Source of the DNA: Pseudooceanicola onchidii
GTDB taxonomy: Bacteria; Pseudomonadota; Alphaproteobacteria; Rhodobacterales; Rhodobacteraceae
Length of the DNA: 64,000 nucleotides
Assembly: GCF_004959925.1 (NCBI RefSeq)
Contig: NZ_SPUW01000002.1
Location: 186,001 to 250,000, forward strand
Reading direction: 5' to 3'
Made by a program: the position numbers and the translations under genes. The notes beneath the pieces were generated by a model. That model saw nothing but the letters and a program-made list of their open reading frames with translations. It ran no database searches and had not been told where the DNA came from. Shown in pieces: positions 1 through 64,000 of this stretch; within the stretch, counting starts at the first letter, position 1, and every line of letters begins with the position of its first letter.

Positions 1-654
1 GATGTCGCCCATACAGGCACGAACTGGCGGATCAGGGTCGAAGATCGCGTGATCGAAGGCGCGGCGCTGATCGAGGCGACGAACGGCTACACCACCATGC
101 CGTACCGGTTCGCGCCACTGTCTTTTTTCCAGATGGCGACCGATCCATTGCCCGCCGATCTGGCCGCGACGATCCTGCCGGGGGGCGAAGGGTGCTGGGA
201 CACGGCGCTGGTCATGACCTCGTTCCGGCGCGATGCCGAGGGGCGGATGATCGTCGGCGCGATCGGGTCCTTGGATCACGCGCTGTCCGGCCTCCATCGC
301 CTGTGGGCGCAGCGCAAGATGGCGCGGCTTTTCCCGCAGCTGACCGGTGTGCCGCTGCGCCACGGCTGGTGCGGCACCATCGCCAACACGGCCGACCACC
401 TGCCCCGGATCCTGCGGCTGGGCCCGAACGGATATGCCGCCTTTGGCTATTCCGGGCGCGGCATCGGCACCGGCACCGTCTTTGGCAAGGCGCTGGCGGA
501 TTGCGTGCTGGGCGGCGGCGAGTCGCGCCTGCCGCTGGACCCCGTCGATAACCACCGCGATCCCGCGACCCGGCTGCGCGGGCTGTGGTACGAGGCGGGC
601 GCCCTGGCCGCCCATGCCGCCGGGGCAATGCGGCCCTTGCCCCGGCTGGCCTAG
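1..654 (+). CDS. FAD-dependent oxidoreductase (DAO family), C-terminal part, 5' truncated by window edge
   Basis: The frame is open from the first base, so the gene begins upstream; 217 C-terminal residues are visible. The end carries the DAO-family closing segment FGYSGRGIGTGTVFGKALAD, which in this family contacts the FAD, and an upstream HGWCGTIANTADHLPRI segment like that of DadA/amine-oxidase-type enzymes. Such flavoproteins oxidise amino acids or secondary amines. The next gene in the same direction is an ALDH7-type aldehyde dehydrogenase, a pairing that suggests an amine oxidase feeding a semialdehyde to the dehydrogenase, as in pipecolate/lysine catabolism (amaA-amaB). The substrate is inference only; the N-terminal dinucleotide-binding motif is outside the window. 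Confidence 0.8.
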   Translation, partial: DVAHTGTNWRIRVEDRVIEGAALIEATNGYTTMPYRFAPLSFFQMATDPLPADLAATILPGGEGCWDTALVMTSFRRDAEGRMIVGAIGSLDHALSGLHRLWAQRKMARLFPQLTGVPLRHGWCGTIANTADHLPRILRLGPNGYAAFGYSGRGIGTGTVFGKALADCVLGGGESRLPLDPVDNHRDPATRLRGLWYEAGALAAHAAGAMRPLPRLA

Positions 655-701
655 ACTGTCGCTGCGCCCCGGCGTTAGGGTCGCGTCAAAGCCCCCTTGG
701 G

Positions 702-734
702 CCCCAGACAGACCCCAGACAGACCCCAGACAGA
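702..734. repeat. Three tandem copies of an 11-bp unit upstream of the aldehyde dehydrogenase
   Basis: The unit CCCCAGACAGA is repeated three times without a mismatch, ending 10 bp before the ATG at 745. It lies in the short gap between the oxidoreductase stop and the dehydrogenase start. The frame stays open through the repeat, so an upstream ATG at 697 would encode it, but GGAG at 737-740 just before ATG 745 favours the later start. Confidence 0.9.
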
Positions 735-744
735 CGGAGCAACC

Positions 745-2250
745 ATGACCCTTGCCGACCTGACCCGCGACACGATGACCGCCTGCGGCGTGACCAGCGA
801 CCTTGCCCATTCCGGCGGGATGGAGGTGGTCTCTCCGGTCACCGGAAAGGTCGTGGCGACGCTGGCGACCGACGACGCCAAGGCGACCGAAGCCGCCATC
901 GCCCGCGCCCGCACCGCGTTCAAGGCGTGGCGGATGGTGCCCGCACCGCGCCGGGGCGAACTGGTCCGGCTGTTTGCCGAAGAGCTGCGCAAGTCGAAGG
1001 AAGACCTGGGCCGGATGGTCAGCATCGAGGCGGGCAAGTCCCCCTCCGAAGGGCTGGGCGAAGTGCAGGAGATGATCGACATCTGCGATTTTGCCGTCGG
1101 CCTGTCGCGGCAGCTTTATGGCCTGACCATCGCCACGGAACGCCCCGGCCACCGGATGATGGAAACCTGGCACCCGCTTGGCGTCGTCGGCATCATCACC
1201 GCCTTCAACTTCCCCTGCGCGCCCTGGTGCTGGAATTCGGCGCTGGCGCTTGTCTGCGGCGACCCGGTGATCTGGAAACCGTCGGAAAAGACGCCGCTGA
1301 CCGCGCTGGCCTGCCAGGCGGTGCTGGACCGCGCACTGGCCCGCTTTGGGGACGCACCCGAGGGACTGAGCCAGGTTCTGGTCGGCGGGCCTGATGTGGG
1401 CGCGGCGCTTGTGGACAGCGAAGATGTGGCCCTGATCAGCGCAACAGGGTCGACCCGCATGGGCCGCATCGTCGGACCAAAGGTCGCGGCGCGGTTCGGC
1501 AAGTGCATTCTTGAACTGGGCGGGAACAACGCGGGTATCGTCTGCCCGTCCGCCGATCTGGACATGGCGCTGCGGGCGATTGCCTTCGGGGCCATGGGCA
1601 CCGCCGGGCAGCGCTGTACCACCATGCGGCGGCTTTTCGTGCATGCGGACGTCTACGACCAGATCGTGCCCGCGCTGAAAAAGGCCTATGCCAGCGTCAC
1701 AGTCGGCAACCCGCTCGAATCGGACGCACTGGTCGGGCCGCTGATTGACAAGGCGGCGTTCGACGGCATGGGCGCGGCGCTCGACGAAGCCAGGGCGCTT
1801 GGCGGTACCGTGCAGGGCGGCGAACGGGCCGAGGTCGCGGGCGACGGGTATTACGCCCACCCGGCGATCGTCGAGATGCCGGTGCACGACGGCCCGGTGC
1901 TGCGCGAAACCTTTGCGCCGATCCTCTACGTGATGAAATACACCGATTTCGACACTGTTCTGGACGATCACAACGCGGTCGGGGGCGGGCTGTCGTCGTC
2001 GATCTTCACCACCGACCTGCGGGAGATGGAGACATTCCTTTCGGCACGCGGATCGGACTGCGGCATCGCCAACGTGAACATCGGCACGAGCGGAGCCGAG
2101 ATCGGCGGAGCCTTTGGCGGGGAAAAGGAAACCGGCGGCGGGCGTGAATCCGGGTCCGACGCCTGGCGCGCCTACATGCGTCGCGCAACCAACACGATCA
2201 ACTATTCCAAGGAACTGCCCCTCGCCCAGGGCGTGGTCTTTGATATCTGA
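745..2250 (+). CDS. amaB: ALDH7-family aldehyde dehydrogenase (probable alpha-aminoadipic semialdehyde dehydrogenase)
   Basis: A 501-residue NAD(P)-dependent aldehyde dehydrogenase. Seen: oxyanion-hole Asn155 in FNFP, catalytic Glu257 in LELGG and catalytic Cys291 in GTAGQRCTTMRR; that wording around the Cys is characteristic of the ALDH7 (antiquitin/AASADH) branch, which oxidises alpha-aminoadipic semialdehyde to alpha-aminoadipate in lysine and pipecolate catabolism. The start at 745 is chosen because GGAG precedes it by 4 nt; an in-frame ATG at 697 would translate the 11-bp repeats. The upstream flavin oxidase could supply its aldehyde substrate and peptidase T follows after 9 nt, so the three may be cotranscribed. 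The family assignment is firm, the exact substrate inferred. Confidence 0.88.
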   Translation: MTLADLTRDTMTACGVTSDLAHSGGMEVVSPVTGKVVATLATDDAKATEAAIARARTAFKAWRMVPAPRRGELVRLFAEELRKSKEDLGRMVSIEAGKSPSEGLGEVQEMIDICDFAVGLSRQLYGLTIATERPGHRMMETWHPLGVVGIITAFNFPCAPWCWNSALALVCGDPVIWKPSEKTPLTALACQAVLDRALARFGDAPEGLSQVLVGGPDVGAALVDSEDVALISATGSTRMGRIVGPKVAARFGKCILELGGNNAGIVCPSADLDMALRAIAFGAMGTAGQRCTTMRRLFVHADVYDQIVPALKKAYASVTVGNPLESDALVGPLIDKAAFDGMGAALDEARALGGTVQGGERAEVAGDGYYAHPAIVEMPVHDGPVLRETFAPILYVMKYTDFDTVLDDHNAVGGGLSSSIFTTDLREMETFLSARGSDCGIANVNIGTSGAEIGGAFGGEKETGGGRESGSDAWRAYMRRATNTINYSKELPLAQGVVFDI

Positions 2251-2259
2251 GGCACTGAC

Positions 2260-3489
2260 ATGAGCTTTGACCAAGACCTCGAGGACCGGCTGGTCCGCTA
2301 TTGCGCCGTCGACACCCAGTCGGACGCCGACAGCCCGACCGCGCCCTCGACCACGATCCAGTACGACCTGCTGCGGATGCTCGAGTCCGAACTGACCGAC
2401 ATGGGCGCGCAGGATGTGACCCTGACCGACTACGGCGTCGTGCTGGCCACCATCCCCGGCACCGCGCCGGGGCCGACCATCGGGTTTCTTGCCCATGTGG
2501 ACACCGCACCGCAGTTCAACGCGACAGGTGTGAAGCCGCGGGTGATCCGCGGCTACAACGGCGGGGATATCACCTATCCGGATAACGCCGACCTGGTGCT
2601 GTCACCGGAAAATTCGCCTTATCTAGGGTCGAAACAGGGGCATGACATCGTCACGGCCTCGGGTCTGACCCTGCTGGGGGCGGACGACAAGGCGGGCGTC
2701 GCGATCATCATGACCGCGATGCAGCACCTGCTGGACAACCCGGATATTGCGCATGGGCCGGTGCGGGTCGCCTTCACCCCTGACGAGGAGATCGGGCGCG
2801 GGGTCGGGCCGCAACTGCCCAAGGATCTGGCGGCGGATTTCGCCTATACCTTCGACGGCGGCAAGGTTGGCGAGATCGAGTATGAAAGCTTCTCGGCCGA
2901 TGGTGCAGAGATCATCGTCAAGGGCGTGTCGATCCATCCGGGCTACGCCAAGGGCAAGCTGGTGAACGCGATCCACCTGGCCTCCAAGATCATCGACATG
3001 CTGCCGCAACAGTCGATGGTGCCTGAACTGACCGGCGACCGCGACGGGTTCATCCATGCCACCGACATGGAGGGCGGGTCGTCGCAGATGCGGATCAAGT
3101 TGATCCTGCGCGATTTCGAACTGGAGGGGCTGGAGCAGAAGGGCGAGATCGTCCGCAAGGTCTGCGAAGCCGTGCAGGCGACCGAGCCCCGGGCCGAGAT
3201 CACCTGCACCATCACGCCGCAATACCGCAACATGCGCTACTGGCTTGAGACGGACATGACGCCGGTCGATCTGGCACGGGATGCCGCAAAATCGCTTGGG
3301 TTAGAGCCTGTGTCCGTGCCCATTCGCGGCGGTACCGACGGGTCGCGCCTGACCGAAATGGGGGTGCCGACGCCGAACCTGTTCACGGGCATGCAGATGA
3401 TCCACGGGCCACTGGAATGGGTGTCGGTTCAGGACATGGCCAAGGCCACCGACCTGTGCCTTGCCGTGGTGAAACGCGCCGCTAGCTAA
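2260..3489 (+). CDS. pepT: Peptidase T (tripeptide aminopeptidase)
   Basis: A 409-residue cytosolic di-zinc aminopeptidase of the M20B family that removes the N-terminal residue from tripeptides. Seen: metal ligand His79 and Asp81 in LAHVDTAP, bridging Asp142 in GADDKAG, and the acid/base Glu pair 176-177 in TPDEEIG, matching the spacing of E. coli PepT (His78, Asp80, Asp140, Glu173/174); a late His in MQMIHGPLEW fits the last ligand. Length is normal for PepT. It starts 9 nt after the aldehyde dehydrogenase. Its TAA stop overlaps the TAG stop of the convergent hmuV gene in the tetramer CTAA at 3486-3489, leaving no room for an ordinary terminator. Confidence 0.95.
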   Translation: MSFDQDLEDRLVRYCAVDTQSDADSPTAPSTTIQYDLLRMLESELTDMGAQDVTLTDYGVVLATIPGTAPGPTIGFLAHVDTAPQFNATGVKPRVIRGYNGGDITYPDNADLVLSPENSPYLGSKQGHDIVTASGLTLLGADDKAGVAIIMTAMQHLLDNPDIAHGPVRVAFTPDEEIGRGVGPQLPKDLAADFAYTFDGGKVGEIEYESFSADGAEIIVKGVSIHPGYAKGKLVNAIHLASKIIDMLPQQSMVPELTGDRDGFIHATDMEGGSSQMRIKLILRDFELEGLEQKGEIVRKVCEAVQATEPRAEITCTITPQYRNMRYWLETDMTPVDLARDAAKSLGLEPVSVPIRGGTDGSRLTEMGVPTPNLFTGMQMIHGPLEWVSVQDMAKATDLCLAVVKRAAS

Positions 3490-4277
3490 ACCATCGACTG
3501 CGGCAGCACCCATGGACCGCCGCCGGGGGGCGGCGTGTTTACCCGCACCGGGCAGTTGTAGCAGATCGACAGGTCGTGGTCGTTCAGCACCTCCTTCGGG
3601 GGGCCGCTGCGCTGCAGTTGCCCTTCGTAGAGCAGGCTGACACGATCCGCGAACATCGCCGTCAGGTTCAGGTCGTGCATCACCGCGATCACGCCTCCGC
3701 CCCCACGGGCATAATCCTGCGCCAGCCGCATGATCGTCAGCTGATGCCGGATATCGAGCGCCGAGACCGGTTCGTCCAACATCAGCCAGCGCGGCTGCCC
3801 GTCCAGCACCGGCTGCCAGATCTGCACCAGCACCCGCGCCAGTTGCGCCCTTTGCCGTTCGCCGCCCGACAGCTCCTGCACCATGCGGGATCCGTAGCCT
3901 TCCAGCCCGACCTTGGCGATGGCGGCCATGACGATGCGGTCGCCTTCGCCCGGATCGGCCGAGGCAAGGCCCGCCGTCAGCCCAAGGCGCACCAGTTCAA
4001 GCACGTTGAACGGGAAGGCGATGCTGCCCGACTGCGGCAGCACGGCACGGTGCAGGGCACGGTCGCGGGGGTGCATCCGGTCGGCGTCCTGCCCGTTGAT
4101 CGTCACGGTGCCGCTGTGCGCGATCTCTCCGGACAGGGTGCGCAGCAGGGTGGTCTTGCCCGACCCGTTCGGGCCGACGATGGCCGTGACCTCTCCGGCC
4201 TCTGCGGTAAAGCTCACGTCGCGCAGGACGGTGCGCGCGCCATAGGAAACGGTGAGGCCCTTGGCCCGGTACTGCAT
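3486..4277 (-). CDS. hmuV: Haem ABC transporter, ATP-binding protein
   Basis: A 263-residue ABC ATPase that would power haem import through HmuU. Seen: Walker A GPNGSGKTT near residue 35, the signature LSGGERQRAQLARVL, and Walker B WLMLDEPVSALD followed by the H-loop VMHDLNL. Proteins of this size and sequence type belong to the FecE/HmuV branch. It is the last gene of the minus-strand haem locus and begins 1 nt after the hmuU stop. Its stop codon overlaps that of convergent pepT. A cobalamin or siderophore substrate would be the alternative if it were isolated, but the adjacent HmuS makes haem by far the likeliest. Confidence 0.95.
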   Translation of the reverse strand: MQYRAKGLTVSYGARTVLRDVSFTAEAGEVTAIVGPNGSGKTTLLRTLSGEIAHSGTVTINGQDADRMHPRDRALHRAVLPQSGSIAFPFNVLELVRLGLTAGLASADPGEGDRIVMAAIAKVGLEGYGSRMVQELSGGERQRAQLARVLVQIWQPVLDGQPRWLMLDEPVSALDIRHQLTIMRLAQDYARGGGGVIAVMHDLNLTAMFADRVSLLYEGQLQRSGPPKEVLNDHDLSICYNCPVRVNTPPPGGGPWVLPQSMV

Positions 4278-4278
4278 G

Positions 4279-5358
4279 TCAGATGTCCAGAATGTGGCGG
4301 TTTTTCAGCAGGATCCACAGGAAGAACGGCCCACCCATGGTGGCGGTGACGATCCCGATGGGAAGTTCGGCCGGGGCGACGACGGTGCGGCTGATCATGT
4401 CGGCGGCCAACAGGATGATCGCGCCGAGGATCGCGCAATTGGGCAGCAGGTTGCGGTGTTCCGGCCCCTGCAGCAGACGCAGGACATGGGGCACGACGAT
4501 GCCCACGAACCCGATGCCGCCGGTGATCGCGACCGAGGCCCCGACCGACAGCGCCACCGACAGGATCGCCAGCCGCTTCATCAGCTGCGTGTCGATGCCA
4601 AGGTGCGCGGCCACGGATTCACCCAAGGCCAGCGCATCCAGGGCGCGGGCAAGGACGGGCGCGGCGATCAGGCCAAGGGCGATCACCGGACCGGCGGTCA
4701 GCAATTTCATCCAGGTGGCCCCCGCGACCGAACCCATGCCCCAGAAGGTCAGGTCGCGCAGCTGGTCGTCGGTGGCGCGGTAGACGATGAACCCCGTCAG
4801 CGCGCCGGTCAGGGCGCCAAGTGCAATCCCCGCCAAAAGCATGGTCGCGACCGAGGTGCGCCCGCCGCGCGTCGCGATGGCATAGAGGATCAGGGTCGAG
4901 GCCCAGCCGCCAAGGAAGGCCGCAAACGGCACAAGGTAGGCGCCGACCACCGACAGCACCGCCACGGGCAGGAAGCCGCCCAGAACGATCGCCGCCACCG
5001 CGCCGAAGCCCGCCCCGGCCGAGACGCCGACAAGGCCCGGATCGGCCAGCGGATTGCGGAAGAGGCCCTGCATCACTGCGCCCGATACCGCGAGCGCCGC
5101 GCCGACCAGTACGGCGGTCAGAACCCGGGGCATCCGGATGTCCCAGATGATCGTGGTGTCGCGTAAAGACGCCTCGGCCAGCCCAAACTTCGACCCTAAC
5201 GCGGCCAGAACCTGCGTGTCGCCCGCCGCACCCCAGCCAAGGCCCAGCAGTAACATCAGGATCAGCAGCGCGATCAGCCCGAAGCGCAGGGCGGCGGCGC
5301 GGCCCCGGCGATCGCCCGTCAGCCCCGGCTGATCGTCCATCTGCGCCACCGCCACCAC
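4279..5358 (-). CDS. hmuU: Haem ABC transporter permease
   Basis: A 359-residue FecCD/BtuC-type inner-membrane permease. Multiple hydrophobic helices begin near residue 25 and continue to the C-terminus; the conserved GAxLAVSGAVMQGLFRNPLADPGLVG region (about residues 85-110) is diagnostic for this permease family. It forms the channel for haem handed over by HmuT. The longest frame starts with GTG at 5358, only 1 nt after the hmuT stop; an ATG seven codons in (5340) is the alternative. Spacing to hmuV is 1 nt, so the three transport genes are almost certainly translated from one message. Confidence 0.95.
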   Translation of the reverse strand: MVAVAQMDDQPGLTGDRRGRAAALRFGLIALLILMLLLGLGWGAAGDTQVLAALGSKFGLAEASLRDTTIIWDIRMPRVLTAVLVGAALAVSGAVMQGLFRNPLADPGLVGVSAGAGFGAVAAIVLGGFLPVAVLSVVGAYLVPFAAFLGGWASTLILYAIATRGGRTSVATMLLAGIALGALTGALTGFIVYRATDDQLRDLTFWGMGSVAGATWMKLLTAGPVIALGLIAAPVLARALDALALGESVAAHLGIDTQLMKRLAILSVALSVGASVAITGGIGFVGIVVPHVLRLLQGPEHRNLLPNCAILGAIILLAADMISRTVVAPAELPIGIVTATMGGPFFLWILLKNRHILDI

Positions 5359-5359
5359 G

Positions 5360-6208
5360 TCACTGCACCGCCGCGGTGAAGGCGGTGTTCAGATCCCGCG
5401 CGAACTGTGCCGTGCGGGGGCCGAAGCCAAGCGCGGCGCCGGGGACATGCACCAGCGCATTAGCCTCCCCGGCCGGGGTTTGCGTGATCGCCGGAAGCGC
5501 CATGACCCCTTCACGACGGCTGTCATGTTCGGCGTTGCCGGTCGGGGCCATCATGACGATGACCTCGGGTGCGGCGGCGATGATCGCCTCGTCCGACACG
5601 ATCTTGTAGCCCTGGAACGCCTCGGCCATGACGTTGACGCCACCGGACAGCGCGATGATGCCATCCGCACCGGTGCCCGCGCCCGCGACGTTCAGACGGC
5701 CACCCTGATTGGACAGGACGAACATGACCCGGGGTTGCGGCCCGGCGGCGATATCATCCGCCAGCGCGGCGAAATCGGCCTCGGCCTGCCGGGCGAGCGC
5801 CTCACCCTCGGGCCTGAGCCCAAGGGCCGAGCCGACCGTGCGCATGGCGGCGATCACAGCCTCGGACGAAAACCCGTCGTGGACCTCGACCAGCGGGATC
5901 GCGGCGGCGCGCAGCTGGTCCAGCACCTCGACCGGGCCGGCGGTGTCGCGGGTGACGATCAGGTCGGGGTTCACCGACAGCACGCCCTCGGCCGAGAGCT
6001 GGCGCATGTAGCCGACGTCGGGCAGATCGTTCACCGCCTCGGGGAATTGCGAGGTCGTGTCGCGGGCGATCACCCGATCCCCGGCACCAAGCGCAAAGAT
6101 CAGTTCCGTCACCGGCCCGCCGACCGACACGATGCGGCGGGCGTCGGGATAGGGCTGCGCCGACGCGAGGCCGGGCAACACCAAAAGTGCGAGGACAAGG
6201 CGGATCAT
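5360..6208 (-). CDS. hmuT: Haem ABC transporter, periplasmic haem-binding protein
   Basis: A 282-residue substrate-binding protein of the BtuF/HmuT class III type. It opens with a Sec signal peptide (MIRLVLALLVLPGLASA, cleavage about residue 17), followed by the typical IVSVGGPVTELIFALGAGDRV start of the first lobe. It captures haem from the outer-membrane receptor in the periplasm and delivers it to HmuUV. The ATG overlaps the hmuS stop in ATGA, so translation is probably coupled to hmuS. No lipobox is visible, so it should be a soluble periplasmic protein. Confidence 0.94.
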   Translation of the reverse strand: MIRLVLALLVLPGLASAQPYPDARRIVSVGGPVTELIFALGAGDRVIARDTTSQFPEAVNDLPDVGYMRQLSAEGVLSVNPDLIVTRDTAGPVEVLDQLRAAAIPLVEVHDGFSSEAVIAAMRTVGSALGLRPEGEALARQAEADFAALADDIAAGPQPRVMFVLSNQGGRLNVAGAGTGADGIIALSGGVNVMAEAFQGYKIVSDEAIIAAAPEVIVMMAPTGNAEHDSRREGVMALPAITQTPAGEANALVHVPGAALGFGPRTAQFARDLNTAFTAAVQ

Positions 6209-7254
6209 TCGGCGGCCTCCTGCACGCGCGGCAGCGCATCAAGGATGCCGTGCCACCGATCAAGCGTGTCGTCTTCGCCTTCACGCTGGCCGTAGCATTG
6301 GAAGATCAGCCCGCCCTCGGCGTCGAAACATTCCAGCGAAATGGCCGGACCGCGCTTGGTCGGTTTGTCGACGACATAGGCCTCGGCGATGTGGTCGCCG
6401 CGCAGGTGCAGGTTGAAGCGCGGATCCAGCACGTTGAGCCATGGACCCATGGGCTTGACCGTCTCGAACGTGCCCCAGTGGATCTGGATGTGGCCGCGAT
6501 TGCCGACGAACAGGACCACCTTCTGGCCGGTGTCGCGGATCGCCTCCATCCAGCCTTCGACACAGGCGGGATCGACGCGGCGGACAAAGGGCGCGCCCGC
6601 CAGCCGGTAGGCACCAAGGCGGTTCATGCCAAGGCGCGCGCAGATGCGGTTGAACTGGTGGGTGTCGGTCATCTTCTGCCATTCGGTCACCAGCTGATCG
6701 CGCTTGTCGGCCGGGGCCCTGGCGACTTCGGTCGGGATGGCGGGATCGGGGGTGATGGCGTCGGACGGGTCGTCAAGGCGCAGGCGGTCGACCAGCGGGA
6801 CCCAGGCCTCGGCGTTCGAGGTGTCGCGCAGGTAGATCTTCTGCAGCGCCTCGCCGGTGGTGTCGAAGAACTGCAGCGACCGGCGGGTGCCGTGATCGCC
6901 GTCCGCCTCGACCGCGAAACCGTAGGCCCAGTGCTTGGGGAAGATGCGCGTATCGATCTCGGACCCCAGGACCATCGCGGCGTGCGGACCCGAGCGGTAT
7001 TCGCCAAAGGTGCCGACACGTTCATGGACCACGGAATTGTTGCGGGTCAGGGACATGACCTCGCCCAGATCGGACACGGCGGGCATGACATCATCCGGGT
7101 GATGCTTGATCCGGGTGGCGCGGAAGGCACCGGTCTGCCCGACATGGGCGGCGACCAGCGCGGCTTCGCTGACACCAAGGCTGGCGGCCAGATCGCGGTC
7201 GCGCAGGGTGGCGTCGGCCTTTGCGGCGCGAAGATCCTGGGGGCTGTGGGACAT
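6205..7254 (-). CDS. hmuS: Haemin-degrading/haem-trafficking factor HmuS
   Basis: A 349-residue cytoplasmic protein of the HemS/ChuX/HmuS family, made of two repeated halves. Family members bind incoming haem and either deliver it to a haem oxygenase or degrade it themselves. The length agrees with PhuS/HmuS proteins. It starts 74 nt after the receptor gene, with a hairpin in between, and overlaps hmuT by 4 nt. Its neighbourhood is unusual in that a BphO-type haem oxygenase gene lies divergently on the other side of the receptor gene, so HmuS could pass haem to that enzyme; this partnership is inference. Confidence 0.94.
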   Translation of the reverse strand: MSHSPQDLRAAKADATLRDRDLAASLGVSEAALVAAHVGQTGAFRATRIKHHPDDVMPAVSDLGEVMSLTRNNSVVHERVGTFGEYRSGPHAAMVLGSEIDTRIFPKHWAYGFAVEADGDHGTRRSLQFFDTTGEALQKIYLRDTSNAEAWVPLVDRLRLDDPSDAITPDPAIPTEVARAPADKRDQLVTEWQKMTDTHQFNRICARLGMNRLGAYRLAGAPFVRRVDPACVEGWMEAIRDTGQKVVLFVGNRGHIQIHWGTFETVKPMGPWLNVLDPRFNLHLRGDHIAEAYVVDKPTKRGPAISLECFDAEGGLIFQCYGQREGEDDTLDRWHGILDALPRVQEAAE

Positions 7255-7285
7255 CTTATCCTCATCATGCTGAAGCTTGGGAAAA

Positions 7286-7311
7286 CCGGGGGCGATCCGT
7301 GCCGCCCCCGG
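7286..7311 (-). terminator. Hairpin with T tract between receptor and hmuS
   Basis: Arms CCGGGGGC (7286-7293) and GCCCCCGG (7304-7311) form an 8-bp GC stem with a 10-nt loop; read on the minus strand the stem is followed by TTTTC. It sits 18 nt after the receptor stop and about 30 nt before the hmuS start, in the same direction. It may attenuate read-through so that the receptor is made in excess over the transporter. Confidence 0.7.
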
Positions 7312-7328
7312 GTCGTCGTGGGGGTGGA

Positions 7329-9323
7329 TCAGAAGACCTTGGCCACCGAGATCTTGAAGGTGCGGCCCGGGGCGGGGCGGCTGGACAGGTAGGGGGTATA
7401 ATCCGCGTCGAACAGGTTCTCGACGCCCGCGCGGATCTGCACGCCTTCCAGCGGACCGGAATTGGGGATGTAGGCCCCGGCCAGCGACCAGGTGGTGAAG
7501 GCCGGCGTGGTGATCGACCCGCCGCCGTTCATCGGGTGCTGGACATTGCGGCTGGTGGCCCAGTCGTGGCGCATTTCGACCGACAGGTCGAGCTGGTCAT
7601 CCATGAACCGCTTGCCAAGCGTCACCTGCAGCGAATCCGCCGGGGCGTTGTTGAACCAGCTGCCGTCGCCCCATTTGGCCCGCATTTGCGATGCGTTCAC
7701 GTCGACGTAGAAGGCCGGGCTGGCGTAGGACAGTTCGACCTCGACGCCCTTCAGGTCGATGCGATCCGCCGCGGCCGAGTTGAAGTTGGAGTAGGTCGTG
7801 TTGTTCCAGATCTCGGTCTGGAAGCCGGTGACCTTGAACGACAGGTTGTCCTCGGAAGTGATGACATCGTTGGCATCGAACGACAGGCCCAGTTCGTAGG
7901 TCAGTGCTTTTTCCGTCGTGACCATGTTGGTGGCCGAGGTCAGGTCATCGATGATCGGCAGGCTGGTGTTGTAGGCCACCGTCCCGAAGGCCGCCCATTC
8001 GGGCGTGAAGGCATAGCGCGCCGACAGCGCCCCCGCCCAATCCGACGCCTTGTAGCTGGTGCCATCGGCCGGGGTCGCATTGCCCTTGGACGTGATCTTC
8101 TGGGTTTCCCAACGCAGCTGCGGGGTCAGGGTCAGCGCCCCCAGGTCAACCTCGTCCGTCAGGTACAGGGCCAGGTATTCGTCCGTCCCGCCGGGGGTGG
8201 AGCCTGCGTTCTGCCCGGTGTGGCTGATCGAACTACGCTCGCGCTTGCCGACCTCGACCCCCGCCAGAAGGCTGTGCTGTGCGGCCCCGGTGCTGAATTC
8301 GGACTGGTTTTCAAGGATGAAGGCCAGCCGTTCGGTCCGGTTGTCGGCATTGTAGATGGTCGATGAGGTCGTTCCCGACAGGTTCTCGATCAGCTCGTCG
8401 GAATAGACCAGCTTGGCCGTCAGGTTGATCAGCGGATTGTCCGACGGGGTGTAGTCCATCGCCAGGTAGGCGGTGACATCGGTGATATCCGCATCCACCC
8501 GCACGCCAAACAGCGACCCGATAAAATCATAGCTGACATCGCGCAGTGCGATGTTGTTGCGCGCGTAAGACGCGGTGAACGACAGGTCTTCGGTGACCCT
8601 GTACTTCGCCTTGACCAGGTAGGACGGCAGCTTGAACCCCGTGTCCGCCTGCACCACGCCATTGGCGTCCTCGTAGTCGTCCGATTTCCGGTATCCGTAG
8701 AAGGCCAGCACATCCAGCCTGTCATCTGGCCGCCACGCGAGGATCGAGGTCGACACGGCCCCGTTGCCGTTGCTTTCGAAGGCCAGCTTCTGGCGGAAGG
8801 CGAAGGTGTCGTCGCCTTGCAGGAAATCCGCCGCGTCCTTGGTGACCGCTTCGACCGTGCCGCCGATCGCGCCCGACGAAAAGCGGAAGCTTTCGCCGGG
8901 GCCGCGGATCACCTTGACCTCCTTGAAAAGCTCGGGCTCGACCGTCAGCAGGCTGCCCTGGCGGTATAGCTCCTCCTGCCCCTTGGCGACGCCGTCGACG
9001 ACGACGTTGACCTTGGTGTTGGATCCGTAGGTGCCCGCGTCGGCCCCCAGACCCCGGATGTTGATCGACGATCCCTGCGGCGTCGCGGCGTTCGACAGGG
9101 TCACGCCCGGCACGGTGCCCATCAGTTCGGCCAGCGTCGCGGCCTGCCGCGCGTCAAGCTCTTCCTGGTTCAGGGTGGTTTCAGAGGTCGCCGTGTCGGT
9201 CGACACGTTGCGCATGCTTTCCACGGCGATCGTATCAAGCACGACCTGTTGGGAAAATGCAGGAAGGGGCACGGCGAGCGGCACCAGAAGGCTGGCACCC
9301 GCCATAAGCTGGGAGCGTGTCAT
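7329..9323 (-). CDS. hmuR: TonB-dependent outer-membrane haem receptor
   Basis: A 664-residue protein with an N-terminal signal peptide (MTRSQLMAGASLLVPLAVPLPAFSQ), a TonB box-like stretch DTIAVES, a plug domain with INIRGLGADAG and VKVIRGPGESFRFSSGAIGG, then a long beta-barrel ending in a C-terminal aromatic (KISVAKVF), the usual BAM signal. It carries haem across the outer membrane using TonB energy. The start at 9323 is preferred because it gives a proper signal peptide; upstream in-frame codons up to 9395 encode a charged, non-secretory sequence. It is the first gene of the haem operon. The haem substrate is inferred from the hmuSTUV genes downstream. Confidence 0.92.
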   Translation of the reverse strand: MTRSQLMAGASLLVPLAVPLPAFSQQVVLDTIAVESMRNVSTDTATSETTLNQEELDARQAATLAELMGTVPGVTLSNAATPQGSSINIRGLGADAGTYGSNTKVNVVVDGVAKGQEELYRQGSLLTVEPELFKEVKVIRGPGESFRFSSGAIGGTVEAVTKDAADFLQGDDTFAFRQKLAFESNGNGAVSTSILAWRPDDRLDVLAFYGYRKSDDYEDANGVVQADTGFKLPSYLVKAKYRVTEDLSFTASYARNNIALRDVSYDFIGSLFGVRVDADITDVTAYLAMDYTPSDNPLINLTAKLVYSDELIENLSGTTSSTIYNADNRTERLAFILENQSEFSTGAAQHSLLAGVEVGKRERSSISHTGQNAGSTPGGTDEYLALYLTDEVDLGALTLTPQLRWETQKITSKGNATPADGTSYKASDWAGALSARYAFTPEWAAFGTVAYNTSLPIIDDLTSATNMVTTEKALTYELGLSFDANDVITSEDNLSFKVTGFQTEIWNNTTYSNFNSAAADRIDLKGVEVELSYASPAFYVDVNASQMRAKWGDGSWFNNAPADSLQVTLGKRFMDDQLDLSVEMRHDWATSRNVQHPMNGGGSITTPAFTTWSLAGAYIPNSGPLEGVQIRAGVENLFDADYTPYLSSRPAPGRTFKISVAKVF

Positions 9324-9644
9324 AGTCTCGTTCCAATCAGAGGGATTATCTTGCTGGCACGAGATGCGATGCTGGCTTTGGCGACCGGCTACCAATCCAT
9401 AGTAAAAGAGTCAAGATTGCTAAGAAAGTCTATCACGGCTGTCTGTGCATAAATATCCGCGATCGGCGCTGGTATATCCTAATCGAAAGTCTAGGTGGAT
9501 ACAGGTACAGCCACAGCCGACCTGATCGTGCGGATCAACGACCGGTCGGCCCAAATCCCGTTACGGACCACGTGACGCGCACTGCAAGGACGTCTCGATA
9601 TAAACCTTTGGTATAGTAGAATAATTGAATTCGCTGCGTCAGGG

Positions 9645-9656
9645 ACGATATATCGT
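9645..9656. promoter_or_regulatory. Perfect 12-bp palindrome upstream of the haem oxygenase gene
   Basis: ACGATATATCGT reads identically on both strands, about 95 bp before the haem oxygenase start. It is a plausible dimeric regulator site; the regulator is unknown. Confidence 0.5.
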
Positions 9657-9670
9657 TCTGTGCGATCACA

Positions 9671-9696
9671 AGGTTTGATCGATCCGCGCCAAACCT
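9671..9696. promoter_or_regulatory. 7-bp inverted repeat upstream of the haem oxygenase gene
   Basis: Arms AGGTTTG (9671-9677) and CAAACCT (9690-9696) are separated by 12 nt, about 55 bp before the coding start. It could be an operator or a leader hairpin. Confidence 0.45.
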
Positions 9697-9748
9697 GTAC
9701 ACAGCATATTGATTATGTCCGAAGGACCAAGACACGGGACTGAAATTA

Positions 9749-10312
9749 TTGATCGATTCCGGTAATCTGCGCACCCGATTGCGTTCGGATCTGACCGAGG
9801 TGCACGCCACCCTCGACAGTCAGATCTCTGCGTTCGACCTGCGCACGCGGACCGGGTTTGCCTCTTTCCTGCGCATCCAGCATGGGGGGTTGTCGGCGCT
9901 GCACCACGCGGGCGCCGGAGATCTGACCCGTGACGCCATCGCCGATCTGCAGGACCGCGCGCGCCTTGATCTTCTGACGCTTGGCGTTCCGCCCCTGAGC
10001 CATGCCGAAACGCTGCCCGACGACCTGCATCCGCTGGCGGTCGATTACGTGATCGCGGGGTCGCGCCTTGGATCGCAACTGCTGCACAAGCGCTGGCTGT
10101 CCTCGGACGACACGGCCGTGCGGGCGGCCTCGGCCTATTTCTCGGCGCCCGGGCATATCGACCTGTGGAAAGCCTTTTGTGGCCGCGCCGCCGCCCTGCC
10201 TGCCGAAGGGCCCGAGAGTGACCGTATCCTGCGCCATGCCGCAGCCGTTTTCGCCTTGTTTGGTCATCACGCAGCCGCCGAAACGCAAGAAAGGGCCCTG
10301 CCCCATGTCTGA
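9749..10312 (+). CDS. bphO: Haem oxygenase (biliverdin-producing, BphO type)
   Basis: A protein of about 187 residues of the bacterial haem-oxygenase fold, with LRTRLRSDLTEVHATLD carrying the likely proximal haem ligand His19 and a late AVDYVIAGSRLGSQLLHKRW helix typical of BphO proteins. It would open haem to biliverdin, the chromophore of the bacteriophytochrome encoded immediately downstream; the two genes overlap by 8 nt (ATGTCTGA). No ATG is available in frame: an in-frame TGA lies at 9710, and TTG at 9749 (or CTG at 9740, better spaced from GAAGGA at 9721) must serve. The start is therefore uncertain; the function is well supported by context. Confidence 0.88.
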   Translation: MIDSGNLRTRLRSDLTEVHATLDSQISAFDLRTRTGFASFLRIQHGGLSALHHAGAGDLTRDAIADLQDRARLDLLTLGVPPLSHAETLPDDLHPLAVDYVIAGSRLGSQLLHKRWLSSDDTAVRAASAYFSAPGHIDLWKAFCGRAAALPAEGPESDRILRHAAAVFALFGHHAAAETQERALPHV

Positions 10313-12872
10313 CGCGCCCTCCCAGGTGCCCGACCAAGCCGTCGATCTGACCACATGTGATCGTGAACCGATCCATATCCCGGGTCGGATCCAACATTAC
10401 GGCTGTCTTCTGGCCGTGTCGTCCGACTGGATCATCGCCCATGCGTCGGAAAACTGCGGTGCGATTCTGGGGGTCGAGGCCACGGATACCATCGGTGTGC
10501 CCTTCGTCGACTTCTTCAGCCGCGATGTCGTGCACTACCTGCGGTCCCGCCTGCAGATCCTGGCCCGTGATACCGGCAACGCCCGGATCTATGCCTATGA
10601 CCTGTTCGGCGACGGGCGCCTGTTCGACATCTCGGTCCACAATACCGGCCGGTTCCTGATCTTCGAATTCGAACCTCGCCTCGGCGGCGCCGAGATGCGG
10701 GACGACACCGCCATCGTGCAGGCCCTGATCGCCCGGGTGCAACGCCATTCCACGCTTGAAAAGATGACAACCGAAGCCGCCCGCAGCCTGAAGGCGCTGA
10801 CCGGCATCGACCGGGTGATGGTCTACCGGTTCGAACCCGACGACACGGGCACCGTCATCGCCGAGGCGACCGAGCCGAACATGGAGGCCTATCTTGGCCT
10901 GCGGTATCCGGCAAGCGACATCCCCAAGCAGGCCCGCGCGCTGTATGTGCGCAACGTCCTGCGGATCATTCCGGACGTGCAGGCCGAAACCTTCGCCATC
11001 CATCCGACCCTTGGCCCTGAAGGCCAACCGCTCGACCTGTCATTGGCGGTGACGAGGGCCGTGTCGCCGATCCATCTGGAATACCTGCGCAACATGGGCG
11101 TGGGTGCGTCGATGTCGGTGTCGATCCTGCGCAAGGGCAAGCTGTGGGGGCTGTTCGCCTGCCACCATCGCACCGCCTTCCACATGGATTTCCAGAAGCG
11201 CAGCGCGATCGAACTGTTCGTGCAGCTGTTCAACTATGAACTGGCCCGGCTGGAAACCGATCAGGAACTGGAAGAGGTCAACAAGGCCCGCGACATGCAC
11301 GATCGCATGATGCAGCAGATCTCGGACGAGCGGTCGCTGGTCGACAGCTTCGACACCGTCGCAGACGAACTGGAACAGGTGATCGCCTATGACGGGATCG
11401 CCGTCTATTCCAATGGCTTCTACCGGGCCCGGGGGTCGACCCCGACGGCCGAGGAATTCCTTGGGCTGGCCCGGTTTCTCAACACCACCCAGACCGCGCA
11501 GATCTATGCCACCGACCGACTGGGCGACCGGTATCCCGCGGCCGAGGACTTTGCCGATCGCGCGGCCGGTTTGCTGGTTCTGCCGATTTCGCGCACGCCG
11601 CGCGATTACATCGTGCTGTTCCGGCGCGAAGTGGCACAGTCGGTCACCTGGGCAGGCAATCCGGACAAGCCGGTCACGCCCGGACCGAATGGTCTTCGCC
11701 TGACCCCGCGCAAAAGCTTTGACGCCTGGCGCGAAGTCGTGCGTGGCAGCTGCGTCGCCTGGCGCTCTGGCGAATTGCGCGCGGCCGAGGCGCTGCGGGT
11801 CACCCTGCTTGAAGTGGTGCTGAAGCTGACCGACGAATCGAGCGCGAACAGCCGCCGCGCCCAGGAACAGCAGGAACTTCTGATCGCCGAGCTGAACCAC
11901 CGCGTGCGCAATATCCTGAACCTCATCCGGGGTCTGGTGTCGCAAAGCCGGGCCGGTGCGGACAGTATCCTGGCCTATGGCCAGCTTCTTGATGCGCGGA
12001 TCCACGCTCTGGCCCGGGCCCATGACCAGTTGACCGAACGGTCCTGGAACTGGGTGTCGCTGTCCGACCTGATCGACAACGAGGTCCGGGCTTTCCTGGC
12101 GGGCAAGGCCGATCGTGTGAAGGTGTCGGGCGACAAGCTTGACCTGTCCCCGACCGCCTTCACCACGCTGGCCCTGGTGATCCACGAATTGGTGACCAAT
12201 TCGGCCAAGTACGGCGCGCTGAACGACAGTCGCGGCAGTGTCGAGATCTCGATGCGTCTGGCCGCGGACGGCACCGCCTATCTTTCGTGGCGCGAACGAA
12301 ACGGGCCGCCGGTTCAGGCGCCGACCCGCCGTGGCTTCGGCACGACGATCATCGAACGGTCGATCCCGTTCGAACTGAAGGGCACAGCCGAATTGCACTA
12401 CAAGGCCTCGGGTCTCGAGGCCGACTTCATGATCCCGGCAATCCACGTCCAGGCGGGCACCGTCGACCCCGCCGCCCCGAAAGAGGTGGTCCAGAAGAAG
12501 GGGTCCGTCCGGATCGAGGGCGCGGCGATGGTCCTTGAGGACAACATGATCATCGCCATGGATGCCAGCGACATCCTGAGCGACATGGGCTGCAGCACCG
12601 TCCACCCCGTCAGCCGCGTCTCGGAGGCGCTGCGTCTTCTCGAGGCCGAGGAGATCGCCTTTGCGCTTCTCGACGTGAACCTGGGCGACGAGACCTCGCT
12701 GGACGTGGCGCGACTGTGCAAGGATCGCGGTATCCGCGCGGTGCTGGCCACCGGTTACGGCGGCAACGGCGACCTGCTGGACGGCTTCCCGGACTTCCCG
12801 GTGCTGCGCAAGCCCTACACGGCCGAAACGCTGGCGGCCATTCTGTCCGAAGACAACGCCGACCAGGACTGA
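10305..12872 (+). CDS. bphP: Bacteriophytochrome hybrid HWE-type histidine kinase with C-terminal receiver
   Basis: An 855-residue red/far-red photoreceptor kinase. Order of domains: PAS (about 15-125) with the biliverdin-attachment Cys18 in TTCDREPIHIPGRIQHYG; GAF (about 150-315) with YPASDIP (201-207, Asp205); PHY (about 335-500) with the tongue PRKSF (468-472); HWE/HisKA_2 kinase with phospho-acceptor His532 in AELNHRVRN and ATPase features HELVTNSAKYGAL and SWRERNGPP; receiver (about 738-850) with Asp746, phospho-acceptor Asp790 in LLDVNLG and Lys836. The ATG at 10305 overlaps the haem-oxygenase stop, so chromophore enzyme and apoprotein are translationally coupled. The attached receiver may pass the signal on or modulate the kinase; no separate response regulator gene is adjacent. 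Confidence 0.95.
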   Translation: MSDAPSQVPDQAVDLTTCDREPIHIPGRIQHYGCLLAVSSDWIIAHASENCGAILGVEATDTIGVPFVDFFSRDVVHYLRSRLQILARDTGNARIYAYDLFGDGRLFDISVHNTGRFLIFEFEPRLGGAEMRDDTAIVQALIARVQRHSTLEKMTTEAARSLKALTGIDRVMVYRFEPDDTGTVIAEATEPNMEAYLGLRYPASDIPKQARALYVRNVLRIIPDVQAETFAIHPTLGPEGQPLDLSLAVTRAVSPIHLEYLRNMGVGASMSVSILRKGKLWGLFACHHRTAFHMDFQKRSAIELFVQLFNYELARLETDQELEEVNKARDMHDRMMQQISDERSLVDSFDTVADELEQVIAYDGIAVYSNGFYRARGSTPTAEEFLGLARFLNTTQTAQIYATDRLGDRYPAAEDFADRAAGLLVLPISRTPRDYIVLFRREVAQSVTWAGNPDKPVTPGPNGLRLTPRKSFDAWREVVRGSCVAWRSGELRAAEALRVTLLEVVLKLTDESSANSRRAQEQQELLIAELNHRVRNILNLIRGLVSQSRAGADSILAYGQLLDARIHALARAHDQLTERSWNWVSLSDLIDNEVRAFLAGKADRVKVSGDKLDLSPTAFTTLALVIHELVTNSAKYGALNDSRGSVEISMRLAADGTAYLSWRERNGPPVQAPTRRGFGTTIIERSIPFELKGTAELHYKASGLEADFMIPAIHVQAGTVDPAAPKEVVQKKGSVRIEGAAMVLEDNMIIAMDASDILSDMGCSTVHPVSRVSEALRLLEAEEIAFALLDVNLGDETSLDVARLCKDRGIRAVLATGYGGNGDLLDGFPDFPVLRKPYTAETLAAILSEDNADQD

Positions 12873-12890
12873 CCCCGCACACCTGCGGGG
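12873..12890 (+). terminator. Hairpin directly after the bacteriophytochrome stop
   Basis: CCCCGCA (12873-12879) and TGCGGGG (12884-12890) form a perfect 7-bp stem with a 4-nt loop starting at the base after the stop codon. There is no T tract, so it may be a weak terminator or an mRNA 3'-end stabiliser. Confidence 0.55.
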
Positions 12891-13097
12891 TATGTCTGGT
12901 ACGGGTATGATGTCAGAACGTGGTGCTTCTATGGGTCAAAGCACTGCCGTTATCCGTGTCGTCGCATGGGCACGGCTGCAGGCGGTCGGGTCCATCCAGC
13001 AACCGTGCAAGACCCCGACAGACGGCGTGCTAACCGAAACAGCTTTGACGGTCTCCGAAGGACCCGGCTGCGTGTGATTTCTGTTGGGATGTCGATC

Positions 13098-13114
13098 ACT
13101 TTCCCGGGGAAAGT
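13098..13114 (-). terminator. Hairpin just downstream of tRNA-Thr
   Basis: ACTTTC (13098-13103) pairs with GAAAGT (13109-13114), starting 4 nt beyond the CCA end of the minus-strand tRNA. It probably marks the tRNA transcript end, though no T run follows. Confidence 0.45.
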
Positions 13115-13118
13115 ATCG

Positions 13119-13194
13119 TGGTGCCGCTGAAGGGACTCGAACCCCCGACCCCATCATTACGAATGACGTGCTCTACCAGCTGAGCTACAGCGGC
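13119..13194 (-). tRNA. tRNA-Thr (anticodon CGT)
   Basis: A 76-nt cloverleaf including encoded CCA. The acceptor arms are GCCGCTG and CAGCGGC. The D-arm GCTC...GAGC, anticodon stem CGTCA/TGATG with loop TTCGTAA (anticodon CGT, reading ACG), and TTCGAGT T-loop are all recognisable. It is encoded downstream of and in the same direction as hemY, separated by a long palindrome, and has its own hairpin after the 3' end. No duplicated 3' end that would suggest integration of a mobile element is visible nearby. Confidence 0.96.
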
Positions 13195-13197
13195 CCC

Positions 13198-13225
13198 GTG
13201 ACGCGGGGCTATAGCACCGCGTCAC
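13198..13225 (-). terminator. 28-nt near-perfect palindrome between hemY and tRNA-Thr
   Basis: Outer arms GTGACGCGG (13198-13206) and CCGCGTCAC (13217-13225) pair over 9 bp, and the centre contains the self-complementary GCTATAGC (13208-13215), with a single G/A mismatch between the two parts. It lies 14 nt after the hemY stop and 3 nt before the tRNA 5' end. It could be a terminator for the hemD-mic60-hemY message lacking a T tract, or a processing stem in a common hemY-tRNA transcript. Confidence 0.6.
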
Positions 13226-13239
13226 GCCTAGGGAAAGAC

Positions 13240-14760
13240 CTATTCTTTGGGCTTTTCCGCATCTTCCGCAGGCGATGCATTCGCGGCACCGGCGGGGGGT
13301 TCGTCGGGAATGACAAGCGCCTCTTCCGGTTCGTCGACCGGCTCTGGCGTCGTCGCCATGGGGGCGGTCGATCGCTTGTCCTCGATCTCTCCGACAATGA
13401 GCGGCAGCATCGAGGTGCCGACCGGGCTTTGGTAATCCGTTGCAGGCCCTTCCTTCCAGGCCAGGCTGTCGAAGGCACCGCAGTTGTCGCAGACCGGGGT
13501 CCAGTGGCCGTGGATCTGATGACAGTTCTCACAGGTCCACTGCGGACCGCGCGGGGCGGTGACGGCGCGGGCCAGCCAGCCCTTCACGATCGCATCGGGG
13601 GCCCCTTCGCCCCGCTCGATCGCCGCCATGATGGTCAGGGTCCGGGCGTCGGGGCTTTCGGTCGCCAGGTTGCCCATGGCGCGGCGCGCGGCGGGGAAAT
13701 CTTCGGCGGCGATGTTGAGCTCGGCCATCAGCAGGCGGGATTCGCGGTGGTTCGGCACCGGCTTTACCAGCTTTTCGAACCGCTTGAGCCGGTCGGTCGC
13801 GGATTCCTCGGGTTCGATCCGGGCGAATGCGGCGGCGAGGTCCGGATGCGGAGAGGCCTCCCAGGCTTTCTTCAGGACGCGGGCCGCGTTGCGCTTCTGG
13901 TCCTTGGCGGTATAGCCGTCGGCCGCCATGACGGCTGCCGGGATCAGGTCGGGCGACAGCTTGTTCGCCTCGATCGCGGCCTCGCGGGATTCGATACTGG
14001 CGTCTTCGTCGAAGACACCCTTGGCCTCGGATAGCGCCAGAACGGCGTCACGGCGGCGGTGCACGTCGCGCGGCAGGCTGCCATGGCGCAGCTTGGCCTT
14101 GAGCGTCGCGCGCGCGCCTTTCCAGTCGCCCTTCTGGGCCTGAAGTCGCAGCAGGGTGTCCTGCACCTCTTCATGCCCGGGCTTCAGGGCAAAAGCCTTT
14201 TCCGCAAGGGCGAAGGCGGTTTCGGTGTCCCCTTCGGCCAGCTTCTTCTGCATGATGCCGCGCACGCCGACAAAGCGCGTCTTGTCGTTGGACAGCAGCT
14301 TGCGATAGGCGTCCTCGGCCTTGGCGCGATCCCCGACCTGTTCGGCGGCCTGCGCGGTCAGCAGGGTCGTCAGTTCGGGCCGGTCAAGGTACCGTTCCGC
14401 CTTGGCAGCCTTTGACATCGCCTTGCGGCCTTCGCCCGAGGCCAGGGCCATCATGCCCTCGCTCAGCGCATCGAACCCCTTGCGTTCGCGGTTGCGGTCG
14501 AAATAGCGCGACAGGGCCGTTTCGTCGCCGTTGATGAACCGCAGCAGCGCGACCAGCAGGCCCAGCAGCTTGAGGAACAGCCAGATGCCGACGACCAGCA
14601 GGATCGCGGCGATCACCGCCTTGATGGGGGACAGGTTGATTTCCACCCCCGCCATGGCGATGCGGACCCCGCCCTCCATGTCGAGCAGGTAGGAGGCACC
14701 AAGCGTTGCGGCCGCCACCAGCGCGACGAAAACCAGGATCTTGACGAGGGACCAGAGCAT
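13240..14760 (-). CDS. hemY: HemY-like inner-membrane TPR protein with C-terminal zinc ribbon
   Basis: A 506-residue protein named after haem-biosynthesis HemY, although alphaproteobacterial members have no proven enzymatic step. Two N-terminal membrane helices (about 3-27 and 43-73) precede tetratricopeptide-like helical repeats from about residue 90 to 400, facing the cytoplasm or periplasm as a scaffold. Near the end Cys410, Cys413, Cys425 and Cys428 form two CxxC pairs in WTCENCHQIHGHWTPVCDNC, a rubredoxin-type zinc ribbon, followed by a Pro/Glu-rich tail. It follows mic60 by 12 nt and hemD further upstream, the arrangement recorded for this class of bacteria. It is not the unrelated protoporphyrinogen oxidase also called HemY. 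Confidence 0.85.
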   Translation of the reverse strand: MLWSLVKILVFVALVAAATLGASYLLDMEGGVRIAMAGVEINLSPIKAVIAAILLVVGIWLFLKLLGLLVALLRFINGDETALSRYFDRNRERKGFDALSEGMMALASGEGRKAMSKAAKAERYLDRPELTTLLTAQAAEQVGDRAKAEDAYRKLLSNDKTRFVGVRGIMQKKLAEGDTETAFALAEKAFALKPGHEEVQDTLLRLQAQKGDWKGARATLKAKLRHGSLPRDVHRRRDAVLALSEAKGVFDEDASIESREAAIEANKLSPDLIPAAVMAADGYTAKDQKRNAARVLKKAWEASPHPDLAAAFARIEPEESATDRLKRFEKLVKPVPNHRESRLLMAELNIAAEDFPAARRAMGNLATESPDARTLTIMAAIERGEGAPDAIVKGWLARAVTAPRGPQWTCENCHQIHGHWTPVCDNCGAFDSLAWKEGPATDYQSPVGTSMLPLIVGEIEDKRSTAPMATTPEPVDEPEEALVIPDEPPAGAANASPAEDAEKPKE

Positions 14761-14772
14761 CGGCGGCGTTCC

Positions 14773-16098
14773 TTAGTTCGAATTCAGTTCAGCCATCAGG
14801 GCACGTGCGGCCTCGACGGTGGTCAGACGGGTTTCGGCGTCGGCGGCCCAGGCGGAAAGCTCGGACTGCGCTTCGGGCGGCAGGGTGCCGATTTCCGTCA
14901 GCGCGGTCGAAAGATCGCCATCGGCCACGGCGGCCTCGGCACGGGACAGCACGGCATCGGGATCGTCCCCGGCCTTGGGTTCCAGTGACCGGATCCCCAG
15001 TTGCGTGCGGAAGAAATCGCCCACGCTTTCGTTGCCGGCACCCCGGGTCCGGGCCAGCGCGGCGCGCGCGGCGGCGGGGAATTCGGCGCGCAGTTCGGCG
15101 AGGGTCGGGATCCCGTCGGCATTGGCTTCAAGCGCCTCGGGCACCTGCTGGCCGGTGGCCCGCAGCGACTCGAGCGGGTCGGAATAGCCTTCGCCACTGT
15201 CGAAGGCCGCCATGATCGCGGTAAGCGCGGCGCGCGCTTCGGTCCGGGCGGTCTGGGCATCGGCGTCGGCCTGCATGGTCTGCGCATTGGCGACCATCTG
15301 TTCGACCTCGGCCCGCTGTGCGCGCATGGCATCCTGCAGGCGGGCCAGTTCTTCCTCATAGGCCTCGACCGCCTCTTGCGACACGGCGTTGTCCAGGGGC
15401 GCCCGGGCCAGTTCGGCCATCTGGCCGTCCATCTCGTCCAGCCGTGTCGTCAGCGCATCCACTCGACCGCTAAGGTCAGAGAGGGCGGCGGTGTTGGATT
15501 CGGCGCTGCCTTCCAGGGCCGACAGATCGACCGGCGCGGGCTGGGTGTCGCGCAGATCGGCAATCGCCTGATCCTGTGCGTCGATGCGGGTGCCATAATC
15601 CTGTCCGCCAGCCTGATAATAGGCGATGCCATAGCCGATGGCACCGGCGACGATGCCGCCCAGAACCATGGGAACGAAGCCGCCGCTGCGCCTGACCTCG
15701 ACCACGCTAGGCGGGGGCGGGGCGGCAGGACCATCCGTGCCCCGGCTGTCGTCGTGGGTGGTTTGCTGTTCGGGCGCGGTCTCTTCGACGATCACGCCTT
15801 CGACCGATTCCACGGTATCATCGCCCGAGGTGGCCTGCAGCGTATCCGCCTGATCCGTCAGCGTGTCAGAGGCGTCGAGGCTGTCTTCCTCGGGCTTGCT
15901 GGCTTCGGGTTCGGGCAGTTCGATGCTGTCTTCGTCGGCGGCGGCCGGAATGCTGTCGGCGGGACCCGAGGCAATGGTTTCAGCGGCTTCGGCCGTGTCG
16001 GAAAGGGAGTCATCCCCGGATGTGGCAGCGACCGTATCCTTCGGGTCCACCGCAGGCGTTTCGTCAGAGGAGGTCTGAGATTTCTTCCTTGGGGCCAC
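14773..16098 (-). CDS. Mic60/mitofilin-domain inner-membrane protein
   Basis: A 441-residue protein with a long acidic low-complexity N-terminus (residues 1-130; the string ATSGDD occurs twice), one transmembrane helix at about 141-161, a predicted coiled coil from about 185 to 290, and a C-terminal helical mitofilin-like domain. Alphaproteobacterial homologues of mitochondrial Mic60 shape intracytoplasmic or cristae-like membranes, and are found beside hemD and hemY just as here. The short opening MAPRKKSQ is typical of the group. It starts 47 nt downstream of the hemD stop and ends 12 nt before hemY, so the three likely form one operon. Assignment rests on architecture plus synteny. Confidence 0.82.
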   Translation of the reverse strand: MAPRKKSQTSSDETPAVDPKDTVAATSGDDSLSDTAEAAETIASGPADSIPAAADEDSIELPEPEASKPEEDSLDASDTLTDQADTLQATSGDDTVESVEGVIVEETAPEQQTTHDDSRGTDGPAAPPPPSVVEVRRSGGFVPMVLGGIVAGAIGYGIAYYQAGGQDYGTRIDAQDQAIADLRDTQPAPVDLSALEGSAESNTAALSDLSGRVDALTTRLDEMDGQMAELARAPLDNAVSQEAVEAYEEELARLQDAMRAQRAEVEQMVANAQTMQADADAQTARTEARAALTAIMAAFDSGEGYSDPLESLRATGQQVPEALEANADGIPTLAELRAEFPAAARAALARTRGAGNESVGDFFRTQLGIRSLEPKAGDDPDAVLSRAEAAVADGDLSTALTEIGTLPPEAQSELSAWAADAETRLTTVEAARALMAELNSN

Positions 16099-16145
16099 GA
16101 ATAAGTCCTTTCGAATCCCTGCTTTTCAAATGCAGCAACGATAAC

Positions 16146-16862
16146 TTAGTGCGGTGACCCCATCCCCTCAACCCGCCGCAGGGTCGCAAGCACCGCACGG
16201 ATCATCGCGGTGGCGTCGGGCGTGTCTGCAATGATCTTCTTTTCAGCACCCAGGGGGGCGGCGGCGCGGGCGATTGCCGTGCTCATTGCGACCAGATGAA
16301 GCGGCGCGCGGGGCTGCGCGATTTCTGCCAGGCGGGCGGCGGTGCGCGGCGAATACAGCGGCAGGATCACCGGGCGCCGGTCGGACAGCAGGGCGCGGGC
16401 GTCTTCGGTCAGATCCAGCGGGGTCTGGCGATAGATCACCGCCTCGCGGGTGGCGATGCCAGCGGCGGTCAGCCTTTCGGCGATCTCACCGCGGGCCGCT
16501 TCGCCGCGCAGGTGAAGGATCGGCGCCTCGGGGCGGTCCTGGATCAGGGCCGCGACCAGCGCCTCGGCATCACCGCCGATGGCCCTGGCGGTCAACCCGG
16601 CCTCTTGCGCGGCCTCTGCGGTGGCGTCGCCGATGCAGATCGCGGGCAGGTCGGGGCCGCCAAGCGCGGTATAGGCCCGCACGCCATTGCGCGAGGTGAA
16701 GATCAGCTGCCGGATGCCGTCCAGATCGGGCAGCGGGCCGGTCGTCGCGATTTCAAGCAGGGGGCTTTCCACGACGGATAGTCCGGTGGCCTTCGCCAGG
16801 GCCTTGGCCGTGGCGGCCCCGTCGGGGGCAGGTCGTGTCACAAGGATCGTCGGGCGCCGCAT
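16146..16862 (-). CDS. hemD: Uroporphyrinogen-III synthase
   Basis: A 238-residue cytosolic enzyme that closes hydroxymethylbilane to uroporphyrinogen III, the branch point for haem, bacteriochlorophyll and cobalamin. The protein begins with the standard [17 protein letters not shown] segment, contains a central [16 protein letters not shown] linker between the two lobes and later [13 protein letters not shown]. Sequence conservation in this family is low, so identification relies on these segments, length and the downstream mic60-hemY pair. It diverges from tsaD with 70 bp between starts; in related genomes hemC often sits nearby, but it is absent from this window. Confidence 0.88.
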
Positions 16863-16932
16863 CTTGGCCTCGCCATTGTTTCAGCCACCTCGCGGTGTTA
16901 CCTGCGAGCGGGGCCAACTGCAATCGGAAGCC

Positions 16933-18024
16933 ATGGCGCAAGAGTTCACGATACTGGGGCTGGAAAGCTCCTGCGACGATACGGGGGCGGCGGTGGTGCG
17001 CGGGGCGCCCGGCGCGGCACAGGTGGTGTCGTCGGTTGTCGAGGGACAGGCGGCGCTGCACGCAGATTTCGGCGGTGTGGTGCCCGAGATCGCCGCACGC
17101 GCCCATGCCGAACGGATGGACGTCGTGGTGGCCCGGGCGCTGGATCAGGCCGGGGTCGGGCTGGGCGACATCGACGCGGTGGCCGTAACGGCGGGGCCGG
17201 GGCTGATCGGCGGGGTCATGTCGGGCGTCATGTGCGCCAAGGGCATCGCCGCCGGGGCCGGGTTGCCGCTGGTCGGCGTGAACCATCTGGCGGGCCATGC
17301 GCTGACCCCTCGCCTGACCGACGGCGTGGCCTATCCGTTCCTGATGTTGCTGGTGTCGGGCGGGCACTGCCAGTTTCTGCTGGTGCGCGGGGTCGAGGAT
17401 TTCACCCGCCTTGGCGGCACCATCGACGACGCGCCCGGCGAGGCCTTCGACAAGACCGCGCGCCTGCTGGCCCTGTCACAGCCCGGCGGCCCCTCGGTCG
17501 AGCGCGAGGCCCTGAACGGCGACGCGAAGCGACTGCGCTTCCCGCGTCCGCTGCTGGACCGCCCGGGCTGCGACCTGAGCTTTTCCGGCCTGAAGACCGC
17601 ACTGCTGCGCGCCCGGGACGAATTGATGGTGGACGGCACGCTGAAGGTGCAGGACCGGTCCGACCTCTGCGCCGGGTTCCAGCAGGCGGTGGTTGATGTG
17701 CTGGTGGAAAAGACCCGGCGGGCGCTGGCGATCTACCTGGCGGAAAACCCGGCAGCCCCGACGCTGGCCGTGGCCGGCGGCGTGGCCGCGAATACCGCCA
17801 TCCGGGCCGGGTTAGAGACTGTTTCGGCCGAAATGGGCGTCGGGTTCATGGCGCCGCCCTTGCGGCTGTGCACCGACAATGGCGCGATGATCGCCTATGC
17901 CGGGCTGGAACGTTTCGCGGCGGGGCAGGTTGATGGAATGACCCTTGCCGCCCGGCCACGCTGGCCGCTGGACCAGGGGGCCGCCGGGATGCTGGGCGGC
18001 GGCAGGAAGGGACCAAAGGCATGA
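16933..18024 (+). CDS. tsaD: tRNA N6-adenosine threonylcarbamoyltransferase
   Basis: A 363-residue ASKHA-fold enzyme that transfers the threonylcarbamoyl group to A37 of ANN-decoding tRNAs, working with TsaB and TsaE. Seen: the opening [16 protein letters not shown], metal-binding His residues in HAERM and in NHLAGHAL, and the family's [10 protein letters not shown] and [10 protein letters not shown] motifs. The ATG at 16933 gives the canonical N-terminus; longer in-frame starts overlap hemD antisense and are not credible. Its partner TsaE is encoded in this same window at 30.1 kb. It overlaps gpsA by 4 nt (ATGA). Confidence 0.96.
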
Positions 18025-18977
18025 CATCGGTGATCGGAGCAGGCGCCTTCGGCACGGCGCTGGCGATTTCGCTGTCGCGCAGCGGGGCCGAGGTGACGCT
18101 GTGGGCGCGGGATGTGGCGCAGGTGGCAGCCATGGCCACCACGCGCGAGAACGCCGCGCGGCTTCCGGGCATGGCATTTCCCGATGCGCTGCGGGTCTCG
18201 GACGACGCCGGATCGCTGCCCGACGGTCCGGTGCTGCTGGCCGTTCCCATGCAGAAGTTGCGCGTGGCGCTGGACGATCTGCCCGACTTCGGGCCCCGTC
18301 CGCTGGTCGCCTGCTGCAAGGGGATCGAGCTGTCCTCGGGCCTGTCACCCACGCAGGTGATCGCCGAGATGCGTCCCGATGCGCCCGCCGCGATCCTGAC
18401 CGGTCCGTCCTTCGCGCAGGACATCGCGCGGGGCCTGCCGACCGCGCTGACGCTGGCCTGCGCCGACGAGGGCCTGAGCGCCGATCTGCAATCGACCCTG
18501 ACCACGCAGAACATCCGCGTCTACCGCACCACGGATGTTCCGGGGGCCGAGATCGGCGGGGCGGTCAAGAACGTCATGGCGATCGCCTGCGGCGCGGCCA
18601 TCGGGGCCGGGCTGGGCGACAGCGCCCGCGCCGCCCTGATGACGCGGGGCTATGCGGAAATGCAGCGCATGGCGCTGGCGCTTGGGGCGCAGGCTGACAC
18701 GCTGGCGGGGCTTTCGGGCTTCGGGGATCTGGCACTGACCTGCACGTCGGACCTGTCGCGCAACTATCGCTTCGGCCTGTCGATCGGGACGGGCGAAGGG
18801 TTCGACCCCTCGGTTACCGTCGAAGGCGCGGCCACGGCGCGCGCGTTGAAGGCGCGGGCGCGGGCGCTGAGCCTTGACATGCCCATCACCGATGCTGTCG
18901 TTGACCTGATCGACGGAACACTTGGGGTGCGCGATGCGATGACTCGTCTGCTCTCGCGCCCGCTGAAGGAGGAATGA
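18021..18977 (+). CDS. gpsA: Glycerol-3-phosphate dehydrogenase [NAD(P)+]
   Basis: A 318-residue cytosolic enzyme that reduces dihydroxyacetone phosphate to sn-glycerol 3-phosphate for phospholipid synthesis. Seen: N-terminal Rossmann motif [10 protein letters not shown] (residues 5-14), CKGIE, the [19 protein letters not shown] stretch, catalytic Lys in VKNVMAI, and NYRFG in the helical C-terminal domain. Length is normal. It is translationally coupled to tsaD by an ATGA overlap and followed after 1 nt by the YciI gene, so it is in the middle of a short operon. Confidence 0.96.
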
Positions 18978-18978
18978 G

Positions 18979-19251
18979 ATGCTGTTTGCCCTGATGGCCC
19001 ACGACAAACCCGGCGCGCTTGAGATCCGCAAGGCCAACCGCGACGCGCACCTGGCCTATATCGCCGACACCGGCGTGGTCGCGCAGGCCGGACCGCTGCT
19101 GAATGACGCGGGCGACATGTGCGGATCGCTGGTGATCCTGGATGTCGACGACCAGGCGGCGGCGGATGGCTGGGCCGAAAATGATCCCTATGCCAAGGCA
19201 GGCCTGTTCGAGTCGGTGGCAATCCTGCCGTGGAAGAAGGTGATCGGCTGA
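18979..19251 (+). CDS. YciI family protein
   Basis: A 90-residue single-domain protein with the ferredoxin-like YCII fold: opening LFALMAHDKPGALEIRKANRDAHLAYI with the conserved His/Asp pair, then AGPLLNDAGDMCGSLVILD and NDPYAKAGLFESVAILPWKKV. The biochemical role of YciI proteins is not settled; dehydrochlorinase-like and sensor functions have been suggested for relatives. A strong AAGGAGG precedes the ATG. It sits 1 nt after gpsA and shares one base (TGATG) with the EVE-domain gene, so it is part of the tsaD-gpsA operon. Confidence 0.9.
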   Translation: MLFALMAHDKPGALEIRKANRDAHLAYIADTGVVAQAGPLLNDAGDMCGSLVILDVDDQAAADGWAENDPYAKAGLFESVAILPWKKVIG

Positions 19252-19664
19252 TGCGCTACTGGCTGTTCAAATCCGAACCCGACACCTGGTCGTGGGACCA
19301 GCAGGTCGCCCGGGGTGACAAGGGCGAGGAATGGGACGGCGTGCGCAACTACCAGGCCCGCAACTTCATGCGCGAGATGGAGCTGGGCGACCGGGGCTTC
19401 TTCTATCATTCGCAAAAAACCCGAGAGATCGTCGGCATCGTCGAGGTCTGCGCGACCGCGCATCCCGACAGTTCGACCGATGACGACCGATGGGAGTGCG
19501 TCGATATCCGCGCCGTGCAGCCGGTGCCCCGCCCGGTCACGCTGGACGAGATCAAGCAGACGCCCGACCTTGCCGACATGGTCCTTGTCAAGAATTCGCG
19601 CCTGTCGGTGCAGCCCGTCACGCCCGAGGAATGGGCCCTGATCTGCCGCATGGGCGGACTTTGA
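19251..19664 (+). CDS. EVE domain-containing protein
   Basis: A 137-residue protein with a PUA-like EVE fold from end to end: RYWLFKSEPDTWSWDQQ at the start, DGVRNYQARNFMREM, then GFFYHSQKTREIVGIVEV. EVE domains recognise modified bases in DNA or RNA; single-domain bacterial copies are widespread with unproven function. The start at 19251 is set by the TGATG junction with the YciI gene and by alignment to the domain start; an in-frame ATG at 19230 would lie inside yciI. Possible connection with tRNA modification through tsaD in the same operon is inference. Confidence 0.92.
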   Translation: MRYWLFKSEPDTWSWDQQVARGDKGEEWDGVRNYQARNFMREMELGDRGFFYHSQKTREIVGIVEVCATAHPDSSTDDDRWECVDIRAVQPVPRPVTLDEIKQTPDLADMVLVKNSRLSVQPVTPEEWALICRMGGL

Positions 19665-19724
19665 AACCTAGGCAAAGCGGATCGCCCTTCGTAAGCTGAT
19701 GTCGAACGCATCAGGGAGGGTGAG

Positions 19725-20120
19725 ATGGGCGTCATTGCAGTATTGGTCGCGGCGGTGGCCGGATTTGCCATGGGGGCCGTGTGGTACATGACCCTGGCCA
19801 AACCGTGGATGGCGGCGGCCGGGATCCCGGTTGACGAAAACGGGAAACCCCAGGGCAACGGATCGCCCCTGCCCTTCGTGATTTCCTTTGTCGCGATGAT
19901 CCTGGTTGCGGGGATGATGCGGCACATGTTCGCCATGGCCGGGATCGACGGCGCCGGAAAGGGACTGGTCGCGGGTCTGGGTATCGGGCTGTTCTTCATC
20001 ACACCCTGGATCACCATGAACTATGCCTATGCCATGCGGCCACGGAACCTTGCGGTGCTGGATGGCGGTTATGCCGTGCTGGGCTGCGCGGTGATCGGGT
20101 TGGTGCTGGGCCTGTTCTGA
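19725..20120 (+). CDS. DUF1761-family membrane protein
   Basis: A 131-residue protein with four hydrophobic segments (about 2-22, 45-65, 75-95 and 110-131) and the family motif GAVWYMTLAKPWMAAAGI after the first helix. The function of DUF1761 proteins is unknown. A GAGGG sequence precedes the ATG. It is 60 nt downstream of the EVE gene and ends 8 nt before a strong hairpin. Confidence 0.85.
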   Translation: MGVIAVLVAAVAGFAMGAVWYMTLAKPWMAAAGIPVDENGKPQGNGSPLPFVISFVAMILVAGMMRHMFAMAGIDGAGKGLVAGLGIGLFFITPWITMNYAYAMRPRNLAVLDGGYAVLGCAVIGLVLGLF

Positions 20121-20128
20121 AACGCAAA

Positions 20129-20151
20129 GGACCCGGCGTCTGGCCGGGTCC
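20129..20151. terminator. Bidirectional hairpin between convergent DUF1761 and DUF2853 genes
   Basis: GGACCCGGC (20129-20137) and GCCGGGTCC (20143-20151) form a perfect 9-bp stem with a 5-nt loop in the gap between two converging genes. No clear T tract follows in either direction. Confidence 0.7.
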
Positions 20152-20174
20152 CGAATCTGCGCGGTTGCCCGCGA

Positions 20175-20516
20175 TCAGCCGTAGACGGCTTCTTTCCCGA
20201 AATGCTTGGTCAGCAGGTAATAGACCACCGCGCGGTACTTGTTGCGGTTGGATTTGCCGTAGGTTTCCAGAACGCTGTCGATGCCCGCCATCAGGTCGGG
20301 GCTGTCGGGCAGGCCCAGTTTCTTCATCAGGAAGTTTTCCTTGATGGTCTCAAGCTCGCTCGACTGGCTGGCGGCCACGGTCGAGGCATCGTCGTTGTAG
20401 ATCGCCGGCCCGCAGCCGATGGTGACCTTGGTCAGCAGGTCCATGTCGGGGGTCATCCCGCATTTTTCCTTAAGATCTTCGGCGTATTTCGCGATCAGGT
20501 CGTCACGCTTGCCCAT
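20175..20516 (-). CDS. DUF2853 family protein
   Basis: A 113-residue soluble helical protein matching the DUF2853 pattern: MGKRDDLIAKYAEDLKEKCG at the start and YGKSNRNKYRAVVYYLLTKH near the end. Function is unknown. The start at 20516 is preferred because GAGGGAGA lies just upstream; another ATG five codons earlier would overlap that site. The upstream 147 bp up to the next gene are AT-rich, with the octamer TGAATTTA twice (20548 and 20577 regions), and probably contain its promoter. The high expression suggested by the strong ribosome site is an inference. Confidence 0.85.
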   Translation of the reverse strand: MGKRDDLIAKYAEDLKEKCGMTPDMDLLTKVTIGCGPAIYNDDASTVAASQSSELETIKENFLMKKLGLPDSPDLMAGIDSVLETYGKSNRNKYRAVVYYLLTKHFGKEAVYG

Positions 20517-20663
20517 TGTATTCTCCCTCACTATCCTTTCAACACACTGAATTTATGCGTGTTTTTGGCTTCAACAGTGAATTTATACCCCGTCCCGACC
20601 ATTTTGCGATAAATTTTCTTAACTTTTCGCAGGCTCAGGACGGCGTGCAAGCGGATCAGCCTG

Positions 20664-21773
20664 TCAGACAAGCTCTTTCAACATGTCCTTTTCATAGGCG
20701 GCCAGGTCGTCGAACTGTCCGGCGGCGACCTGATTGGCCCAGTCCGGGTTGGCGATCAGGGCGCGTCCCACGGCGACAAGGTCGAACTCGTTGGCGTCCA
20801 GCCGGTCCAGCAGGTTGTCGAGGCTGGCGGGTTCGGCCGACCGAAAATCGGCGGTGCCGTCATTGGGCAGGAAATCAGCGTTCAGGCCGACGCTGCCCAC
20901 GGTGATCGCGGGCTTGCCGGTCAGCTTGCGGGTCCAGCCTGCAAGGTTCAGGTCACTGCCCTCGAACTCGGGCTCCCAGAAGCGGCGGGTCGAGCAATGG
21001 AAGATGTCGACCCCGGCCTCCGCCAGCGGGTTCAGGAAATCCGCCAGCGCTTCGGGCGTTTCGCACAGGCGCGCGTCGTAGTTCTGCTGTTTCCACTGGG
21101 AAAAGCGGAAGATGATGGGGAAGTCTTCGCCCACGGCGGCGCGGCAGGCCCGCACGATCTCAAGCGCGAACCGGGACCGGGCGGCCAGATCGCCGTTGTA
21201 GTCGTCATCGCGCTGGTTGGTGCCGTCCCAGAAGAACTGGTCGATCAGGTAGCCGTGCGCGCCGTGCAGTTCGATCGCGTCCATGCCGATCCGCTTGGCG
21301 TCCGCCGCGGCCTTGGCAAAGGCCGCGACAACGGCGCCGATGTCATCCTGGGTCATGGCGTGGCCGACCACCTTGCCGGGAACCGCCATGCCACTTGGGC
21401 TGTAGCCGGGGGTATCGCCGCCCGGTGTCACGCCGGGACGGCGGATCGCGCCAACGTGCCAAAGCTGCGGGGCGATCTTGCCGCCCGCGGCGTGCACGGC
21501 ATCGACGACCTTCTTCCAGCCGGCCAGGGCCTCTTCGCCATAGAACGAGGGCACGTTGGGATAGCCGCTGGCCGAGGGATGATCGATGCAGGTGCCTTCG
21601 GTGATGATCAGCCCGGTGCCACCTTCGGCGCGGCGGCGATAGTAATCGACCACCTTGTCGTTCGGCACGTTGCCCGGGGAATAGGTGCGCGTCATCGGGG
21701 CCATGACGATGCGGTTCTTCAGGCTCAGCTTGGGCAGGTTTACGGGTTCGAACAGGGTATCGGTGCGGCTCAT
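20664..21773 (-). CDS. NADH:flavin oxidoreductase / old yellow enzyme family alkene reductase
   Basis: A 369-residue FMN-dependent TIM-barrel enzyme that reduces activated C=C bonds such as those of enones or N-ethylmaleimide. Seen: LKNRIVMAPMTRTYSPGNVP at the first strand, the LWHVGAIRRPGVTPGG segment, IELHGAHGYLIDQFFWDGTNQRDD with substrate-binding His pair region, and VGRALIANPDW at the phosphate-binding end. The start at 21773 gives the usual N-terminus; upstream in-frame codons run antisense-frame through ahcY and are not part of the gene. It lies 134 nt downstream of the ahcY stop, beyond a terminator, so is probably expressed separately. The physiological substrate is unknown. Confidence 0.92.
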   Translation of the reverse strand: MSRTDTLFEPVNLPKLSLKNRIVMAPMTRTYSPGNVPNDKVVDYYRRRAEGGTGLIITEGTCIDHPSASGYPNVPSFYGEEALAGWKKVVDAVHAAGGKIAPQLWHVGAIRRPGVTPGGDTPGYSPSGMAVPGKVVGHAMTQDDIGAVVAAFAKAAADAKRIGMDAIELHGAHGYLIDQFFWDGTNQRDDDYNGDLAARSRFALEIVRACRAAVGEDFPIIFRFSQWKQQNYDARLCETPEALADFLNPLAEAGVDIFHCSTRRFWEPEFEGSDLNLAGWTRKLTGKPAITVGSVGLNADFLPNDGTADFRSAEPASLDNLLDRLDANEFDLVAVGRALIANPDWANQVAAGQFDDLAAYEKDMLKELV

Positions 21774-21860
21774 GACGTCTTCTCCGGGGCGGTCAGAATT
21801 TGCGGGAATTGATAAGCGGGGCCGGGGGCGGGACAACAGTTCCGTTAGGTCACAACGCAA

Positions 21861-21886
21861 AACGCCCCGCTTGCGGGCGGGGCGTT
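21861..21886 (-). terminator. Intrinsic terminator of ahcY
   Basis: A perfect 10-bp stem, AACGCCCCGC (21861-21870) with GCGGGGCGTT (21877-21886), loop of 6 nt. On the minus strand the stem ends in TTTT, 22 nt after the ahcY stop codon. Confidence 0.85.
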
Positions 21887-21907
21887 CCGGGTCGCGGCAG
21901 GGCGCGA

Positions 21908-23296
21908 TCAGTAGCGGTAGTGTTCCGGCTTGAACGGGCCTTCGGGGGTCACACCGATATAGGCCGCTTGGTCCTTGTTCAGCGTCGAGAGCTTCACCCC
22001 GATCCGGTCGAGGTGCAGGCGCGCGACCTTTTCGTCCAGATGCTTGGGCAGGATGTAGACGTCGTTCTTGTATTCGTCGCCCTTGGTGAACAGCTCGATC
22101 TGCGCCAGCACCTGGTTGGTGAAGGAGGCGGACATCACGAAGGACGGGTGGCCGGTGGCGTTGCCAAGGTTCAGCAGGCGACCTTCGGACAGCAGGATGA
22201 TGCGATTGCCGTTCGGCATCTCGATCATGTCGACCTGTTCCTTGATGTTGGTCCACTTGTGGTTCTTTAGGCTGGCGACCTGGATCTCGTTGTCGAAGTG
22301 GCCGATGTTGCCGACGATCGCCATATCCTTCATCTCGCGCATATGCTCGATCCGGATGACGTCCTTGTTGCCGGTGGTCGTGACAAAGATGTCGGCCATG
22401 CCAACCACGTCTTCCAGCGTGGTGACCTGGAAGCCGTCCATCGCAGCCTGAAGGGCGCAGATCGGGTCGATTTCCGTCACGATCACGCGGGCGCCCGCGC
22501 CTTTCAGCGAGGCGGCCGAGCCCTTGCCCACGTCGCCATAGCCGCAGACCACGGCGACCTTGCCGGCCATCATGGTGTCGGTGGCGCGGCGGATGCCGTC
22601 GACGAGCGATTCCTTGCAGCCGTACTTGTTGTCGAACTTCGACTTGGTGACGCTGTCGTTCACATTGATCGCCGGGAAGGGCAGCTGGCCGTCGCGGACC
22701 AGTTGGTACAGGCGGTTGACGCCGGTGGTGGTTTCCTCGGACACGCCCTGGATCTGATCACGGATCTTGGTGAACCAGCCCGGGGAGGCCGCCATGCGCT
22801 TGGCGATCTGTTTCTTGATCACCTCTTCCTCTTCCGAGGACGGCACCGGGATGATGTCTTCGCCCGCCTCGGCACGCGCACCCAGCAGGACATAGAGCGT
22901 CGCGTCGCCGCCATCGTCGAGGATCATGTTCGGGCCGTCTTCGAACAGGAAGGATTTGTCGAGGTAATCCCAGTGCTCTTCGAGCGTCTGACCCTTGATG
23001 GCGAAGACCGGCACGCCAGCCTCGGCGATCGCCGCCGCCGCGTGGTCCTGGGTCGAGAAGATGTTGCACGAGGCCCAGCGGACATCCGCGCCCAGGGCGA
23101 CCAGCGTTTCGATCAGAACGGCGGTCTGGATGGTCATGTGGAGCGAGCCGACGATCCGCGCGCCTTTCAGCGGCTTGGCCTCACCGTATTCCGACCGCAG
23201 AGCCATCAGGCCCGGCATTTCGGTTTCGGCGATGTCGAGTTCCTTGCGGCCAAACCCGGCAAGAGAAATGTCTTTGACGATATAATCCGTGGCCAT
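21908..23296 (-). CDS. ahcY: Adenosylhomocysteinase
   Basis: A 462-residue cytosolic NAD-dependent enzyme that splits S-adenosylhomocysteine to adenosine and homocysteine, relieving product inhibition of methyltransferases. Seen: N-terminal [26 protein letters not shown], the NAD-binding [29 protein letters not shown], and the conserved C-terminal KPEHYRY. It contains the extra internal segment around residues 150-190 typical of longer bacterial enzymes. I looked upstream for an S-adenosylhomocysteine riboswitch and saw none, only a short GTACG/CGTAC repeat at 23403-23419. It ends in a clear intrinsic terminator and appears monocistronic. Confidence 0.98.
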
Positions 23297-23426
23297 TGGG
23301 GCGCTCCGTTTCGATCAAGGTTGTCCGGCCAGTACCAAACCCCCTGTAAGAGAGCAAGGTAAGCGCCGTTTCGGTGTGTTTTAGGTAAGGTTCATTAACA
23401 AAGTACGACACCACCGTACGGTCATG

Positions 23427-23449
23427 AGAGTCATGTCGCCGGTGACTCT
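23427..23449. promoter_or_regulatory. Inverted repeat upstream of the HD hydrolase gene
   Basis: AGAGTCA (23427-23433) and TGACTCT (23443-23449) are perfect 7-bp arms separated by 9 nt, between the divergent ahcY and HD-domain genes. Each arm contains a GANTC site, the sequence methylated by CcrM in alphaproteobacteria. It could be an operator. Confidence 0.45.
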
Positions 23450-23490
23450 GCGCCGGTTCACGTCTATCTGTTCCGAAAACGGAGGGTCGG

Positions 23491-24087
23491 ATGGCGAAAC
23501 AGGCACGGGCATGGCAGCGGATGCTGTCGGGGCGCAGGCTGGATCTGCTGGACCCGACCCCGGTGGATATCGAGATCGAGGACATCGCGCACGGTCTTGC
23601 CTTCGTCGCGCGATGGAATGGGCAGACGCGTGGGGATTTTCCCTATTCGGTCGCGGAACACTCGATCCTGGTCGAGGCCCTGTTTTCGCGGATGGAGCCC
23701 AAGGCGAAACCCGCCGAACAGCTGACCGCCCTGCTGCACGACGCGCCGGAGTACGTGATCGGCGACATGATCTCTCCGGTGAAGGCCGCCGTGGGTCCGG
23801 GCTATGGCGCGCTGGACGACCGGCTGACGGCTGCGATCCATATTCGCTTTGGCCTGCCTGCGGTGACACCGGCAGCGCTGAAGAAGAAGATCAAGAAAGC
23901 CGACAAGGTCTCGGCCTGGATGGAGGCGGTGCAGATCGCCGGATTCTCGATCGGTGAGGCCGACAAGTTCTTCGGCCGCCCAGATGCCGCGCTGATCGAG
24001 GGGCTGGACATCCACCTGCGCCCGCCGGTCGAGGTGCGCCGGGATTTCACCGCCCGCCATGAGGCGCTGCTGGAGGCATTATCATGA
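23491..24087 (+). CDS. HD-domain hydrolase, YfbR/5'-deoxynucleotidase-like
   Basis: A 198-residue protein with an HD-type metal site: SVAEHSILVEAL, then ALLHDAPEYVIGDMISPVK and a later Asp in ALDDRLT, the H...HD...D pattern of the YfbR-like group that removes phosphate from deoxynucleoside monophosphates. The start is set by ACGGAGGG directly upstream. It overlaps the acetyltransferase gene by 4 nt (ATGA). Substrate is not deducible; the N-terminal KQARAWQRMLSGRRLDLLDP segment is shared by a group of hydrolases annotated simply as HD-family or phosphohydrolase. Confidence 0.85.
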   Translation: MAKQARAWQRMLSGRRLDLLDPTPVDIEIEDIAHGLAFVARWNGQTRGDFPYSVAEHSILVEALFSRMEPKAKPAEQLTALLHDAPEYVIGDMISPVKAAVGPGYGALDDRLTAAIHIRFGLPAVTPAALKKKIKKADKVSAWMEAVQIAGFSIGEADKFFGRPDAALIEGLDIHLRPPVEVRRDFTARHEALLEALS

Positions 24088-24563
24088 TTCATATCCGACG
24101 TGCCGGGGCGCTTGATGGCGCGGCGATGGCCGAACTGCTGAACGAAATCATCCGGGCTGGTGGCACCACCGCCATTACCCAGGAGGTCAAACGTGATGAT
24201 CTGACCGCCCGGTTTGACACGCCTAAATCGGTTTGGAACCTCGCCGAGGACGAAACCGGCGTGCTGCTTGGCTTTCAATATGTGACGCCACTGGCGTCCG
24301 AGCCGGGGCTGGTCGCGGAAATCGCCACCTTTGCACGGGTGGGTCAGACCGGGCTGGGCATCGGGTCCAAGCTGTTCGAGGCGACCAAGGCGGATTGCAT
24401 TGCGATAGGCTATGACTGGATCCGCGCCAATATCCGGGCCGACAACACCGGTGGTCTGGCCTATTACCAGTCACGCGGGTTCGAAGATTACGGCCGCATC
24501 GAAGGTTACCGGATGGATAACGGGCAAGTCGTGGACAAAGTCCTCAAGCGGTACGACCTTTAA
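24084..24563 (+). CDS. GNAT family N-acetyltransferase
   Basis: A 159-residue protein with the GNAT fold: starts IHIRRAGALDGAAMAELLNEI, has the acetyl-CoA pyrophosphate-binding stretch GQTGLGIGSKLFEATKADCIAIG (R/Q-x-x-G-x-G/A type) and ends with ANIRADNTGGLAYYQSRGFEDYGRIEGYRMDNGQVVDKVL. The pattern resembles the phosphinothricin/toxin acetyltransferase-like subgroup but the acceptor is unknown. It is coupled to the HD hydrolase by ATGA and its last 20 nt overlap a convergent 47-codon ORF. Confidence 0.9.
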   Translation: MIHIRRAGALDGAAMAELLNEIIRAGGTTAITQEVKRDDLTARFDTPKSVWNLAEDETGVLLGFQYVTPLASEPGLVAEIATFARVGQTGLGIGSKLFEATKADCIAIGYDWIRANIRADNTGGLAYYQSRGFEDYGRIEGYRMDNGQVVDKVLKRYDL

Positions 24564-24687
24564 GTTTCGGGCCGCGCAGAAATTGCGTCATCCACCCCGA
24601 CAGCTTGGAGGCAGGTTTGGCCGGACGCCATGCGGGCGCGGGCGTATGTCTTTGCAACCTGAGCATTTCATCGGGCAATCTGATCAT
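24544..24687 (-). CDS. Small basic protein, 47 residues, divergent from a LysR gene
   Basis: An ORF of 47 codons plus TGA starting MIRLPDEMLRLQRHTPAPAW and ending in a run of Lys/Arg residues (RGPKLKGRTA). I do not recognise the protein. Support for it being real: an unusually good ribosome site, GGAGGGA, 6 nt before the ATG; it points away from the LysR gene across a 99-bp gap holding an inverted repeat; and LysR regulators typically control the divergently transcribed neighbour. Its 3' end overlaps the acetyltransferase gene tail-to-tail by 20 nt. It has no signal peptide or membrane helix; net charge is clearly positive, so nucleic-acid or membrane-surface binding is conceivable. Confidence 0.55.
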   Translation of the reverse strand: MIRLPDEMLRLQRHTPAPAWRPAKPASKLSGWMTQFLRGPKLKGRTA

Positions 24688-24737
24688 GTCCGTCCCTCCG
24701 GTCGGGTTTCCTTGCTGGACATATAGCCCCGGCGCGG

Positions 24738-24766
24738 TCACACACGAAGTCAGCGATAATGTGTGA
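24738..24766. promoter_or_regulatory. Inverted repeat, candidate LysR operator
   Basis: TCACACA (24738-24744) and TGTGTGA (24760-24766) are perfect arms 15 nt apart, in the middle of the gap between the divergent small ORF and the LysR gene and about 20 bp before the LysR ATG. The position fits an autoregulatory LysR site. Confidence 0.5.
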
Positions 24767-24786
24767 TCTGTTAGCTGAGGTATCAG

Positions 24787-25665
24787 ATGGAGGACTTGGA
24801 CTGGCGCCATTTGCCGTCCCTGTCGGCGTTGCGGGCGTTCGAGGCAACCGCGCGGCTGGACGGCTTCAGCGCGGCGGCGCGGGCGCTGAACGTCACCCCG
24901 GCGGCGGTGGCCCAACAGGTGCGCGGGCTTGAGGCCGAACTGGAGGTCACGCTTGTCACCCGGCAGGGGCGCGGGCTGGCCCTGACGCCCGAAGGCACGC
25001 GGCTGGCCACCGCGCTGGGCGAAGGCTTCAGCCGGATCGCGGGGGCGGTCGAGGACTTGCGCCGCCCGGCCCGGGTGCGGGGCATCCGCGTCACGGCGAC
25101 GGTGGCCCTGTCGCAGACCGTGCTGATGCCGCGCCTTCCCCGGTTCTGGGCCCGGCATCCTGACATCCCGGTGTCGCTGAACCCGACGCAATCGGTCGTG
25201 GGCCTGGGCCGCAACGGGGCCGATCTGGCGATCCGTACGGGCACCGGCCCCTGGCCCGACACGCAAAGCACCTTTCTGTTTCGCACGCAGATGGTGGTCG
25301 TCGGCGCCCCCGCACTGCTGGCTGGCGGGGCATCGCTGGCCGATCTGCCGTGGATCGTCGACGAAGGCTATCCGTCCGAGGCCGAGTGGCTGGAGCTTGG
25401 GGGCCTTGATATCCGCAAGGTGAAGATCCAGTCGATGGACAACCCGATCCTGTCGGTTTCCGCCGCCGAGGCCGGGCTGGGCCTGATCTTTGCCACCGAC
25501 CGCGTGGTGGCGGACAGCATCGCGCAGGGCAAACTGGTCGAGGTCGACTATCCGCCGCTGCCGGTCGCGCAATACTGGATGGTCACGCCCGAGGGACCGC
25601 TGCGCGCAGAAGTCCGGGCCTTCATGGACTGGCTGATGGCCGAGGTCGGCCCGGCGGAGGCCTAG
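24787..25665 (+). CDS. LysR-family transcriptional regulator (GcvA-like)
   Basis: A 292-residue regulator: N-terminal winged helix-turn-helix (residues 6-65, LPSLSALRAFEATARLDGFS and ALNVTPAAVAQQVRGLEAEL) and a periplasmic-binding-like effector domain from about 90. The phrase LRAFEATARL plus AALNVTPAAVSQQ-type helix is the GcvA subgroup signature, but the glycine-cleavage genes are not nearby. Its targets may include itself and the divergently encoded 47-residue ORF. Its TAG stop is interlocked with that of convergent regA in CTAG (25662-25665). Confidence 0.92.
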   Translation: MEDLDWRHLPSLSALRAFEATARLDGFSAAARALNVTPAAVAQQVRGLEAELEVTLVTRQGRGLALTPEGTRLATALGEGFSRIAGAVEDLRRPARVRGIRVTATVALSQTVLMPRLPRFWARHPDIPVSLNPTQSVVGLGRNGADLAIRTGTGPWPDTQSTFLFRTQMVVVGAPALLAGGASLADLPWIVDEGYPSEAEWLELGGLDIRKVKIQSMDNPILSVSAAEAGLGLIFATDRVVADSIAQGKLVEVDYPPLPVAQYWMVTPEGPLRAEVRAFMDWLMAEVGPAEA

Positions 25666-26210
25666 CGGGGCGAGCGTTTCGCCAGAATGCGCTGCAACGT
25701 ACGGCGGTGCATGTTCAGGCGGCGCGCGGTTTCCGACACGTTGCGATCACAAAGCTCGTACACCCGCTGGATGTGTTCCCACCGAACGCGGTCCGCGCTC
25801 ATGGGGTTTTCCGGCGGCGGCGGCAGTTCGTCACCCCGGGCCAGCAGGGCGTTGGTGATGTCGGTGGCATCGGCGGGCTTGGCCAGGTAATCGGTCGCGC
25901 CGATCTTCACGGCGGCCACCGCGGTGGCGATGGCGCCATAGCCGGTCAGCACCACGATCCGTGCATCGGGGCGCTTTTCGCGCAGCACCTCGACCACGTC
26001 GAGCCCGTTGCCATCTTCAAGCCGCAGGTCGCAGACGGCGTAGGCGGGTGGCCGGGCCGTCGCGATGGCCTTGCCGGCGGCGACGCTTTCGGCGGTTTCG
26101 ACTTCAAAGCCGCGTTTCTCCATCGCCTTGGCCAGACGTTTGAGAAAAGGTTCGTCATCATCCAAAAGGAGCAGGGTACGGTCTTCGCCGAGGTCGAGCT
26201 CTCCGGTCAT
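25662..26210 (-). CDS. regA: Redox response regulator RegA/PrrA/ActR
   Basis: A 182-residue response regulator: receiver domain (residues 10-125) with acidic Asp17-19, phospho-acceptor Asp61 in VCDLRLEDG and Lys111, a proline-rich linker PPPPEN, and a Fis-type helix-turn-helix at the end (VSETARRLNMHRRTLQRILAKR, 158-179) almost invariant among RegA proteins. In Rhodobacterales it globally controls photosynthesis, respiration, nitrogen and carbon fixation in response to redox state, phosphorylated by RegB, encoded 800 bp away. It follows senC in the same direction after 96 nt that include a hairpin. Its stop overlaps that of the convergent LysR gene. Confidence 0.97.
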   Translation of the reverse strand: MTGELDLGEDRTLLLLDDDEPFLKRLAKAMEKRGFEVETAESVAAGKAIATARPPAYAVCDLRLEDGNGLDVVEVLREKRPDARIVVLTGYGAIATAVAAVKIGATDYLAKPADATDITNALLARGDELPPPPENPMSADRVRWEHIQRVYELCDRNVSETARRLNMHRRTLQRILAKRSPR

Positions 26211-26261
26211 GGCAATGGTCCTTCCATGATGCGCCTTGCTGCGGTCTAGGGTATGTATCCC

Positions 26262-26278
26262 GACCCCATGGTGGGGTC
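26262..26278 (-). promoter_or_regulatory. Hairpin in the senC-regA intergenic region
   Basis: GACCCCA (26262-26268) and TGGGGTC (26272-26278) form a perfect 7-bp stem with a 3-nt loop, 28 nt after the senC stop and about 50 nt before the regA start. No T tract follows. It may set the relative amounts of senC and regA mRNA. Confidence 0.55.
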
Positions 26279-26306
26279 AAATATTCAAACCCTGAAATGC
26301 TGGTTA

Positions 26307-26927
26307 TTACCTTGCGTCGATGAAGCAGGCGGTGGCTTCGGCCATCTGTTCCGGCGTGGCGTCGCGGCGGAAGAATTCGACGAACCCTTCCTCGGGCAGG
26401 ACCAGGTAGGTGAAGGTCGAATGGTCGACGAGGTAATAGTCATCCTCGGCGTCCTGCTTGCGATAGTAGGTCCGGTAGGCGGTCGAAGCAGCCTTGATCT
26501 GTTCGGGCGACCCGGTCAGGCCGACCATACGAGGATGGATGTAACTGGTGAAATCAGCCAGCTGTTCGGGCGTGTCGCGTTCCGGATCGACGGTGATGAA
26601 CACCGGCTTCACCATGTAGCCGTCGTTTTCCAGCAGGGTCACAGCCTCGGCGTTGCGGGCGGCGTCGTAGGGGCAGATGTCGGGGCAATAGGTGTAACCG
26701 AAATAGACCAGCGTCGGCTTGTCTATCACATCCGTGTCAGTCACGGTTTGCCCGCCCTCGTCGACCAGGGTGAACGGCCCGCCGATCTCGGCCGCGCCGC
26801 CGGCCACGGTCGAACTGCGGCACTGGGCAAAGGCGTCGTCGCCGGTGCGGCCCATGGTGACAAGCCAGATTGCCACCGACAGAAGCACGATGGCCGCCAC
26901 GGCCGTGATTGCGAAGATACGTGTCAT
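26307..26927 (-). CDS. senC: SCO1/SenC/PrrC-type copper chaperone
   Basis: A 206-residue membrane-anchored protein with one N-terminal helix (about 4-24) and a thioredoxin-like domain. Seen: copper ligands in the CxxxC motif YTYCPDICPYD and the conserved His in VDHSTFTYLV. SCO proteins deliver copper to the CuA/CuB site of cytochrome c oxidase; PrrC additionally links oxidase activity to RegB/PrrB signalling. Here it is divergent from regB with about 94 bp between starts and upstream of regA, the classic regB-senC-regA arrangement. The N-terminal helix lacks a lipobox. Confidence 0.95.
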   Translation of the reverse strand: MTRIFAITAVAAIVLLSVAIWLVTMGRTGDDAFAQCRSSTVAGGAAEIGGPFTLVDEGGQTVTDTDVIDKPTLVYFGYTYCPDICPYDAARNAEAVTLLENDGYMVKPVFITVDPERDTPEQLADFTSYIHPRMVGLTGSPEQIKAASTAYRTYYRKQDAEDDYYLVDHSTFTYLVLPEEGFVEFFRRDATPEQMAEATACFIDAR

Positions 26928-27021
26928 TGTGGCCTTCGGTGCTGAGGATGATTGCGGGCGTGTTGGGGCCTATTTAACAATGGGCCCCGAACAATCAATC
27001 AGACATATGGGCACAGCGAAG

Positions 27022-28416
27022 ATGACCGAAACCGAATTCGACGTGCTCAAGGGGCAGGATCGCGGCAACTGGATCCGGCTGAGGACGATCATTCTGCTCA
27101 GGTGGGGGGCCATCGGGGGCCAGCTGGCCGCATTGCTGGTCGCGCGCGAAATCTATGGCCTGTCGCTGGAATACGGACTGTGTTTCCTGGTGGTCGGCAC
27201 ATCGGTCATCGGGAACCTTGTCGCCAGTTTCATCTTCCCCGAGAACAAGCGCCTGTCCGAGGTCGAGAACCTGCTGATGGTGCTGTTCGACCTGCTGCAG
27301 CTGTGCCTGTTGCTGTATCTGACCGGCGGGTTGCACAACCCGTTCTCGATCCTCGTGGTGGGGCCCGTGACGGTGTCGGCTATGGCCCTGACGGGACGGT
27401 CGACGCTGTTCATCGGCAGCGTCGCGATCGGGTTGGCGACGGTGCTGACCGAATTTTACCTGCCGCTGCAGACATGGGATGGCACCCAGCTTCAGATCGC
27501 CGATATCTTCGTCTTTGGTCAGTGGCTTGCCATCGTGATCGCCATTGTCTTCCTGGGCATCTACTCGCGCTGGATCGCGACCGAGCTTCATTCGATGTCT
27601 GACGCGCTTCAGGCGACGCAGATGGCCTTGGCCCGGGAACAGAAGCTGACCGACCTGGGCGGGGTCGTCGCCGCCGCCGCGCATGAACTGGGCACGCCGC
27701 TGGCCACGATCAAGCTGACCTCGTCGGAACTGGCCGATGATCTGGAAGACCGTCCCGACCTGGCGGAAGATGCCCGGCTGATCCGGGATCAGGCCGACCG
27801 TTGCCGCGATATCCTGCGGTCAATGGGACGGGCCGGGAAGGACGACCTGCACATGCGTCAGGCGCCCTTCACCACCGTGATCGAAGAGGCCGCCGATCCC
27901 CACCAGGGGCGGGGCAAGCTGATCCACTACGATTTCGGGCCAGAGGAGGGTGGCGATGATCTGCCGCCCCCGATCCTGCGCAAGCCCGAACTGATCCACG
28001 GGGTCCGCAACCTGGTCCAGAACGCGGTCGATTTCGCATCGGGGAACGTCTGGATCGAGGGGCGCTGGTCGAACGACCGGATCGCCCTTCGGATCATGGA
28101 TGACGGCAGGGGCTATGCGCCGCAGGTGATCGGCCGCATCGGCGATCCCTTCGTGCGGCGCAGGCGCAGTTCTGCATCTTCGCAGCGACCAGGGTACGAA
28201 GGCATGGGGCTGGGTCTCTTCATCGCGAAGACACTTCTGGAACGGACCGGAGCCGAGCTGAGCTTTGCCAATGGATCCGACGGCGTGGACCGCGCCGGGC
28301 AACCGACCGAGGCCACCGGCGCGATCGTCGAGGTCGTCTGGCCCAGACGCCGGGTCGACGCCCGGTCGGGCGATACGCCCGTCCCGAGCGGTGAAAACAA
28401 GCCAATCACAAACTGA
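27022..28416 (+). CDS. regB: Redox sensor histidine kinase RegB/PrrB
   Basis: A 464-residue inner-membrane kinase with six transmembrane helices (about 20-180), the quinone-binding heptapeptide GGLHNPF (102-108), phospho-acceptor His221 in AAAHELGTPLATIKL, the redox-active Cys261 in DRCRDILRSMGR, and an ATPase domain with GMGLGLFIAKTLLE. All residues known to sense redox state in Rhodobacter RegB are conserved, shifted by four positions (H225, C265). The start at 27022 reproduces the length of PrrB (about 462); in-frame ATGs at 26980 and 27007 are alternatives. It phosphorylates RegA under reducing conditions. A DivL-like PAS gene follows on the same strand after about 90 nt. Confidence 0.97.
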   Translation: MTETEFDVLKGQDRGNWIRLRTIILLRWGAIGGQLAALLVAREIYGLSLEYGLCFLVVGTSVIGNLVASFIFPENKRLSEVENLLMVLFDLLQLCLLLYLTGGLHNPFSILVVGPVTVSAMALTGRSTLFIGSVAIGLATVLTEFYLPLQTWDGTQLQIADIFVFGQWLAIVIAIVFLGIYSRWIATELHSMSDALQATQMALAREQKLTDLGGVVAAAAHELGTPLATIKLTSSELADDLEDRPDLAEDARLIRDQADRCRDILRSMGRAGKDDLHMRQAPFTTVIEEAADPHQGRGKLIHYDFGPEEGGDDLPPPILRKPELIHGVRNLVQNAVDFASGNVWIEGRWSNDRIALRIMDDGRGYAPQVIGRIGDPFVRRRRSSASSQRPGYEGMGLGLFIAKTLLERTGAELSFANGSDGVDRAGQPTEATGAIVEVVWPRRRVDARSGDTPVPSGENKPITN

Positions 28417-28504
28417 TGCCAGTTGGCGTCTTTTCGTGATACCATTAATCAAATCTTAAGGATTGATGGCTTGTTTCTTAGTGTACCTGCGTCTTGGGGT
28501 AACC

Positions 28505-30037
28505 ATGTCTATCGGTGTGACAGAAATCGTGATCATCTCGGCCGTCTGCCTCTCGACGGCGGGGGTGACGCTGAGCGGTCTGGCAATCTGGTCACGGTAC
28601 AATCGCAGCGCCGCCCAGGGGCCCGGCAGCGGGGTCGTGATCCGGTGTCTCAAGGGTCGGATGGTAGACGCCGACAGCGACTTTCTTCACCTGCTGACCC
28701 AGCGCGGCTGGGATGGGTCCATCACCCGGCTGCGTGATTTTTTCGCCTTTCGATTCCGTGGCTTGCCTTCGGATTTCCCGGGTGACGAACCGACGCTCGA
28801 CATGACGTTCGTCGCCCGCAACGCCGCCGACCTGGTCGAACTTCACGTGGTGCGGCGCAAGGATGTGCTGACGGTGTCGCTGATCTCTCCGGTCGGTGTG
28901 CCAGACGTGAGGGATCACGTGGCCCGCTATCGAAAACACACCCATTGGATTTCCGATCTGGTGGCGCAGTCTTCGCCCCATCCGATCTGGGTCACCGATG
29001 ACTGCGACGAGGTCATCTGGGCCAATCGGGCCTACCTGTCGCTGATCCGCGATCTGGGGCATGCAGGTGGCGACGAGGTGTCGATCCTGCGCGGGCTCGA
29101 CCCCGCCCGTAGCCTGCCGGATCGGGAACAGCGTCGGTACCAGCTGACCTTTTCCGACGGACGACCCGACTGCTGGGTCGATGTATCGACCGCCGCCCGC
29201 GACGGTACGCTGATGCACCACGCCACCGATGTGACCGCCGTCGTCCAGGCCGAGGCCGCGCAGCGCACCTTCGTCCAGACATTGACCAAGACCTTCGCCC
29301 AGCTGTCGACCGGGCTGGCGATCTTTGACCGGACACGGCGGCTGGCCCTGTTCAACCCCGCGCTGGTCGACATGACCGGGCTGAGCGCCGAGTACCTGTC
29401 AGGGCGGCCCAGCTATCTGTCGTTCTTCGACAAGCTGCGCGACGAGGACATCATGCCCGAACCCCGCAGCTATGCCAGCTGGCGCGAAAAGATCTTCGAC
29501 CTGATCACCGCCGCCGAAAACGGCCGGTACCAGGAAACCTGGACGCTGTCGTCGGGTCATACCTACCGGGTCACGGGTCGACCGCATCCAAACGGGGCCG
29601 TCGCCTTCCTTGTGGAAGACATCAGCGCCGAGGTCATGCTGACCCGCCGTTTCCGCGAACAGCTCGACATGTCGCAAACGGTGATCGACTCGCTTGACGA
29701 CGCGGTCGCGGTCTTCTCGCCTCAGGGGATGCTCAGCTATACGAACGAAGCCTACCGCGATCTCTGGGGTGACCCCGACGAACGGCAGACGCTGGATGTT
29801 TCGGTCAACGAGGTGTCGCGCCACTGGCAATCGCACAGCGAACCCAGCCCGGTCTGGGGCGATTTTCGAGATTTCGTCGTCGGGTTCGAAGAACGCGCGG
29901 ACTGGGAGGCATCGGTTCAGCTGCGCAATGGCGGCATGGTTGATTGCCTGTTCCGACCCCTTGCGGGCGGCGCATCGCTGGCGATCTTCAAAAGCGCCCA
30001 GCCCGCCCGCGCCGTCGCCTACCGTGGCGTCGGCTGA
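28505..30037 (+). CDS. divL: DivL-like PAS-domain membrane protein lacking a kinase domain
   Basis: A 510-residue protein with one N-terminal transmembrane helix (about 6-28), a poorly conserved segment, and three PAS-type modules (about 150-235, 255-380 and 390-490; HPIWVTDDCDEVIWANRAYL, GLAIFDRTRRLALFNPALV, DDAVAVFSPQGMLSYTNEAY). It ends after the third PAS: no HisKA or HATPase domain is present. In Caulobacter and relatives DivL precedes tsaE and steers the CckA-CtrA phosphorelay; Rhodobacterales versions are reported as PAS proteins without the kinase, which matches this gene in size, position and neighbours. The start at 28505 follows GGGGT; an ATG at 28463 is also in frame. Identification is by architecture and synteny. 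Confidence 0.75.
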   Translation: MSIGVTEIVIISAVCLSTAGVTLSGLAIWSRYNRSAAQGPGSGVVIRCLKGRMVDADSDFLHLLTQRGWDGSITRLRDFFAFRFRGLPSDFPGDEPTLDMTFVARNAADLVELHVVRRKDVLTVSLISPVGVPDVRDHVARYRKHTHWISDLVAQSSPHPIWVTDDCDEVIWANRAYLSLIRDLGHAGGDEVSILRGLDPARSLPDREQRRYQLTFSDGRPDCWVDVSTAARDGTLMHHATDVTAVVQAEAAQRTFVQTLTKTFAQLSTGLAIFDRTRRLALFNPALVDMTGLSAEYLSGRPSYLSFFDKLRDEDIMPEPRSYASWREKIFDLITAAENGRYQETWTLSSGHTYRVTGRPHPNGAVAFLVEDISAEVMLTRRFREQLDMSQTVIDSLDDAVAVFSPQGMLSYTNEAYRDLWGDPDERQTLDVSVNEVSRHWQSHSEPSPVWGDFRDFVVGFEERADWEASVQLRNGGMVDCLFRPLAGGASLAIFKSAQPARAVAYRGVG

Positions 30038-30081
30038 CCGGTTGACCTTGCAGGTGCGGCCCGGCGCGGTAATGTCTGGCC

Positions 30082-30552
30082 ATGAGCCAGATCCACCGCA
30101 GCTATCGTTCGATGTCCCCTGATGAGACTGCGGATCTGGCACGACGGATCGGCCTTGGCCTGCGGCCCGGACATGTACTGCTTTTGGACGGGCCGGTCGG
30201 TGCCGGGAAGACCCATTTCGCCCGATCGCTGATCCAATCGCTGCTGTCCGTGCCCGAAGACGTGCCCTCGCCGACCTTCACTCTGGTGCAGACCTACGAT
30301 GGCACGCACGGAGAGATCTGGCACAGCGACCTCTACCGGCTGTCATCCCCCGACGAGGTGATCGAGCTGGGGCTGGAAGAGGCCTTCGAGACCGCGATCG
30401 TTCTGGTCGAATGGCCCGATCGGCTGGGTGATCTTGCCCCCGGCGATGCGCTGCACCTGACCTTTGTCCCAGACGCTGAGGATGGCCGTCGGATCACCGC
30501 CCACGGACCCGCTGCCTGGGACGATATCCTGCCCGGAGACACCGATGCCTGA
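30082..30552 (+). CDS. tsaE: tRNA threonylcarbamoyladenosine biosynthesis ATPase
   Basis: A 156-residue P-loop ATPase needed to regenerate the TsaB-TsaD complex that makes t6A37. Seen: Walker A LDGPVGAGKTHFAR (about 33-46), switch region PSPTFTLVQTYDG, HSDLYRL and IVLVEWPDRLG with the conserved Trp. TsaD is encoded 12 kb away at 16.9 kb. It overlaps amgK by 8 nt (ATGCCTGA), beginning a run of five overlapping genes to addA. Confidence 0.96.
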   Translation: MSQIHRSYRSMSPDETADLARRIGLGLRPGHVLLLDGPVGAGKTHFARSLIQSLLSVPEDVPSPTFTLVQTYDGTHGEIWHSDLYRLSSPDEVIELGLEEAFETAIVLVEWPDRLGDLAPGDALHLTFVPDAEDGRRITAHGPAAWDDILPGDTDA

Positions 30553-31543
30553 CACCCCGCGCGACGCGCTTGCCACCGCCTTTCTGGCGACGACCGACTG
30601 GGCGTCGGCCGACCGCGCCCCCCTGGCCGGGGACGCGTCGAACCGCAAGTATCAGCGCCTGCACTTGGGGGACGACAGTGCTGTCCTGATGGACGCTGCG
30701 CCCGAGCTTGGCGAAGACGTTCGGCCCTTTGTTGCCGTCGCCGATTGGCTGACCGGTCTTGGGCTGTCCGCCCCCCGGATCATTGCGCAGGATCCGACGC
30801 ATGGCTTCCTGCTGATCGAGGATCTGGGCGATGATCTGTTCGCCCGCGTCGTTGCCCGCGATCCGGCCCTGGAACGCCCGCTCTACGAGGCTGCGACGGA
30901 TGTTCTTCTGGACCTGCACCGGGCGCCGGCGATGGCGGGGCTGAAACCCTATGATCCGGCCGTGATGACCCCGCTCGCCGCGCTGGCCTATGATTGGTAC
31001 CTGGCAGGCGCCCGGGGGCGGGATGATGCGGCACGGGACGCGTTTTGTGCCGCGTTAGAGCCTGTTCTGGCGCAGCACACCGACTGTTCGGTTGTGATCC
31101 TGCGGGACTATCACGCGGAAAACCTGCTGTGGCTGCCCGACAGGACAGGCGCGGCGCGGGTCGGTCTTCTGGATTTTCAGGACGCGATGACCGGCGATCC
31201 GTCCTACGATCTCGTGTCGATCCTGATGGACGCCCGGCGGGATGTGTCGGCAGAGGTCGAGACCGCGATGATCACCCGATACGCGGACGGCGCCGGCATG
31301 GATCGCGCGGGTTTCGAGGCGCGCTATCACGTCGCCGGGGCGCAACGGAACCTGCGGATCATCGGTGCCTTTGCCCGGCTGTCGCAGCGTGATGGCAAGA
31401 GGCACTATGTCGACCTGATCCCGCGCGTCTGGGGGCTGTTGATGCGCAACCTGTCGCATCCCGCACTGGCCGATGTCGCTGCGATCGTGCGACGCGATCT
31501 GCCGGAACCGACGCCAGACGTGCTCAAGGCGCTGCGCCGATGA
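30545..31543 (+). CDS. amgK: N-acetylmuramate/N-acetylglucosamine kinase (AmgK)
   Basis: A 332-residue protein of the aminoglycoside phosphotransferase (APH) fold: GDASNRKYQRL in the N lobe, ILRDYHAENLLWLPD with the catalytic Asp and LLDFQDAMTGDPSYDLVS with the metal-binding Asp. Together with MurU it forms the anomeric-kinase shortcut from recycled MurNAc to UDP-MurNAc, which bypasses MurA and gives intrinsic fosfomycin tolerance in Pseudomonas and many alphaproteobacteria. The start at 30545 sits inside the tsaE stop; the 3' end overlaps murU in ATGA. It is not an antibiotic-modifying enzyme despite the fold. Confidence 0.93.
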   Translation: MPDTPRDALATAFLATTDWASADRAPLAGDASNRKYQRLHLGDDSAVLMDAAPELGEDVRPFVAVADWLTGLGLSAPRIIAQDPTHGFLLIEDLGDDLFARVVARDPALERPLYEAATDVLLDLHRAPAMAGLKPYDPAVMTPLAALAYDWYLAGARGRDDAARDAFCAALEPVLAQHTDCSVVILRDYHAENLLWLPDRTGAARVGLLDFQDAMTGDPSYDLVSILMDARRDVSAEVETAMITRYADGAGMDRAGFEARYHVAGAQRNLRIIGAFARLSQRDGKRHYVDLIPRVWGLLMRNLSHPALADVAAIVRRDLPEPTPDVLKALRR

Positions 31544-32202
31544 CGCGGCCCCTGATGCTGTTCGCGGCGGGGTTCGGCACCCGCATGGGCGCGCTGACCG
31601 CCGACCGGCCCAAGCCGCTGGTCGAGGTCGCGGGGCGCCCGCTGATCGATCACGCGCTGGACCTGGCCTTACCGGTGGCCGGGCCGATCGTGGTGAACAC
31701 CCACTATCGCGCCCCCCAGCTGAAGGCGCATCTGGCCGAAAGCCCGGTGCATTGCCTGTACGAAGACCCGATCCTTGAAACCGGTGGCGGGCTTCGCAAC
31801 GCCCTGCCCCACCTGGGGACGGGGCCGGTCTTTACACTGAACTCCGATGCGGTCTGGGCGGGCCCGAATCCTCTGGCCTTGTTGAATGCCGCCTGGCGTG
31901 ACGACATGGAGGCCCTGTTGCTGGGCATCCCGCCAGCTCAGGCGATCGGCCATGTCGGCCTGGGTGATTTCACCCCCGGACCGCCTGTCGCGCGCGGCCC
32001 TGGGCTGGTCTATTCCGGCGCCCAGATCATCCGGACCGACGGGTTGGCCGAGATCGCCGAAGACGCCTTCTCTCTCAACCTGCTATGGGACCGGATGCTG
32101 GTGCGGGGGACGTTGCACATCCTGCCCTATGGCGGGCAATGGTGCGATGTCGGTCGCCCCGAGGGGATCGCGCTGGCCGAGGCGATGCTGGCCGATGTTT
32201 GA
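31540..32202 (+). CDS. murU: N-acetylmuramate alpha-1-phosphate uridylyltransferase (MurU)
   Basis: A 220-residue nucleotidyltransferase with the signature PLMLFAAGFGTRMGALTADRPKPLVEVAG at the start, LNSDAVWAGPNP with the catalytic metal Asp, and a C-terminal DVGRPEGIALAEA. It converts MurNAc-1-phosphate from AmgK to UDP-MurNAc. The genes are adjacent and overlapping, the normal amgK-murU pair. Without that context a mannose-1-phosphate guanylyltransferase would be the alternative reading. It overlaps addB by 8 nt (ATGTTTGA). Confidence 0.92.
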   Translation: MTRPLMLFAAGFGTRMGALTADRPKPLVEVAGRPLIDHALDLALPVAGPIVVNTHYRAPQLKAHLAESPVHCLYEDPILETGGGLRNALPHLGTGPVFTLNSDAVWAGPNPLALLNAAWRDDMEALLLGIPPAQAIGHVGLGDFTPGPPVARGPGLVYSGAQIIRTDGLAEIAEDAFSLNLLWDRMLVRGTLHILPYGGQWCDVGRPEGIALAEAMLADV

Positions 32203-35134
32203 TCCTTCGGACAAAGCCCGGGTCTTCGGCCTGCCCCCCGGCGCGGATTTCCCGCGCCTTCTGGTCGAGGGGTTGATCGCACGCACGTCCCATTTGCCGC
32301 CCGAAGCCCTGGGCCGGGTGACGCTGATCGTGAACACACGGCGGATGGCCCGGCGTATCCGATCCCTGTTCGATGAAGGCCCGGCGCGGCTTCTGCCCCG
32401 GGTGCAGCTGGTCACCGATATTGGCGAAACCTTCGCGTTAGGGACGATTCCCGCGCCCGTGTCACCCTTGCGGCGGCGGTTGGGGCTTGTGCAGCTGGTC
32501 TCGGCCCTGTTGGAGCAGGAGCCCGATCTTGCCCCCCGCGCTGCCCTGTATGACCTGGCCGACAGCTTGGCGCAGGTGTTTGAGGAAATGCGCGGTGAAG
32601 GCATCAGTTTCGATGACATCCGGACACTGGACGTATCGCAGCATTCGGACCACTGGGCGCGGGCGCTCAAGTTTCTGACCATCGTCGACCAGGTCGAGGA
32701 GGAAGAGGCGCCCGACCCCGCCGCCCGCCTGCGCCTCGTGGCCGAGATGCTGGCGAAGGACTGGCCGCTTTCACCGCCGCCCGGACCCGTGATCCTTGCC
32801 GGGTCGACCGGATCACGCGGTGCGACCAACGTGCTGATGCAGGCGGTGGCGCGGTTGCCGCAGGGGGCCGTCGTGCTGCCCGGTTACGATTTCGACCTGC
32901 CGGATGCGGTCTGGACCTCGGCGCTGGATGATCCCCTGACCGGCGAGGATCACCCGCAGTTCCGGTTCCGCAAGCTGGCCGTGTCGCTGGATCTGGGCCC
33001 GCGGGATATCGGGCGTTGGCACATGTCGCGGCAGAACGACGCCCGGAACCGGCTGGTGTCGCTGGCGATGCGGCCCGCCCCCGTGACGGACCAATGGCTG
33101 TCCGAAGGTCCGGCCCTGCGGGAACTGGACCAGGCTTTTGACGGCGTCACCCTGCTTGAGGCACCGTCGGCCCGGGAAGAGGCGCAGGCCATCGCCCTGC
33201 GTCTGCGGCAGGCGGCCGAAGAGGGACAGCGCGCGGCGCTGATCACGCCCGACCGGCTTTTGTCGCGCCAGGTCAAGGCCGCGCTGAGCCGTTGGGACAT
33301 CCTGCCTGATGACAGCGCGGGCGAGGCGTTGCACCTGACCCCGCCCGGGCGGTTCATTCGGCAGGTTGCCGCGCTGTGGCAACGGCGGGTCGGGGCCGCG
33401 GGAATCCTTGCGCTGCTGAAACACCCGCTGTGTCACAGCGGGGCCGACCGCGCCGATCACCTGCGGTACTGCCGTGCCTTCGAATTGCAACTGCGGCGTC
33501 ACGGCCCACCGTTTCCCGATGCCCAGACCCTGTTCGCCTTTGCAGAGACTTATGCGAAGATGATGAACGAACCCCAGGTGATGGCCTGGGCCGCCTGGGC
33601 TGCGCCGCTTCTGGCTTCGGGTCCGGACGAAGATCCGCGGCCTCTGGGTGACCGGCTTGACCTGTTGATCGACCGCGCCGGGCAGCTGGCAGCGGGTACC
33701 GGGACGGACGGATCCGGCGGGCTATGGCAGGGCAACGCGGGCGAGGACGTGCGCGGCAAGCTGCAAGAGCTTCAGGATGCCGCCGATGTGGCGGGCGCGA
33801 TCGGTCCGGACGATTTCACCAACCTGCTGACCGCGATCCTGCGCGGCGCCGAGGAACGCGACAGCACCACGCCGCATCCCGATATCCTCATCTGGGGTAC
33901 GCTCGAGGCCCGGGTTCAGGGGGCCGACCTGGTGATCCTGGGTGGGCTGAACGAAGGGTCGTGGCCTGAAGCCCCGTCGCCTGATCCCTGGCTGAACCGG
34001 CAGATGCGGGCGGCTGTCGGGCTGCTGTTGCCGGAACGCCGGATCGGCTTGTCCGCGCACGACTTCCAACAGGCCATTGCCGCGCCCGAGGTCTGGGTGA
34101 CGCGCGCCCTGCGCGGGTCCGAGGCCGAAACCGTCGCCTCGCGCTGGCTGAACCGGATCACCAACCTGTTGAACGGGCTGGGGGAACCGGGCCAGACCGC
34201 CCTGGCCGGCGCGCGGACGCGGGGACGGCATTGGCTGGGCCTTGTACGCACGCTTGAAGCCGTCACACCGGTGCCACCCGCCCCACGCCCCGCGCCCCGA
34301 CCGCCCGCCCATGCGCGGCTGCGCGACCTGTCGGTAACGCAGGTCAAGACACTGATCCGCGATCCCTATGCCATCTACGCCCGCAAGATCCTTGACCTCA
34401 AACCTCTGGATCCCTTGATGAAAGCGCCCGATGCGCTGTTGCGGGGGATCATCGCGCACGAGGTCATGGAACGCTTCGTCAAGGACGTCGTGGATGACCC
34501 CGCGATGCTGACCCCCGCCCGGCTGACCGCCCTGACCGAAGAGGTTCTGGCGCGCGAGGTGCCCTGGGCCGAGGCGCGGATCCTTTGGCTGGCCCGCATG
34601 GCGCGATCGGCCGAGGACATCATCGCCGGAGAGATCACGCGCCAGGGCCTTGCCCGGCCCGCCGTCTACGAGGTGCCGGGCGAGATCGTGCTGGACCAGC
34701 ACGATTTCAAACTGACCGCGCGGGCAGACCGGGTCGACCTGGATGCCAACGGCAATGCGCTGATCTACGACTACAAGACCGGGGCGATGTCATCGCCTGA
34801 CCAGCAGAAAAGCTTTGATCTGCAATTGCTGTTGCAGGCGGCGATGGCGGAACGGTGGGCCTTCCGCGATCTGGATCCGCGCCACGTCGTCCGCGCGGCC
34901 TTCATCGGGATCGGATCGGTGACGAAAGAAGTCGAAGCCCCGTTGTGGGATATCTCGGCCGATGATGTCTGGGCGCGATTTTCGACCCTGATCCAGCGGT
35001 ATTCGGACCCGGCACAGCCCTTCACCTCGCGCCGGGCCATGTTCAAGACCGCGATGGAAGGCGACTATGACCACCTTGCGCGGCTGGGGGAATGGGACGT
35101 GTCGCAGGACGCAACACCGGAGGACGTCGGATGA
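32195..35134 (+). CDS. addB: Double-strand break repair protein AddB (nuclease subunit)
   Basis: A 979-residue subunit of the alphaproteobacterial AddAB exonuclease/helicase, the functional counterpart of RecBCD for recombination initiation. It begins FGLPPGADFPRLLVEGLIAR, contains inactivated helicase-like domains, and ends with a RecB-type nuclease domain: LTARADRVDLDANGNALIYDYKTG holds the D...D-x-K metal-binding residues. Only a gene start inside murU (32195) fits; much longer in-frame starts overlap murU and are rejected. It is coupled to addA by ATGA. The very tight packing with murU has no obvious functional reason. Confidence 0.95.
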   Translation: MFDPSDKARVFGLPPGADFPRLLVEGLIARTSHLPPEALGRVTLIVNTRRMARRIRSLFDEGPARLLPRVQLVTDIGETFALGTIPAPVSPLRRRLGLVQLVSALLEQEPDLAPRAALYDLADSLAQVFEEMRGEGISFDDIRTLDVSQHSDHWARALKFLTIVDQVEEEEAPDPAARLRLVAEMLAKDWPLSPPPGPVILAGSTGSRGATNVLMQAVARLPQGAVVLPGYDFDLPDAVWTSALDDPLTGEDHPQFRFRKLAVSLDLGPRDIGRWHMSRQNDARNRLVSLAMRPAPVTDQWLSEGPALRELDQAFDGVTLLEAPSAREEAQAIALRLRQAAEEGQRAALITPDRLLSRQVKAALSRWDILPDDSAGEALHLTPPGRFIRQVAALWQRRVGAAGILALLKHPLCHSGADRADHLRYCRAFELQLRRHGPPFPDAQTLFAFAETYAKMMNEPQVMAWAAWAAPLLASGPDEDPRPLGDRLDLLIDRAGQLAAGTGTDGSGGLWQGNAGEDVRGKLQELQDAADVAGAIGPDDFTNLLTAILRGAEERDSTTPHPDILIWGTLEARVQGADLVILGGLNEGSWPEAPSPDPWLNRQMRAAVGLLLPERRIGLSAHDFQQAIAAPEVWVTRALRGSEAETVASRWLNRITNLLNGLGEPGQTALAGARTRGRHWLGLVRTLEAVTPVPPAPRPAPRPPAHARLRDLSVTQVKTLIRDPYAIYARKILDLKPLDPLMKAPDALLRGIIAHEVMERFVKDVVDDPAMLTPARLTALTEEVLAREVPWAEARILWLARMARSAEDIIAGEITRQGLARPAVYEVPGEIVLDQHDFKLTARADRVDLDANGNALIYDYKTGAMSSPDQQKSFDLQLLLQAAMAERWAFRDLDPRHVVRAAFIGIGSVTKEVEAPLWDISADDVWARFSTLIQRYSDPAQPFTSRRAMFKTAMEGDYDHLARLGEWDVSQDATPEDVG

Positions 35135-38100
35135 GCCGCGATGCCGCCACCCAGCGCCAGGTCGACGCCGCGCGCCCTGACCGGTCCACCTGGCTGGCCG
35201 CGAATGCCGGGTCGGGCAAGACCCGCGTGCTGACCGACCGGGTGGCGCGCCTGCTGCTGGAAGGCGTGTCGCCGCAGCACATCCTGTGCCTGACCTACAC
35301 CAAGGCCGCCGCGACCGAGATGCAGAACCGCCTGTTCAAACGGCTTGGCGCCTGGGCGATGCTGCCGGATGCCGATCTGCGTACCGAACTTGACACGCTC
35401 GGGATCGAAGGGGCGGTGGACGGCGCGCGGCTGCGCCATGCCCGGACGCTGTTTGCCCGCGCGATCGAAACGCCGGGCGGGCTGAAGATCCAGACGATCC
35501 ATTCGTTCTGTGCCTCGCTTCTGCGGCGCTTCCCGCTTGAGGCCGGGGTCAGCCCCCAGTTCACCGAGATGGAGGAGCGCGACGCCGCCCTTCTGCGCGC
35601 CGATGTGATCGAACGGCTGGCCGAGGGGCCGGACGCGCGGGTGCTGACGCGGATGGCGATGCAGTATTCCGGCCAGACGATGGAGGAGCTGACGGCGACG
35701 GTCGCGGGTCACGCCGATGTTCTGGCCCGACACCCGGGGCGCGATGCCCTGGCCGCGCGGCTGGACCTGCCGCCGGGGTTCGACCTGGATCAGCTTCTGG
35801 CCGAGGTCTTCCTGGGCGGAGAAATGGAGCTGATCGCCTCTCTCCGCGATGCGACGGCGGGCGGCGGGGCAAGCGATTCAAAGCTTTCGGCCAAGCTGGC
35901 CACGGCCACGGGCCCTGACCTGAAGACGCTGACACTGCTTGAGGACGTGTTCCTGACCGGCGGATCGGCCAAGGTGCCGTTTTCCGCCAAGATAGGCTCG
36001 GTTCCGACCAAGGGCGTGCGGGCGGCGCACGCGGATCTGATGGACCGGATCGAACCGCTGATGCTGCGGGTCGAAACCGCGCGGGACAGGCGCGTCGCGC
36101 TGGCTGCGCTGGACAAGACCGTCACCCTGCACGACTTTGCGGCCGCCTTCCTGCCGGCCTATTCCATGGCCAAGACCCTGCGCGGCGCGATGGATTTCGA
36201 CGACCTGATCCTGCGGGCGCGGGACCTGCTGACCAATCGCGATGTGTCGTCCTGGGTGCTGTACCGGCTGGATGGCGGGATCGACCACATCCTCGTGGAC
36301 GAAGCGCAGGATACCAGCCCCGAACAATGGCAGGTGATCCAGGCCCTGGCGCGGGAATTCACCAGCGGCGAGGGCGCGCAGGACGGCAAGGCCCGGACGA
36401 TCTTTGTCGTCGGCGACAAGAAGCAGTCGATCTATTCGTTCCAGGGCGCCGATCCGTCCGAATTCGACCGCATGCGCGACGACTTCGACGAAAGGCTTAC
36501 CGCGCTTGGCACGCCGTTGCAGCGGATGGCGCTGGCGCATTCCTTCCGGTCGTCCCCCGCCATCCTGTCGCTGGTCGACCAGGTGTTCGAGGGGCGCGAA
36601 AAGGCCGGTTTTTCCCCGGAAGAGAGACACATCGCCTTTCACGAGGCCCTGCCCGGCCGCGTCGATCTGTGGCCGCACATCGACAAGGTGGACAACAGCG
36701 AAGATGGCGACTGGGATGATCCGGTGGATCTGCCTGCCGAAACCGATCACGACGTGGTTCTGGCGCGGCGGGTGGCGCGGGACATTCGACGGATGATCGA
36801 TGCGAAGACGCCTCTGCCCCTTGGCGGTGGCCGGGCGCGCGAAATTTCGGAAGGCGATATCCTGATCCTCGTGCGCCGCCGCGCGCGGCTGTTTCACGAG
36901 ATCATCCGCGCCTGCAAGGCCGAACGGCTTGAAATCGCCGGGGCCGACCGGCTGCGCATCGGGGCGGAACTGGCGGTGAAGGACCTGACCGCGCTTCTGG
37001 CCTTCCTTGCGACGCCGGACGATGACCTGAGCCTGGCGGCCGCGCTGAAATCGCCGCTTTTCGGCTGGGACGAGAAGATGCTTTTCGACCTGGCGCACGC
37101 GCGGCAAAGTCGGCGGCTATGGCCCGCGCTGGATCACCGGGAAGATCACGCCGAGACCCGGGCGATACTGCGCGACCTGCGCAACAACGCGGATTTCCTG
37201 CGGCCTTACGAACTGCTTGAACGGGCCCTGACCAAGCACGACGGGCGGCGGCGGCTGATGGCCCGGCTTGGAGTCGAGGCGCAGGACGGCATCGACGCGC
37301 TTCTGGATCAGGCCCTGCAATACGAACGCAACGAGGTGCCGAGCCTTACCGGCTTCCTTGTCTGGCTTCAGGGCGACGATCCCGAGGTGAAGCGCCAGAT
37401 GGAAAGCGCCGGGTCGCGCATCCGGGTGATGACGGTGCATGGCTCCAAAGGTCTGGAAGCGCCCGTGGTCTTCCTGCCCGAAACGCAGAAGCGGCGCGAG
37501 GAACTGCGCGGAGAGGTGCTGACCGGCGAAGGTCAGGCCTGGTGGCGCCCCAACAAGGACGACGCCCCGGCCCGGCTGACCAATTTGCGCGACGCCGCGC
37601 TGGCCAAGCAGGCCGAGGAGTCCGACCGGTTGCTTTACGTCGCGATGACGCGGGCCGAGAAATGGCTGATCGCCGCTGCAGCGGGTGATTTGGGCAAGGA
37701 TGGTGACACCTGGTACGACCGCATCCGTGACGGCATGACCGATCTGGGTGCTGTCGAATTCGACGCGCCGGGGGGCCGGGGGCTGCGGCTGGAAACCGGC
37801 GATTGGTCGGGCTTCGACGTTGCGCCCGCGCCGGAACGCCGGGATGACCGCCCTGCCCTGCCCGACTGGGGTCTGCGGCCTGCGCCCGTTGTGGAAGGCC
37901 CGCGCCGCACGCTCAGCCCGTCTGATCTGGGTGGCGCCAAGGCGCTGCCGGGCGAGGCCGGACTGGACGAAGAGGCCGCGAAACGGCGCGGGCGCCAGGT
38001 GCACCGCCTGCTGGAACACCTGCCCGGCGTGACCGAGGCGGACTTTGCCGCGCGCGCCGGTCTGCTGCTGTCCGACGGGATGGACCGGGCCGAGGGTGCG

Positions 38101-38490
38101 GAACTGGCGCTTCTGACGGGCGAGGCGCAGCGCGTGCTGTCCGCCCCCCATCTCGCCATGCTGTTCGGGCCAGAGGCGCTGGAGGAGGTTTCCGTCACCG
38201 CGCAGCTGGACGAACTTGGCGACCGCATTCACGGCACCATCGACCGGTTGATCGTGACCCACGATCGCGTGCTGGCCGTCGATTTCAAGACCAACGCCGT
38301 GGTGCCCGACCGGCCCGAGGATATTCCCGATGGCCTGCTGCGCCAGATGGGCGCCTATGCCGCCGCACTGGCGCAGATCTATCCCGACCGGAAGATCGAC
38401 ACCGCGCTGCTTTGGACGCGCACGGCACAGCTGATGATGTTGCCTCAGGATATTGTGATGGCGGCTTTGCGCGACACCACTGCTTCTTGA
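35131..38490 (+). CDS. addA: Double-strand break repair helicase-nuclease AddA
   Basis: A 1119-residue UvrD/RecB-type 3'-5' helicase with nuclease domain. Seen: Walker A AANAGSGKTRVLTDRV (about 27-42), LCLTYTKAAATEMQNRL (motif Ia), IQTIHSFC, Walker B LVDEAQDTSPEQWQ, GDKKQSIYSFQGADP, VMTVHGSKGLEAPVVFLPE, LLYVAMTRAEKW, and near the C-terminus HGTIDRLIVTHDRVLAVDFKTN as nuclease site. With AddB it unwinds and trims double-strand ends for RecA. Start at 35131 from the ATGA junction. Length is typical for alphaproteobacterial AddA. Confidence 0.97.
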   Translation: MSRDAATQRQVDAARPDRSTWLAANAGSGKTRVLTDRVARLLLEGVSPQHILCLTYTKAAATEMQNRLFKRLGAWAMLPDADLRTELDTLGIEGAVDGARLRHARTLFARAIETPGGLKIQTIHSFCASLLRRFPLEAGVSPQFTEMEERDAALLRADVIERLAEGPDARVLTRMAMQYSGQTMEELTATVAGHADVLARHPGRDALAARLDLPPGFDLDQLLAEVFLGGEMELIASLRDATAGGGASDSKLSAKLATATGPDLKTLTLLEDVFLTGGSAKVPFSAKIGSVPTKGVRAAHADLMDRIEPLMLRVETARDRRVALAALDKTVTLHDFAAAFLPAYSMAKTLRGAMDFDDLILRARDLLTNRDVSSWVLYRLDGGIDHILVDEAQDTSPEQWQVIQALAREFTSGEGAQDGKARTIFVVGDKKQSIYSFQGADPSEFDRMRDDFDERLTALGTPLQRMALAHSFRSSPAILSLVDQVFEGREKAGFSPEERHIAFHEALPGRVDLWPHIDKVDNSEDGDWDDPVDLPAETDHDVVLARRVARDIRRMIDAKTPLPLGGGRAREISEGDILILVRRRARLFHEIIRACKAERLEIAGADRLRIGAELAVKDLTALLAFLATPDDDLSLAAALKSPLFGWDEKMLFDLAHARQSRRLWPALDHREDHAETRAILRDLRNNADFLRPYELLERALTKHDGRRRLMARLGVEAQDGIDALLDQALQYERNEVPSLTGFLVWLQGDDPEVKRQMESAGSRIRVMTVHGSKGLEAPVVFLPETQKRREELRGEVLTGEGQAWWRPNKDDAPARLTNLRDAALAKQAEESDRLLYVAMTRAEKWLIAAAAGDLGKDGDTWYDRIRDGMTDLGAVEFDAPGGRGLRLETGDWSGFDVAPAPERRDDRPALPDWGLRPAPVVEGPRRTLSPSDLGGAKALPGEAGLDEEAAKRRGRQVHRLLEHLPGVTEADFAARAGLLLSDGMDRAEGAELALLTGEAQRVLSAPHLAMLFGPEALEEVSVTAQLDELGDRIHGTIDRLIVTHDRVLAVDFKTNAVVPDRPEDIPDGLLRQMGAYAAALAQIYPDRKIDTALLWTRTAQLMMLPQDIVMAALRDTTAS

Positions 38491-38552
38491 ACTTCCCAGA
38501 TCGCAAGCCTAGGTTTGATCCCCAAGCGCACCCATGATCCAGGAGATCCCGC

Positions 38553-38873
38553 ATGACCACCGTTGCCGTCACCGACGATACCTTTGATGCTGAAGTGAAA
38601 AACTCGGACGTCCCCGTTGTCGTGGACTTCTGGGCCGAATGGTGCGGACCGTGCAAGCAGATCGGCCCGGCTCTGGAAGAACTGGCGGAAGAGTTTGGCG
38701 ACAAAGTGAAAATTGCCAAGGTCGACGTCGATTCGAACCCGAATTCGCCGATGCAGATGGGCGTTCGTGGCATTCCGGCCCTGTTCATCTTCAAGAACGG
38801 CGAAGTGGTGTCGAACCGTGCCGGCGCTGCGCCGAAAGCATCGCTCAAGGCCTGGATCGAAGAGTCGATCTGA
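38553..38873 (+). CDS. trxA: Thioredoxin 1
   Basis: A 106-residue cytosolic thioredoxin with active site WCGPC (residues about 30-34) and cis-Pro in GIPALFIF. It reduces disulfides of ribonucleotide reductase, peroxiredoxins and others. AGGAGA precedes the ATG. It lies 62 nt beyond addA, as in many Rhodobacterales, and ends before a clear terminator, so it closes the tsaE-addA gene run. Confidence 0.97.
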
Positions 38874-38897
38874 CCGCCGTCCCTCATGGGATGATGC

Positions 38898-38923
38898 AAG
38901 GCGCCCCCAGCGGGCGCCTTTTT
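38898..38923 (+). terminator. Intrinsic terminator of trxA
   Basis: AAGGCGCCC (38898-38906) and GGGCGCCTT (38912-38920) form a perfect 9-bp stem with a 5-nt loop followed by TTTC, 24 nt after the trxA stop. Confidence 0.92.
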
Positions 38924-38930
38924 CTTTGGC

Positions 38931-39824
38931 TCAACCAGAGATCGGCCAACCGCACCGTTGCAGCGCCGCCCGAATGCGGTCGCGGACTTCGGGCCGACCC
39001 GCGTTGATGCTTTGGTGCTGCCAGAACCACCACAGATACCGCGCATGGTCGGGGGCGTGATCCGCAATCCGGTCGAAAGCCGACAGGTCATCGGGCCGGG
39101 CAGAGAGCATGATGTGGTGAAAGTCGATCTGGCCGAACAGGATGCAGGGCTTGCCGAAGAAGATCGCGTTGAAGGCCGCGGCCGAGGTCATGCTGACCAC
39201 GTAATCGCACCCGTGCAGCAGGGCTTCCATCCCGCCGGTCCGTAGGGTCAGACGGGGATGCGTGGCAAGTTTGCGCAGGGCGGTCAGTTCGGCCTCGGAA
39301 TAGTGTTCCTTCGGGTGCAGCGTGGCGATGACGGGCCGCGTCGGATCAGCGGCGAGCGTGTGGCGCAGCATATCGAGCGGGCTACAGGACTGGAACGACC
39401 GATGGTCCAGCAGACGGCCCTGCAGCGGCACGTAGACGAACCCGTCACGGGTCGCCGTAGCCGCGCGGGGGAACACCCGATCACGCCAGCGACGATGAAA
39501 GCCTCGCGCCTCGGTATCAGGCACTAAATCAGGCAAATAGGCCGACTTTGCCGTGGACCAATGCCAACGTTCCGACGTCTGTTCGATCGCCCAGAAGGGA
39601 TAGTGATAGACCCGCCGAAAGCACAGACCTCCGGGGGGTGGCGGCGACATGTGGGTCAGGGCGCGGCCATGTTCGGGGCGATACCCGTCGTGATCGGGCC
39701 GCAGGTCGACCCGATAGCCACCGTCCGTCAGCACACCGATCACGTGGTTCAGGAAATTGTGTTCTCGGTCCTTGGCGCTTTTCAGAAGCGTGGGTTCAAG
39801 GAAAAGCGTGGCCCGTTCGGTCAT
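38931..39824 (-). CDS. Capsule polysaccharide biosynthesis-like protein
   Basis: A 297-residue soluble protein resembling the C-terminal glycosyltransferase-like part of KpsC/KpsS capsule proteins: VYVPLQGRLLDHRSF, then VIATLHPKEHYSEAEL and a closing YVVSMTSAAAFNAIFFGKPCILFG, the order of conserved segments (LPLQ, HP, S-AAFxA, G-P) seen in that family. Relatives transfer Kdo or other sugars during capsule or surface-glycan synthesis. No other glycan genes are near, so role and substrate are open. It converges on trxA with the terminator between, and is divergent from hslV with 96 bp separating starts. Confidence 0.6.
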   Translation of the reverse strand: MTERATLFLEPTLLKSAKDREHNFLNHVIGVLTDGGYRVDLRPDHDGYRPEHGRALTHMSPPPPGGLCFRRVYHYPFWAIEQTSERWHWSTAKSAYLPDLVPDTEARGFHRRWRDRVFPRAATATRDGFVYVPLQGRLLDHRSFQSCSPLDMLRHTLAADPTRPVIATLHPKEHYSEAELTALRKLATHPRLTLRTGGMEALLHGCDYVVSMTSAAAFNAIFFGKPCILFGQIDFHHIMLSARPDDLSAFDRIADHAPDHARYLWWFWQHQSINAGRPEVRDRIRAALQRCGWPISG

Positions 39825-39920
39825 GGCGTGACGCTAGCCGCGACCCGGGGCGCTCGCAAGGCGGGGTTGTCCCTGCGCAACCGCGACCGCATATAGAGCG
39901 TCAACGCAAGGAGACCTGGC

Positions 39921-40487
39921 ATGGCAGACAACGATCGCGGCGATTTTCCCGGCTGGCACGGCACCACGATCATCGGCGTCCGCAAGGGCGGCAAGGTGGT
40001 GGTGGCCGGTGATGGACAGGTCAGCATGGGCCAGACCGTCATGAAGGGCACCGCGCGCAAGGTGCGGCGGCTGTCGCCGGGCGGGTTCGACGTGGTCTGC
40101 GGCTTTGCCGGATCGACGGCCGATGCCTTCACCCTGCTGGAACGGCTGGAAGCCAAGCTTGAGGCGACGCCGGGACAGCTTCAGCGCGCCTCGGTCGAGC
40201 TGGCCAAGGACTGGCGGACGGACAAATACCTGCAAAAGCTCGAGGCGCTGCTGATCGTGACGGACGGCACGGAGCTTTACGTGATCACCGGCGCTGGCGA
40301 CGTGCTTGAGCCCGAACACGACATCGCGGCCATCGGGTCGGGCGGGAATTATGCGCTGGCCGCCGCACGGGCCCTGATCGACACCGACCTCGATGCGGAA
40401 TGCATCGCCCGCAAGGCCATGGGCATCGCGGCGGATATCTGCGTCTACACCAACGGAAATCTCACCGTGGAAGAGATCGGTGGCTGA
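39921..40487 (+). CDS. hslV: ATP-dependent protease subunit HslV
   Basis: A 188-residue proteasome-like peptidase that forms the double hexameric core of HslUV. The alphaproteobacterial N-terminal propeptide ([14 protein letters not shown]) precedes the catalytic Thr15 in [25 protein letters not shown]. Conserved [15 protein letters not shown] is present. AAGGAGA lies just upstream. Unusually, hslU is not next: a membrane-protein gene overlapping hslV by 8 nt (GTGGCTGA) stands between them. Confidence 0.97.
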
Positions 40488-41556
40488 AACGGCCTTCAGC
40501 CGGGACGACCTGCGCGCCGCCGTGGCCGCCGGGGCGTTGACCGAAGCGCAGGCCACCCGGGTTCTGACGCTGGCCGAGGAACGTGTGGGCACCCGCGCGG
40601 CACAGGTCGCGGATGATGAACCCTTTGAATTGTTTCGCGGATTTTCTGAAATCTTCGTGACCGTCGGGCTGGGCCTGCTGTTCAGCGCCGTCCTGCCCTT
40701 TGCATTCGCCCTTGGGCGGCCTGCCGTACTGCTGGTGGCGGTTGCAGTCGTCTGTTTCTACCTGGCGCGGTATTTCACCCTGAAACGTCGCATGGTCCTT
40801 CCGTCAATCGCGCTGGTGATCGGCTATGCCTTCTGCGTCTTCGGCACGGTGGCCGACCTGACGGGACAGTGGAGCCTGTCACTGACCGGATCGACCCTCT
40901 GGGGCTTCGTCGTCTGCGGCGTGACGGCGGCAGCGCTGGCCATCTGGTACCGCGTCTTTCGCCTGCCCTTCACGATGTTCCTGATCGGATTGACCGGCAT
41001 GGCCTTTGTCGCCATTGCCACGAAATCACTGGTGCCCGTGACGCTTGGCGCCGAGTTCACCGATCTCTTTGATCTTCGGTCGGGCTATAACCTTGCCTTC
41101 GGAACACTGATCTTCGGCATCTGCGCCTTTCTGGTCGGCATGTGGTTCGACATGTCCGATCCGCATCGGCTGGGACGCAAGGCGGCGTCCGGGTTCTGGC
41201 TTCACCTGCTGGCGGCGCTGGCGCTGGTGAACACCGTGGCGCTGACCTTCTACAACATGCAGACGGCGACCGGGTATGCGCTGCTGGCCCTGTCGCTGGC
41301 GATTATCGCCTGCCTGGCGCTGATCATCGACCGGCGCAGTTTCCTGACGGCTGGCATCGGGTATATCGCCGTGCTGCTGGGCGTGGTGCTGCGCACCGCC
41401 GAGGGCGACAACATGTGGCTGTGGATCCTGCTGATCCTTGGCATCTTCGTCACCCTTCTTGGTACCTACTGGACCGAAACGCGCGGCAAGTTGCTGCGCG
41501 CGCTGCCCGACTTTCCGGGCAAATCTAAACTTCCTCCGTACATGGAGCTTACATGA
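40480..41556 (+). CDS. Polytopic membrane protein inserted between hslV and hslU
   Basis: A 358-residue protein that I do not recognise. A soluble N-terminus of about 50 residues ([29 protein letters not shown]) is followed by about ten hydrophobic helices, with a short gap around residue 190; the N-terminal segment looks like those of DUF2157-type membrane proteins, a weak resemblance. The start is GTG at 40480 inside the hslV stop, and the stop overlaps the hslU ATG in ATGA, so it is translated from the hslVU message. No catalytic motifs are visible. A role as a membrane partner or substrate regulator of HslUV would be speculation. Confidence 0.75.
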
Positions 41557-42860
41557 CCGACCTCACCCCCCGCGAAATCGTATCGGAACTTGACCGGTTC
41601 ATCATTGGCCAGAAGGACGCCAAGCGCGCCGTGGCCGTGGCCCTGCGGTCGCGCTGGCGGCGTCGGCAACTGGCCGATGACCTGCGCGACGAGGTGTTTC
41701 CGAAAAACATCCTGATGATCGGACCGACCGGCGTCGGCAAGACCGAGATCTCGCGCCGCCTGGCCAAACTGGCCCGCGCGCCCTTCATCAAGGTCGAGGC
41801 AACCAAGTTCACCGAAGTCGGCTATGTCGGCCGGGACGTGGAACAGATCGTGCGTGACCTGATGGACAGCGCCATCGCCATGACCCGCGAACAGATGCGC
41901 GATGACGTGAAGGCCTCGGCGCACCAGATGGCCGAGGACCGCGTGATCGACGCGATCGCCGGGACCGACGCCCGCGACGGCACGCGCGAGATGTTTCGCA
42001 AGAAGCTGCGCAGTGGTGAACTGGACGATACCGAGATCGAGCTGGAGATCGCCGATACCTCGAACCCCATGGGAATGATGGATATTCCGGGACAACCCGG
42101 CAGCCAGATGGGGATGATGAACCTGGGCGATATCTTCGGCAAGGCGTTCGGCGGGCGCACGGTGAAGCGCAAGATGAAGGTGTCGGAAAGCTACGAGGTG
42201 CTGATCGGCGAAGAGGCCGACAAGCTGCTGGACGACGAAACCGTCAACCGCGCGGCGCTATCGGCGGTCGAGGAAAACGGCATCGTCTTCCTGGACGAGA
42301 TCGACAAGGTCTGCGCCCGGTCCGATGCGCGCGGCGGTGATGTCAGCCGCGAAGGCGTGCAGCGTGACCTGCTGCCTCTGATCGAAGGCACGACCGTTTC
42401 GACGAAGTACGGGCCGGTCAAGACCGACCATATCCTCTTTATCGCGTCGGGCGCCTTCCACGTCGCGAAACCATCGGACCTGTTGCCGGAACTGCAGGGC
42501 CGCCTGCCGATCCGGGTCGAGCTTCAGTCGCTGACCGAGGCCGATTTCGTGGCGATCCTGACGGAAACCGACAACGCCCTGACCCGCCAGTACACCGCCC
42601 TGATGCAGACCGAGGGCGTGACCGTCGACTTTACCGAGGACGGCATCGCCGCGCTCGCCCGGATCGCAGCCGAGGTAAACCAATCGGTCGAAAACATCGG
42701 CGCACGGCGACTTTACACGATCATGGAGCGGGTGTTCGAGGAACTCAGCTTCCATGCGCCGGACAAGGCGGGCGACACCATTTCGGTCGACGAAGCCTTC
42801 GTGCAGGACAATATCGGCAAGCTTGCGGCCTCGGCCGACCTGAGCCGTTACGTGCTGTGA
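41553..42860 (+). CDS. hslU: ATP-dependent protease ATPase subunit HslU
   Basis: A 435-residue AAA+ unfoldase that feeds substrates to HslV. Seen: [34 protein letters not shown] at the start, Walker [17 protein letters not shown] (about 57-72), [10 protein letters not shown] pore loop, Walker [11 protein letters not shown], sensor 2 [13 protein letters not shown], and the C-terminal tail LSRYVL that docks into HslV. Length normal. It overlaps the preceding membrane-protein gene by 4 nt. Confidence 0.98.
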
Positions 42861-42890
42861 TCCCACTGGCGTGACCCCCGGGTTCGGGCT

Positions 42891-42911
42891 ATCGAAAGGG
42901 CGTCTTTCGAT
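42891..42911 (+). terminator. Hairpin between hslU and the downstream hydrolase gene
   Basis: ATCGAAAG (42891-42898) and CTTTCGAT (42904-42911) pair perfectly over 8 bp with a 5-nt loop, 30 nt after hslU and 12 nt before the next ATG. No T tract; it may instead shield the ribosome site of the following gene. Confidence 0.5.
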
Positions 42912-42923
42912 CAGGCCCGGACC

Positions 42924-44021
42924 ATGCGGATCTTACTGGCGTTCCTGTTGTCTTTCACGTTGGCGGCCTGTGCCGACCCGACAAACGCCCCGCTTGTTCC
43001 CGCCGCCGTCAATGTCGGGGACAGCCAGCAGGTGCTGGTGGTGACCAATCGGGCGCGTGAGGCCACCGGGTTTTACGGCGCGCACCGCAGCGATCGGTTC
43101 GAATACCTCGGGATCGACGTGTCGATTCCGACGGCGCGCAACCTTGGCGCCGTGCCGGTTTCCTATCGTCGGGCGGTGCCGGGCAAGCATTTCGTCATGA
43201 CCGACAGCCAGGGTCTTGGCGACCGGACGGGGTTTCGCACCGCGCTGCGCGACCGGTTGACCGCCCTGCCCCCGGCGCAGCGGGATATCACGATCTACGT
43301 GCACGGCTACAACAATGCCTTTGCCGATGGCGTGTTTCGCACCGCGCAGCTGGTCCATGACTTCGAACTTCACGGCCTGGCGCTTCACTATTCCTGGCCC
43401 AGCATCGCCCATCCGCTTGGTTATTCCCACGATCGGGACAGCCTGCTGTTCGCCCGTGACGGTCTAGAGGACATGCTGCGCGACGTCGCCCGATCCGGTG
43501 CGCGCAACGTGGTGATCGTCGGACATTCGCTGGGCGCCATGCTGGTGATGGAGGTGCTGCGCCAGATGGACATCGCCGAGCCGGGGCTGCCGGACCGGAT
43601 ACTGGACGGGGTGGTCCTGATCTCTCCGGACATCGACATCGATCTGTTCAAGGCGCAGGCGCATCGCATCCGCGCCCTGCCCCAGCCTTTCGCGATCTTC
43701 GTGTCGCAGAAAGACCGCGCCTTGCAGCTGTCGTCCCGGATCAACGGGCGGTCGACGCGTCTGGGCACGCTTGCCGATACCGAAACGATCGCGGATCTGA
43801 AGGTGACGGTGGTGGATGTGACGGCCTTCAGCGGCAAGCTGGCGGAATCGCATTTCACCGCAGGATCGTCACCGGCGCTGATCAAGCTGCTGTCGCGCAG
43901 TGCCGAGCTCGACAGCACCTTCACGACAACCACCGCGCGGCGGGGTGGATTGCCGGGCGTCGCGATTAGCGTGCAGAACGCAACACAGGTGATCCTGTCG
44001 CCGGGGCTGTTCGGGCTTTAA
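42924..44021 (+). CDS. Lipoprotein-type alpha/beta hydrolase (DUF900)
   Basis: A 365-residue protein starting with a lipoprotein signal (MRILLAFLLSFTLAACADP; lipobox LAAC, Cys17). The fold is alpha/beta hydrolase of the DUF900 type: IYVHGYNNAFADGVFRTAQLVHDF near the first strand and nucleophile Ser in VVIVGHSLGAMLVMEVL. Such proteins are predicted esterases or lipases exported to the envelope; substrates are unknown. Its TAA stop interlocks with the TAA of convergent smr in TTAA (44018-44021). Confidence 0.88.
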   Translation: MRILLAFLLSFTLAACADPTNAPLVPAAVNVGDSQQVLVVTNRAREATGFYGAHRSDRFEYLGIDVSIPTARNLGAVPVSYRRAVPGKHFVMTDSQGLGDRTGFRTALRDRLTALPPAQRDITIYVHGYNNAFADGVFRTAQLVHDFELHGLALHYSWPSIAHPLGYSHDRDSLLFARDGLEDMLRDVARSGARNVVIVGHSLGAMLVMEVLRQMDIAEPGLPDRILDGVVLISPDIDIDLFKAQAHRIRALPQPFAIFVSQKDRALQLSSRINGRSTRLGTLADTETIADLKVTVVDVTAFSGKLAESHFTAGSSPALIKLLSRSAELDSTFTTTTARRGGLPGVAISVQNATQVILSPGLFGL

Positions 44022-44599
44022 CGCAGCCGCTTGAGATAGACGTAGTAGGCCCCGCCCCCGCCGTGGCTGACATGCGCGGGCGTGATCTGAAGCACCAGTT
44101 GCGACAGCGGCGGAACGGACAACCAATGTGGCACATTGTGGCGCAGAACCCCGCGCCGGACGGGGATCGGGCCGTCTTCGTCGCGATCCTTGCCCTTGCC
44201 CGTGATCACCAGCACCAGCCGTTTCCCTTCCGACGCCGATCGCATGATGAACCCGGTCAGGGCGGGGTGGGCACGATCCATGGTCATGCCGTGCAGGTCG
44301 ATCCGGCCTTCGGGGCGCAGCTTGCCGCGTTTCATCTTGGTGTGGGTCTTGCGATCCATCCGCACGGGGGCGTTGCGCACGCGGTCGCTGACCGTGCCCA
44401 TCAGATCATGCGGCGGCGATGTGCCCTGCGCCCCCTGCCCCAGCCGGAATGTAGGGATCGGATCGGGCTGCGCCACGGGCTTGCGCGGTTTGGACCCCGG
44501 CTTGACCTCGTCGCGCGGACGCGGACGGTGCATCCGTTCCGCGGTCTCGGCGACCCGGTTCCAGAGGTCGAGTTCATCCGGGCGCAGGCGGCGGCTCAT
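44018..44599 (-). CDS. smr: Smr-domain protein (MutS2-type small nuclease domain)
   Basis: A 193-residue protein: basic N-terminal half, then an Smr domain with IDLHGMTMDRAHPAL (DLHG motif), VLVITGKGKD and VLRHNVPHWLS. Smr domains nick DNA or cleave RNA; free-standing alphaproteobacterial members are of unknown target. It follows mltA by a 4-nt overlap (ATGA), at the end of a tim44-mltA-smr operon. Confidence 0.93.
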   Translation of the reverse strand: MSRRLRPDELDLWNRVAETAERMHRPRPRDEVKPGSKPRKPVAQPDPIPTFRLGQGAQGTSPPHDLMGTVSDRVRNAPVRMDRKTHTKMKRGKLRPEGRIDLHGMTMDRAHPALTGFIMRSASEGKRLVLVITGKGKDRDEDGPIPVRRGVLRHNVPHWLSVPPLSQLVLQITPAHVSHGGGGAYYVYLKRLR

Positions 44600-45630
44600 A
44601 GCCGGTCCTCGGGCAGCATGGCATAGGCGCGCTGGATCGGCAGAAGCACAACCATCCGTCCGGGATCACGCAGCCGTCCGGCCGCGCGACCGGCCTTGTC
44701 ACCGGTGCCCATGAAGATGTCGGCGCGTTGCGGCCCCTTGATCGCGGACCCGGTGTCCTGCGCGACCATCAGGCGATGCATCGGGACGTTGCCTGCCTTT
44801 TCGATCCAGACCGGGGCACCCAGCGGCGTGAACTGAGGATCGACCGCAATCGACCGCCCCGCCGTGACCGACCGCATCATGGCACCCACCGGGCCATCTT
44901 CGTGCGCAACCGTATCGACCACGCGAAAGAATACGTAGGACGGGTTGTGACGCAGCAGTTCGGCCCCATCGACAGGATTGCGCCGCACCCAGTTCTTGAT
45001 GACCTGGGCCGAAACCTGATGCGCGGAATAGACACCGCGCCGGACCAGTTCCTGCCCGATGGATTTATAGTCGTGGCCGTTCTTGCCGCCATAGCCGACG
45101 CGAAGCACATCTCCAGACGGCAGGCGGATGCGGCCGGACCCCTGGATCTGCAGGAAGAACAGTTCGACCGGGTCGTCGACCCAGGCGATCTCCAACCCGC
45201 GGCCGGTCAACGCGCCAGTTGTTTCGATCTCGCGCCGCGACAGCCAGGGGCGGTCCCGGGCTTCGGGCGGCAGGCGATAGATCGGATAGCGGAAACGGCC
45301 GGTGCGGATCAGAGATCCGTCAAGCTCGGGTTCGAAATATCCGGTGAACAGGGCCTGATCCTCGTCCCCGATCAGGACCGGGGTGAAGAACAGCTCAAAG
45401 AAGGTGCGTGCGTTGGTCTGCTGCGCGGCCATGGCGCAGATCGGCTGCCAATCGGGCGCCGTCAGATCAGGGCAGGTGTTCAGGAAGGTGCGAAGGGCGG
45501 CGGAATGGTCATCCTCGGCCCAGCCGGACAGGTCGGAATAGTCGAGGATCTTCAGCGACGTGTCCGACGCCGCCCCCGCGTTCGGCAGGGTCAGCGCGGC
45601 CAGCAGGGCTGCCAGCCGCACCAGCGTCAT
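44596..45630 (-). CDS. mltA: Membrane-bound lytic murein transglycosylase A
   Basis: A 344-residue periplasmic enzyme (signal peptide MTLVRLAALLAALTLPNAGA; no clear lipobox Cys, unlike E. coli MltA). Seen: FTGYFEPELDGS, the MltA domain SGRIRLPSGDVLRVGYGGKNGHDYKSIG and the 3D domain ending AQDTGSAIKGPQRADIFMG, which holds the catalytic Asp. It cleaves the peptidoglycan glycan strand to 1,6-anhydro-MurNAc, which the AmgK-MurU route of this window could recycle. It overlaps both tim44 and smr by 4 nt. Confidence 0.95.
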   Translation of the reverse strand: MTLVRLAALLAALTLPNAGAASDTSLKILDYSDLSGWAEDDHSAALRTFLNTCPDLTAPDWQPICAMAAQQTNARTFFELFFTPVLIGDEDQALFTGYFEPELDGSLIRTGRFRYPIYRLPPEARDRPWLSRREIETTGALTGRGLEIAWVDDPVELFFLQIQGSGRIRLPSGDVLRVGYGGKNGHDYKSIGQELVRRGVYSAHQVSAQVIKNWVRRNPVDGAELLRHNPSYVFFRVVDTVAHEDGPVGAMMRSVTAGRSIAVDPQFTPLGAPVWIEKAGNVPMHRLMVAQDTGSAIKGPQRADIFMGTGDKAGRAAGRLRDPGRMVVLLPIQRAYAMLPEDRL

Positions 45631-46286
45631 TCGCCCGTGGCGACAAGTTGCCAGTTGGGATCGTTGGTGCCCATGGCGCGGGCAAAGGTCCAGACGTCGC
45701 GCTGGGTCTTCACGGCCTTCGGATCGCCTTCGATCACCTCGCCGGCGCGGTCGCGCACGGCGAAGGTCAGCTGCCCGACAAAACGCACGGTCAGTTCGCC
45801 TTCGTTGGTGGCGTCGTCGAATTCGGCATCCACCAGCTGCAGTTCCTTCACGCCGACGAAATCGGATTCGACGCTCAGACCCTTGGCATCGCGGTCGTTC
45901 ACGACGAAGGCAAAGCTTTCGTAGACCTCGTGCGACAGGAACGGCTTGATGTCTTCCATCTCACCCCGTTCGAACCCCATCAGGATCATCTCATAGGCGC
46001 CGCGGGCACCGGACAGGAATTCCGAGACCGAGAATCCCGGCTCGATCGCCTTCATCTTGGCCAGGGCTTCGGCGGCAGGGCTGTCGGCAGGAACGTGATC
46101 GGCGATGTCCGGATCCGGCCCGCCTTCGATCACCTCGAAGTCGTTGCGACGATCCGGCGCAGGGTCGGATTTGGGCACGGGTGTCTTTTCAAACCCCTCG
46201 CGCGTGCCCAGAACGCTGCGCAACCGAAGGATCAGAAAAACGGCAATCCCGGCAAGGACGAGCAGCTGTAAGATCGGCGAATTCAT
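45627..46286 (-). CDS. Tim44/TimA-domain inner-membrane-anchored protein
   Basis: A 219-residue protein with one N-terminal helix (about 4-24, ILQLLVLAGIAVFLILRLRSVLG) and a Tim44-like domain (about 70-218; IEPGFSVSEFLSGARGAYEMILMGFERGEM). Alphaproteobacterial Tim44-type proteins (TimA in Caulobacter) are homologous to the mitochondrial import motor anchor, but their bacterial task is not established. The start at 46286 follows AAGGGG and gives the membrane anchor; longer in-frame starts up to 46418 overlap the fxsA region. It is cotranscribed with mltA and smr, suggesting an envelope role. Confidence 0.9.
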   Translation of the reverse strand: MNSPILQLLVLAGIAVFLILRLRSVLGTREGFEKTPVPKSDPAPDRRNDFEVIEGGPDPDIADHVPADSPAAEALAKMKAIEPGFSVSEFLSGARGAYEMILMGFERGEMEDIKPFLSHEVYESFAFVVNDRDAKGLSVESDFVGVKELQLVDAEFDDATNEGELTVRFVGQLTFAVRDRAGEVIEGDPKAVKTQRDVWTFARAMGTNDPNWQLVATGE

Positions 46287-46399
46287 CGATACCCCTTGGG
46301 CTGGTTTCTGCCCGGAGCATGGAAAGTGCCCGGGTTCGTTCTTATGTAGGTGACAGGTTACGGTAAGTCTACCGCACCGCACAAAACCCGGAGGTCGCC

Positions 46400-46897
46400 A
46401 TGTGGCTCTTGCTGGCATTCATTGCCGTCCCGATGATCGAGATCGCGCTGTTCATTCAGGTGGGCGGGTTGATCGGGCTGGGCTGGACCCTGCTGATCGT
46501 CCTTGGCACCGCGTTGCTGGGCACCTGGCTGGTTCGGGCGCAGGGGGCCATGGCCCTGAACAACCTGCGCCGCAGTTTCAATGAATTGCGCGACCCGTCC
46601 GAACCGCTGGCCGATGCCGCGATGATCCTGGTCGCCGGCGTTCTGCTTCTGACGCCCGGGTTCTTCACCGACGCCGTGGGCTTTGCCCTGCTGACACCGC
46701 CGGTGCGCCATGCCGCGTTCAAATGGCTTCGCAGGAATGTGAAGGTCGCGTCCTTCAGCATGGGTGCCGAACAGGCCCGCCCGCAGCCGCATCGCGCAGG
46801 CCCTGCCCGGGATGACGTGATCGATGGCACCTATCACGAGGTCGAGCCGCCCAAGCGTCCGACGCACAACCCGTCGTCGGGGTGGACCCGGCACTGA
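46400..46897 (+). CDS. fxsA: FxsA family membrane protein
   Basis: A 165-residue cytoplasmic-membrane protein beginning MWLLLAFIAVPMIEIALFIQ, with three helices (about 3-20, 25-45, 72-92) and the conserved LADAAMILVAGVLLLTPGFFTDAVG stretch. E. coli FxsA relieves exclusion of phage T7 by the F plasmid when overproduced; its normal role is unknown. GGAGG precedes the ATG. It diverges from the tim44 gene across 113 bp. Confidence 0.92.
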   Translation: MWLLLAFIAVPMIEIALFIQVGGLIGLGWTLLIVLGTALLGTWLVRAQGAMALNNLRRSFNELRDPSEPLADAAMILVAGVLLLTPGFFTDAVGFALLTPPVRHAAFKWLRRNVKVASFSMGAEQARPQPHRAGPARDDVIDGTYHEVEPPKRPTHNPSSGWTRH

Positions 46898-46974
46898 TCG
46901 GCGGAAAGCATTGAGACACGGTCGGCATCCTGATAATGGGCATGTCGACCGAAAAACCCTTTGGGAGAGTTATT

Positions 46975-47463
46975 ATGGCGGAAAACGCGAACGGTGCGGC
47001 GCAGGAAGCCCCGCAAGTGAAAATGAACGTGCTGACCCAGTACGTGCGCGACATGTCCTTCGAAAACATTCTGGCGCGCAAGCAGGCCTCGGGCCAGGTG
47101 CAGCCGGACGTGAAGGTGCAGGTGGCGCTGGACGCCCAGAAGCGTGACGCCGCGAACCAGTACGAAGTGACGATCAAGCTGACCGTGCGGTCGAACGCAC
47201 AGGGCACCGAAGACCCGCTGTTCGTGCTCGAGCTGGAATATGTCGGCCTGTTCAACATCGAAGGCGTGCCGGACGATCAGCTGCACCCGTTCCTTCTGAT
47301 CGAATGCCCGCGGATGATCTTCCCCTTCGTGCGCCGCATCGTGTCCGACGTGACCCGCGACGGTGGCTTCCCGCCGCTGAACCTCGACAACATCGATTTC
47401 GTCGGCCTCTACCGGACCGAACTTCAGCGCCGCGCCGCAGAACAGCCCGCAGCCCAGGCCTGA
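46975..47463 (+). CDS. secB: Protein-export chaperone SecB
   Basis: A 162-residue cytosolic tetrameric chaperone holding preproteins unfolded for SecA. Seen: KMNVLTQYVRDMSFENILA, VELEYVGLFNIEGVP-type segment and the C-terminal half IECPRMIFPFVRRIVSDVTRDGGFPPLNLDNIDF. The start at 46975 gives the usual N-terminus and follows GGGAGAG; an in-frame ATG at 46936 would add 13 atypical residues. It ends 2 nt before the convergent dnaQ stop. Confidence 0.97.
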   Translation: MAENANGAAQEAPQVKMNVLTQYVRDMSFENILARKQASGQVQPDVKVQVALDAQKRDAANQYEVTIKLTVRSNAQGTEDPLFVLELEYVGLFNIEGVPDDQLHPFLLIECPRMIFPFVRRIVSDVTRDGGFPPLNLDNIDFVGLYRTELQRRAAEQPAAQA

Positions 47464-47465
47464 TT

Positions 47466-48158
47466 TCAGGACTGAAACTGCTTCCAGACAGCGCCGTCGC
47501 CCAGCTTGGCCACAAATTCGGCATGGGCGGCGGCTTCTTCTTCCGTGATGCGTGACGGAAGAGGCGTGGGTCGCGGACGCGGACGCCAGTCGTCGTCGTC
47601 CGACCCGTTCGATCCGCGCGATGTCGTGGACAGGCCGAAATCCGGCTGCTTGCCCCCGATCAGTTCCAGATAGACTTCCGCCAGGATCTCACTGTCGAGA
47701 AGCGCGCCGTGCAGCGTCCGCGAGGAGTTGTCGATGCCGAACCGACGGCACAGCGCATCGAGCGAGGCAGGCGAGCCGGGGAAGCGTTGCCGGGCGATGG
47801 CCAGCGTGTCGATCGCCTGATCGAACGGCAGCTGGCGCAGGTTGAGCCAGCCAAGTTCGGCGTTCAGGAATTTCATGTCGAAGCTGGCGTTGTGGATCAC
47901 CAGCTTGTCGTTCTGGACGAAATCCAGGAACCCCTGCGCGATCTCGGCGAATTTCGGTTTGTCGCGCAGAAAATCATCGCCCAGCCCGTGAACCTCGAAG
48001 GCCTCCTGCGGCATGCCACGTTCGGGATTGATATAGACGTGGTAGGTCTTGCCGGTGGCGACGTGGTTCCACAGTTCGACCGCGCCGATTTCGACGATCC
48101 GGTCGCCCTGTTGGGGATCGAAGCCTGTCGTTTCCGTATCAAGGACAATCTCACGCAT
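47466..48158 (-). CDS. dnaQ: DNA polymerase III epsilon subunit (3'-5' proofreading exonuclease)
   Basis: A 230-residue DEDDh exonuclease: ExoI REIVLDTETTGFDPQQGDRIVEIGAVE, ExoII HNASFDMKFLNAELG, ExoIII HGALLDSEILAEVYLELIGG. The C-terminal tail after residue 185 would bind the alpha subunit. Start at 48158 is inside the coaE stop (8-nt overlap ATGCGTGA). It is the last gene of the origin-proximal maf-aroE-coaE-dnaQ operon, a conserved alphaproteobacterial order. Confidence 0.97.
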   Translation of the reverse strand: MREIVLDTETTGFDPQQGDRIVEIGAVELWNHVATGKTYHVYINPERGMPQEAFEVHGLGDDFLRDKPKFAEIAQGFLDFVQNDKLVIHNASFDMKFLNAELGWLNLRQLPFDQAIDTLAIARQRFPGSPASLDALCRRFGIDNSSRTLHGALLDSEILAEVYLELIGGKQPDFGLSTTSRGSNGSDDDDWRPRPRPTPLPSRITEEEAAAHAEFVAKLGDGAVWKQFQS

Positions 48159-48744
48159 TTTCGATCTTTTCCCTGATTTTCGCGACAATGGCCCGGACCT
48201 GATCGCGGGCATGGTCGAGAGTATCGGTGATGATGACGTGATCCGCCAGTGCGCGCTTTTCCGCATCCGGCATCTGCTTTTCGCGGATCATGTCGAACTG
48301 CGCTTCGGTCATGGTGCCGCGGGCGAGCACCCTGTCGCGCTGCGTGTCGGCGTCGACGGAAACGCAGACCGTGGTATCGACCAGCTTGTGACCGCTGCCT
48401 TCGAACAGAAGCGGAATGTCGAGCACGACGATGTCCGCGTCGGTCGCGGCGATGAAGGCCTGGCGATCTTCGGCGACAAGCGGATGCACGATCTGTTCGA
48501 TGCGGCGCAGGGCGGTCGGGTCGGCAGCGATCGCCGCCTTGAGCCGATCGCGAGACACCGCGCCATCGATGATCGCGTCCGGAAAGGCCACCTGCATGGG
48601 ACCGACGGCCGCACCGCCCGGAGAGTAGAGGCGATGCACGGCGGCGTCAGCATCCCAGACGGCACAGCCTTCTTCGGCAAACAGCTTGGCCGTGGTCGAT
48701 TTCCCCATGCCGATGGATCCGGTCAGACCGACAAGATAGGTCAT
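48151..48744 (-). CDS. coaE: Dephospho-CoA kinase
   Basis: A 197-residue P-loop kinase for the last step of coenzyme A synthesis. Seen: Walker A VGLTGSIGMGKSTTAKLFAE (5-24), WDADAAVHRLYSPGGAAV and VLDIPLLFEGSGHKLVD. ATG overlaps the aroE stop (ATGA). Confidence 0.97.
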   Translation of the reverse strand: MTYLVGLTGSIGMGKSTTAKLFAEEGCAVWDADAAVHRLYSPGGAAVGPMQVAFPDAIIDGAVSRDRLKAAIAADPTALRRIEQIVHPLVAEDRQAFIAATDADIVVLDIPLLFEGSGHKLVDTTVCVSVDADTQRDRVLARGTMTEAQFDMIREKQMPDAEKRALADHVIITDTLDHARDQVRAIVAKIREKIENA

Positions 48745-49577
48745 GCCAGCACCGCCTTTCGGGTTTCTTCGGTCACCTCGGGGCGCACACCGAACCAGCG
48801 TTCGAACCCGGGCACCGCCTGATGCAGCAACATGCCAAGGCCGTCGACGGTCGTGCAGCCCACCTGGGACGCGGTCTTGAGGAGTTCGGTCTGCAAAGGC
48901 GTATAGACGATGTCGGTGACCAGGTGATCCGGCGACAGCGCCGCGAGGTCGAGCAGAAGGGGATCCTTGCCCGCCATCCCGAGGGACGTCGTGTTGACCA
49001 CGGTCAGGCAGTCGGTGATCTGCGCGGCGGCATCCGCCCAGTCGACCACGGTTACGGCAGGACCAAAGGTGGTCGCCAGATCCTTTGCCCGGGTGCGGGT
49101 GCGGTTGGTCAGCCGGATCTCGGGGACGCCAGCGTCGAGCAGCGCGACGATGATCGCGCGGGCCGCGCCGCCGGCGCCAAGGACCAGCGCGGGCGCAGAG
49201 GCGGGCTGCCAGTCCGGCGCATCCTGATGGAGGTTCGAGATAAATCCATACGCATCGGTATTGTCTGCATGGATCACGCCATCGTCTTGAAACGTCACGG
49301 TATTTGCGGCGCCGATCCGCCGAGCGGTATCTGTCACGACATCGGCAATTTTCAGAACCTGTTCCTTGTGGGGCAGGGTGACGTTCGCGCCGACGAACCC
49401 CATCCGGGCCATGGTGCGCAGGACGGTTTCGAAATCTTCGGGCTCGACATGCGCGGGAACGTAGTGGCCCGGCAGGTCATGCTGGGTCAGCCAATGCCGG
49501 AACAGGTGCGGCGACCGGGAATGGGCGGCGGGGCAGCCGATGACGGCGGCCAGGGGGATGCGGGGCAGGGCGGTCAC
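48741..49577 (-). CDS. aroE: Shikimate dehydrogenase
   Basis: A 278-residue NADP-dependent enzyme reducing 3-dehydroshikimate. Seen: substrate-binding [11 protein letters not shown], catalytic Lys in [15 protein letters not shown]-binding [17 protein letters not shown] and a C-terminal [15 protein letters not shown]. The start is GTG at 49577 within GTGA, overlapping the maf stop. Confidence 0.96.
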
Positions 49578-50170
49578 TGGTCGATCACTCCTCGATCGGC
49601 GAGGTATGTCAGAAGGGGAAGATATGGCAGGCCGAGGACCGAAAAATAATCTCCGTCGATCCGTGCAAAAAGCCGCGCCCCTTCGGCTTCGACCATGTAG
49701 CAGCCGACCGACTGGCCGACCGTAGGCCAGTTGCGGGCCAGATAGGCGTCGAAAAAGGCGTCGGACAGCGGGCGCATGGTCAGTCGCGCCTCGCCCACGA
49801 ACCGCCAGATCGGGCGGGCTTCGTGGAAGATGACGGCTGCTGAGTGGAGCTTGTGCGTCTTGCCGGAGAGCTGGCGAAGATGGTCGGCGGCCTCATCGCG
49901 GGTGGTCGCCTTGGACATCAACTGACCTTCAAGGTCGAGCACCTGGTCACAGCCCAGCACGAAATCCTCCGGGCATTTCTGACCCATGCGCTGTGCCTTG
50001 GCCTCGGCCAGGGCGTCGGCGATGTCGCGGGGACGGGTGCCTTCGGCCAGCAGTGATTGCTTGATCGTCTCTTCGTCGACCGGAGCGGTCCGCACGGTGA
50101 AGGGCACGTTGGCGCGGGTCAGAAGCTCGGCCCGGATGGCAGAGCCGGAGGCAAGGATCAGGTCCGGCAT
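49574..50170 (-). CDS. maf: Maf-family nucleotide pyrophosphatase
   Basis: A 198-residue Maf protein: [21 protein letters not shown] at the start, then [10 protein letters not shown] and [13 protein letters not shown]. Maf enzymes hydrolyse non-canonical or pyrimidine NTPs; the exact subfamily (dTTP/UTP versus m7GTP) cannot be judged by eye. It is the first gene left of the proposed origin: its ATG (50170-50168) shares a base with an exact DnaA box. Confidence 0.95.
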
Positions 50171-50178
50171 GTGGATAA
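50170..50178 (-). promoter_or_regulatory. DnaA box, exact
   Basis: TGTGGATAA on the plus strand is the reverse complement of the consensus TTATCCACA. It overlaps the first base of the maf start codon. Confidence 0.85.
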
Positions 50179-50192
50179 CTTCCGGGATTACG

Positions 50193-50207
50193 TTAGGAGT
50201 TTGTTAA
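50193..50207. promoter_or_regulatory. CtrA-like binding motif
   Basis: TTAG-N7-TTAA differs by one base from the CtrA consensus TTAA-N7-TTAA, and lies 15 bp from the exact DnaA box. In Caulobacter CtrA sites in the origin repress replication; whether CtrA acts here is unknown. Confidence 0.4.
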
Positions 50208-50467
50208 GGACTGTTTCTGTAAGATCCACAGACCGGAGACAAGGGGTGGGAAACCATCCCCGTTCTCCCGCGCCATCCCTGCATCCATCCCTCTGGGGGG
50301 AAGGATAACTTGGGTGGCGTGGATGACACCTGTCTTCCCCGCATCATCCCGAACTTGCCACAGAGATTATCCCAAGACCCATCTGGACCGGGATTAAGAC
50401 GCAAATCATTGTTTTGAATTGGTTTATTCTGAGGTCTTACACAGACCACGGGCAAGTTCACACATGG

Positions 50468-50476
50468 TCATCCACA
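50468..50476 (+). promoter_or_regulatory. DnaA box, one mismatch
   Basis: TCATCCACA differs from TTATCCACA at the second base. It begins the densest cluster of box-like sequences in the gap. Confidence 0.65.
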
Positions 50477-50515
50477 GGATGTGGCAGAATGTGGGCAAGA
50501 TTGTGGCGAAGCAGG

Positions 50516-50524
50516 TAATCCACA
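50516..50524 (+). promoter_or_regulatory. DnaA box, one mismatch, next to the AT-rich tract
   Basis: TAATCCACA differs from the consensus at the second base. It lies about 15 bp from the AT-rich stretch at 50539-50580, the expected arrangement of a box bordering an unwinding element. Confidence 0.65.
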
Positions 50525-50538
50525 GGTTTTGGCGTCCC

Positions 50539-50580
50539 TACAATATTCATCAATCTTTTCTTCTTTTATATTTATTATTA
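50539..50580. other. AT-rich tract, candidate DNA unwinding element
   Basis: About 42 bp composed almost entirely of A and T with pyrimidine-rich runs (CTTTTCTTCTTTTATATTTA), exceptional in this high-GC sequence, directly adjoining the DnaA-box cluster and ending at the hemJ ribosome-binding site. Confidence 0.65.
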
Positions 50581-50590
50581 GGGAGGCCCT

Positions 50591-51037
50591 ATGACTGACC
50601 TGCTCGCGTCCCTCTATCCCTGGACCAAGTCCCTGCACATCATGTCCGTGATTGCATGGATGGCGGGGCTGTTCTATCTGCCCAGGCTTTTCGTACACCA
50701 CGTGGAACAAGCGGATAACGCGCAGATGCGCGAAACGTTCCAGATGATGGAAAAAAAGCTGCTGAAGCTGATCATGAACCCGGCCAGCATCGCGACCTGG
50801 GTCTTCGGGCTGATGCTGGTGTTCACGCCCGGTATCGTCGATTGGGGCATGGTCTGGCCCTGGACGAAGGCGGTGGCGGTGATCGCGATGACCTGGTTCC
50901 ATCATTGGCTTGGCAAGCGTCGGAAGGACCTTGAGGCCGGTACGAACAGCGTGACCGGCCGACAGTACCGGATGATGAACGAAGTGCCGACGCTGCTGAT
51001 GGTCGTGATCGTGCTGTCGGTGGTGGTGAAGTTCTGA
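50591..51037 (+). CDS. hemJ: Protoporphyrinogen IX oxidase HemJ
   Basis: A 148-residue inner-membrane protein with four to five helices and conserved His residues ([25 protein letters not shown] and [14 protein letters not shown]). HemJ oxidises protoporphyrinogen IX to protoporphyrin IX in most alphaproteobacteria. GGGAGG precedes the ATG. It is the first gene to the right of the proposed origin. Confidence 0.95.
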
Positions 51038-51155
51038 AGCGTTGACTTTGGGGCCGCCGGTCCCTAATTACCGCGACCAAGCCGCCCGTCCGGGTGGAGC
51101 GATTCCCCATTCTGACCAGACTGCGTGCCCCTTGGGCCGGTCGCCGGAGTTTTCC

Positions 51156-52427
<1,272 letters not shown>

Positions 52428-52451
52428 ACCGGCGCCTCGGGAGGGGCGGGA

Positions 52452-53735
52452 ATGGACACGATCTTTGCATTGGCGACGGCGCCCGGAAAAGCGGGCGTCG
52501 CTATCGTGCGTTTGTCGGGACCCTCTGCCTGGACAGCGATCGAGGACCTATGCGGGTCGGTGCCGCCGCTTCGGGTCGCATCCTTGCGTCAGGTTCGGGG
52601 ATCGGGCGGAGTGCTGGACGAGGCGCTTGTCCTGGTGTTCGACGCGGGCGCAAGTTTTACCGGAGAGCAGGTCGCGGAATTGCAGCTGCATGGATCCACC
52701 GCCGTGGTGGCGGCTGTCTTGACCGAGCTGTCGGGGTTGGCTGGCCTGCGGCAAGCGGAAGCGGGGGAATTCACCCGGCGCGCGCTGGAGAATGGGCGCC
52801 TGGATCTGGCCCAAGTCGAAGGCCTGGCGGATCTTATTGATGCCGAGACGGAAGCACAGCGGCGGCAAGCGCAGCGTGTCTTGGCGGGTGAGCTTGGCGC
52901 GAAGGCGGCTGGGTGGCGGAAGGATCTGATCCGGGCCGCAGCCTTGCTTGAGGCCACGATCGATTTTGCCGATGAAGATGTGCCGGTGGATGTGACGCCA
53001 GAGGTTCGTGATCTTCTGTCAGGTGTATCGGCGAGCCTGGCGGCTGAGGTTGCGGGTGTGGGAATCGCGGAACGTGTTCGGACGGGGTTCGAGGTTGCGA
53101 TTGTCGGAGCGCCGAATGTCGGGAAGTCGACGTTGTTGAACGCGCTGGCAGGGCGCGAGGCGGCGATCACGTCGGATATCGCCGGGACGACGCGGGACGT
53201 GATCGAGGTTCGCATGGACCTAGGAGGGTTGCCGGTAACCGTGCTGGATACCGCCGGAGTTCGGGATACCCTTGATCCCGTGGAGGCGATTGGTGTTCAG
53301 CGTGCTAAGGATCGTGCGCTGTCTGCCGATCTGCGGATCTTCTTGGTTGAGGAGGGGGACGCGCCGCCGTTCGACTGGTTGGAGGGAGATCTTGTCGTGG
53401 TCTCGAAATCTGATGTCGTCGGTTCTGGGGACGGACGGATTTCGTCGAGAACCGGGGAAGGCTTGGATTGGCTGGTTGGGTCGGTTCGAACTCGGCTGGA
53501 AGGTTTGGCGGCCGGGTCCGGTGTGGCGACGCGTCATAGGCACAGGCTGGCGATGGAGCGTTCCCTGGAGCGTTTGGCTGTTGCTGTTGATCTGGTAGAA
53601 CGTGGGTCAGATGGCGTTGAACTGGCGGCGGAGGAGATTCGTTCTGCCGTGCGCGCTTTGGAATCTTTGATCGGTTTGGTGGATGTCGAATCCCTGTTGG
53701 ACGACATCTTTTCAAGTTTCTGCATAGGAAAGTGA
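52452..53735 (+). CDS. mnmE: tRNA modification GTPase MnmE
   Basis: A 427-residue GTPase that, with MnmG, adds the aminomethyl-type group to U34 of several tRNAs. Seen: N-terminal [22 protein letters not shown] (tetrahydrofolate-binding), G1 [12 protein letters not shown]3/G4 region DTAGVR and SKSD, and the C-terminal zinc/FeS-type Cys motif CIGK. MnmG follows after 3 nt. Synonymous positions in the second half are noticeably less GC-rich than in surrounding genes. Confidence 0.97.
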
Positions 53736-53738
53736 GAG

Positions 53739-55625
53739 GTGTTTCACGTGAAACATTCTGACGTCGATGTGGTGGTAATCGGGGGCGGGCACGCGGGATG
53801 CGAGGCGGCGGCAGCGTCCGCGCGCCTTGGCGCGCGGACGATTTTGGTTACGCTGAAGCGTGACGGGATTGGCGTGATGTCGTGCAATCCAGCCATCGGA
53901 GGACTTGGTAAAGGGCACCTTGTACGTGAGATAGATGCCTTGGATGGCGTGATGGGTCGCATTGCAGATCTTGCCGGGATCCAATTCCGCCTGCTGAACC
54001 GGCGCAAAGGGCCCGCAGTACAGGGGCCGCGTGCGCAAGCGGACAGAAAGATCTATCGCACCGAGATGCTTGCGGAACTTGAGGCGACACCCAACCTGCA
54101 AATCGTTGAGGGTGAGGTGGTCGATTTCCGTATGGACGGTGTTCGTGTGAGCGGCGTCGTGTTGGCGGATGGCGCGGCTATTGACGCGGGATCGGTTGTC
54201 TTGACGACCGGAACGTTCTTGCGTGGCGTAATCCATATAGGCGATCAAACGAAACCCGGCGGGCGCATGGGTGACAAACCCTCGGTCCGTCTGGCTGAGC
54301 GCATGGATAGTTTCGGGCTGAGAATGGGTCGGTTGAAAACCGGTACGCCGCCGCGGCTTGATGGACGCACGATCGACTGGTCGGTTTTGGAGCAACAGCC
54401 AGGGGACGCGGAGCCGGTGCTGTTTTCGTTCCTGTCCAAAACGGTTAGCGCCAAGCAGATCGCTTGCGGGATCACATATACCAACGAACGCACGCACGAG
54501 ATCATCCGGGAAAATCTTGGACGGTCCGCGATGTATAGCGGCAATATTGAGGGGGTGGGTCCGAGGTATTGCCCGTCTATCGAAGACAAGGTCGTGCGTT
54601 TCGCTGAAAAAACCTCGCACCAGATCTTCCTTGAGCCCGAGGGGGTGGATGATCACACGGTGTACCCCAACGGGATCTCAACCTCGCTTCCCGTTGATGT
54701 CCAGGAAGACTACGTGCATTCAGTTCGCGGATTGGAGAATTCGGTTATCCTTCAGCCTGGCTATGCGATTGAATATGACTACGTTGATCCTCGATCATTG
54801 AACCTGCAATTGGGTGTGAAATCCGTGCCCGGGCTGTTTCTGGCTGGGCAGATCAACGGAACCACTGGGTACGAAGAAGCTGCAGCGCAGGGGATGGTTG
54901 CCGGGCTGAACGCCGCGAAGTCGGCCATGGATCAGGATCCGGTCGAGTTCGGTCGTACGGACAGCTATATCGGCGTTATGGTCGACGATCTAACCTCTCG
55001 CGGTGTGACGGAACCTTACCGGATGTTCACATCCCGAGCGGAGTTTCGTTTGTCGTTGCGTGCGGATAATGCCGATCAACGGTTGACGCCCCTTGGTATG
55101 GAGATTGGCTGTATTCGCCCTGCGCGGCAGGCTGAGTTTCAAGCGAAGATGGAACAGTTGGGGTTTGGCAAGGACGTTCTGACTGCCAAGGCCTATACGC
55201 CGCAAGAACTCTCGGTCGCTGGCATCAAGGCCAGTAACGACGGTTCCAAGCGGACTCTGTTCGATGTTTTGTCATTTCCTGATGTGACAATGGCGGAAGT
55301 TCAGGCTTTGGAACCGGAAGTTTCCGCTCTGGCGCCTGAAATTCGTCAGCAGCTTGCAACCGATGCGCTGTATGCGAAATATATTGAGCGCCAGTTGCGG
55401 GACGTCGATGCGTTGAAGAAGGATGAACACGAAGCCATCCCTGACGATTTTGATTTCAATGCGCTGGTGGGTTTGTCGAATGAACTGAAAGCCAAGCTTG
55501 TTCAGTTCCGGCCGACGAACTTGGCTCAGGCTGGTCGCGTCGAAGGGATGACTCCGGCGGCGTTGACGTTGATCCTTGCTCGCATTCGAAAGGCCAAAAC
55601 GGATGCCAGAAGGCTGCAAGCTTGA
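53739..55625 (+). CDS. mnmG: tRNA uridine-5-carboxymethylaminomethyl modification enzyme MnmG
   Basis: A 628-residue FAD enzyme partner of MnmE. Seen: [21 protein letters not shown] (FAD Rossmann), [22 protein letters not shown], and the C-terminal domain ending [11 protein letters not shown]. The start is GTG at 53739, and codons 1-6 (MFHVKH) are encoded by an exact parS sequence overlapping the start. A GAGAGG lies just upstream. GC content at third positions is lower than in most genes of the window. Confidence 0.97.
53740..53755. promoter_or_regulatory. parS: parS centromere site 1
   Basis: TGTTTCACGTGAAACA matches the bacterial parS consensus at all 16 positions. It coincides with the mnmG start (encoding FHVKH) about 2.5 kb before parA. 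Confidence 0.95.
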
Positions 55626-56227
55626 TGGACATCTCGAGTGTTTCACGTGAAACAAATGATCGGCTGAAGACCTATCTGACGCTGCTTGAAAAGTGGTCGC
55701 CAAAGATAAATCTTGTTTCTGCGGCCACCCTTGCGTCCGCATGGGATCGTCATTTCGTCGATTCCGCACAGCTGGTCAGCTTGGCTGAGGTCAAAGACGC
55801 GCATTGGCTCGACATCGGCAGCGGAGGCGGCTTTCCCGGCATGGTGGTCGCCATCATCCTGGCCGAGAACGATCCTTCATCGCACGTGTCTTTGTTGGAA
55901 TCCGACCAGAGGAAATGCGTGTTTCTGCGGACCGTTGCCCGAGAGGTCGGCATAAAGGTCGACGTGATCAATGCGCGGATCGAAAGCGCGCCTCCGATCG
56001 GCGCGGATATCATCAGCGCGCGGGCTCTCTCATCGCTCTCGACCCTTCTAGGATTTGCGCAGCGTCATGGAAAAAACACGACGACGCTTCTTTTTCCGAA
56101 GGGGCGAAGCTGGAAAACCGAAATTGAGGATGCGCAGCGTGAATGGCGCTTCACTCACTCCGTTCATCCAAGTAACACCGATGCAGAGGCCGTCATACTG
56201 AGAATCGAGGAAATCGAGCATGTCTGA
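55625..56227 (+). CDS. rsmG: 16S rRNA (guanine527-N7)-methyltransferase RsmG
   Basis: A 200-residue SAM-dependent methyltransferase. Seen: LEKWSPKINLVSAATLASAWDRHFVDSAQL and SAM-binding WLDIGSGGGFPGMVVAI. The ATG at 55625 overlaps the mnmG stop by one base; a TTG at 55622 is a lesser alternative. Codons 6-10 (VSRET) are encoded by the second parS site. Confidence 0.96.
   Translation: MDISSVSRETNDRLKTYLTLLEKWSPKINLVSAATLASAWDRHFVDSAQLVSLAEVKDAHWLDIGSGGGFPGMVVAIILAENDPSSHVSLLESDQRKCVFLRTVAREVGIKVDVINARIESAPPIGADIISARALSSLSTLLGFAQRHGKNTTTLLFPKGRSWKTEIEDAQREWRFTHSVHPSNTDAEAVILRIEEIEHV
55639..55654. promoter_or_regulatory. parS: parS centromere site 2
   Basis: A second exact TGTTTCACGTGAAACA, inside the rsmG coding region 14 bp after its ATG, about 570 bp before parA. 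The site keeps its sequence although it encodes a different peptide frame (SVSRETN) than site 1. Confidence 0.95.
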
Positions 56228-57029
56228 TCTGTTGACCGTCCATGGTCCCAAGATTGTCGCGATCGCAAACCAGAAAGGTGGGGTGGGGAAGACCACGACG
56301 ACCATTAATCTTGCTGCGGCGCTGGCTGAAATGGGCCACAACGTTCTCATCATCGATCTTGATCCGCAGGGCAACGCGTCGACCGGACTGGGTATTGAAA
56401 CGGACGCCCGGGAAAACACGACATACGAATTGTTGCTGGACGACGCGGCATTGGAAGACGTGATCCTAAAGACCGAGGTTGAAGGCCTTTCGATCGTCCC
56501 GTCGACCGTCGATCTCAGTTCGGCCGACATCGAACTGATCGCCAATGAAAAGCGCAGCTTTCTTCTGCGCGACGCACTCCGCCAGCCCGCGATGGAGCGC
56601 TACGAGTTCGACTACGTCCTGATCGATTGTCCGCCCTCGCTCAACCTTCTGACTGTCAACGCCATGGTTGCGGCGCATTCCGTCCTCGTGCCGCTGCAAA
56701 GCGAATTCTTTGCGCTCGAGGGTCTTTCGCAGCTCATGCTGTCGATCCGGGAAATCCGCCAGTCGGCGAATTCCAAGCTCAGGATCGAAGGTGTGGTTCT
56801 GACGATGTACGACGCACGCAACAACCTGTCCCAACAGGTCGAGGCCGACGCGCGCGACAACCTCGGGGACATCGTTTTCACGACGAAGATCCCGCGCAAT
56901 GTTCGCGTTAGTGAGGCGCCCTCCTACGCGATGCCGGTTCTCACGTTCGATACCACGTCCAAGGGCGCACAGGCTTACCGGGCCCTGGCCCAGGAATTCA
57001 TCAAGAAAAACGAAGCTGCAGACGCGTAA
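56220..57029 (+). CDS. parA: Chromosome partitioning ATPase ParA
   Basis: A 269-residue deviant-Walker ATPase: KIVAIANQKGGVGKTTTTINLAAAL, then DLDPQGNASTGLGI and DYVLIDCPPSLNLLTVNAM. It drives ParB-parS origin segregation. It overlaps rsmG by 8 nt (ATGTCTGA). AGGGGAGG-type site before parB indicates the two are translated together. Confidence 0.98.
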   Translation: MSDLLTVHGPKIVAIANQKGGVGKTTTTINLAAALAEMGHNVLIIDLDPQGNASTGLGIETDARENTTYELLLDDAALEDVILKTEVEGLSIVPSTVDLSSADIELIANEKRSFLLRDALRQPAMERYEFDYVLIDCPPSLNLLTVNAMVAAHSVLVPLQSEFFALEGLSQLMLSIREIRQSANSKLRIEGVVLTMYDARNNLSQQVEADARDNLGDIVFTTKIPRNVRVSEAPSYAMPVLTFDTTSKGAQAYRALAQEFIKKNEAADA

Positions 57030-57041
57030 GGGGAGGATCAG

Positions 57042-57929
57042 ATGAGCAACAAACCAAAGAACCGGGGTCTTGGGCGTGGCCTGTCCGCATTGATGGCGGA
57101 TGTATCAAATGACCAGGTTGAGACCAGCGAAGCATCCGCCCCGCGTCGTGCCGACACGATCGTTCCGATTGAACAGGTTCGGCCGAACCCCGATCAGCCG
57201 CGTCGCACGTTTACGGAAGATCAGCTGAACGAACTTGCGCAGTCGATAAAGGAAAAGGGGATTATCCAGCCCCTGATCGTGCGCCAGGTCGGAGGCGACT
57301 ATGAAATCGTCGCCGGGGAACGTCGGTGGCGGGCTGCGCAGATCGCCAAGCTGCACGAAGTGCCGGTCATCCTTCGGGACTACAATGACACCGAAGTGCT
57401 CGAAGTTGCGATTATCGAGAACATTCAGCGGGCCGATCTTAACCCGGTCGAAGAAGCGGCCGGGTATCGCCAGTTGATGGACAAGTTCGGTCACACGCAG
57501 GAAAAGCTGGCCGAGGCTTTGGGCAAAAGCCGCAGCTACATCGCCAACCTTTTGCGTCTGTTGAACTTGCCCGAAGACGTGCAGGAGATGTTGAAGGCGG
57601 GCAAACTGACCGCGGGCCACGCACGCGCCTTGATCACGGCTGAAAATCCGTCGACCCTTGCGGCACGCGTCGTTGCCGGAGGCTTGTCCGTACGAGAGAC
57701 GGAGCGGCTGGCCAACGAGACGAAGTCAGACCCGAAACCGGCGAAACCATCCACGCCGCGGGAAAAGGACGCGGACACGAAAGCGCTGGAAGGCGACCTG
57801 TCGGCGGCTTTGAAAATGAAGGTCACCCTGTCACATGAACCCGGCACCGAAAGCGGAACGATGACGATCCGGTACCTGTCGCTGGATCAGCTCGACACGC
57901 TGTGCCGCATGCTCAGCGGGGAGCATTAG
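57042..57929 (+). CDS. parB: Chromosome partitioning protein ParB
   Basis: A 295-residue parS-binding CTP switch: RGLGRGLSALMADV at the start (ParA-interacting), IVPIEQVRPNPDQPRRTF, CTP-binding GERRWRAAQIAKL, the helix-turn-helix TQEKLAEALGKSRSYIANLLRLL, and a C-terminal dimerisation domain. It lies 12 nt after parA behind GGGGAGG. Both parS sites it should bind are within 4 kb. Its 3' end overlaps convergent ybaN by 17 nt. Confidence 0.98.
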   Translation: MSNKPKNRGLGRGLSALMADVSNDQVETSEASAPRRADTIVPIEQVRPNPDQPRRTFTEDQLNELAQSIKEKGIIQPLIVRQVGGDYEIVAGERRWRAAQIAKLHEVPVILRDYNDTEVLEVAIIENIQRADLNPVEEAAGYRQLMDKFGHTQEKLAEALGKSRSYIANLLRLLNLPEDVQEMLKAGKLTAGHARALITAENPSTLAARVVAGGLSVRETERLANETKSDPKPAKPSTPREKDADTKALEGDLSAALKMKVTLSHEPGTESGTMTIRYLSLDQLDTLCRMLSGEH

Positions 57930-58272
57930 GGCGCGTCCATAGAAACGCCAGAACGCAACTCAGCGTCAGGGCCTGGATCGCGATCAACTGCCACCGAAGT
58001 CCCAGGGCCAGAGACAGGCCTAGGACGGCCAGGCAGCTGACCGTGGCCAGGCCCTTCGCACGTCTGGAAATCGCGCCATATTGTTGCCAATCACGAATTG
58101 GCCCGCCAAATCTGGGGTGATCCAACAACCAGTTGTGTAACCTCTCAGATGATCGGGCAAAGCAAAAGGTGGCCAGCAAAAGGAAGGGCACGGTCGGGAT
58201 CAGTGGCAGGACGACACCGATCAACCCGCACAGCAGGCTCACTCCTCCCAACCCGGCCCAGACAAACCGCAT
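57913..58272 (-). CDS. YbaN family (DUF454) membrane protein
   Basis: A 119-residue inner-membrane protein with GLGGVSLLCGLIGVVLPLIPTVPFLLLATFCFARSSERLHNWLLDHPRFGGPIRDW, the DUF454 signature, and two further helices at 73-110. The function of YbaN is unknown. It starts 3 nt after the hemW stop, in the rph-rdgB-hemW operon direction. Confidence 0.92.
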   Translation of the reverse strand: MRFVWAGLGGVSLLCGLIGVVLPLIPTVPFLLLATFCFARSSERLHNWLLDHPRFGGPIRDWQQYGAISRRAKGLATVSCLAVLGLSLALGLRWQLIAIQALTLSCVLAFLWTRPNAPR

Positions 58273-58275
58273 GGC

Positions 58276-59430
58276 TCACTCCAACAGCGTTGCGATGACA
58301 GAGTTCAGAACCAAACGGCCCCGATCCGTAACCCTCAGGATATTGGCCTCGACCTCGACCATTCCAAGATCCTGCAGCGACCCGATTGCCTGCGGTGACA
58401 CGGGGCGGCCAGCCAGGTCTTGATACCGCCGCATGTCGACACCATCGACCAGACGCAGCCCCATCAGCATGAATTCAGTGGCCTGGTCCTCGGTCGTCAG
58501 AACAGACCGTCCGGCGTCGCCGCTGCCTTGATCGACGGCGTCGAGCCATCCATTTGGCATCCGGATCGCCTCGGTCGCAAAACGTTTGCCATTCAGGGTC
58601 AGACGTCCATGCGCGCCGGGACCGATCCCGACATAATCGCCATACCGCCAATACAGTGTGTTGTGCCGTGATTCCGCGCCGGGGCGGGCATGATTGCTCA
58701 CTTCGTAGATGGGAAACCCGGCGTTGGTCGTGACCTCTTGCGTGATGTCGTACATCGCGGCGGCCGAATCCTCGTCCGGCAGGCCGCGTAGCTTGCCGAT
58801 ACGGTAGCGGTCGCCAAACGCGGTGCCGTCCTCGATCGTCAACTGGTACAGCGACAGGTGATCCACGGCGAGATCCAGGGCCCGGCCAAGTTCGGCGCGC
58901 CAATCCTCGGGCGTCTGATCCTGCCGTGCATAGATCAGATCAAAACTCACACGATCAAAGACTGACCGGGCAATATCGAAGGCGCGCAGGGCCTCATCCA
59001 CGGAATGGATCCGACCCAGCCGTTGAAGATCACGGTCATTCAGCGCCTGCACGCCCATGGACACACGAGACACACCGGCGCCGAAATAGTCTCTAAACCG
59101 ACCGGATTCAACGGAACCGGGGTTGGCTTCAAGCGTGACTTCCAGATCATTCGCCTGCGGCCAGCGCATCCGGATCCGATCCAGGATGGCTGCGACCGTG
59201 GCGGGATCCATCAGGCTGGGTGTGCCCCCGCCGAAGAAAATCGACCGGACCACGCGGCCCGGGGTTTCCGCGGCGTGACGGTCGATCTCGTTCAGGTAGG
59301 CGCGGCGCCAGCGGTCTTCGTCGATCTGTCGCGAGACATGAGAGTTGAAGTCGCAGTAGGGGCACTTGGCCGCGCAGAAGGGCCAGTGGATATAGATGCC
59401 GAACCCGCCGGCTTCCCAATCCTCAGTCAA
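58276..59430 (-). CDS. hemW: Haem chaperone HemW (radical SAM)
   Basis: A 384-residue radical-SAM protein: Cys19, Cys23 and Cys26 in [15 protein letters not shown] bind the 4Fe-4S cluster, [10 protein letters not shown] follows, and no fourth HemN-type Cys is visible in that motif (CDFNSH, not CxF). HemW delivers haem rather than oxidising coproporphyrinogen. The start is TTG at 59430, 8 nt inside rdgB (TTGACTGA); no ATG exists between it and the first conserved residues. Confidence 0.94.
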
Positions 59431-60031
59431 AGCAGCCCGTCACGAGCTTGCGAAAGGCATCGGCGCGATGCGACATGTCATGCTTTTTCGCCGGATCCAT
59501 TTCGCCGAACGTTTCGGTCTCGCCATCGGGCAGGAACACGGGATCAAAGCCAAAGCCCTGATCGCCACGCATCGGCCAGACCACCTGACCGTCAACGCGG
59601 CCTTCAAAAACCTCGTCATGGCCATCGGGCCAGGCCAGGACCAGCGTGCAGTTGAACGCTGCAGTGCGCGGGGCAGGGGCGTTGCGCTCTTCCAGCAGGG
59701 TCCAGACCTTGGTCATCGCCATGGGAAAATCGCGGCCGTCTGGCGTTTCGGCCCAATCGGCGGTGTAGACGCCCGGCGCGCCGTCCAGTGCGTCGACCGT
59801 GATGCCGCTGTCATCGGACAGGGCGGGCAGGCCGGTCGCCCTGGCGGCATAATGCGCCTTGATCCTCGCATTGCCGACAAAGCTGTCTTCGGTTTCCTCG
59901 GGCTCGTCCAGACCATGATCGCCGGCCGAGGTCACGGAAATGCCGAAGGGGGCCAGAAGCTCCGCGATCTCGCGAAGCTTCCCCTTGTTGTGGCTGGCGA
60001 TGACCAGCTCGGTTCCGGTGAACTTACGCAC
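59423..60031 (-). CDS. rdgB: Non-canonical purine NTP pyrophosphatase (RdgB/HAM1)
   Basis: A 202-residue enzyme cleansing ITP, dITP and XTP. Seen: [41 protein letters not shown], and [34 protein letters not shown]. The start is GTG at 60031, inside the rph stop (GTGCGTAA); an in-frame ATG further up (60079) would run through rph. Confidence 0.96.
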
Positions 60032-60737
60032 AGGCGGCCTTCTGGATTTCGACCAGCTCGCCGACGCCCTTTTCGGCAAGGTTCATCAGCTCGTCCATCT
60101 GGGCCCGGGTAAAGGTCGCGCCCTCGGCGGACATTTGCACCTCGATCAGCTGTTTCGATCCGGTCATGATGAAATTGCCGTCGACGCCCGCATCGCTGTC
60201 CTCGGGATAATCGAGGTCAAGGACCGGCTGACCGGCGTAGATGCCGCAGGATACAGCCGCGACCGGATCGACCAGCGGATCAGAGACGATATCGCCGGCC
60301 TTCATCAGCTTGTTCACCGCAAGGCGCAGGGCAACCCAGCCGCCGGTGATCGACGCGCAGCGGGTGCCGCCATCGGCCTGGATCACGTCACAGTCGATCG
60401 AAATCTGGCGTTCGCCCATGGCGACGCGATCAACGCCCGCGCGCAGCGAGCGACCGATAAGCCTTTGAATTTCAACAGTTCTTCCGCCCTGTTTGCCGGC
60501 GGATGCCTCGCGCCGCATGCGGGACGAGGTCGACCGGGGCAGCATGCCGTATTCGGCCGTCACCCAACCCAGGCCCGAGCCCTTGATGAAGGGCGGCACG
60601 CGGTCTTCGATGGTCGCTGTGCAGATCACATGCGTGTCGCCGACCTTGATCAGGCATGACCCTTCTGCATGTTTCGTGATCCCGGTTTCGATTGAAACCG
60701 CGCGCATTTCGCTTAATTCTCGTCCTGATGGTCGCAT
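60024..60737 (-). CDS. rph: Ribonuclease PH
   Basis: A 237-residue phosphorolytic 3'-5' exoribonuclease trimming tRNA ends. Seen: [43 protein letters not shown] and [18 protein letters not shown] with the phosphate-binding residues. It diverges from hrcA with 91 bp between starts, and is coupled to rdgB. Confidence 0.97.
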
Positions 60738-60828
60738 GGGGCAAACTCCTTATCGACTTCGGGATAGTCCCGGGGCGACAGATAAGGCAACCCCGGACTG
60801 AAACCACGCGAAACTGTCTGATCTCTGG

Positions 60829-61893
60829 ATGAACGACACGACCAAAATTCTCGAAGACCTGAACGACCGCTCGCGCGAGGTGTTTCGTCGCGTGGTCGAA
60901 GGTTACCTTGCCAGCGGCGAACCCGTGGGGTCGCGCACGCTGACGCGGCTGATGAACGAAAAGGTGTCGGCCGCGACGATCCGCAACGTGATGCAGGATC
61001 TTGAATTCCTCGGTCTGCTGGGATCACCGCATGTCAGCGCCGGACGGATCCCGACGCAGCAGGGGCTGCGGATGTTCGTCGACGGGCTGCTCGAGGTCGG
61101 GGATCTTCAGACCACGGACCGTGCCATGATCGACGCCACCGTCGGGCCGAACGGTGGCGATGTCGGCGGGTTGCTTGACCGGATCGGATCGGCGCTATCG
61201 GGCGCGACGCAGGGCGCGTCGCTGGTTCTGGCGCCCAAGCACGAAGCGCCGATCAAGCATATCGAATTTGTCAGCCTTGGCCACGACCGGGCGCTGGTCG
61301 TCCTGGTCTTTGCCGACGGTCACGTCGAAAACCGCATCTTCACGCCGCCGCCGGGCCAGACCCCCAGTTCGATGCGCGAGGCGGCGAATTTCCTGAACGC
61401 CATCATCGAAGGCCGCACGCTGAGCGAGCTGAGCCGCGTGATCGCGGAAGAAATCGCGCGGCGCAGGCAAGAGATCGACAGCCTTGCCCGTGACCTGATC
61501 GATTCGGGGTGGGCCGAATGGGACGATCAGGGCGCGCGTCACGAACGTCTGATCGTGCGCGGCCGGGCCAATCTGCTGGGCGATGACTCGGCCGAGGAAG
61601 ACCTGGACCGCATCCGCACACTCTTTGACGATCTGGAACGCAAACGCGACATTGCCGATTTTCTGGATCTGGCCGAAGGCGGCGAGGGTGTGCGCATTTT
61701 TATCGGCTCAGAGAACAAACTTTTTTCACTTTCGGGTTCCTCTCTGGTGGTCTCTCCCTATATGAACGCGGATCGTAAGATAATCGGTGCGGTCGGCGTG
61801 ATTGGGCCGACCCGGCTGAACTATGGGCGGATCGTTCCGATCGTGGACTACACCGCACAGCTGGTCGGCCGGATGATCGCGGACCGGACATAG
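60829..61893 (+). CDS. hrcA: Heat-inducible transcription repressor HrcA
   Basis: A 354-residue repressor: N-terminal winged helix (about 12-85; VVEGYLASGEPVGSRTL, MNEKVSAATIRNVMQDLE) and inserted dimerisation domain, ending YGRIVPIVDYTAQLVGRMI. It represses groESL/dnaK-type operons through CIRCE elements. It precedes grpE by 9 nt. I saw no CIRCE in the upstream 91 bp. Length is normal. Confidence 0.96.
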   Translation: MNDTTKILEDLNDRSREVFRRVVEGYLASGEPVGSRTLTRLMNEKVSAATIRNVMQDLEFLGLLGSPHVSAGRIPTQQGLRMFVDGLLEVGDLQTTDRAMIDATVGPNGGDVGGLLDRIGSALSGATQGASLVLAPKHEAPIKHIEFVSLGHDRALVVLVFADGHVENRIFTPPPGQTPSSMREAANFLNAIIEGRTLSELSRVIAEEIARRRQEIDSLARDLIDSGWAEWDDQGARHERLIVRGRANLLGDDSAEEDLDRIRTLFDDLERKRDIADFLDLAEGGEGVRIFIGSENKLFSLSGSSLVVSPYMNADRKIIGAVGVIGPTRLNYGRIVPIVDYTAQLVGRMIADRT

Positions 61894-61902
61894 AGGTGAG
61901 AC

Positions 61903-62463
61903 ATGGCGAACCCTGAGAACGACGATTTCCTCGATGACGTGGACGCCGCCGAGGCGGAAACCTACGCGGATGATCTGGAAGAGTTCACGGACGAAGCGCT
62001 TGAGCTGGACGAGCTGAAGGCTGAACGGGACGAACTGAAGGACAAGTGGATGCGCGCGATGGCCGAGGCCGAAAACGCGCGCAAGCGGGCTGACAAGCAG
62101 CGCCGCGAAGCCGAGATGTACGGCGGGTCCAAACTGGCCCGCGATCTGCTGCCAGTCTACGACAACATGGTCCGTGCGCTGGATGCGGCGGGCGAGAAGA
62201 CGGAAGAGAATTCGGCGTTGATCGAGGGCGTCGAGCTGACGATGCGCGAACTTCTGAACACCTTCAAGAAGCACGGAATCGAGCCTATTTCGCCCGAAGT
62301 CGGCGACAAGTTCGATCCGAACATCCACGAAGCCATGTTCGAAGCCCCGGTGCCCGGGACCAAGGCAGGCGAGATCATCCAGGTCTCGGCCGAAGGGTTC
62401 TGGCTGTCCGACCGCCTGCTGCGCCCGGCGCAGGTCGGCGTGTCGTCGATGCCGGCGAGCTGA
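61903..62463 (+). CDS. grpE: Nucleotide exchange factor GrpE
   Basis: A 186-residue DnaK exchange factor: acidic N-terminus, long coiled-coil helix (about 38-95; ELDELKAERDELKDKWMRAMAEAENARKRADKQ) and a C-terminal beta domain with the GDKFDPNIHEAM motif. GAGGTGAG precedes the ATG. It shares the transcript of hrcA. Confidence 0.97.
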   Translation: MANPENDDFLDDVDAAEAETYADDLEEFTDEALELDELKAERDELKDKWMRAMAEAENARKRADKQRREAEMYGGSKLARDLLPVYDNMVRALDAAGEKTEENSALIEGVELTMRELLNTFKKHGIEPISPEVGDKFDPNIHEAMFEAPVPGTKAGEIIQVSAEGFWLSDRLLRPAQVGVSSMPAS

Positions 62464-62470
62464 CCCGGTC

Positions 62471-62507
62471 CTGCCTCCGGCGGGAGTATTTCTGGCAAGA
62501 TGAAGAG
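62471..62507. repeat. Possible dispersed Rhodobacterales-type intergenic element / weak terminator
   Basis: The gap between convergent grpE and mutS holds CTGCCTCCGGCGGGAGTATT followed by TCTGGCAAGATGAAGAG. The hairpin CTCC...GGAG precedes a T-rich stretch. From memory, very similar wording (GGCGGGAGTATTT...AGATGAAG) recurs after genes in roseobacter genomes; only one copy occurs in this window, so recurrence is not shown here. Confidence 0.4.
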
Positions 62508-62517
62508 AGGCGTTGCG

Positions 62518-64000
62518 CTAGATGCGTGACGCCTCTTTCAGTTTGTAGAGCGCTTCCAGCGCCTCGCGCGGGGACAGGTCGTCGGGGTTGATCGTATTCA
62601 GCAGGTCAGCGACCTGGGCAAACTGTTCCGGGATCGCGGGTTTGGACGGCGCGGGCGGTGCGGCGGCGGCGAACAGCGGCAGGTCGTCGATGATCGCCTT
62701 CGGTTTGCTGCCGCCTTCGCGTTCGCCTTTTTCCAGTGCGTCCAGTACCTCGCGCGCGCGGGCGACGACAGCATCGGGCAGGCCGGCCAGGCGGGCGACC
62801 TGCACGCCATAGCTGCGATCTGCGGCGCCCCGGATGACCTCGTGCAGGAAAATGACGTCGCCGTCGTGTTCGCGCACGGCGACGGTGGCGTTTTCGACGC
62901 CGCTCAGCTTTCCGGCCAGTGCGGTCATCTCGTGATAATGCGTGGCGAACAACGCGCGGGACCGGTTGACCTCGTGCAGGTGTTCGAGCGTGGCCCAGGC
63001 GATGGACAGGCCGTCATAGGTCGCGGTGCCCCGGCCGATTTCGTCAAGGATGACCAGCGCGCGGTCATCCGCCTGGTTCAGGATCGCGGCGGTTTCGACC
63101 ATTTCGACCATGAAGGTCGACCGGCCGCGGGCCAGATCGTCGGATGCTCCGACACGGCTGAAAAGCTGCGAAACAGTGCCTATTTCAGCGCTTTGCGCGG
63201 GGACGTGGCTTCCCATCTGCGCCAGCAGGACGATCAACGCGGTCTGGCGCAGGAAGGTCGACTTACCGGCCATGTTGGGACCGGTCAGCAACCAGATCGA
63301 CGACGGAACGCCCGACAGATCGGTGTCGTTGGCGATGAAGGGCTGGCCGTCACGCCGCAGCGACTGTTCCACGACCGGGTGGCGCCCGCCGGTGATCCGC
63401 AGGCTGCGGTCTTCGGTGACATGCGGCCGCGTCCAGTTTTCCGCCAGCGACAGATCGGCGAGCGCTGTGGCAAGATCCAGTTCGGACAGCGCGCGGGCGG
63501 TGTCGGTCAGTTCGGAGGCCCGGTCGAGAATGGCCGCTTTCAGCCCGTCATAGAGCCGCTTTTCGATCTCGAGCGCGCGACCGCCGGCGTTCAGGATCCG
63601 CGTCTCCATTTCCGACAGTTCGGGCGTGGTGAAGCGCAGCTGGTTCGCCGTGGTCTGGCGATGCTTGAACCGGTCCGACAGCGGTTCAGAGAGCATCTTG
63701 TCGGCGTGGGTGGCCGTGACCTCGATGAAATAGCCCAGCACGTTGTTGTGCTTGATCTTCAGTGCGTTGATCCCGGTCAGCTCTGCATAGTCGGTCTGCA
63801 TCCCGGCGATGACGCCGCGCCCTTCGTCGCGCAGCTTGCGCGCCTCGTCGAGATCGGCGTCGTACCCCTGGGCGATGAAGCCGCCATCGCGGGTCAGCAG
63901 GGGCGGTTCGGCAACCAGTGCGGCGTCGAGAGTGGACAGCAGGTCATCGTGGCCGGTCAGCTGGGTTGTGGCTTCGGCCATCAGGGCGGGCAGGTCGGCA
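62518..64000 (-). CDS. mutS: DNA mismatch repair protein MutS, C-terminal part (5' truncated by window edge)
   Basis: The frame is open to the right edge; 493 codons are visible of a protein normally about 870 residues. Seen: clamp/lever region [21 protein letters not shown], Walker [40 protein letters not shown] (Walker B), [11 protein letters not shown], and the C-terminal helical tail ending [12 protein letters not shown]. The N-terminal mismatch-recognition domain is beyond the window. It recognises mismatches and recruits MutL. Confidence 0.97.

What the first reader, a model, noticed from the sequence alone, without database searches (positions are those of the whole stretch)
50170..50590. 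Chromosomal origin of replication between maf and hemJ
The gap has an exact DnaA box (50170-50178), two one-mismatch boxes (50468-50476, 50516-50524) and several two-mismatch boxes within 60 bp, then a 42-bp almost pure AT tract. Flanking genes diverge and parAB-parS are close. It is not next to dnaA, in keeping with alphaproteobacterial origins near hem genes, although here the neighbour is hemJ instead of Caulobacter hemE.
Basis: partly seen in the sequence, partly recalled or inferred. Interest (0 to 1): 0.8.

Follow-up and report, generated by a model that had tools for sequence, protein, structure and literature searches.

The report
Chromosome replication origin beside maf gene
The 420-base gap between the maf and hemJ genes is very probably where this marine bacterium begins to copy its chromosome; it is an ordinary example of an origin position already reported for its bacterial family.

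Summary
The maf-hemJ gap carries one exact, two one-mismatch and five two-mismatch DnaA boxes, plus the most AT-rich 42-mer of the window (36 of 42, so not "almost pure"). It is the densest box cluster in about 1.1 Mb of this genome that was scanned. parS occurs at just two places in the genome, about 3 and 5 kb away. Divergent maf-gap-hemJ recurs in 22 of 22 genus genomes and 79 of 80 named loci; genus gaps hold 23 exact boxes against 0.06 in shuffles. A conserved core (box, usually 13-14 nt, CTAC, CAW repeats, T-rich tract) resembles the DnaA-box/DnaA-trio unwinding element, though this window fails the published trio rule.

In 10 of 12 other genomes of the class, the best box cluster lies between maf and hemE. 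Here COG1806 was not found and hemE is 438 kb away, so maf and hemJ abut the origin.

Against: GC skew does not flip here; KOPS polarity flips within 4 kb here but up to 76 kb away in relatives. Maf-adjacent oriC in Rhodobacteraceae is in print. Origin supported; novelty low.

The parts
50170..50590 (.). proposed chromosomal origin (oriC): gap between maf and hemJ
   Evidence: DnaA-box cluster, AT tract, same arrangement in 22 of 22 genus genomes (own included) and 79 of 80 named loci
50170..50178 (-). exact DnaA box overlapping the maf start codon
   Evidence: 20 of 22 genus gaps have a box with at most one mismatch within 6 bases of this end of the gap, the other two (L084, L091) 17-18 bases in
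50468..50476 (+). DnaA box, one mismatch (TCATCCACA)
50516..50524 (+). DnaA box, one mismatch (TAATCCACA); its ATCCAC is invariant in the 22 aligned genus gaps
50222..50230 (+). two-mismatch DnaA box (AGATCCACA)
50318..50326 (-). two-mismatch DnaA box (TCATCCACG)
50367..50375 (+). two-mismatch DnaA box (TTATCCCAA)
50490..50510 (-). two two-mismatch DnaA boxes (starting 50490 and 50502)
50538..50555 (+). trio-like core: CTAC then a CATCAA stretch, starting 13 nt after the box at 50516
   Evidence: two-part pattern occurs once in the genome, here; a looser form is in 62 of 88 distinct gaps against at most 1 in dinucleotide shuffles
50539..50580 (.). AT-rich tract, likely DNA unwinding element
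   Evidence: 36 of 42 A/T, highest in the window
49574..50170 (-). maf (Maf-like protein)
   Evidence: PF02545, E 6.6e-43
50591..51037 (+). hemJ (UPF0093)
   Evidence: PF03653, E 5.6e-60
53740..53755 (.). parS, exact, at the start of mnmG
55639..55654 (.). parS, exact, at the start of rsmG
56220..57029 (+). parA
   Evidence: AAA_31 and related ParA-type models
57042..57929 (+). parB
   Evidence: ParB_N, HTH_ParB, ParB_C

Best explanation
The maf-hemJ gap is the chromosomal origin, oriC. DnaA binds the strong box at 50170 and the box group at 50468-50524; from the box at 50516 a DnaA filament spreads rightward onto the trio-like tract (CTAC and CAW units, from 50538) and melts the AT-rich stretch 50539-50580, where helicase is loaded for bidirectional replication. 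ParB on the two parS sites about 3 and 5 kb away then segregates the new origin. Shown by computation: boxes, AT tract, conservation, parS, synteny. Inferred: DnaA binding, melting, helicase loading, firing.
For: Densest box cluster in the window (12 against 4) and among 78 own-genome sources of about 1.1 Mb, partly overlapping, including 1.5 kb around each of the genome's 17 exact boxes (next best 9). Same gap in 22 of 22 genus genomes, own included, with 23 exact and 43 one-mismatch boxes against shuffle means of 0.055 and 1.9, and in 79 of 80 named loci; the exception, L108, holds only 206 bases before hemJ. In six relatives, 120-274 kb around hemJ, the best cluster is at the gap in five; in G003 the fetch boundary cut the gap in two and its halves tie at 5 with a place 46 kb left. 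parS with at most one mismatch occurs at two places in the genome, both near the gap. KOPS in the window: 10 of 11 reverse up to 46801, 3 of 3 forward from 49371. In 10 of 12 class genomes the best box cluster of the fetched 8.4 kb lies between maf and hemE, though its score is only 4-7 in four of them. PMC4793288 passages state that oriC next to maf is conserved in Rhodobacteraceae.
Against: GC skew is mostly positive on both sides and does not change sign at the gap. The gap as KOPS switch fits 20 of 26 octamers here (best switch, 3.8-1.2 kb left of hemJ, 22 of 26). In relatives the best switch is left of the gap and fits better: G006 18 against 17 of 23, G016 12 against 9 of 16, G002 29 against 21 of 36, G003 31 against 24 of 38, G021 60 against 40 of 67; G001 shows no switch (28 against 22 of 38). 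No gene flips were seen from -37 to +13 kb in these six. The published BUS rule is not met at the conserved box of this window. No exact CtrA, IHF or GANTC consensus in the gap. Exact boxes are not enriched genome-wide (17 against 22 for the control pattern). Draft genome; most of it was not scanned for box clusters.
Confidence: 0.93

Rival explanations
1. The gap is a DnaA-regulated divergent promoter or DnaA-titrating site for maf and hemJ, and the real origin lies elsewhere, for example some tens of kb to the left.
For: Best KOPS switch points in five of six relatives lie 1-76 kb left of the gap; GC skew does not flip at the gap.
Against: No competing cluster in the fetched flanks: next best 4 in this window, 5 in G021's 274 kb against 16 at the gap, 6 in G001 against 14. 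The genome's two parS places flank the gap. A gap of similar length with a trio-like core is kept in 79 of 80 named loci, more than a promoter would need.
Confidence: 0.05
2. The boxes are a chance effect of an AT-rich intergenic stretch in a GC-rich genome.
For: Boxes with at most one mismatch are expected about four times in the window by chance.
Against: 200 shuffle sets of the 22 genus gaps give at most 1 exact box in total against 23 observed; the core motif is in 62 of 88 distinct gaps against at most 1 in 20 shuffle sets.
Confidence: 0.01
3. A plasmid- or phage-derived origin inserted in the chromosome.
For: None found.
Against: Flanking genes keep order and orientation from -37 to +13 kb in six relatives, and a box cluster sits in the corresponding slot in 10 of 12 class genomes.
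Confidence: 0.01

Closest known systems
Rhodobacteraceae oriC next to maf (Ketogulonicigenium vulgare Hbe602 and DoriC, as stated in PMC4793288; passages seen)
   Same: oriC directly beside maf, same family
   Different: The passages name maf only; hemJ as the other neighbour and the core motif come from the calls here
Caulobacter/Rickettsia origin between hemE and COG1806 (PMC1914354, passages seen)
   Same: Corresponding synteny slot: aroE and maf on one side, hem genes and rho on the other
   Different: PF03618 (COG1806) not found in this genome, hemE 438 kb away, no exact CtrA or IHF consensus in the gap
BUS: DnaA-boxes plus DnaA-trios (PMC8287927: outline with abstract, passages, methods section 13)
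   Same: Box, 13-nt spacer, first triplet CTA (3'-GAT-5' on the other strand), AT-rich tract
   Different: The triplets after CTA break the run of NAN trios in this window, so the published rule fails at this place

Membership tests
DnaA-dependent chromosomal oriC | cluster of DnaA boxes beyond chance | tested here: met
   score 12 against 4 in window; 22 genus gaps 23 exact against 0.055 in shuffles
DnaA-dependent chromosomal oriC | adjacent AT-rich unwinding element | tested here: met
   36 of 42 A/T at 50539-50580, highest in window; melting itself not tested
DnaA-dependent chromosomal oriC | best such site in the genome | tested here: inconclusive
   best among 78 own sources, about 1.1 of 3.67 Mb; the rest not scanned
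DnaA-dependent chromosomal oriC | strand asymmetry switches at the site | tested here: inconclusive
   KOPS switch within 4 kb here, up to 76 kb off in relatives; GC skew does not flip
DnaA-dependent chromosomal oriC | parS close by | tested here: met
   two places in the genome at up to one mismatch, both exact, about 3 and 5 kb away
DnaA-dependent chromosomal oriC | replication initiates here / autonomous replication | not testable with these tools
   needs marker frequency or cloning
Rhodobacteraceae maf-adjacent oriC | DnaA-box gap directly beside maf | tested here: met
   22 of 22 genus genomes, 79 of 80 named loci; one of the 79 gaps has no box with at most one mismatch
Caulobacter/Rickettsia-type hemE-COG1806 origin | flanked by hemE and COG1806 | tested here: not met
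   hemE at C2:674 kb; no PF03618 match in the genome, while the Caulobacter control rings
Caulobacter/Rickettsia-type hemE-COG1806 origin | CtrA sites and IHF site | tested here: not met
   no exact TTAA-N7-TTAA or WATCAR-N4-TTR in 50166-50600; looser forms not tested, consensus strings recalled
BUS (DnaA-box plus DnaA-trios) | DnaA box with at most 2 mismatches within 0-16 nt of the first trio | tested here: met
   TAATCCACA ends at 50524, CTA begins at 50538, spacer 13
BUS (DnaA-box plus DnaA-trios) | at least three consecutive NAN trios | tested here: not met
   my single-box version of the rule finds no hit at this box in the window, only one at the two-mismatch box at 50318 on the other strand. 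It passes at the corresponding box in L079/L102, L116, L128 and L130 among the rows printed. Anywhere in the gap: 8 of 22 and 55 of 79, against 16% and 26% of shuffles

The most novel reading that the evidence does not exclude
Rhodobacteraceae origins use a diverged unwinding element: the first DnaA-trio (3'-GAT-5') is kept at a set distance from a conserved DnaA box (13-14 nt in 47 of the 62 distinct gaps where the core was found, 4 nt in 10), but the following triplets became CAW units, which in many members, this genome included, lose or shift the middle adenine said to define trios. If real, DnaA of this family reads single-stranded DNA differently, at an origin that also lost its COG1806 and hemE flanks and any exact CtrA consensus.
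Probability: 0.3. Interest if true: 0.4.

Novelty: new member of a known kind. Interest (0 to 1): 0.2.

Why it matters
It gives a well-supported origin coordinate for a genome close to Pseudooceanicola. It offers a reason why these origins abut maf and hemJ instead of hemE: COG1806 was not found in this genome, and hemE and ferrochelatase lie elsewhere. It also gives a family-wide set of trio-like cores that could test the rule that DnaA-trios need a middle adenine.

Tried and rejected
GC skew as a locator: no sign change at the gap. KOPS polarity as a precise locator: good here, but off by up to 76 kb in relatives, so used only as a tens-of-kb indicator. The published BUS rule: not met at the conserved box of the window. 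CtrA, IHF and GANTC: no exact match in the gap. A second own-genome cluster at C1:1180105 (score 9; one exact and two one-mismatch boxes) lies beside a frame that looks like miaA by eye; not pursued. A first script left minus-strand loci unturned and its zero-length gaps were discarded; one search replaced it. Two weak second HemJ matches (L100, L101) were left out. Paper searches. Passages also seen but not leaned on: PMC10721633, PMC3794950, PMC9756655. Correction: an earlier count said 12 of 13 KOPS octamers reverse on the left; the listing shows 10 of 11.

Full report
What is there. Over the whole window 7 boxes with at most one mismatch are found against 4.1 expected (11 of 100 shuffles reach 7), so single boxes mean little. 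Three of the seven are in this gap, and its 420-bp box score is 12 against 4 for the next best place. The stretch 50539-50580 is 36 of 42 A/T, the richest 42-mer in the window.

Where it lies. The window is C2:186001-250000 of a 3.67-Mb draft in 8 contigs; dnaA is at C2:96.7 kb, about 139 kb from the gap. Of the named loci listed, the nearest by HemJ is Pseudooceanicola nitratireducens, 89% identical; the tool warns that very near records may be left out. The exact box occurs 17 times in the genome and the backwards control pattern 22 times, so exact boxes as such are not enriched. Among 78 own sources, about 1.1 Mb with some overlap and including 1.5 kb around each of the 17 exact boxes, the gap scores highest (12; next 9 at C1:1180105). 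parS TGTTTCACGTGAAACA with at most one mismatch occurs at two places in the genome, both exact, at window 53740 and 55639, in the mnmG-rsmG-parA-parB cluster.

Conservation. All 22 genomes of the genus (own included) have divergent maf-gap-hemJ. Their gaps hold 23 exact, 43 one-mismatch and 77 two-mismatch boxes against shuffle means of 0.055, 1.9 and 24.0. Of 80 named loci (the best 80 of 379 relatives), 79 have the same arrangement with gaps of 365-458 bp, counting the maf start codon as the script cut them. The 80th, L108, has only 206 bases before hemJ. One of the 79 gaps has no box with at most one mismatch. Some genus genomes and named loci hold the same gap: 101 gaps are 88 distinct sequences.

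The core. Near hemJ the genus alignment shows invariant ATCCAC, then CTAC (but CGAC in L091 and CAAC in L096), CAW units and a T-rich tract. A two-part pattern for it occurs once in the own genome, at this place, with no control hits. A looser form is in 62 of 88 distinct gaps, against 0 on the other strand, 0 reversed and at most 1 in 20 sets of dinucleotide shuffles. Spacers are mostly 13 (35 gaps), 14 (12) and 4 (10); 26 gaps miss it. A stricter form was in 31 of 79. These patterns were written after seeing the alignment, so the counts describe it rather than test it.

The unwinding element. The published BUS program asks for a DnaA box, a spacer of 0-16 nt and at least three NAN trios (PMC8287927, methods section 13); its abstract and passages give the 3'-GAT-5' consensus and a spacer peak of 10-13. 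In this window the box at 50516, the 13-nt spacer and the first CTA fit, but the next triplets break the run, and my single-box version of the rule finds no hit there. It does pass at the corresponding box in L079/L102 (P. nitratireducens), L116, L128 and L130 among the rows printed (22 genus rows and 30 of 79 named rows). Anywhere in the gap 8 of 22 genus and 55 of 79 named gaps pass, against 16% and 26% of mononucleotide shuffles and 2 of 22 and 14 of 79 reversed gaps. The genus result is therefore weak. In sequences printed for ten other genomes of the class, by eye, L282, L289, L291 and L292 show CTACTA on the hemE side of the cluster; the printed stretch missed the gap in L283 and L284. 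I read the Rhodobacteraceae core as a diverged relative of that element; this is inference.

Why hemJ and not hemE. In 28 class-level loci outside the family, 23 have a hemE match within 1.5 kb upstream of hemJ and none a maf match there (loci were returned for 30 of 52 matching genomes, own and one family member among the 30). For 12 of the 28, picked for contig room, I took 8 kb upstream. Ten show maf, a box cluster and hemE in that order, and in these ten the best 420-bp score of the stretch falls between maf and hemE; it is 4-7 in L281, L288, L289 and L292 and 9-16 in the other six. L286 and L287 have no maf match and their best scores (8 and 3) lie elsewhere. The frame between maf and the gap is PF03618 (COG1806) in the two scanned. 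PMC1914354 passages give hemE/COG1806 as the flanks in Caulobacter and Rickettsia, and say GC skew was insufficient to find the origin in several alphaproteobacteria. In the own genome PF03618 gives no match (three control genomes ring, Caulobacter among them), hemE is at C2:674 kb and ferrochelatase at C2:273.5 kb. So, if the hemE-COG1806 layout is ancestral as PMC1914354 argues, both inner flanks were lost or moved, leaving maf and hemJ as neighbours.

Strand asymmetry. GC skew is mostly weakly positive on both sides of the gap; it rises from about 0.04 to 0.16 over 4-kb windows just right of it but does not change sign. KOPS octamers GGGNAGGG (name recalled) are 965 forward and 199 reverse in the contigs as laid. 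In the window 10 of 11 left of 49371 are reverse and 3 of 3 from there on forward. Sampled stretches of C2 right of the gap and of C3 are mainly forward. C1 is mixed up to about 0.34 Mb, then forward, and turns to reverse between 1.48 and 1.60 Mb, a likely terminus; if C1 joins the left end of C2 reversed, the two arms are about equal (inference). In six relatives the best switch lies left of the gap, by 1-6 kb (G006), 12-15 (G016), 26-31 (G002), 37-40 (G003) and 75-76 (G021), with none in G001. The gap as switch fits 17 against 18 of 23, 9 against 12 of 16, 21 against 29 of 36, 24 against 31 of 38, 40 against 60 of 67 and, in G001, 22 against 28 of 38. Gene order and orientation from -37 to +13 kb show no flips in these six, with about 17 kb extra in G002 near -23 kb and one frame displaced in G006; the switch in G021 lies outside this block and that in G003 at its edge. 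No competing box cluster was found in those flanks: G021's gap scores 16 against 5 at best elsewhere in its fetched stretches. I conclude that KOPS polarity is a coarse locator near the origin; this remains the main unexplained point against.

What is known. PMC4793288 (passages) predicts the K. vulgare origin next to maf and says from DoriC that this is conserved in Rhodobacteraceae. PMC6699656 (passages) assigned oriC in 101 Rhodobacteraceae by Ori-Finder, with GC-disparity minimum and parAB proximity among its criteria, and could not do so for eight strains. PMC8116508 (passages) also suggests parAB as an anchor. The origin call is therefore expected; this is a new instance. I saw no paper naming hemJ as the flank or describing the CTAC-CAW core in the searches, but only listings and the named passages were seen, the library is partial and supplements were not read.

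Noticed in passing
G021:C1 about 3138-3157 kb (L204, L205): A dense run of forward KOPS octamers 57-75 kb left of the maf-hemJ gap, of opposite polarity to what that arm should have.
   Followed up: partly
G000:C1:1180105 (L009): A second DnaA-box cluster (one exact, two one-mismatch boxes within about 95 bp) beside a frame that looks like miaA by eye; possibly a DnaA-regulated or titrating site.
   Followed up: partly
window 53740-53755 and 55639-55654: Both parS sites lie inside gene starts (mnmG and rsmG), so parS is also coding sequence; the first is read as part of MFHVKH.
   Followed up: no
C2:674 kb and C2:273.5 kb: hemE and ferrochelatase sit far from the origin, unlike hemE in 23 of 28 class loci outside the family.
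   Followed up: partly
own genome: PF03618 (COG1806 kinase-pyrophosphorylase), which lies beside the origin slot in the two other class genomes scanned, gives no match.
   Followed up: yes
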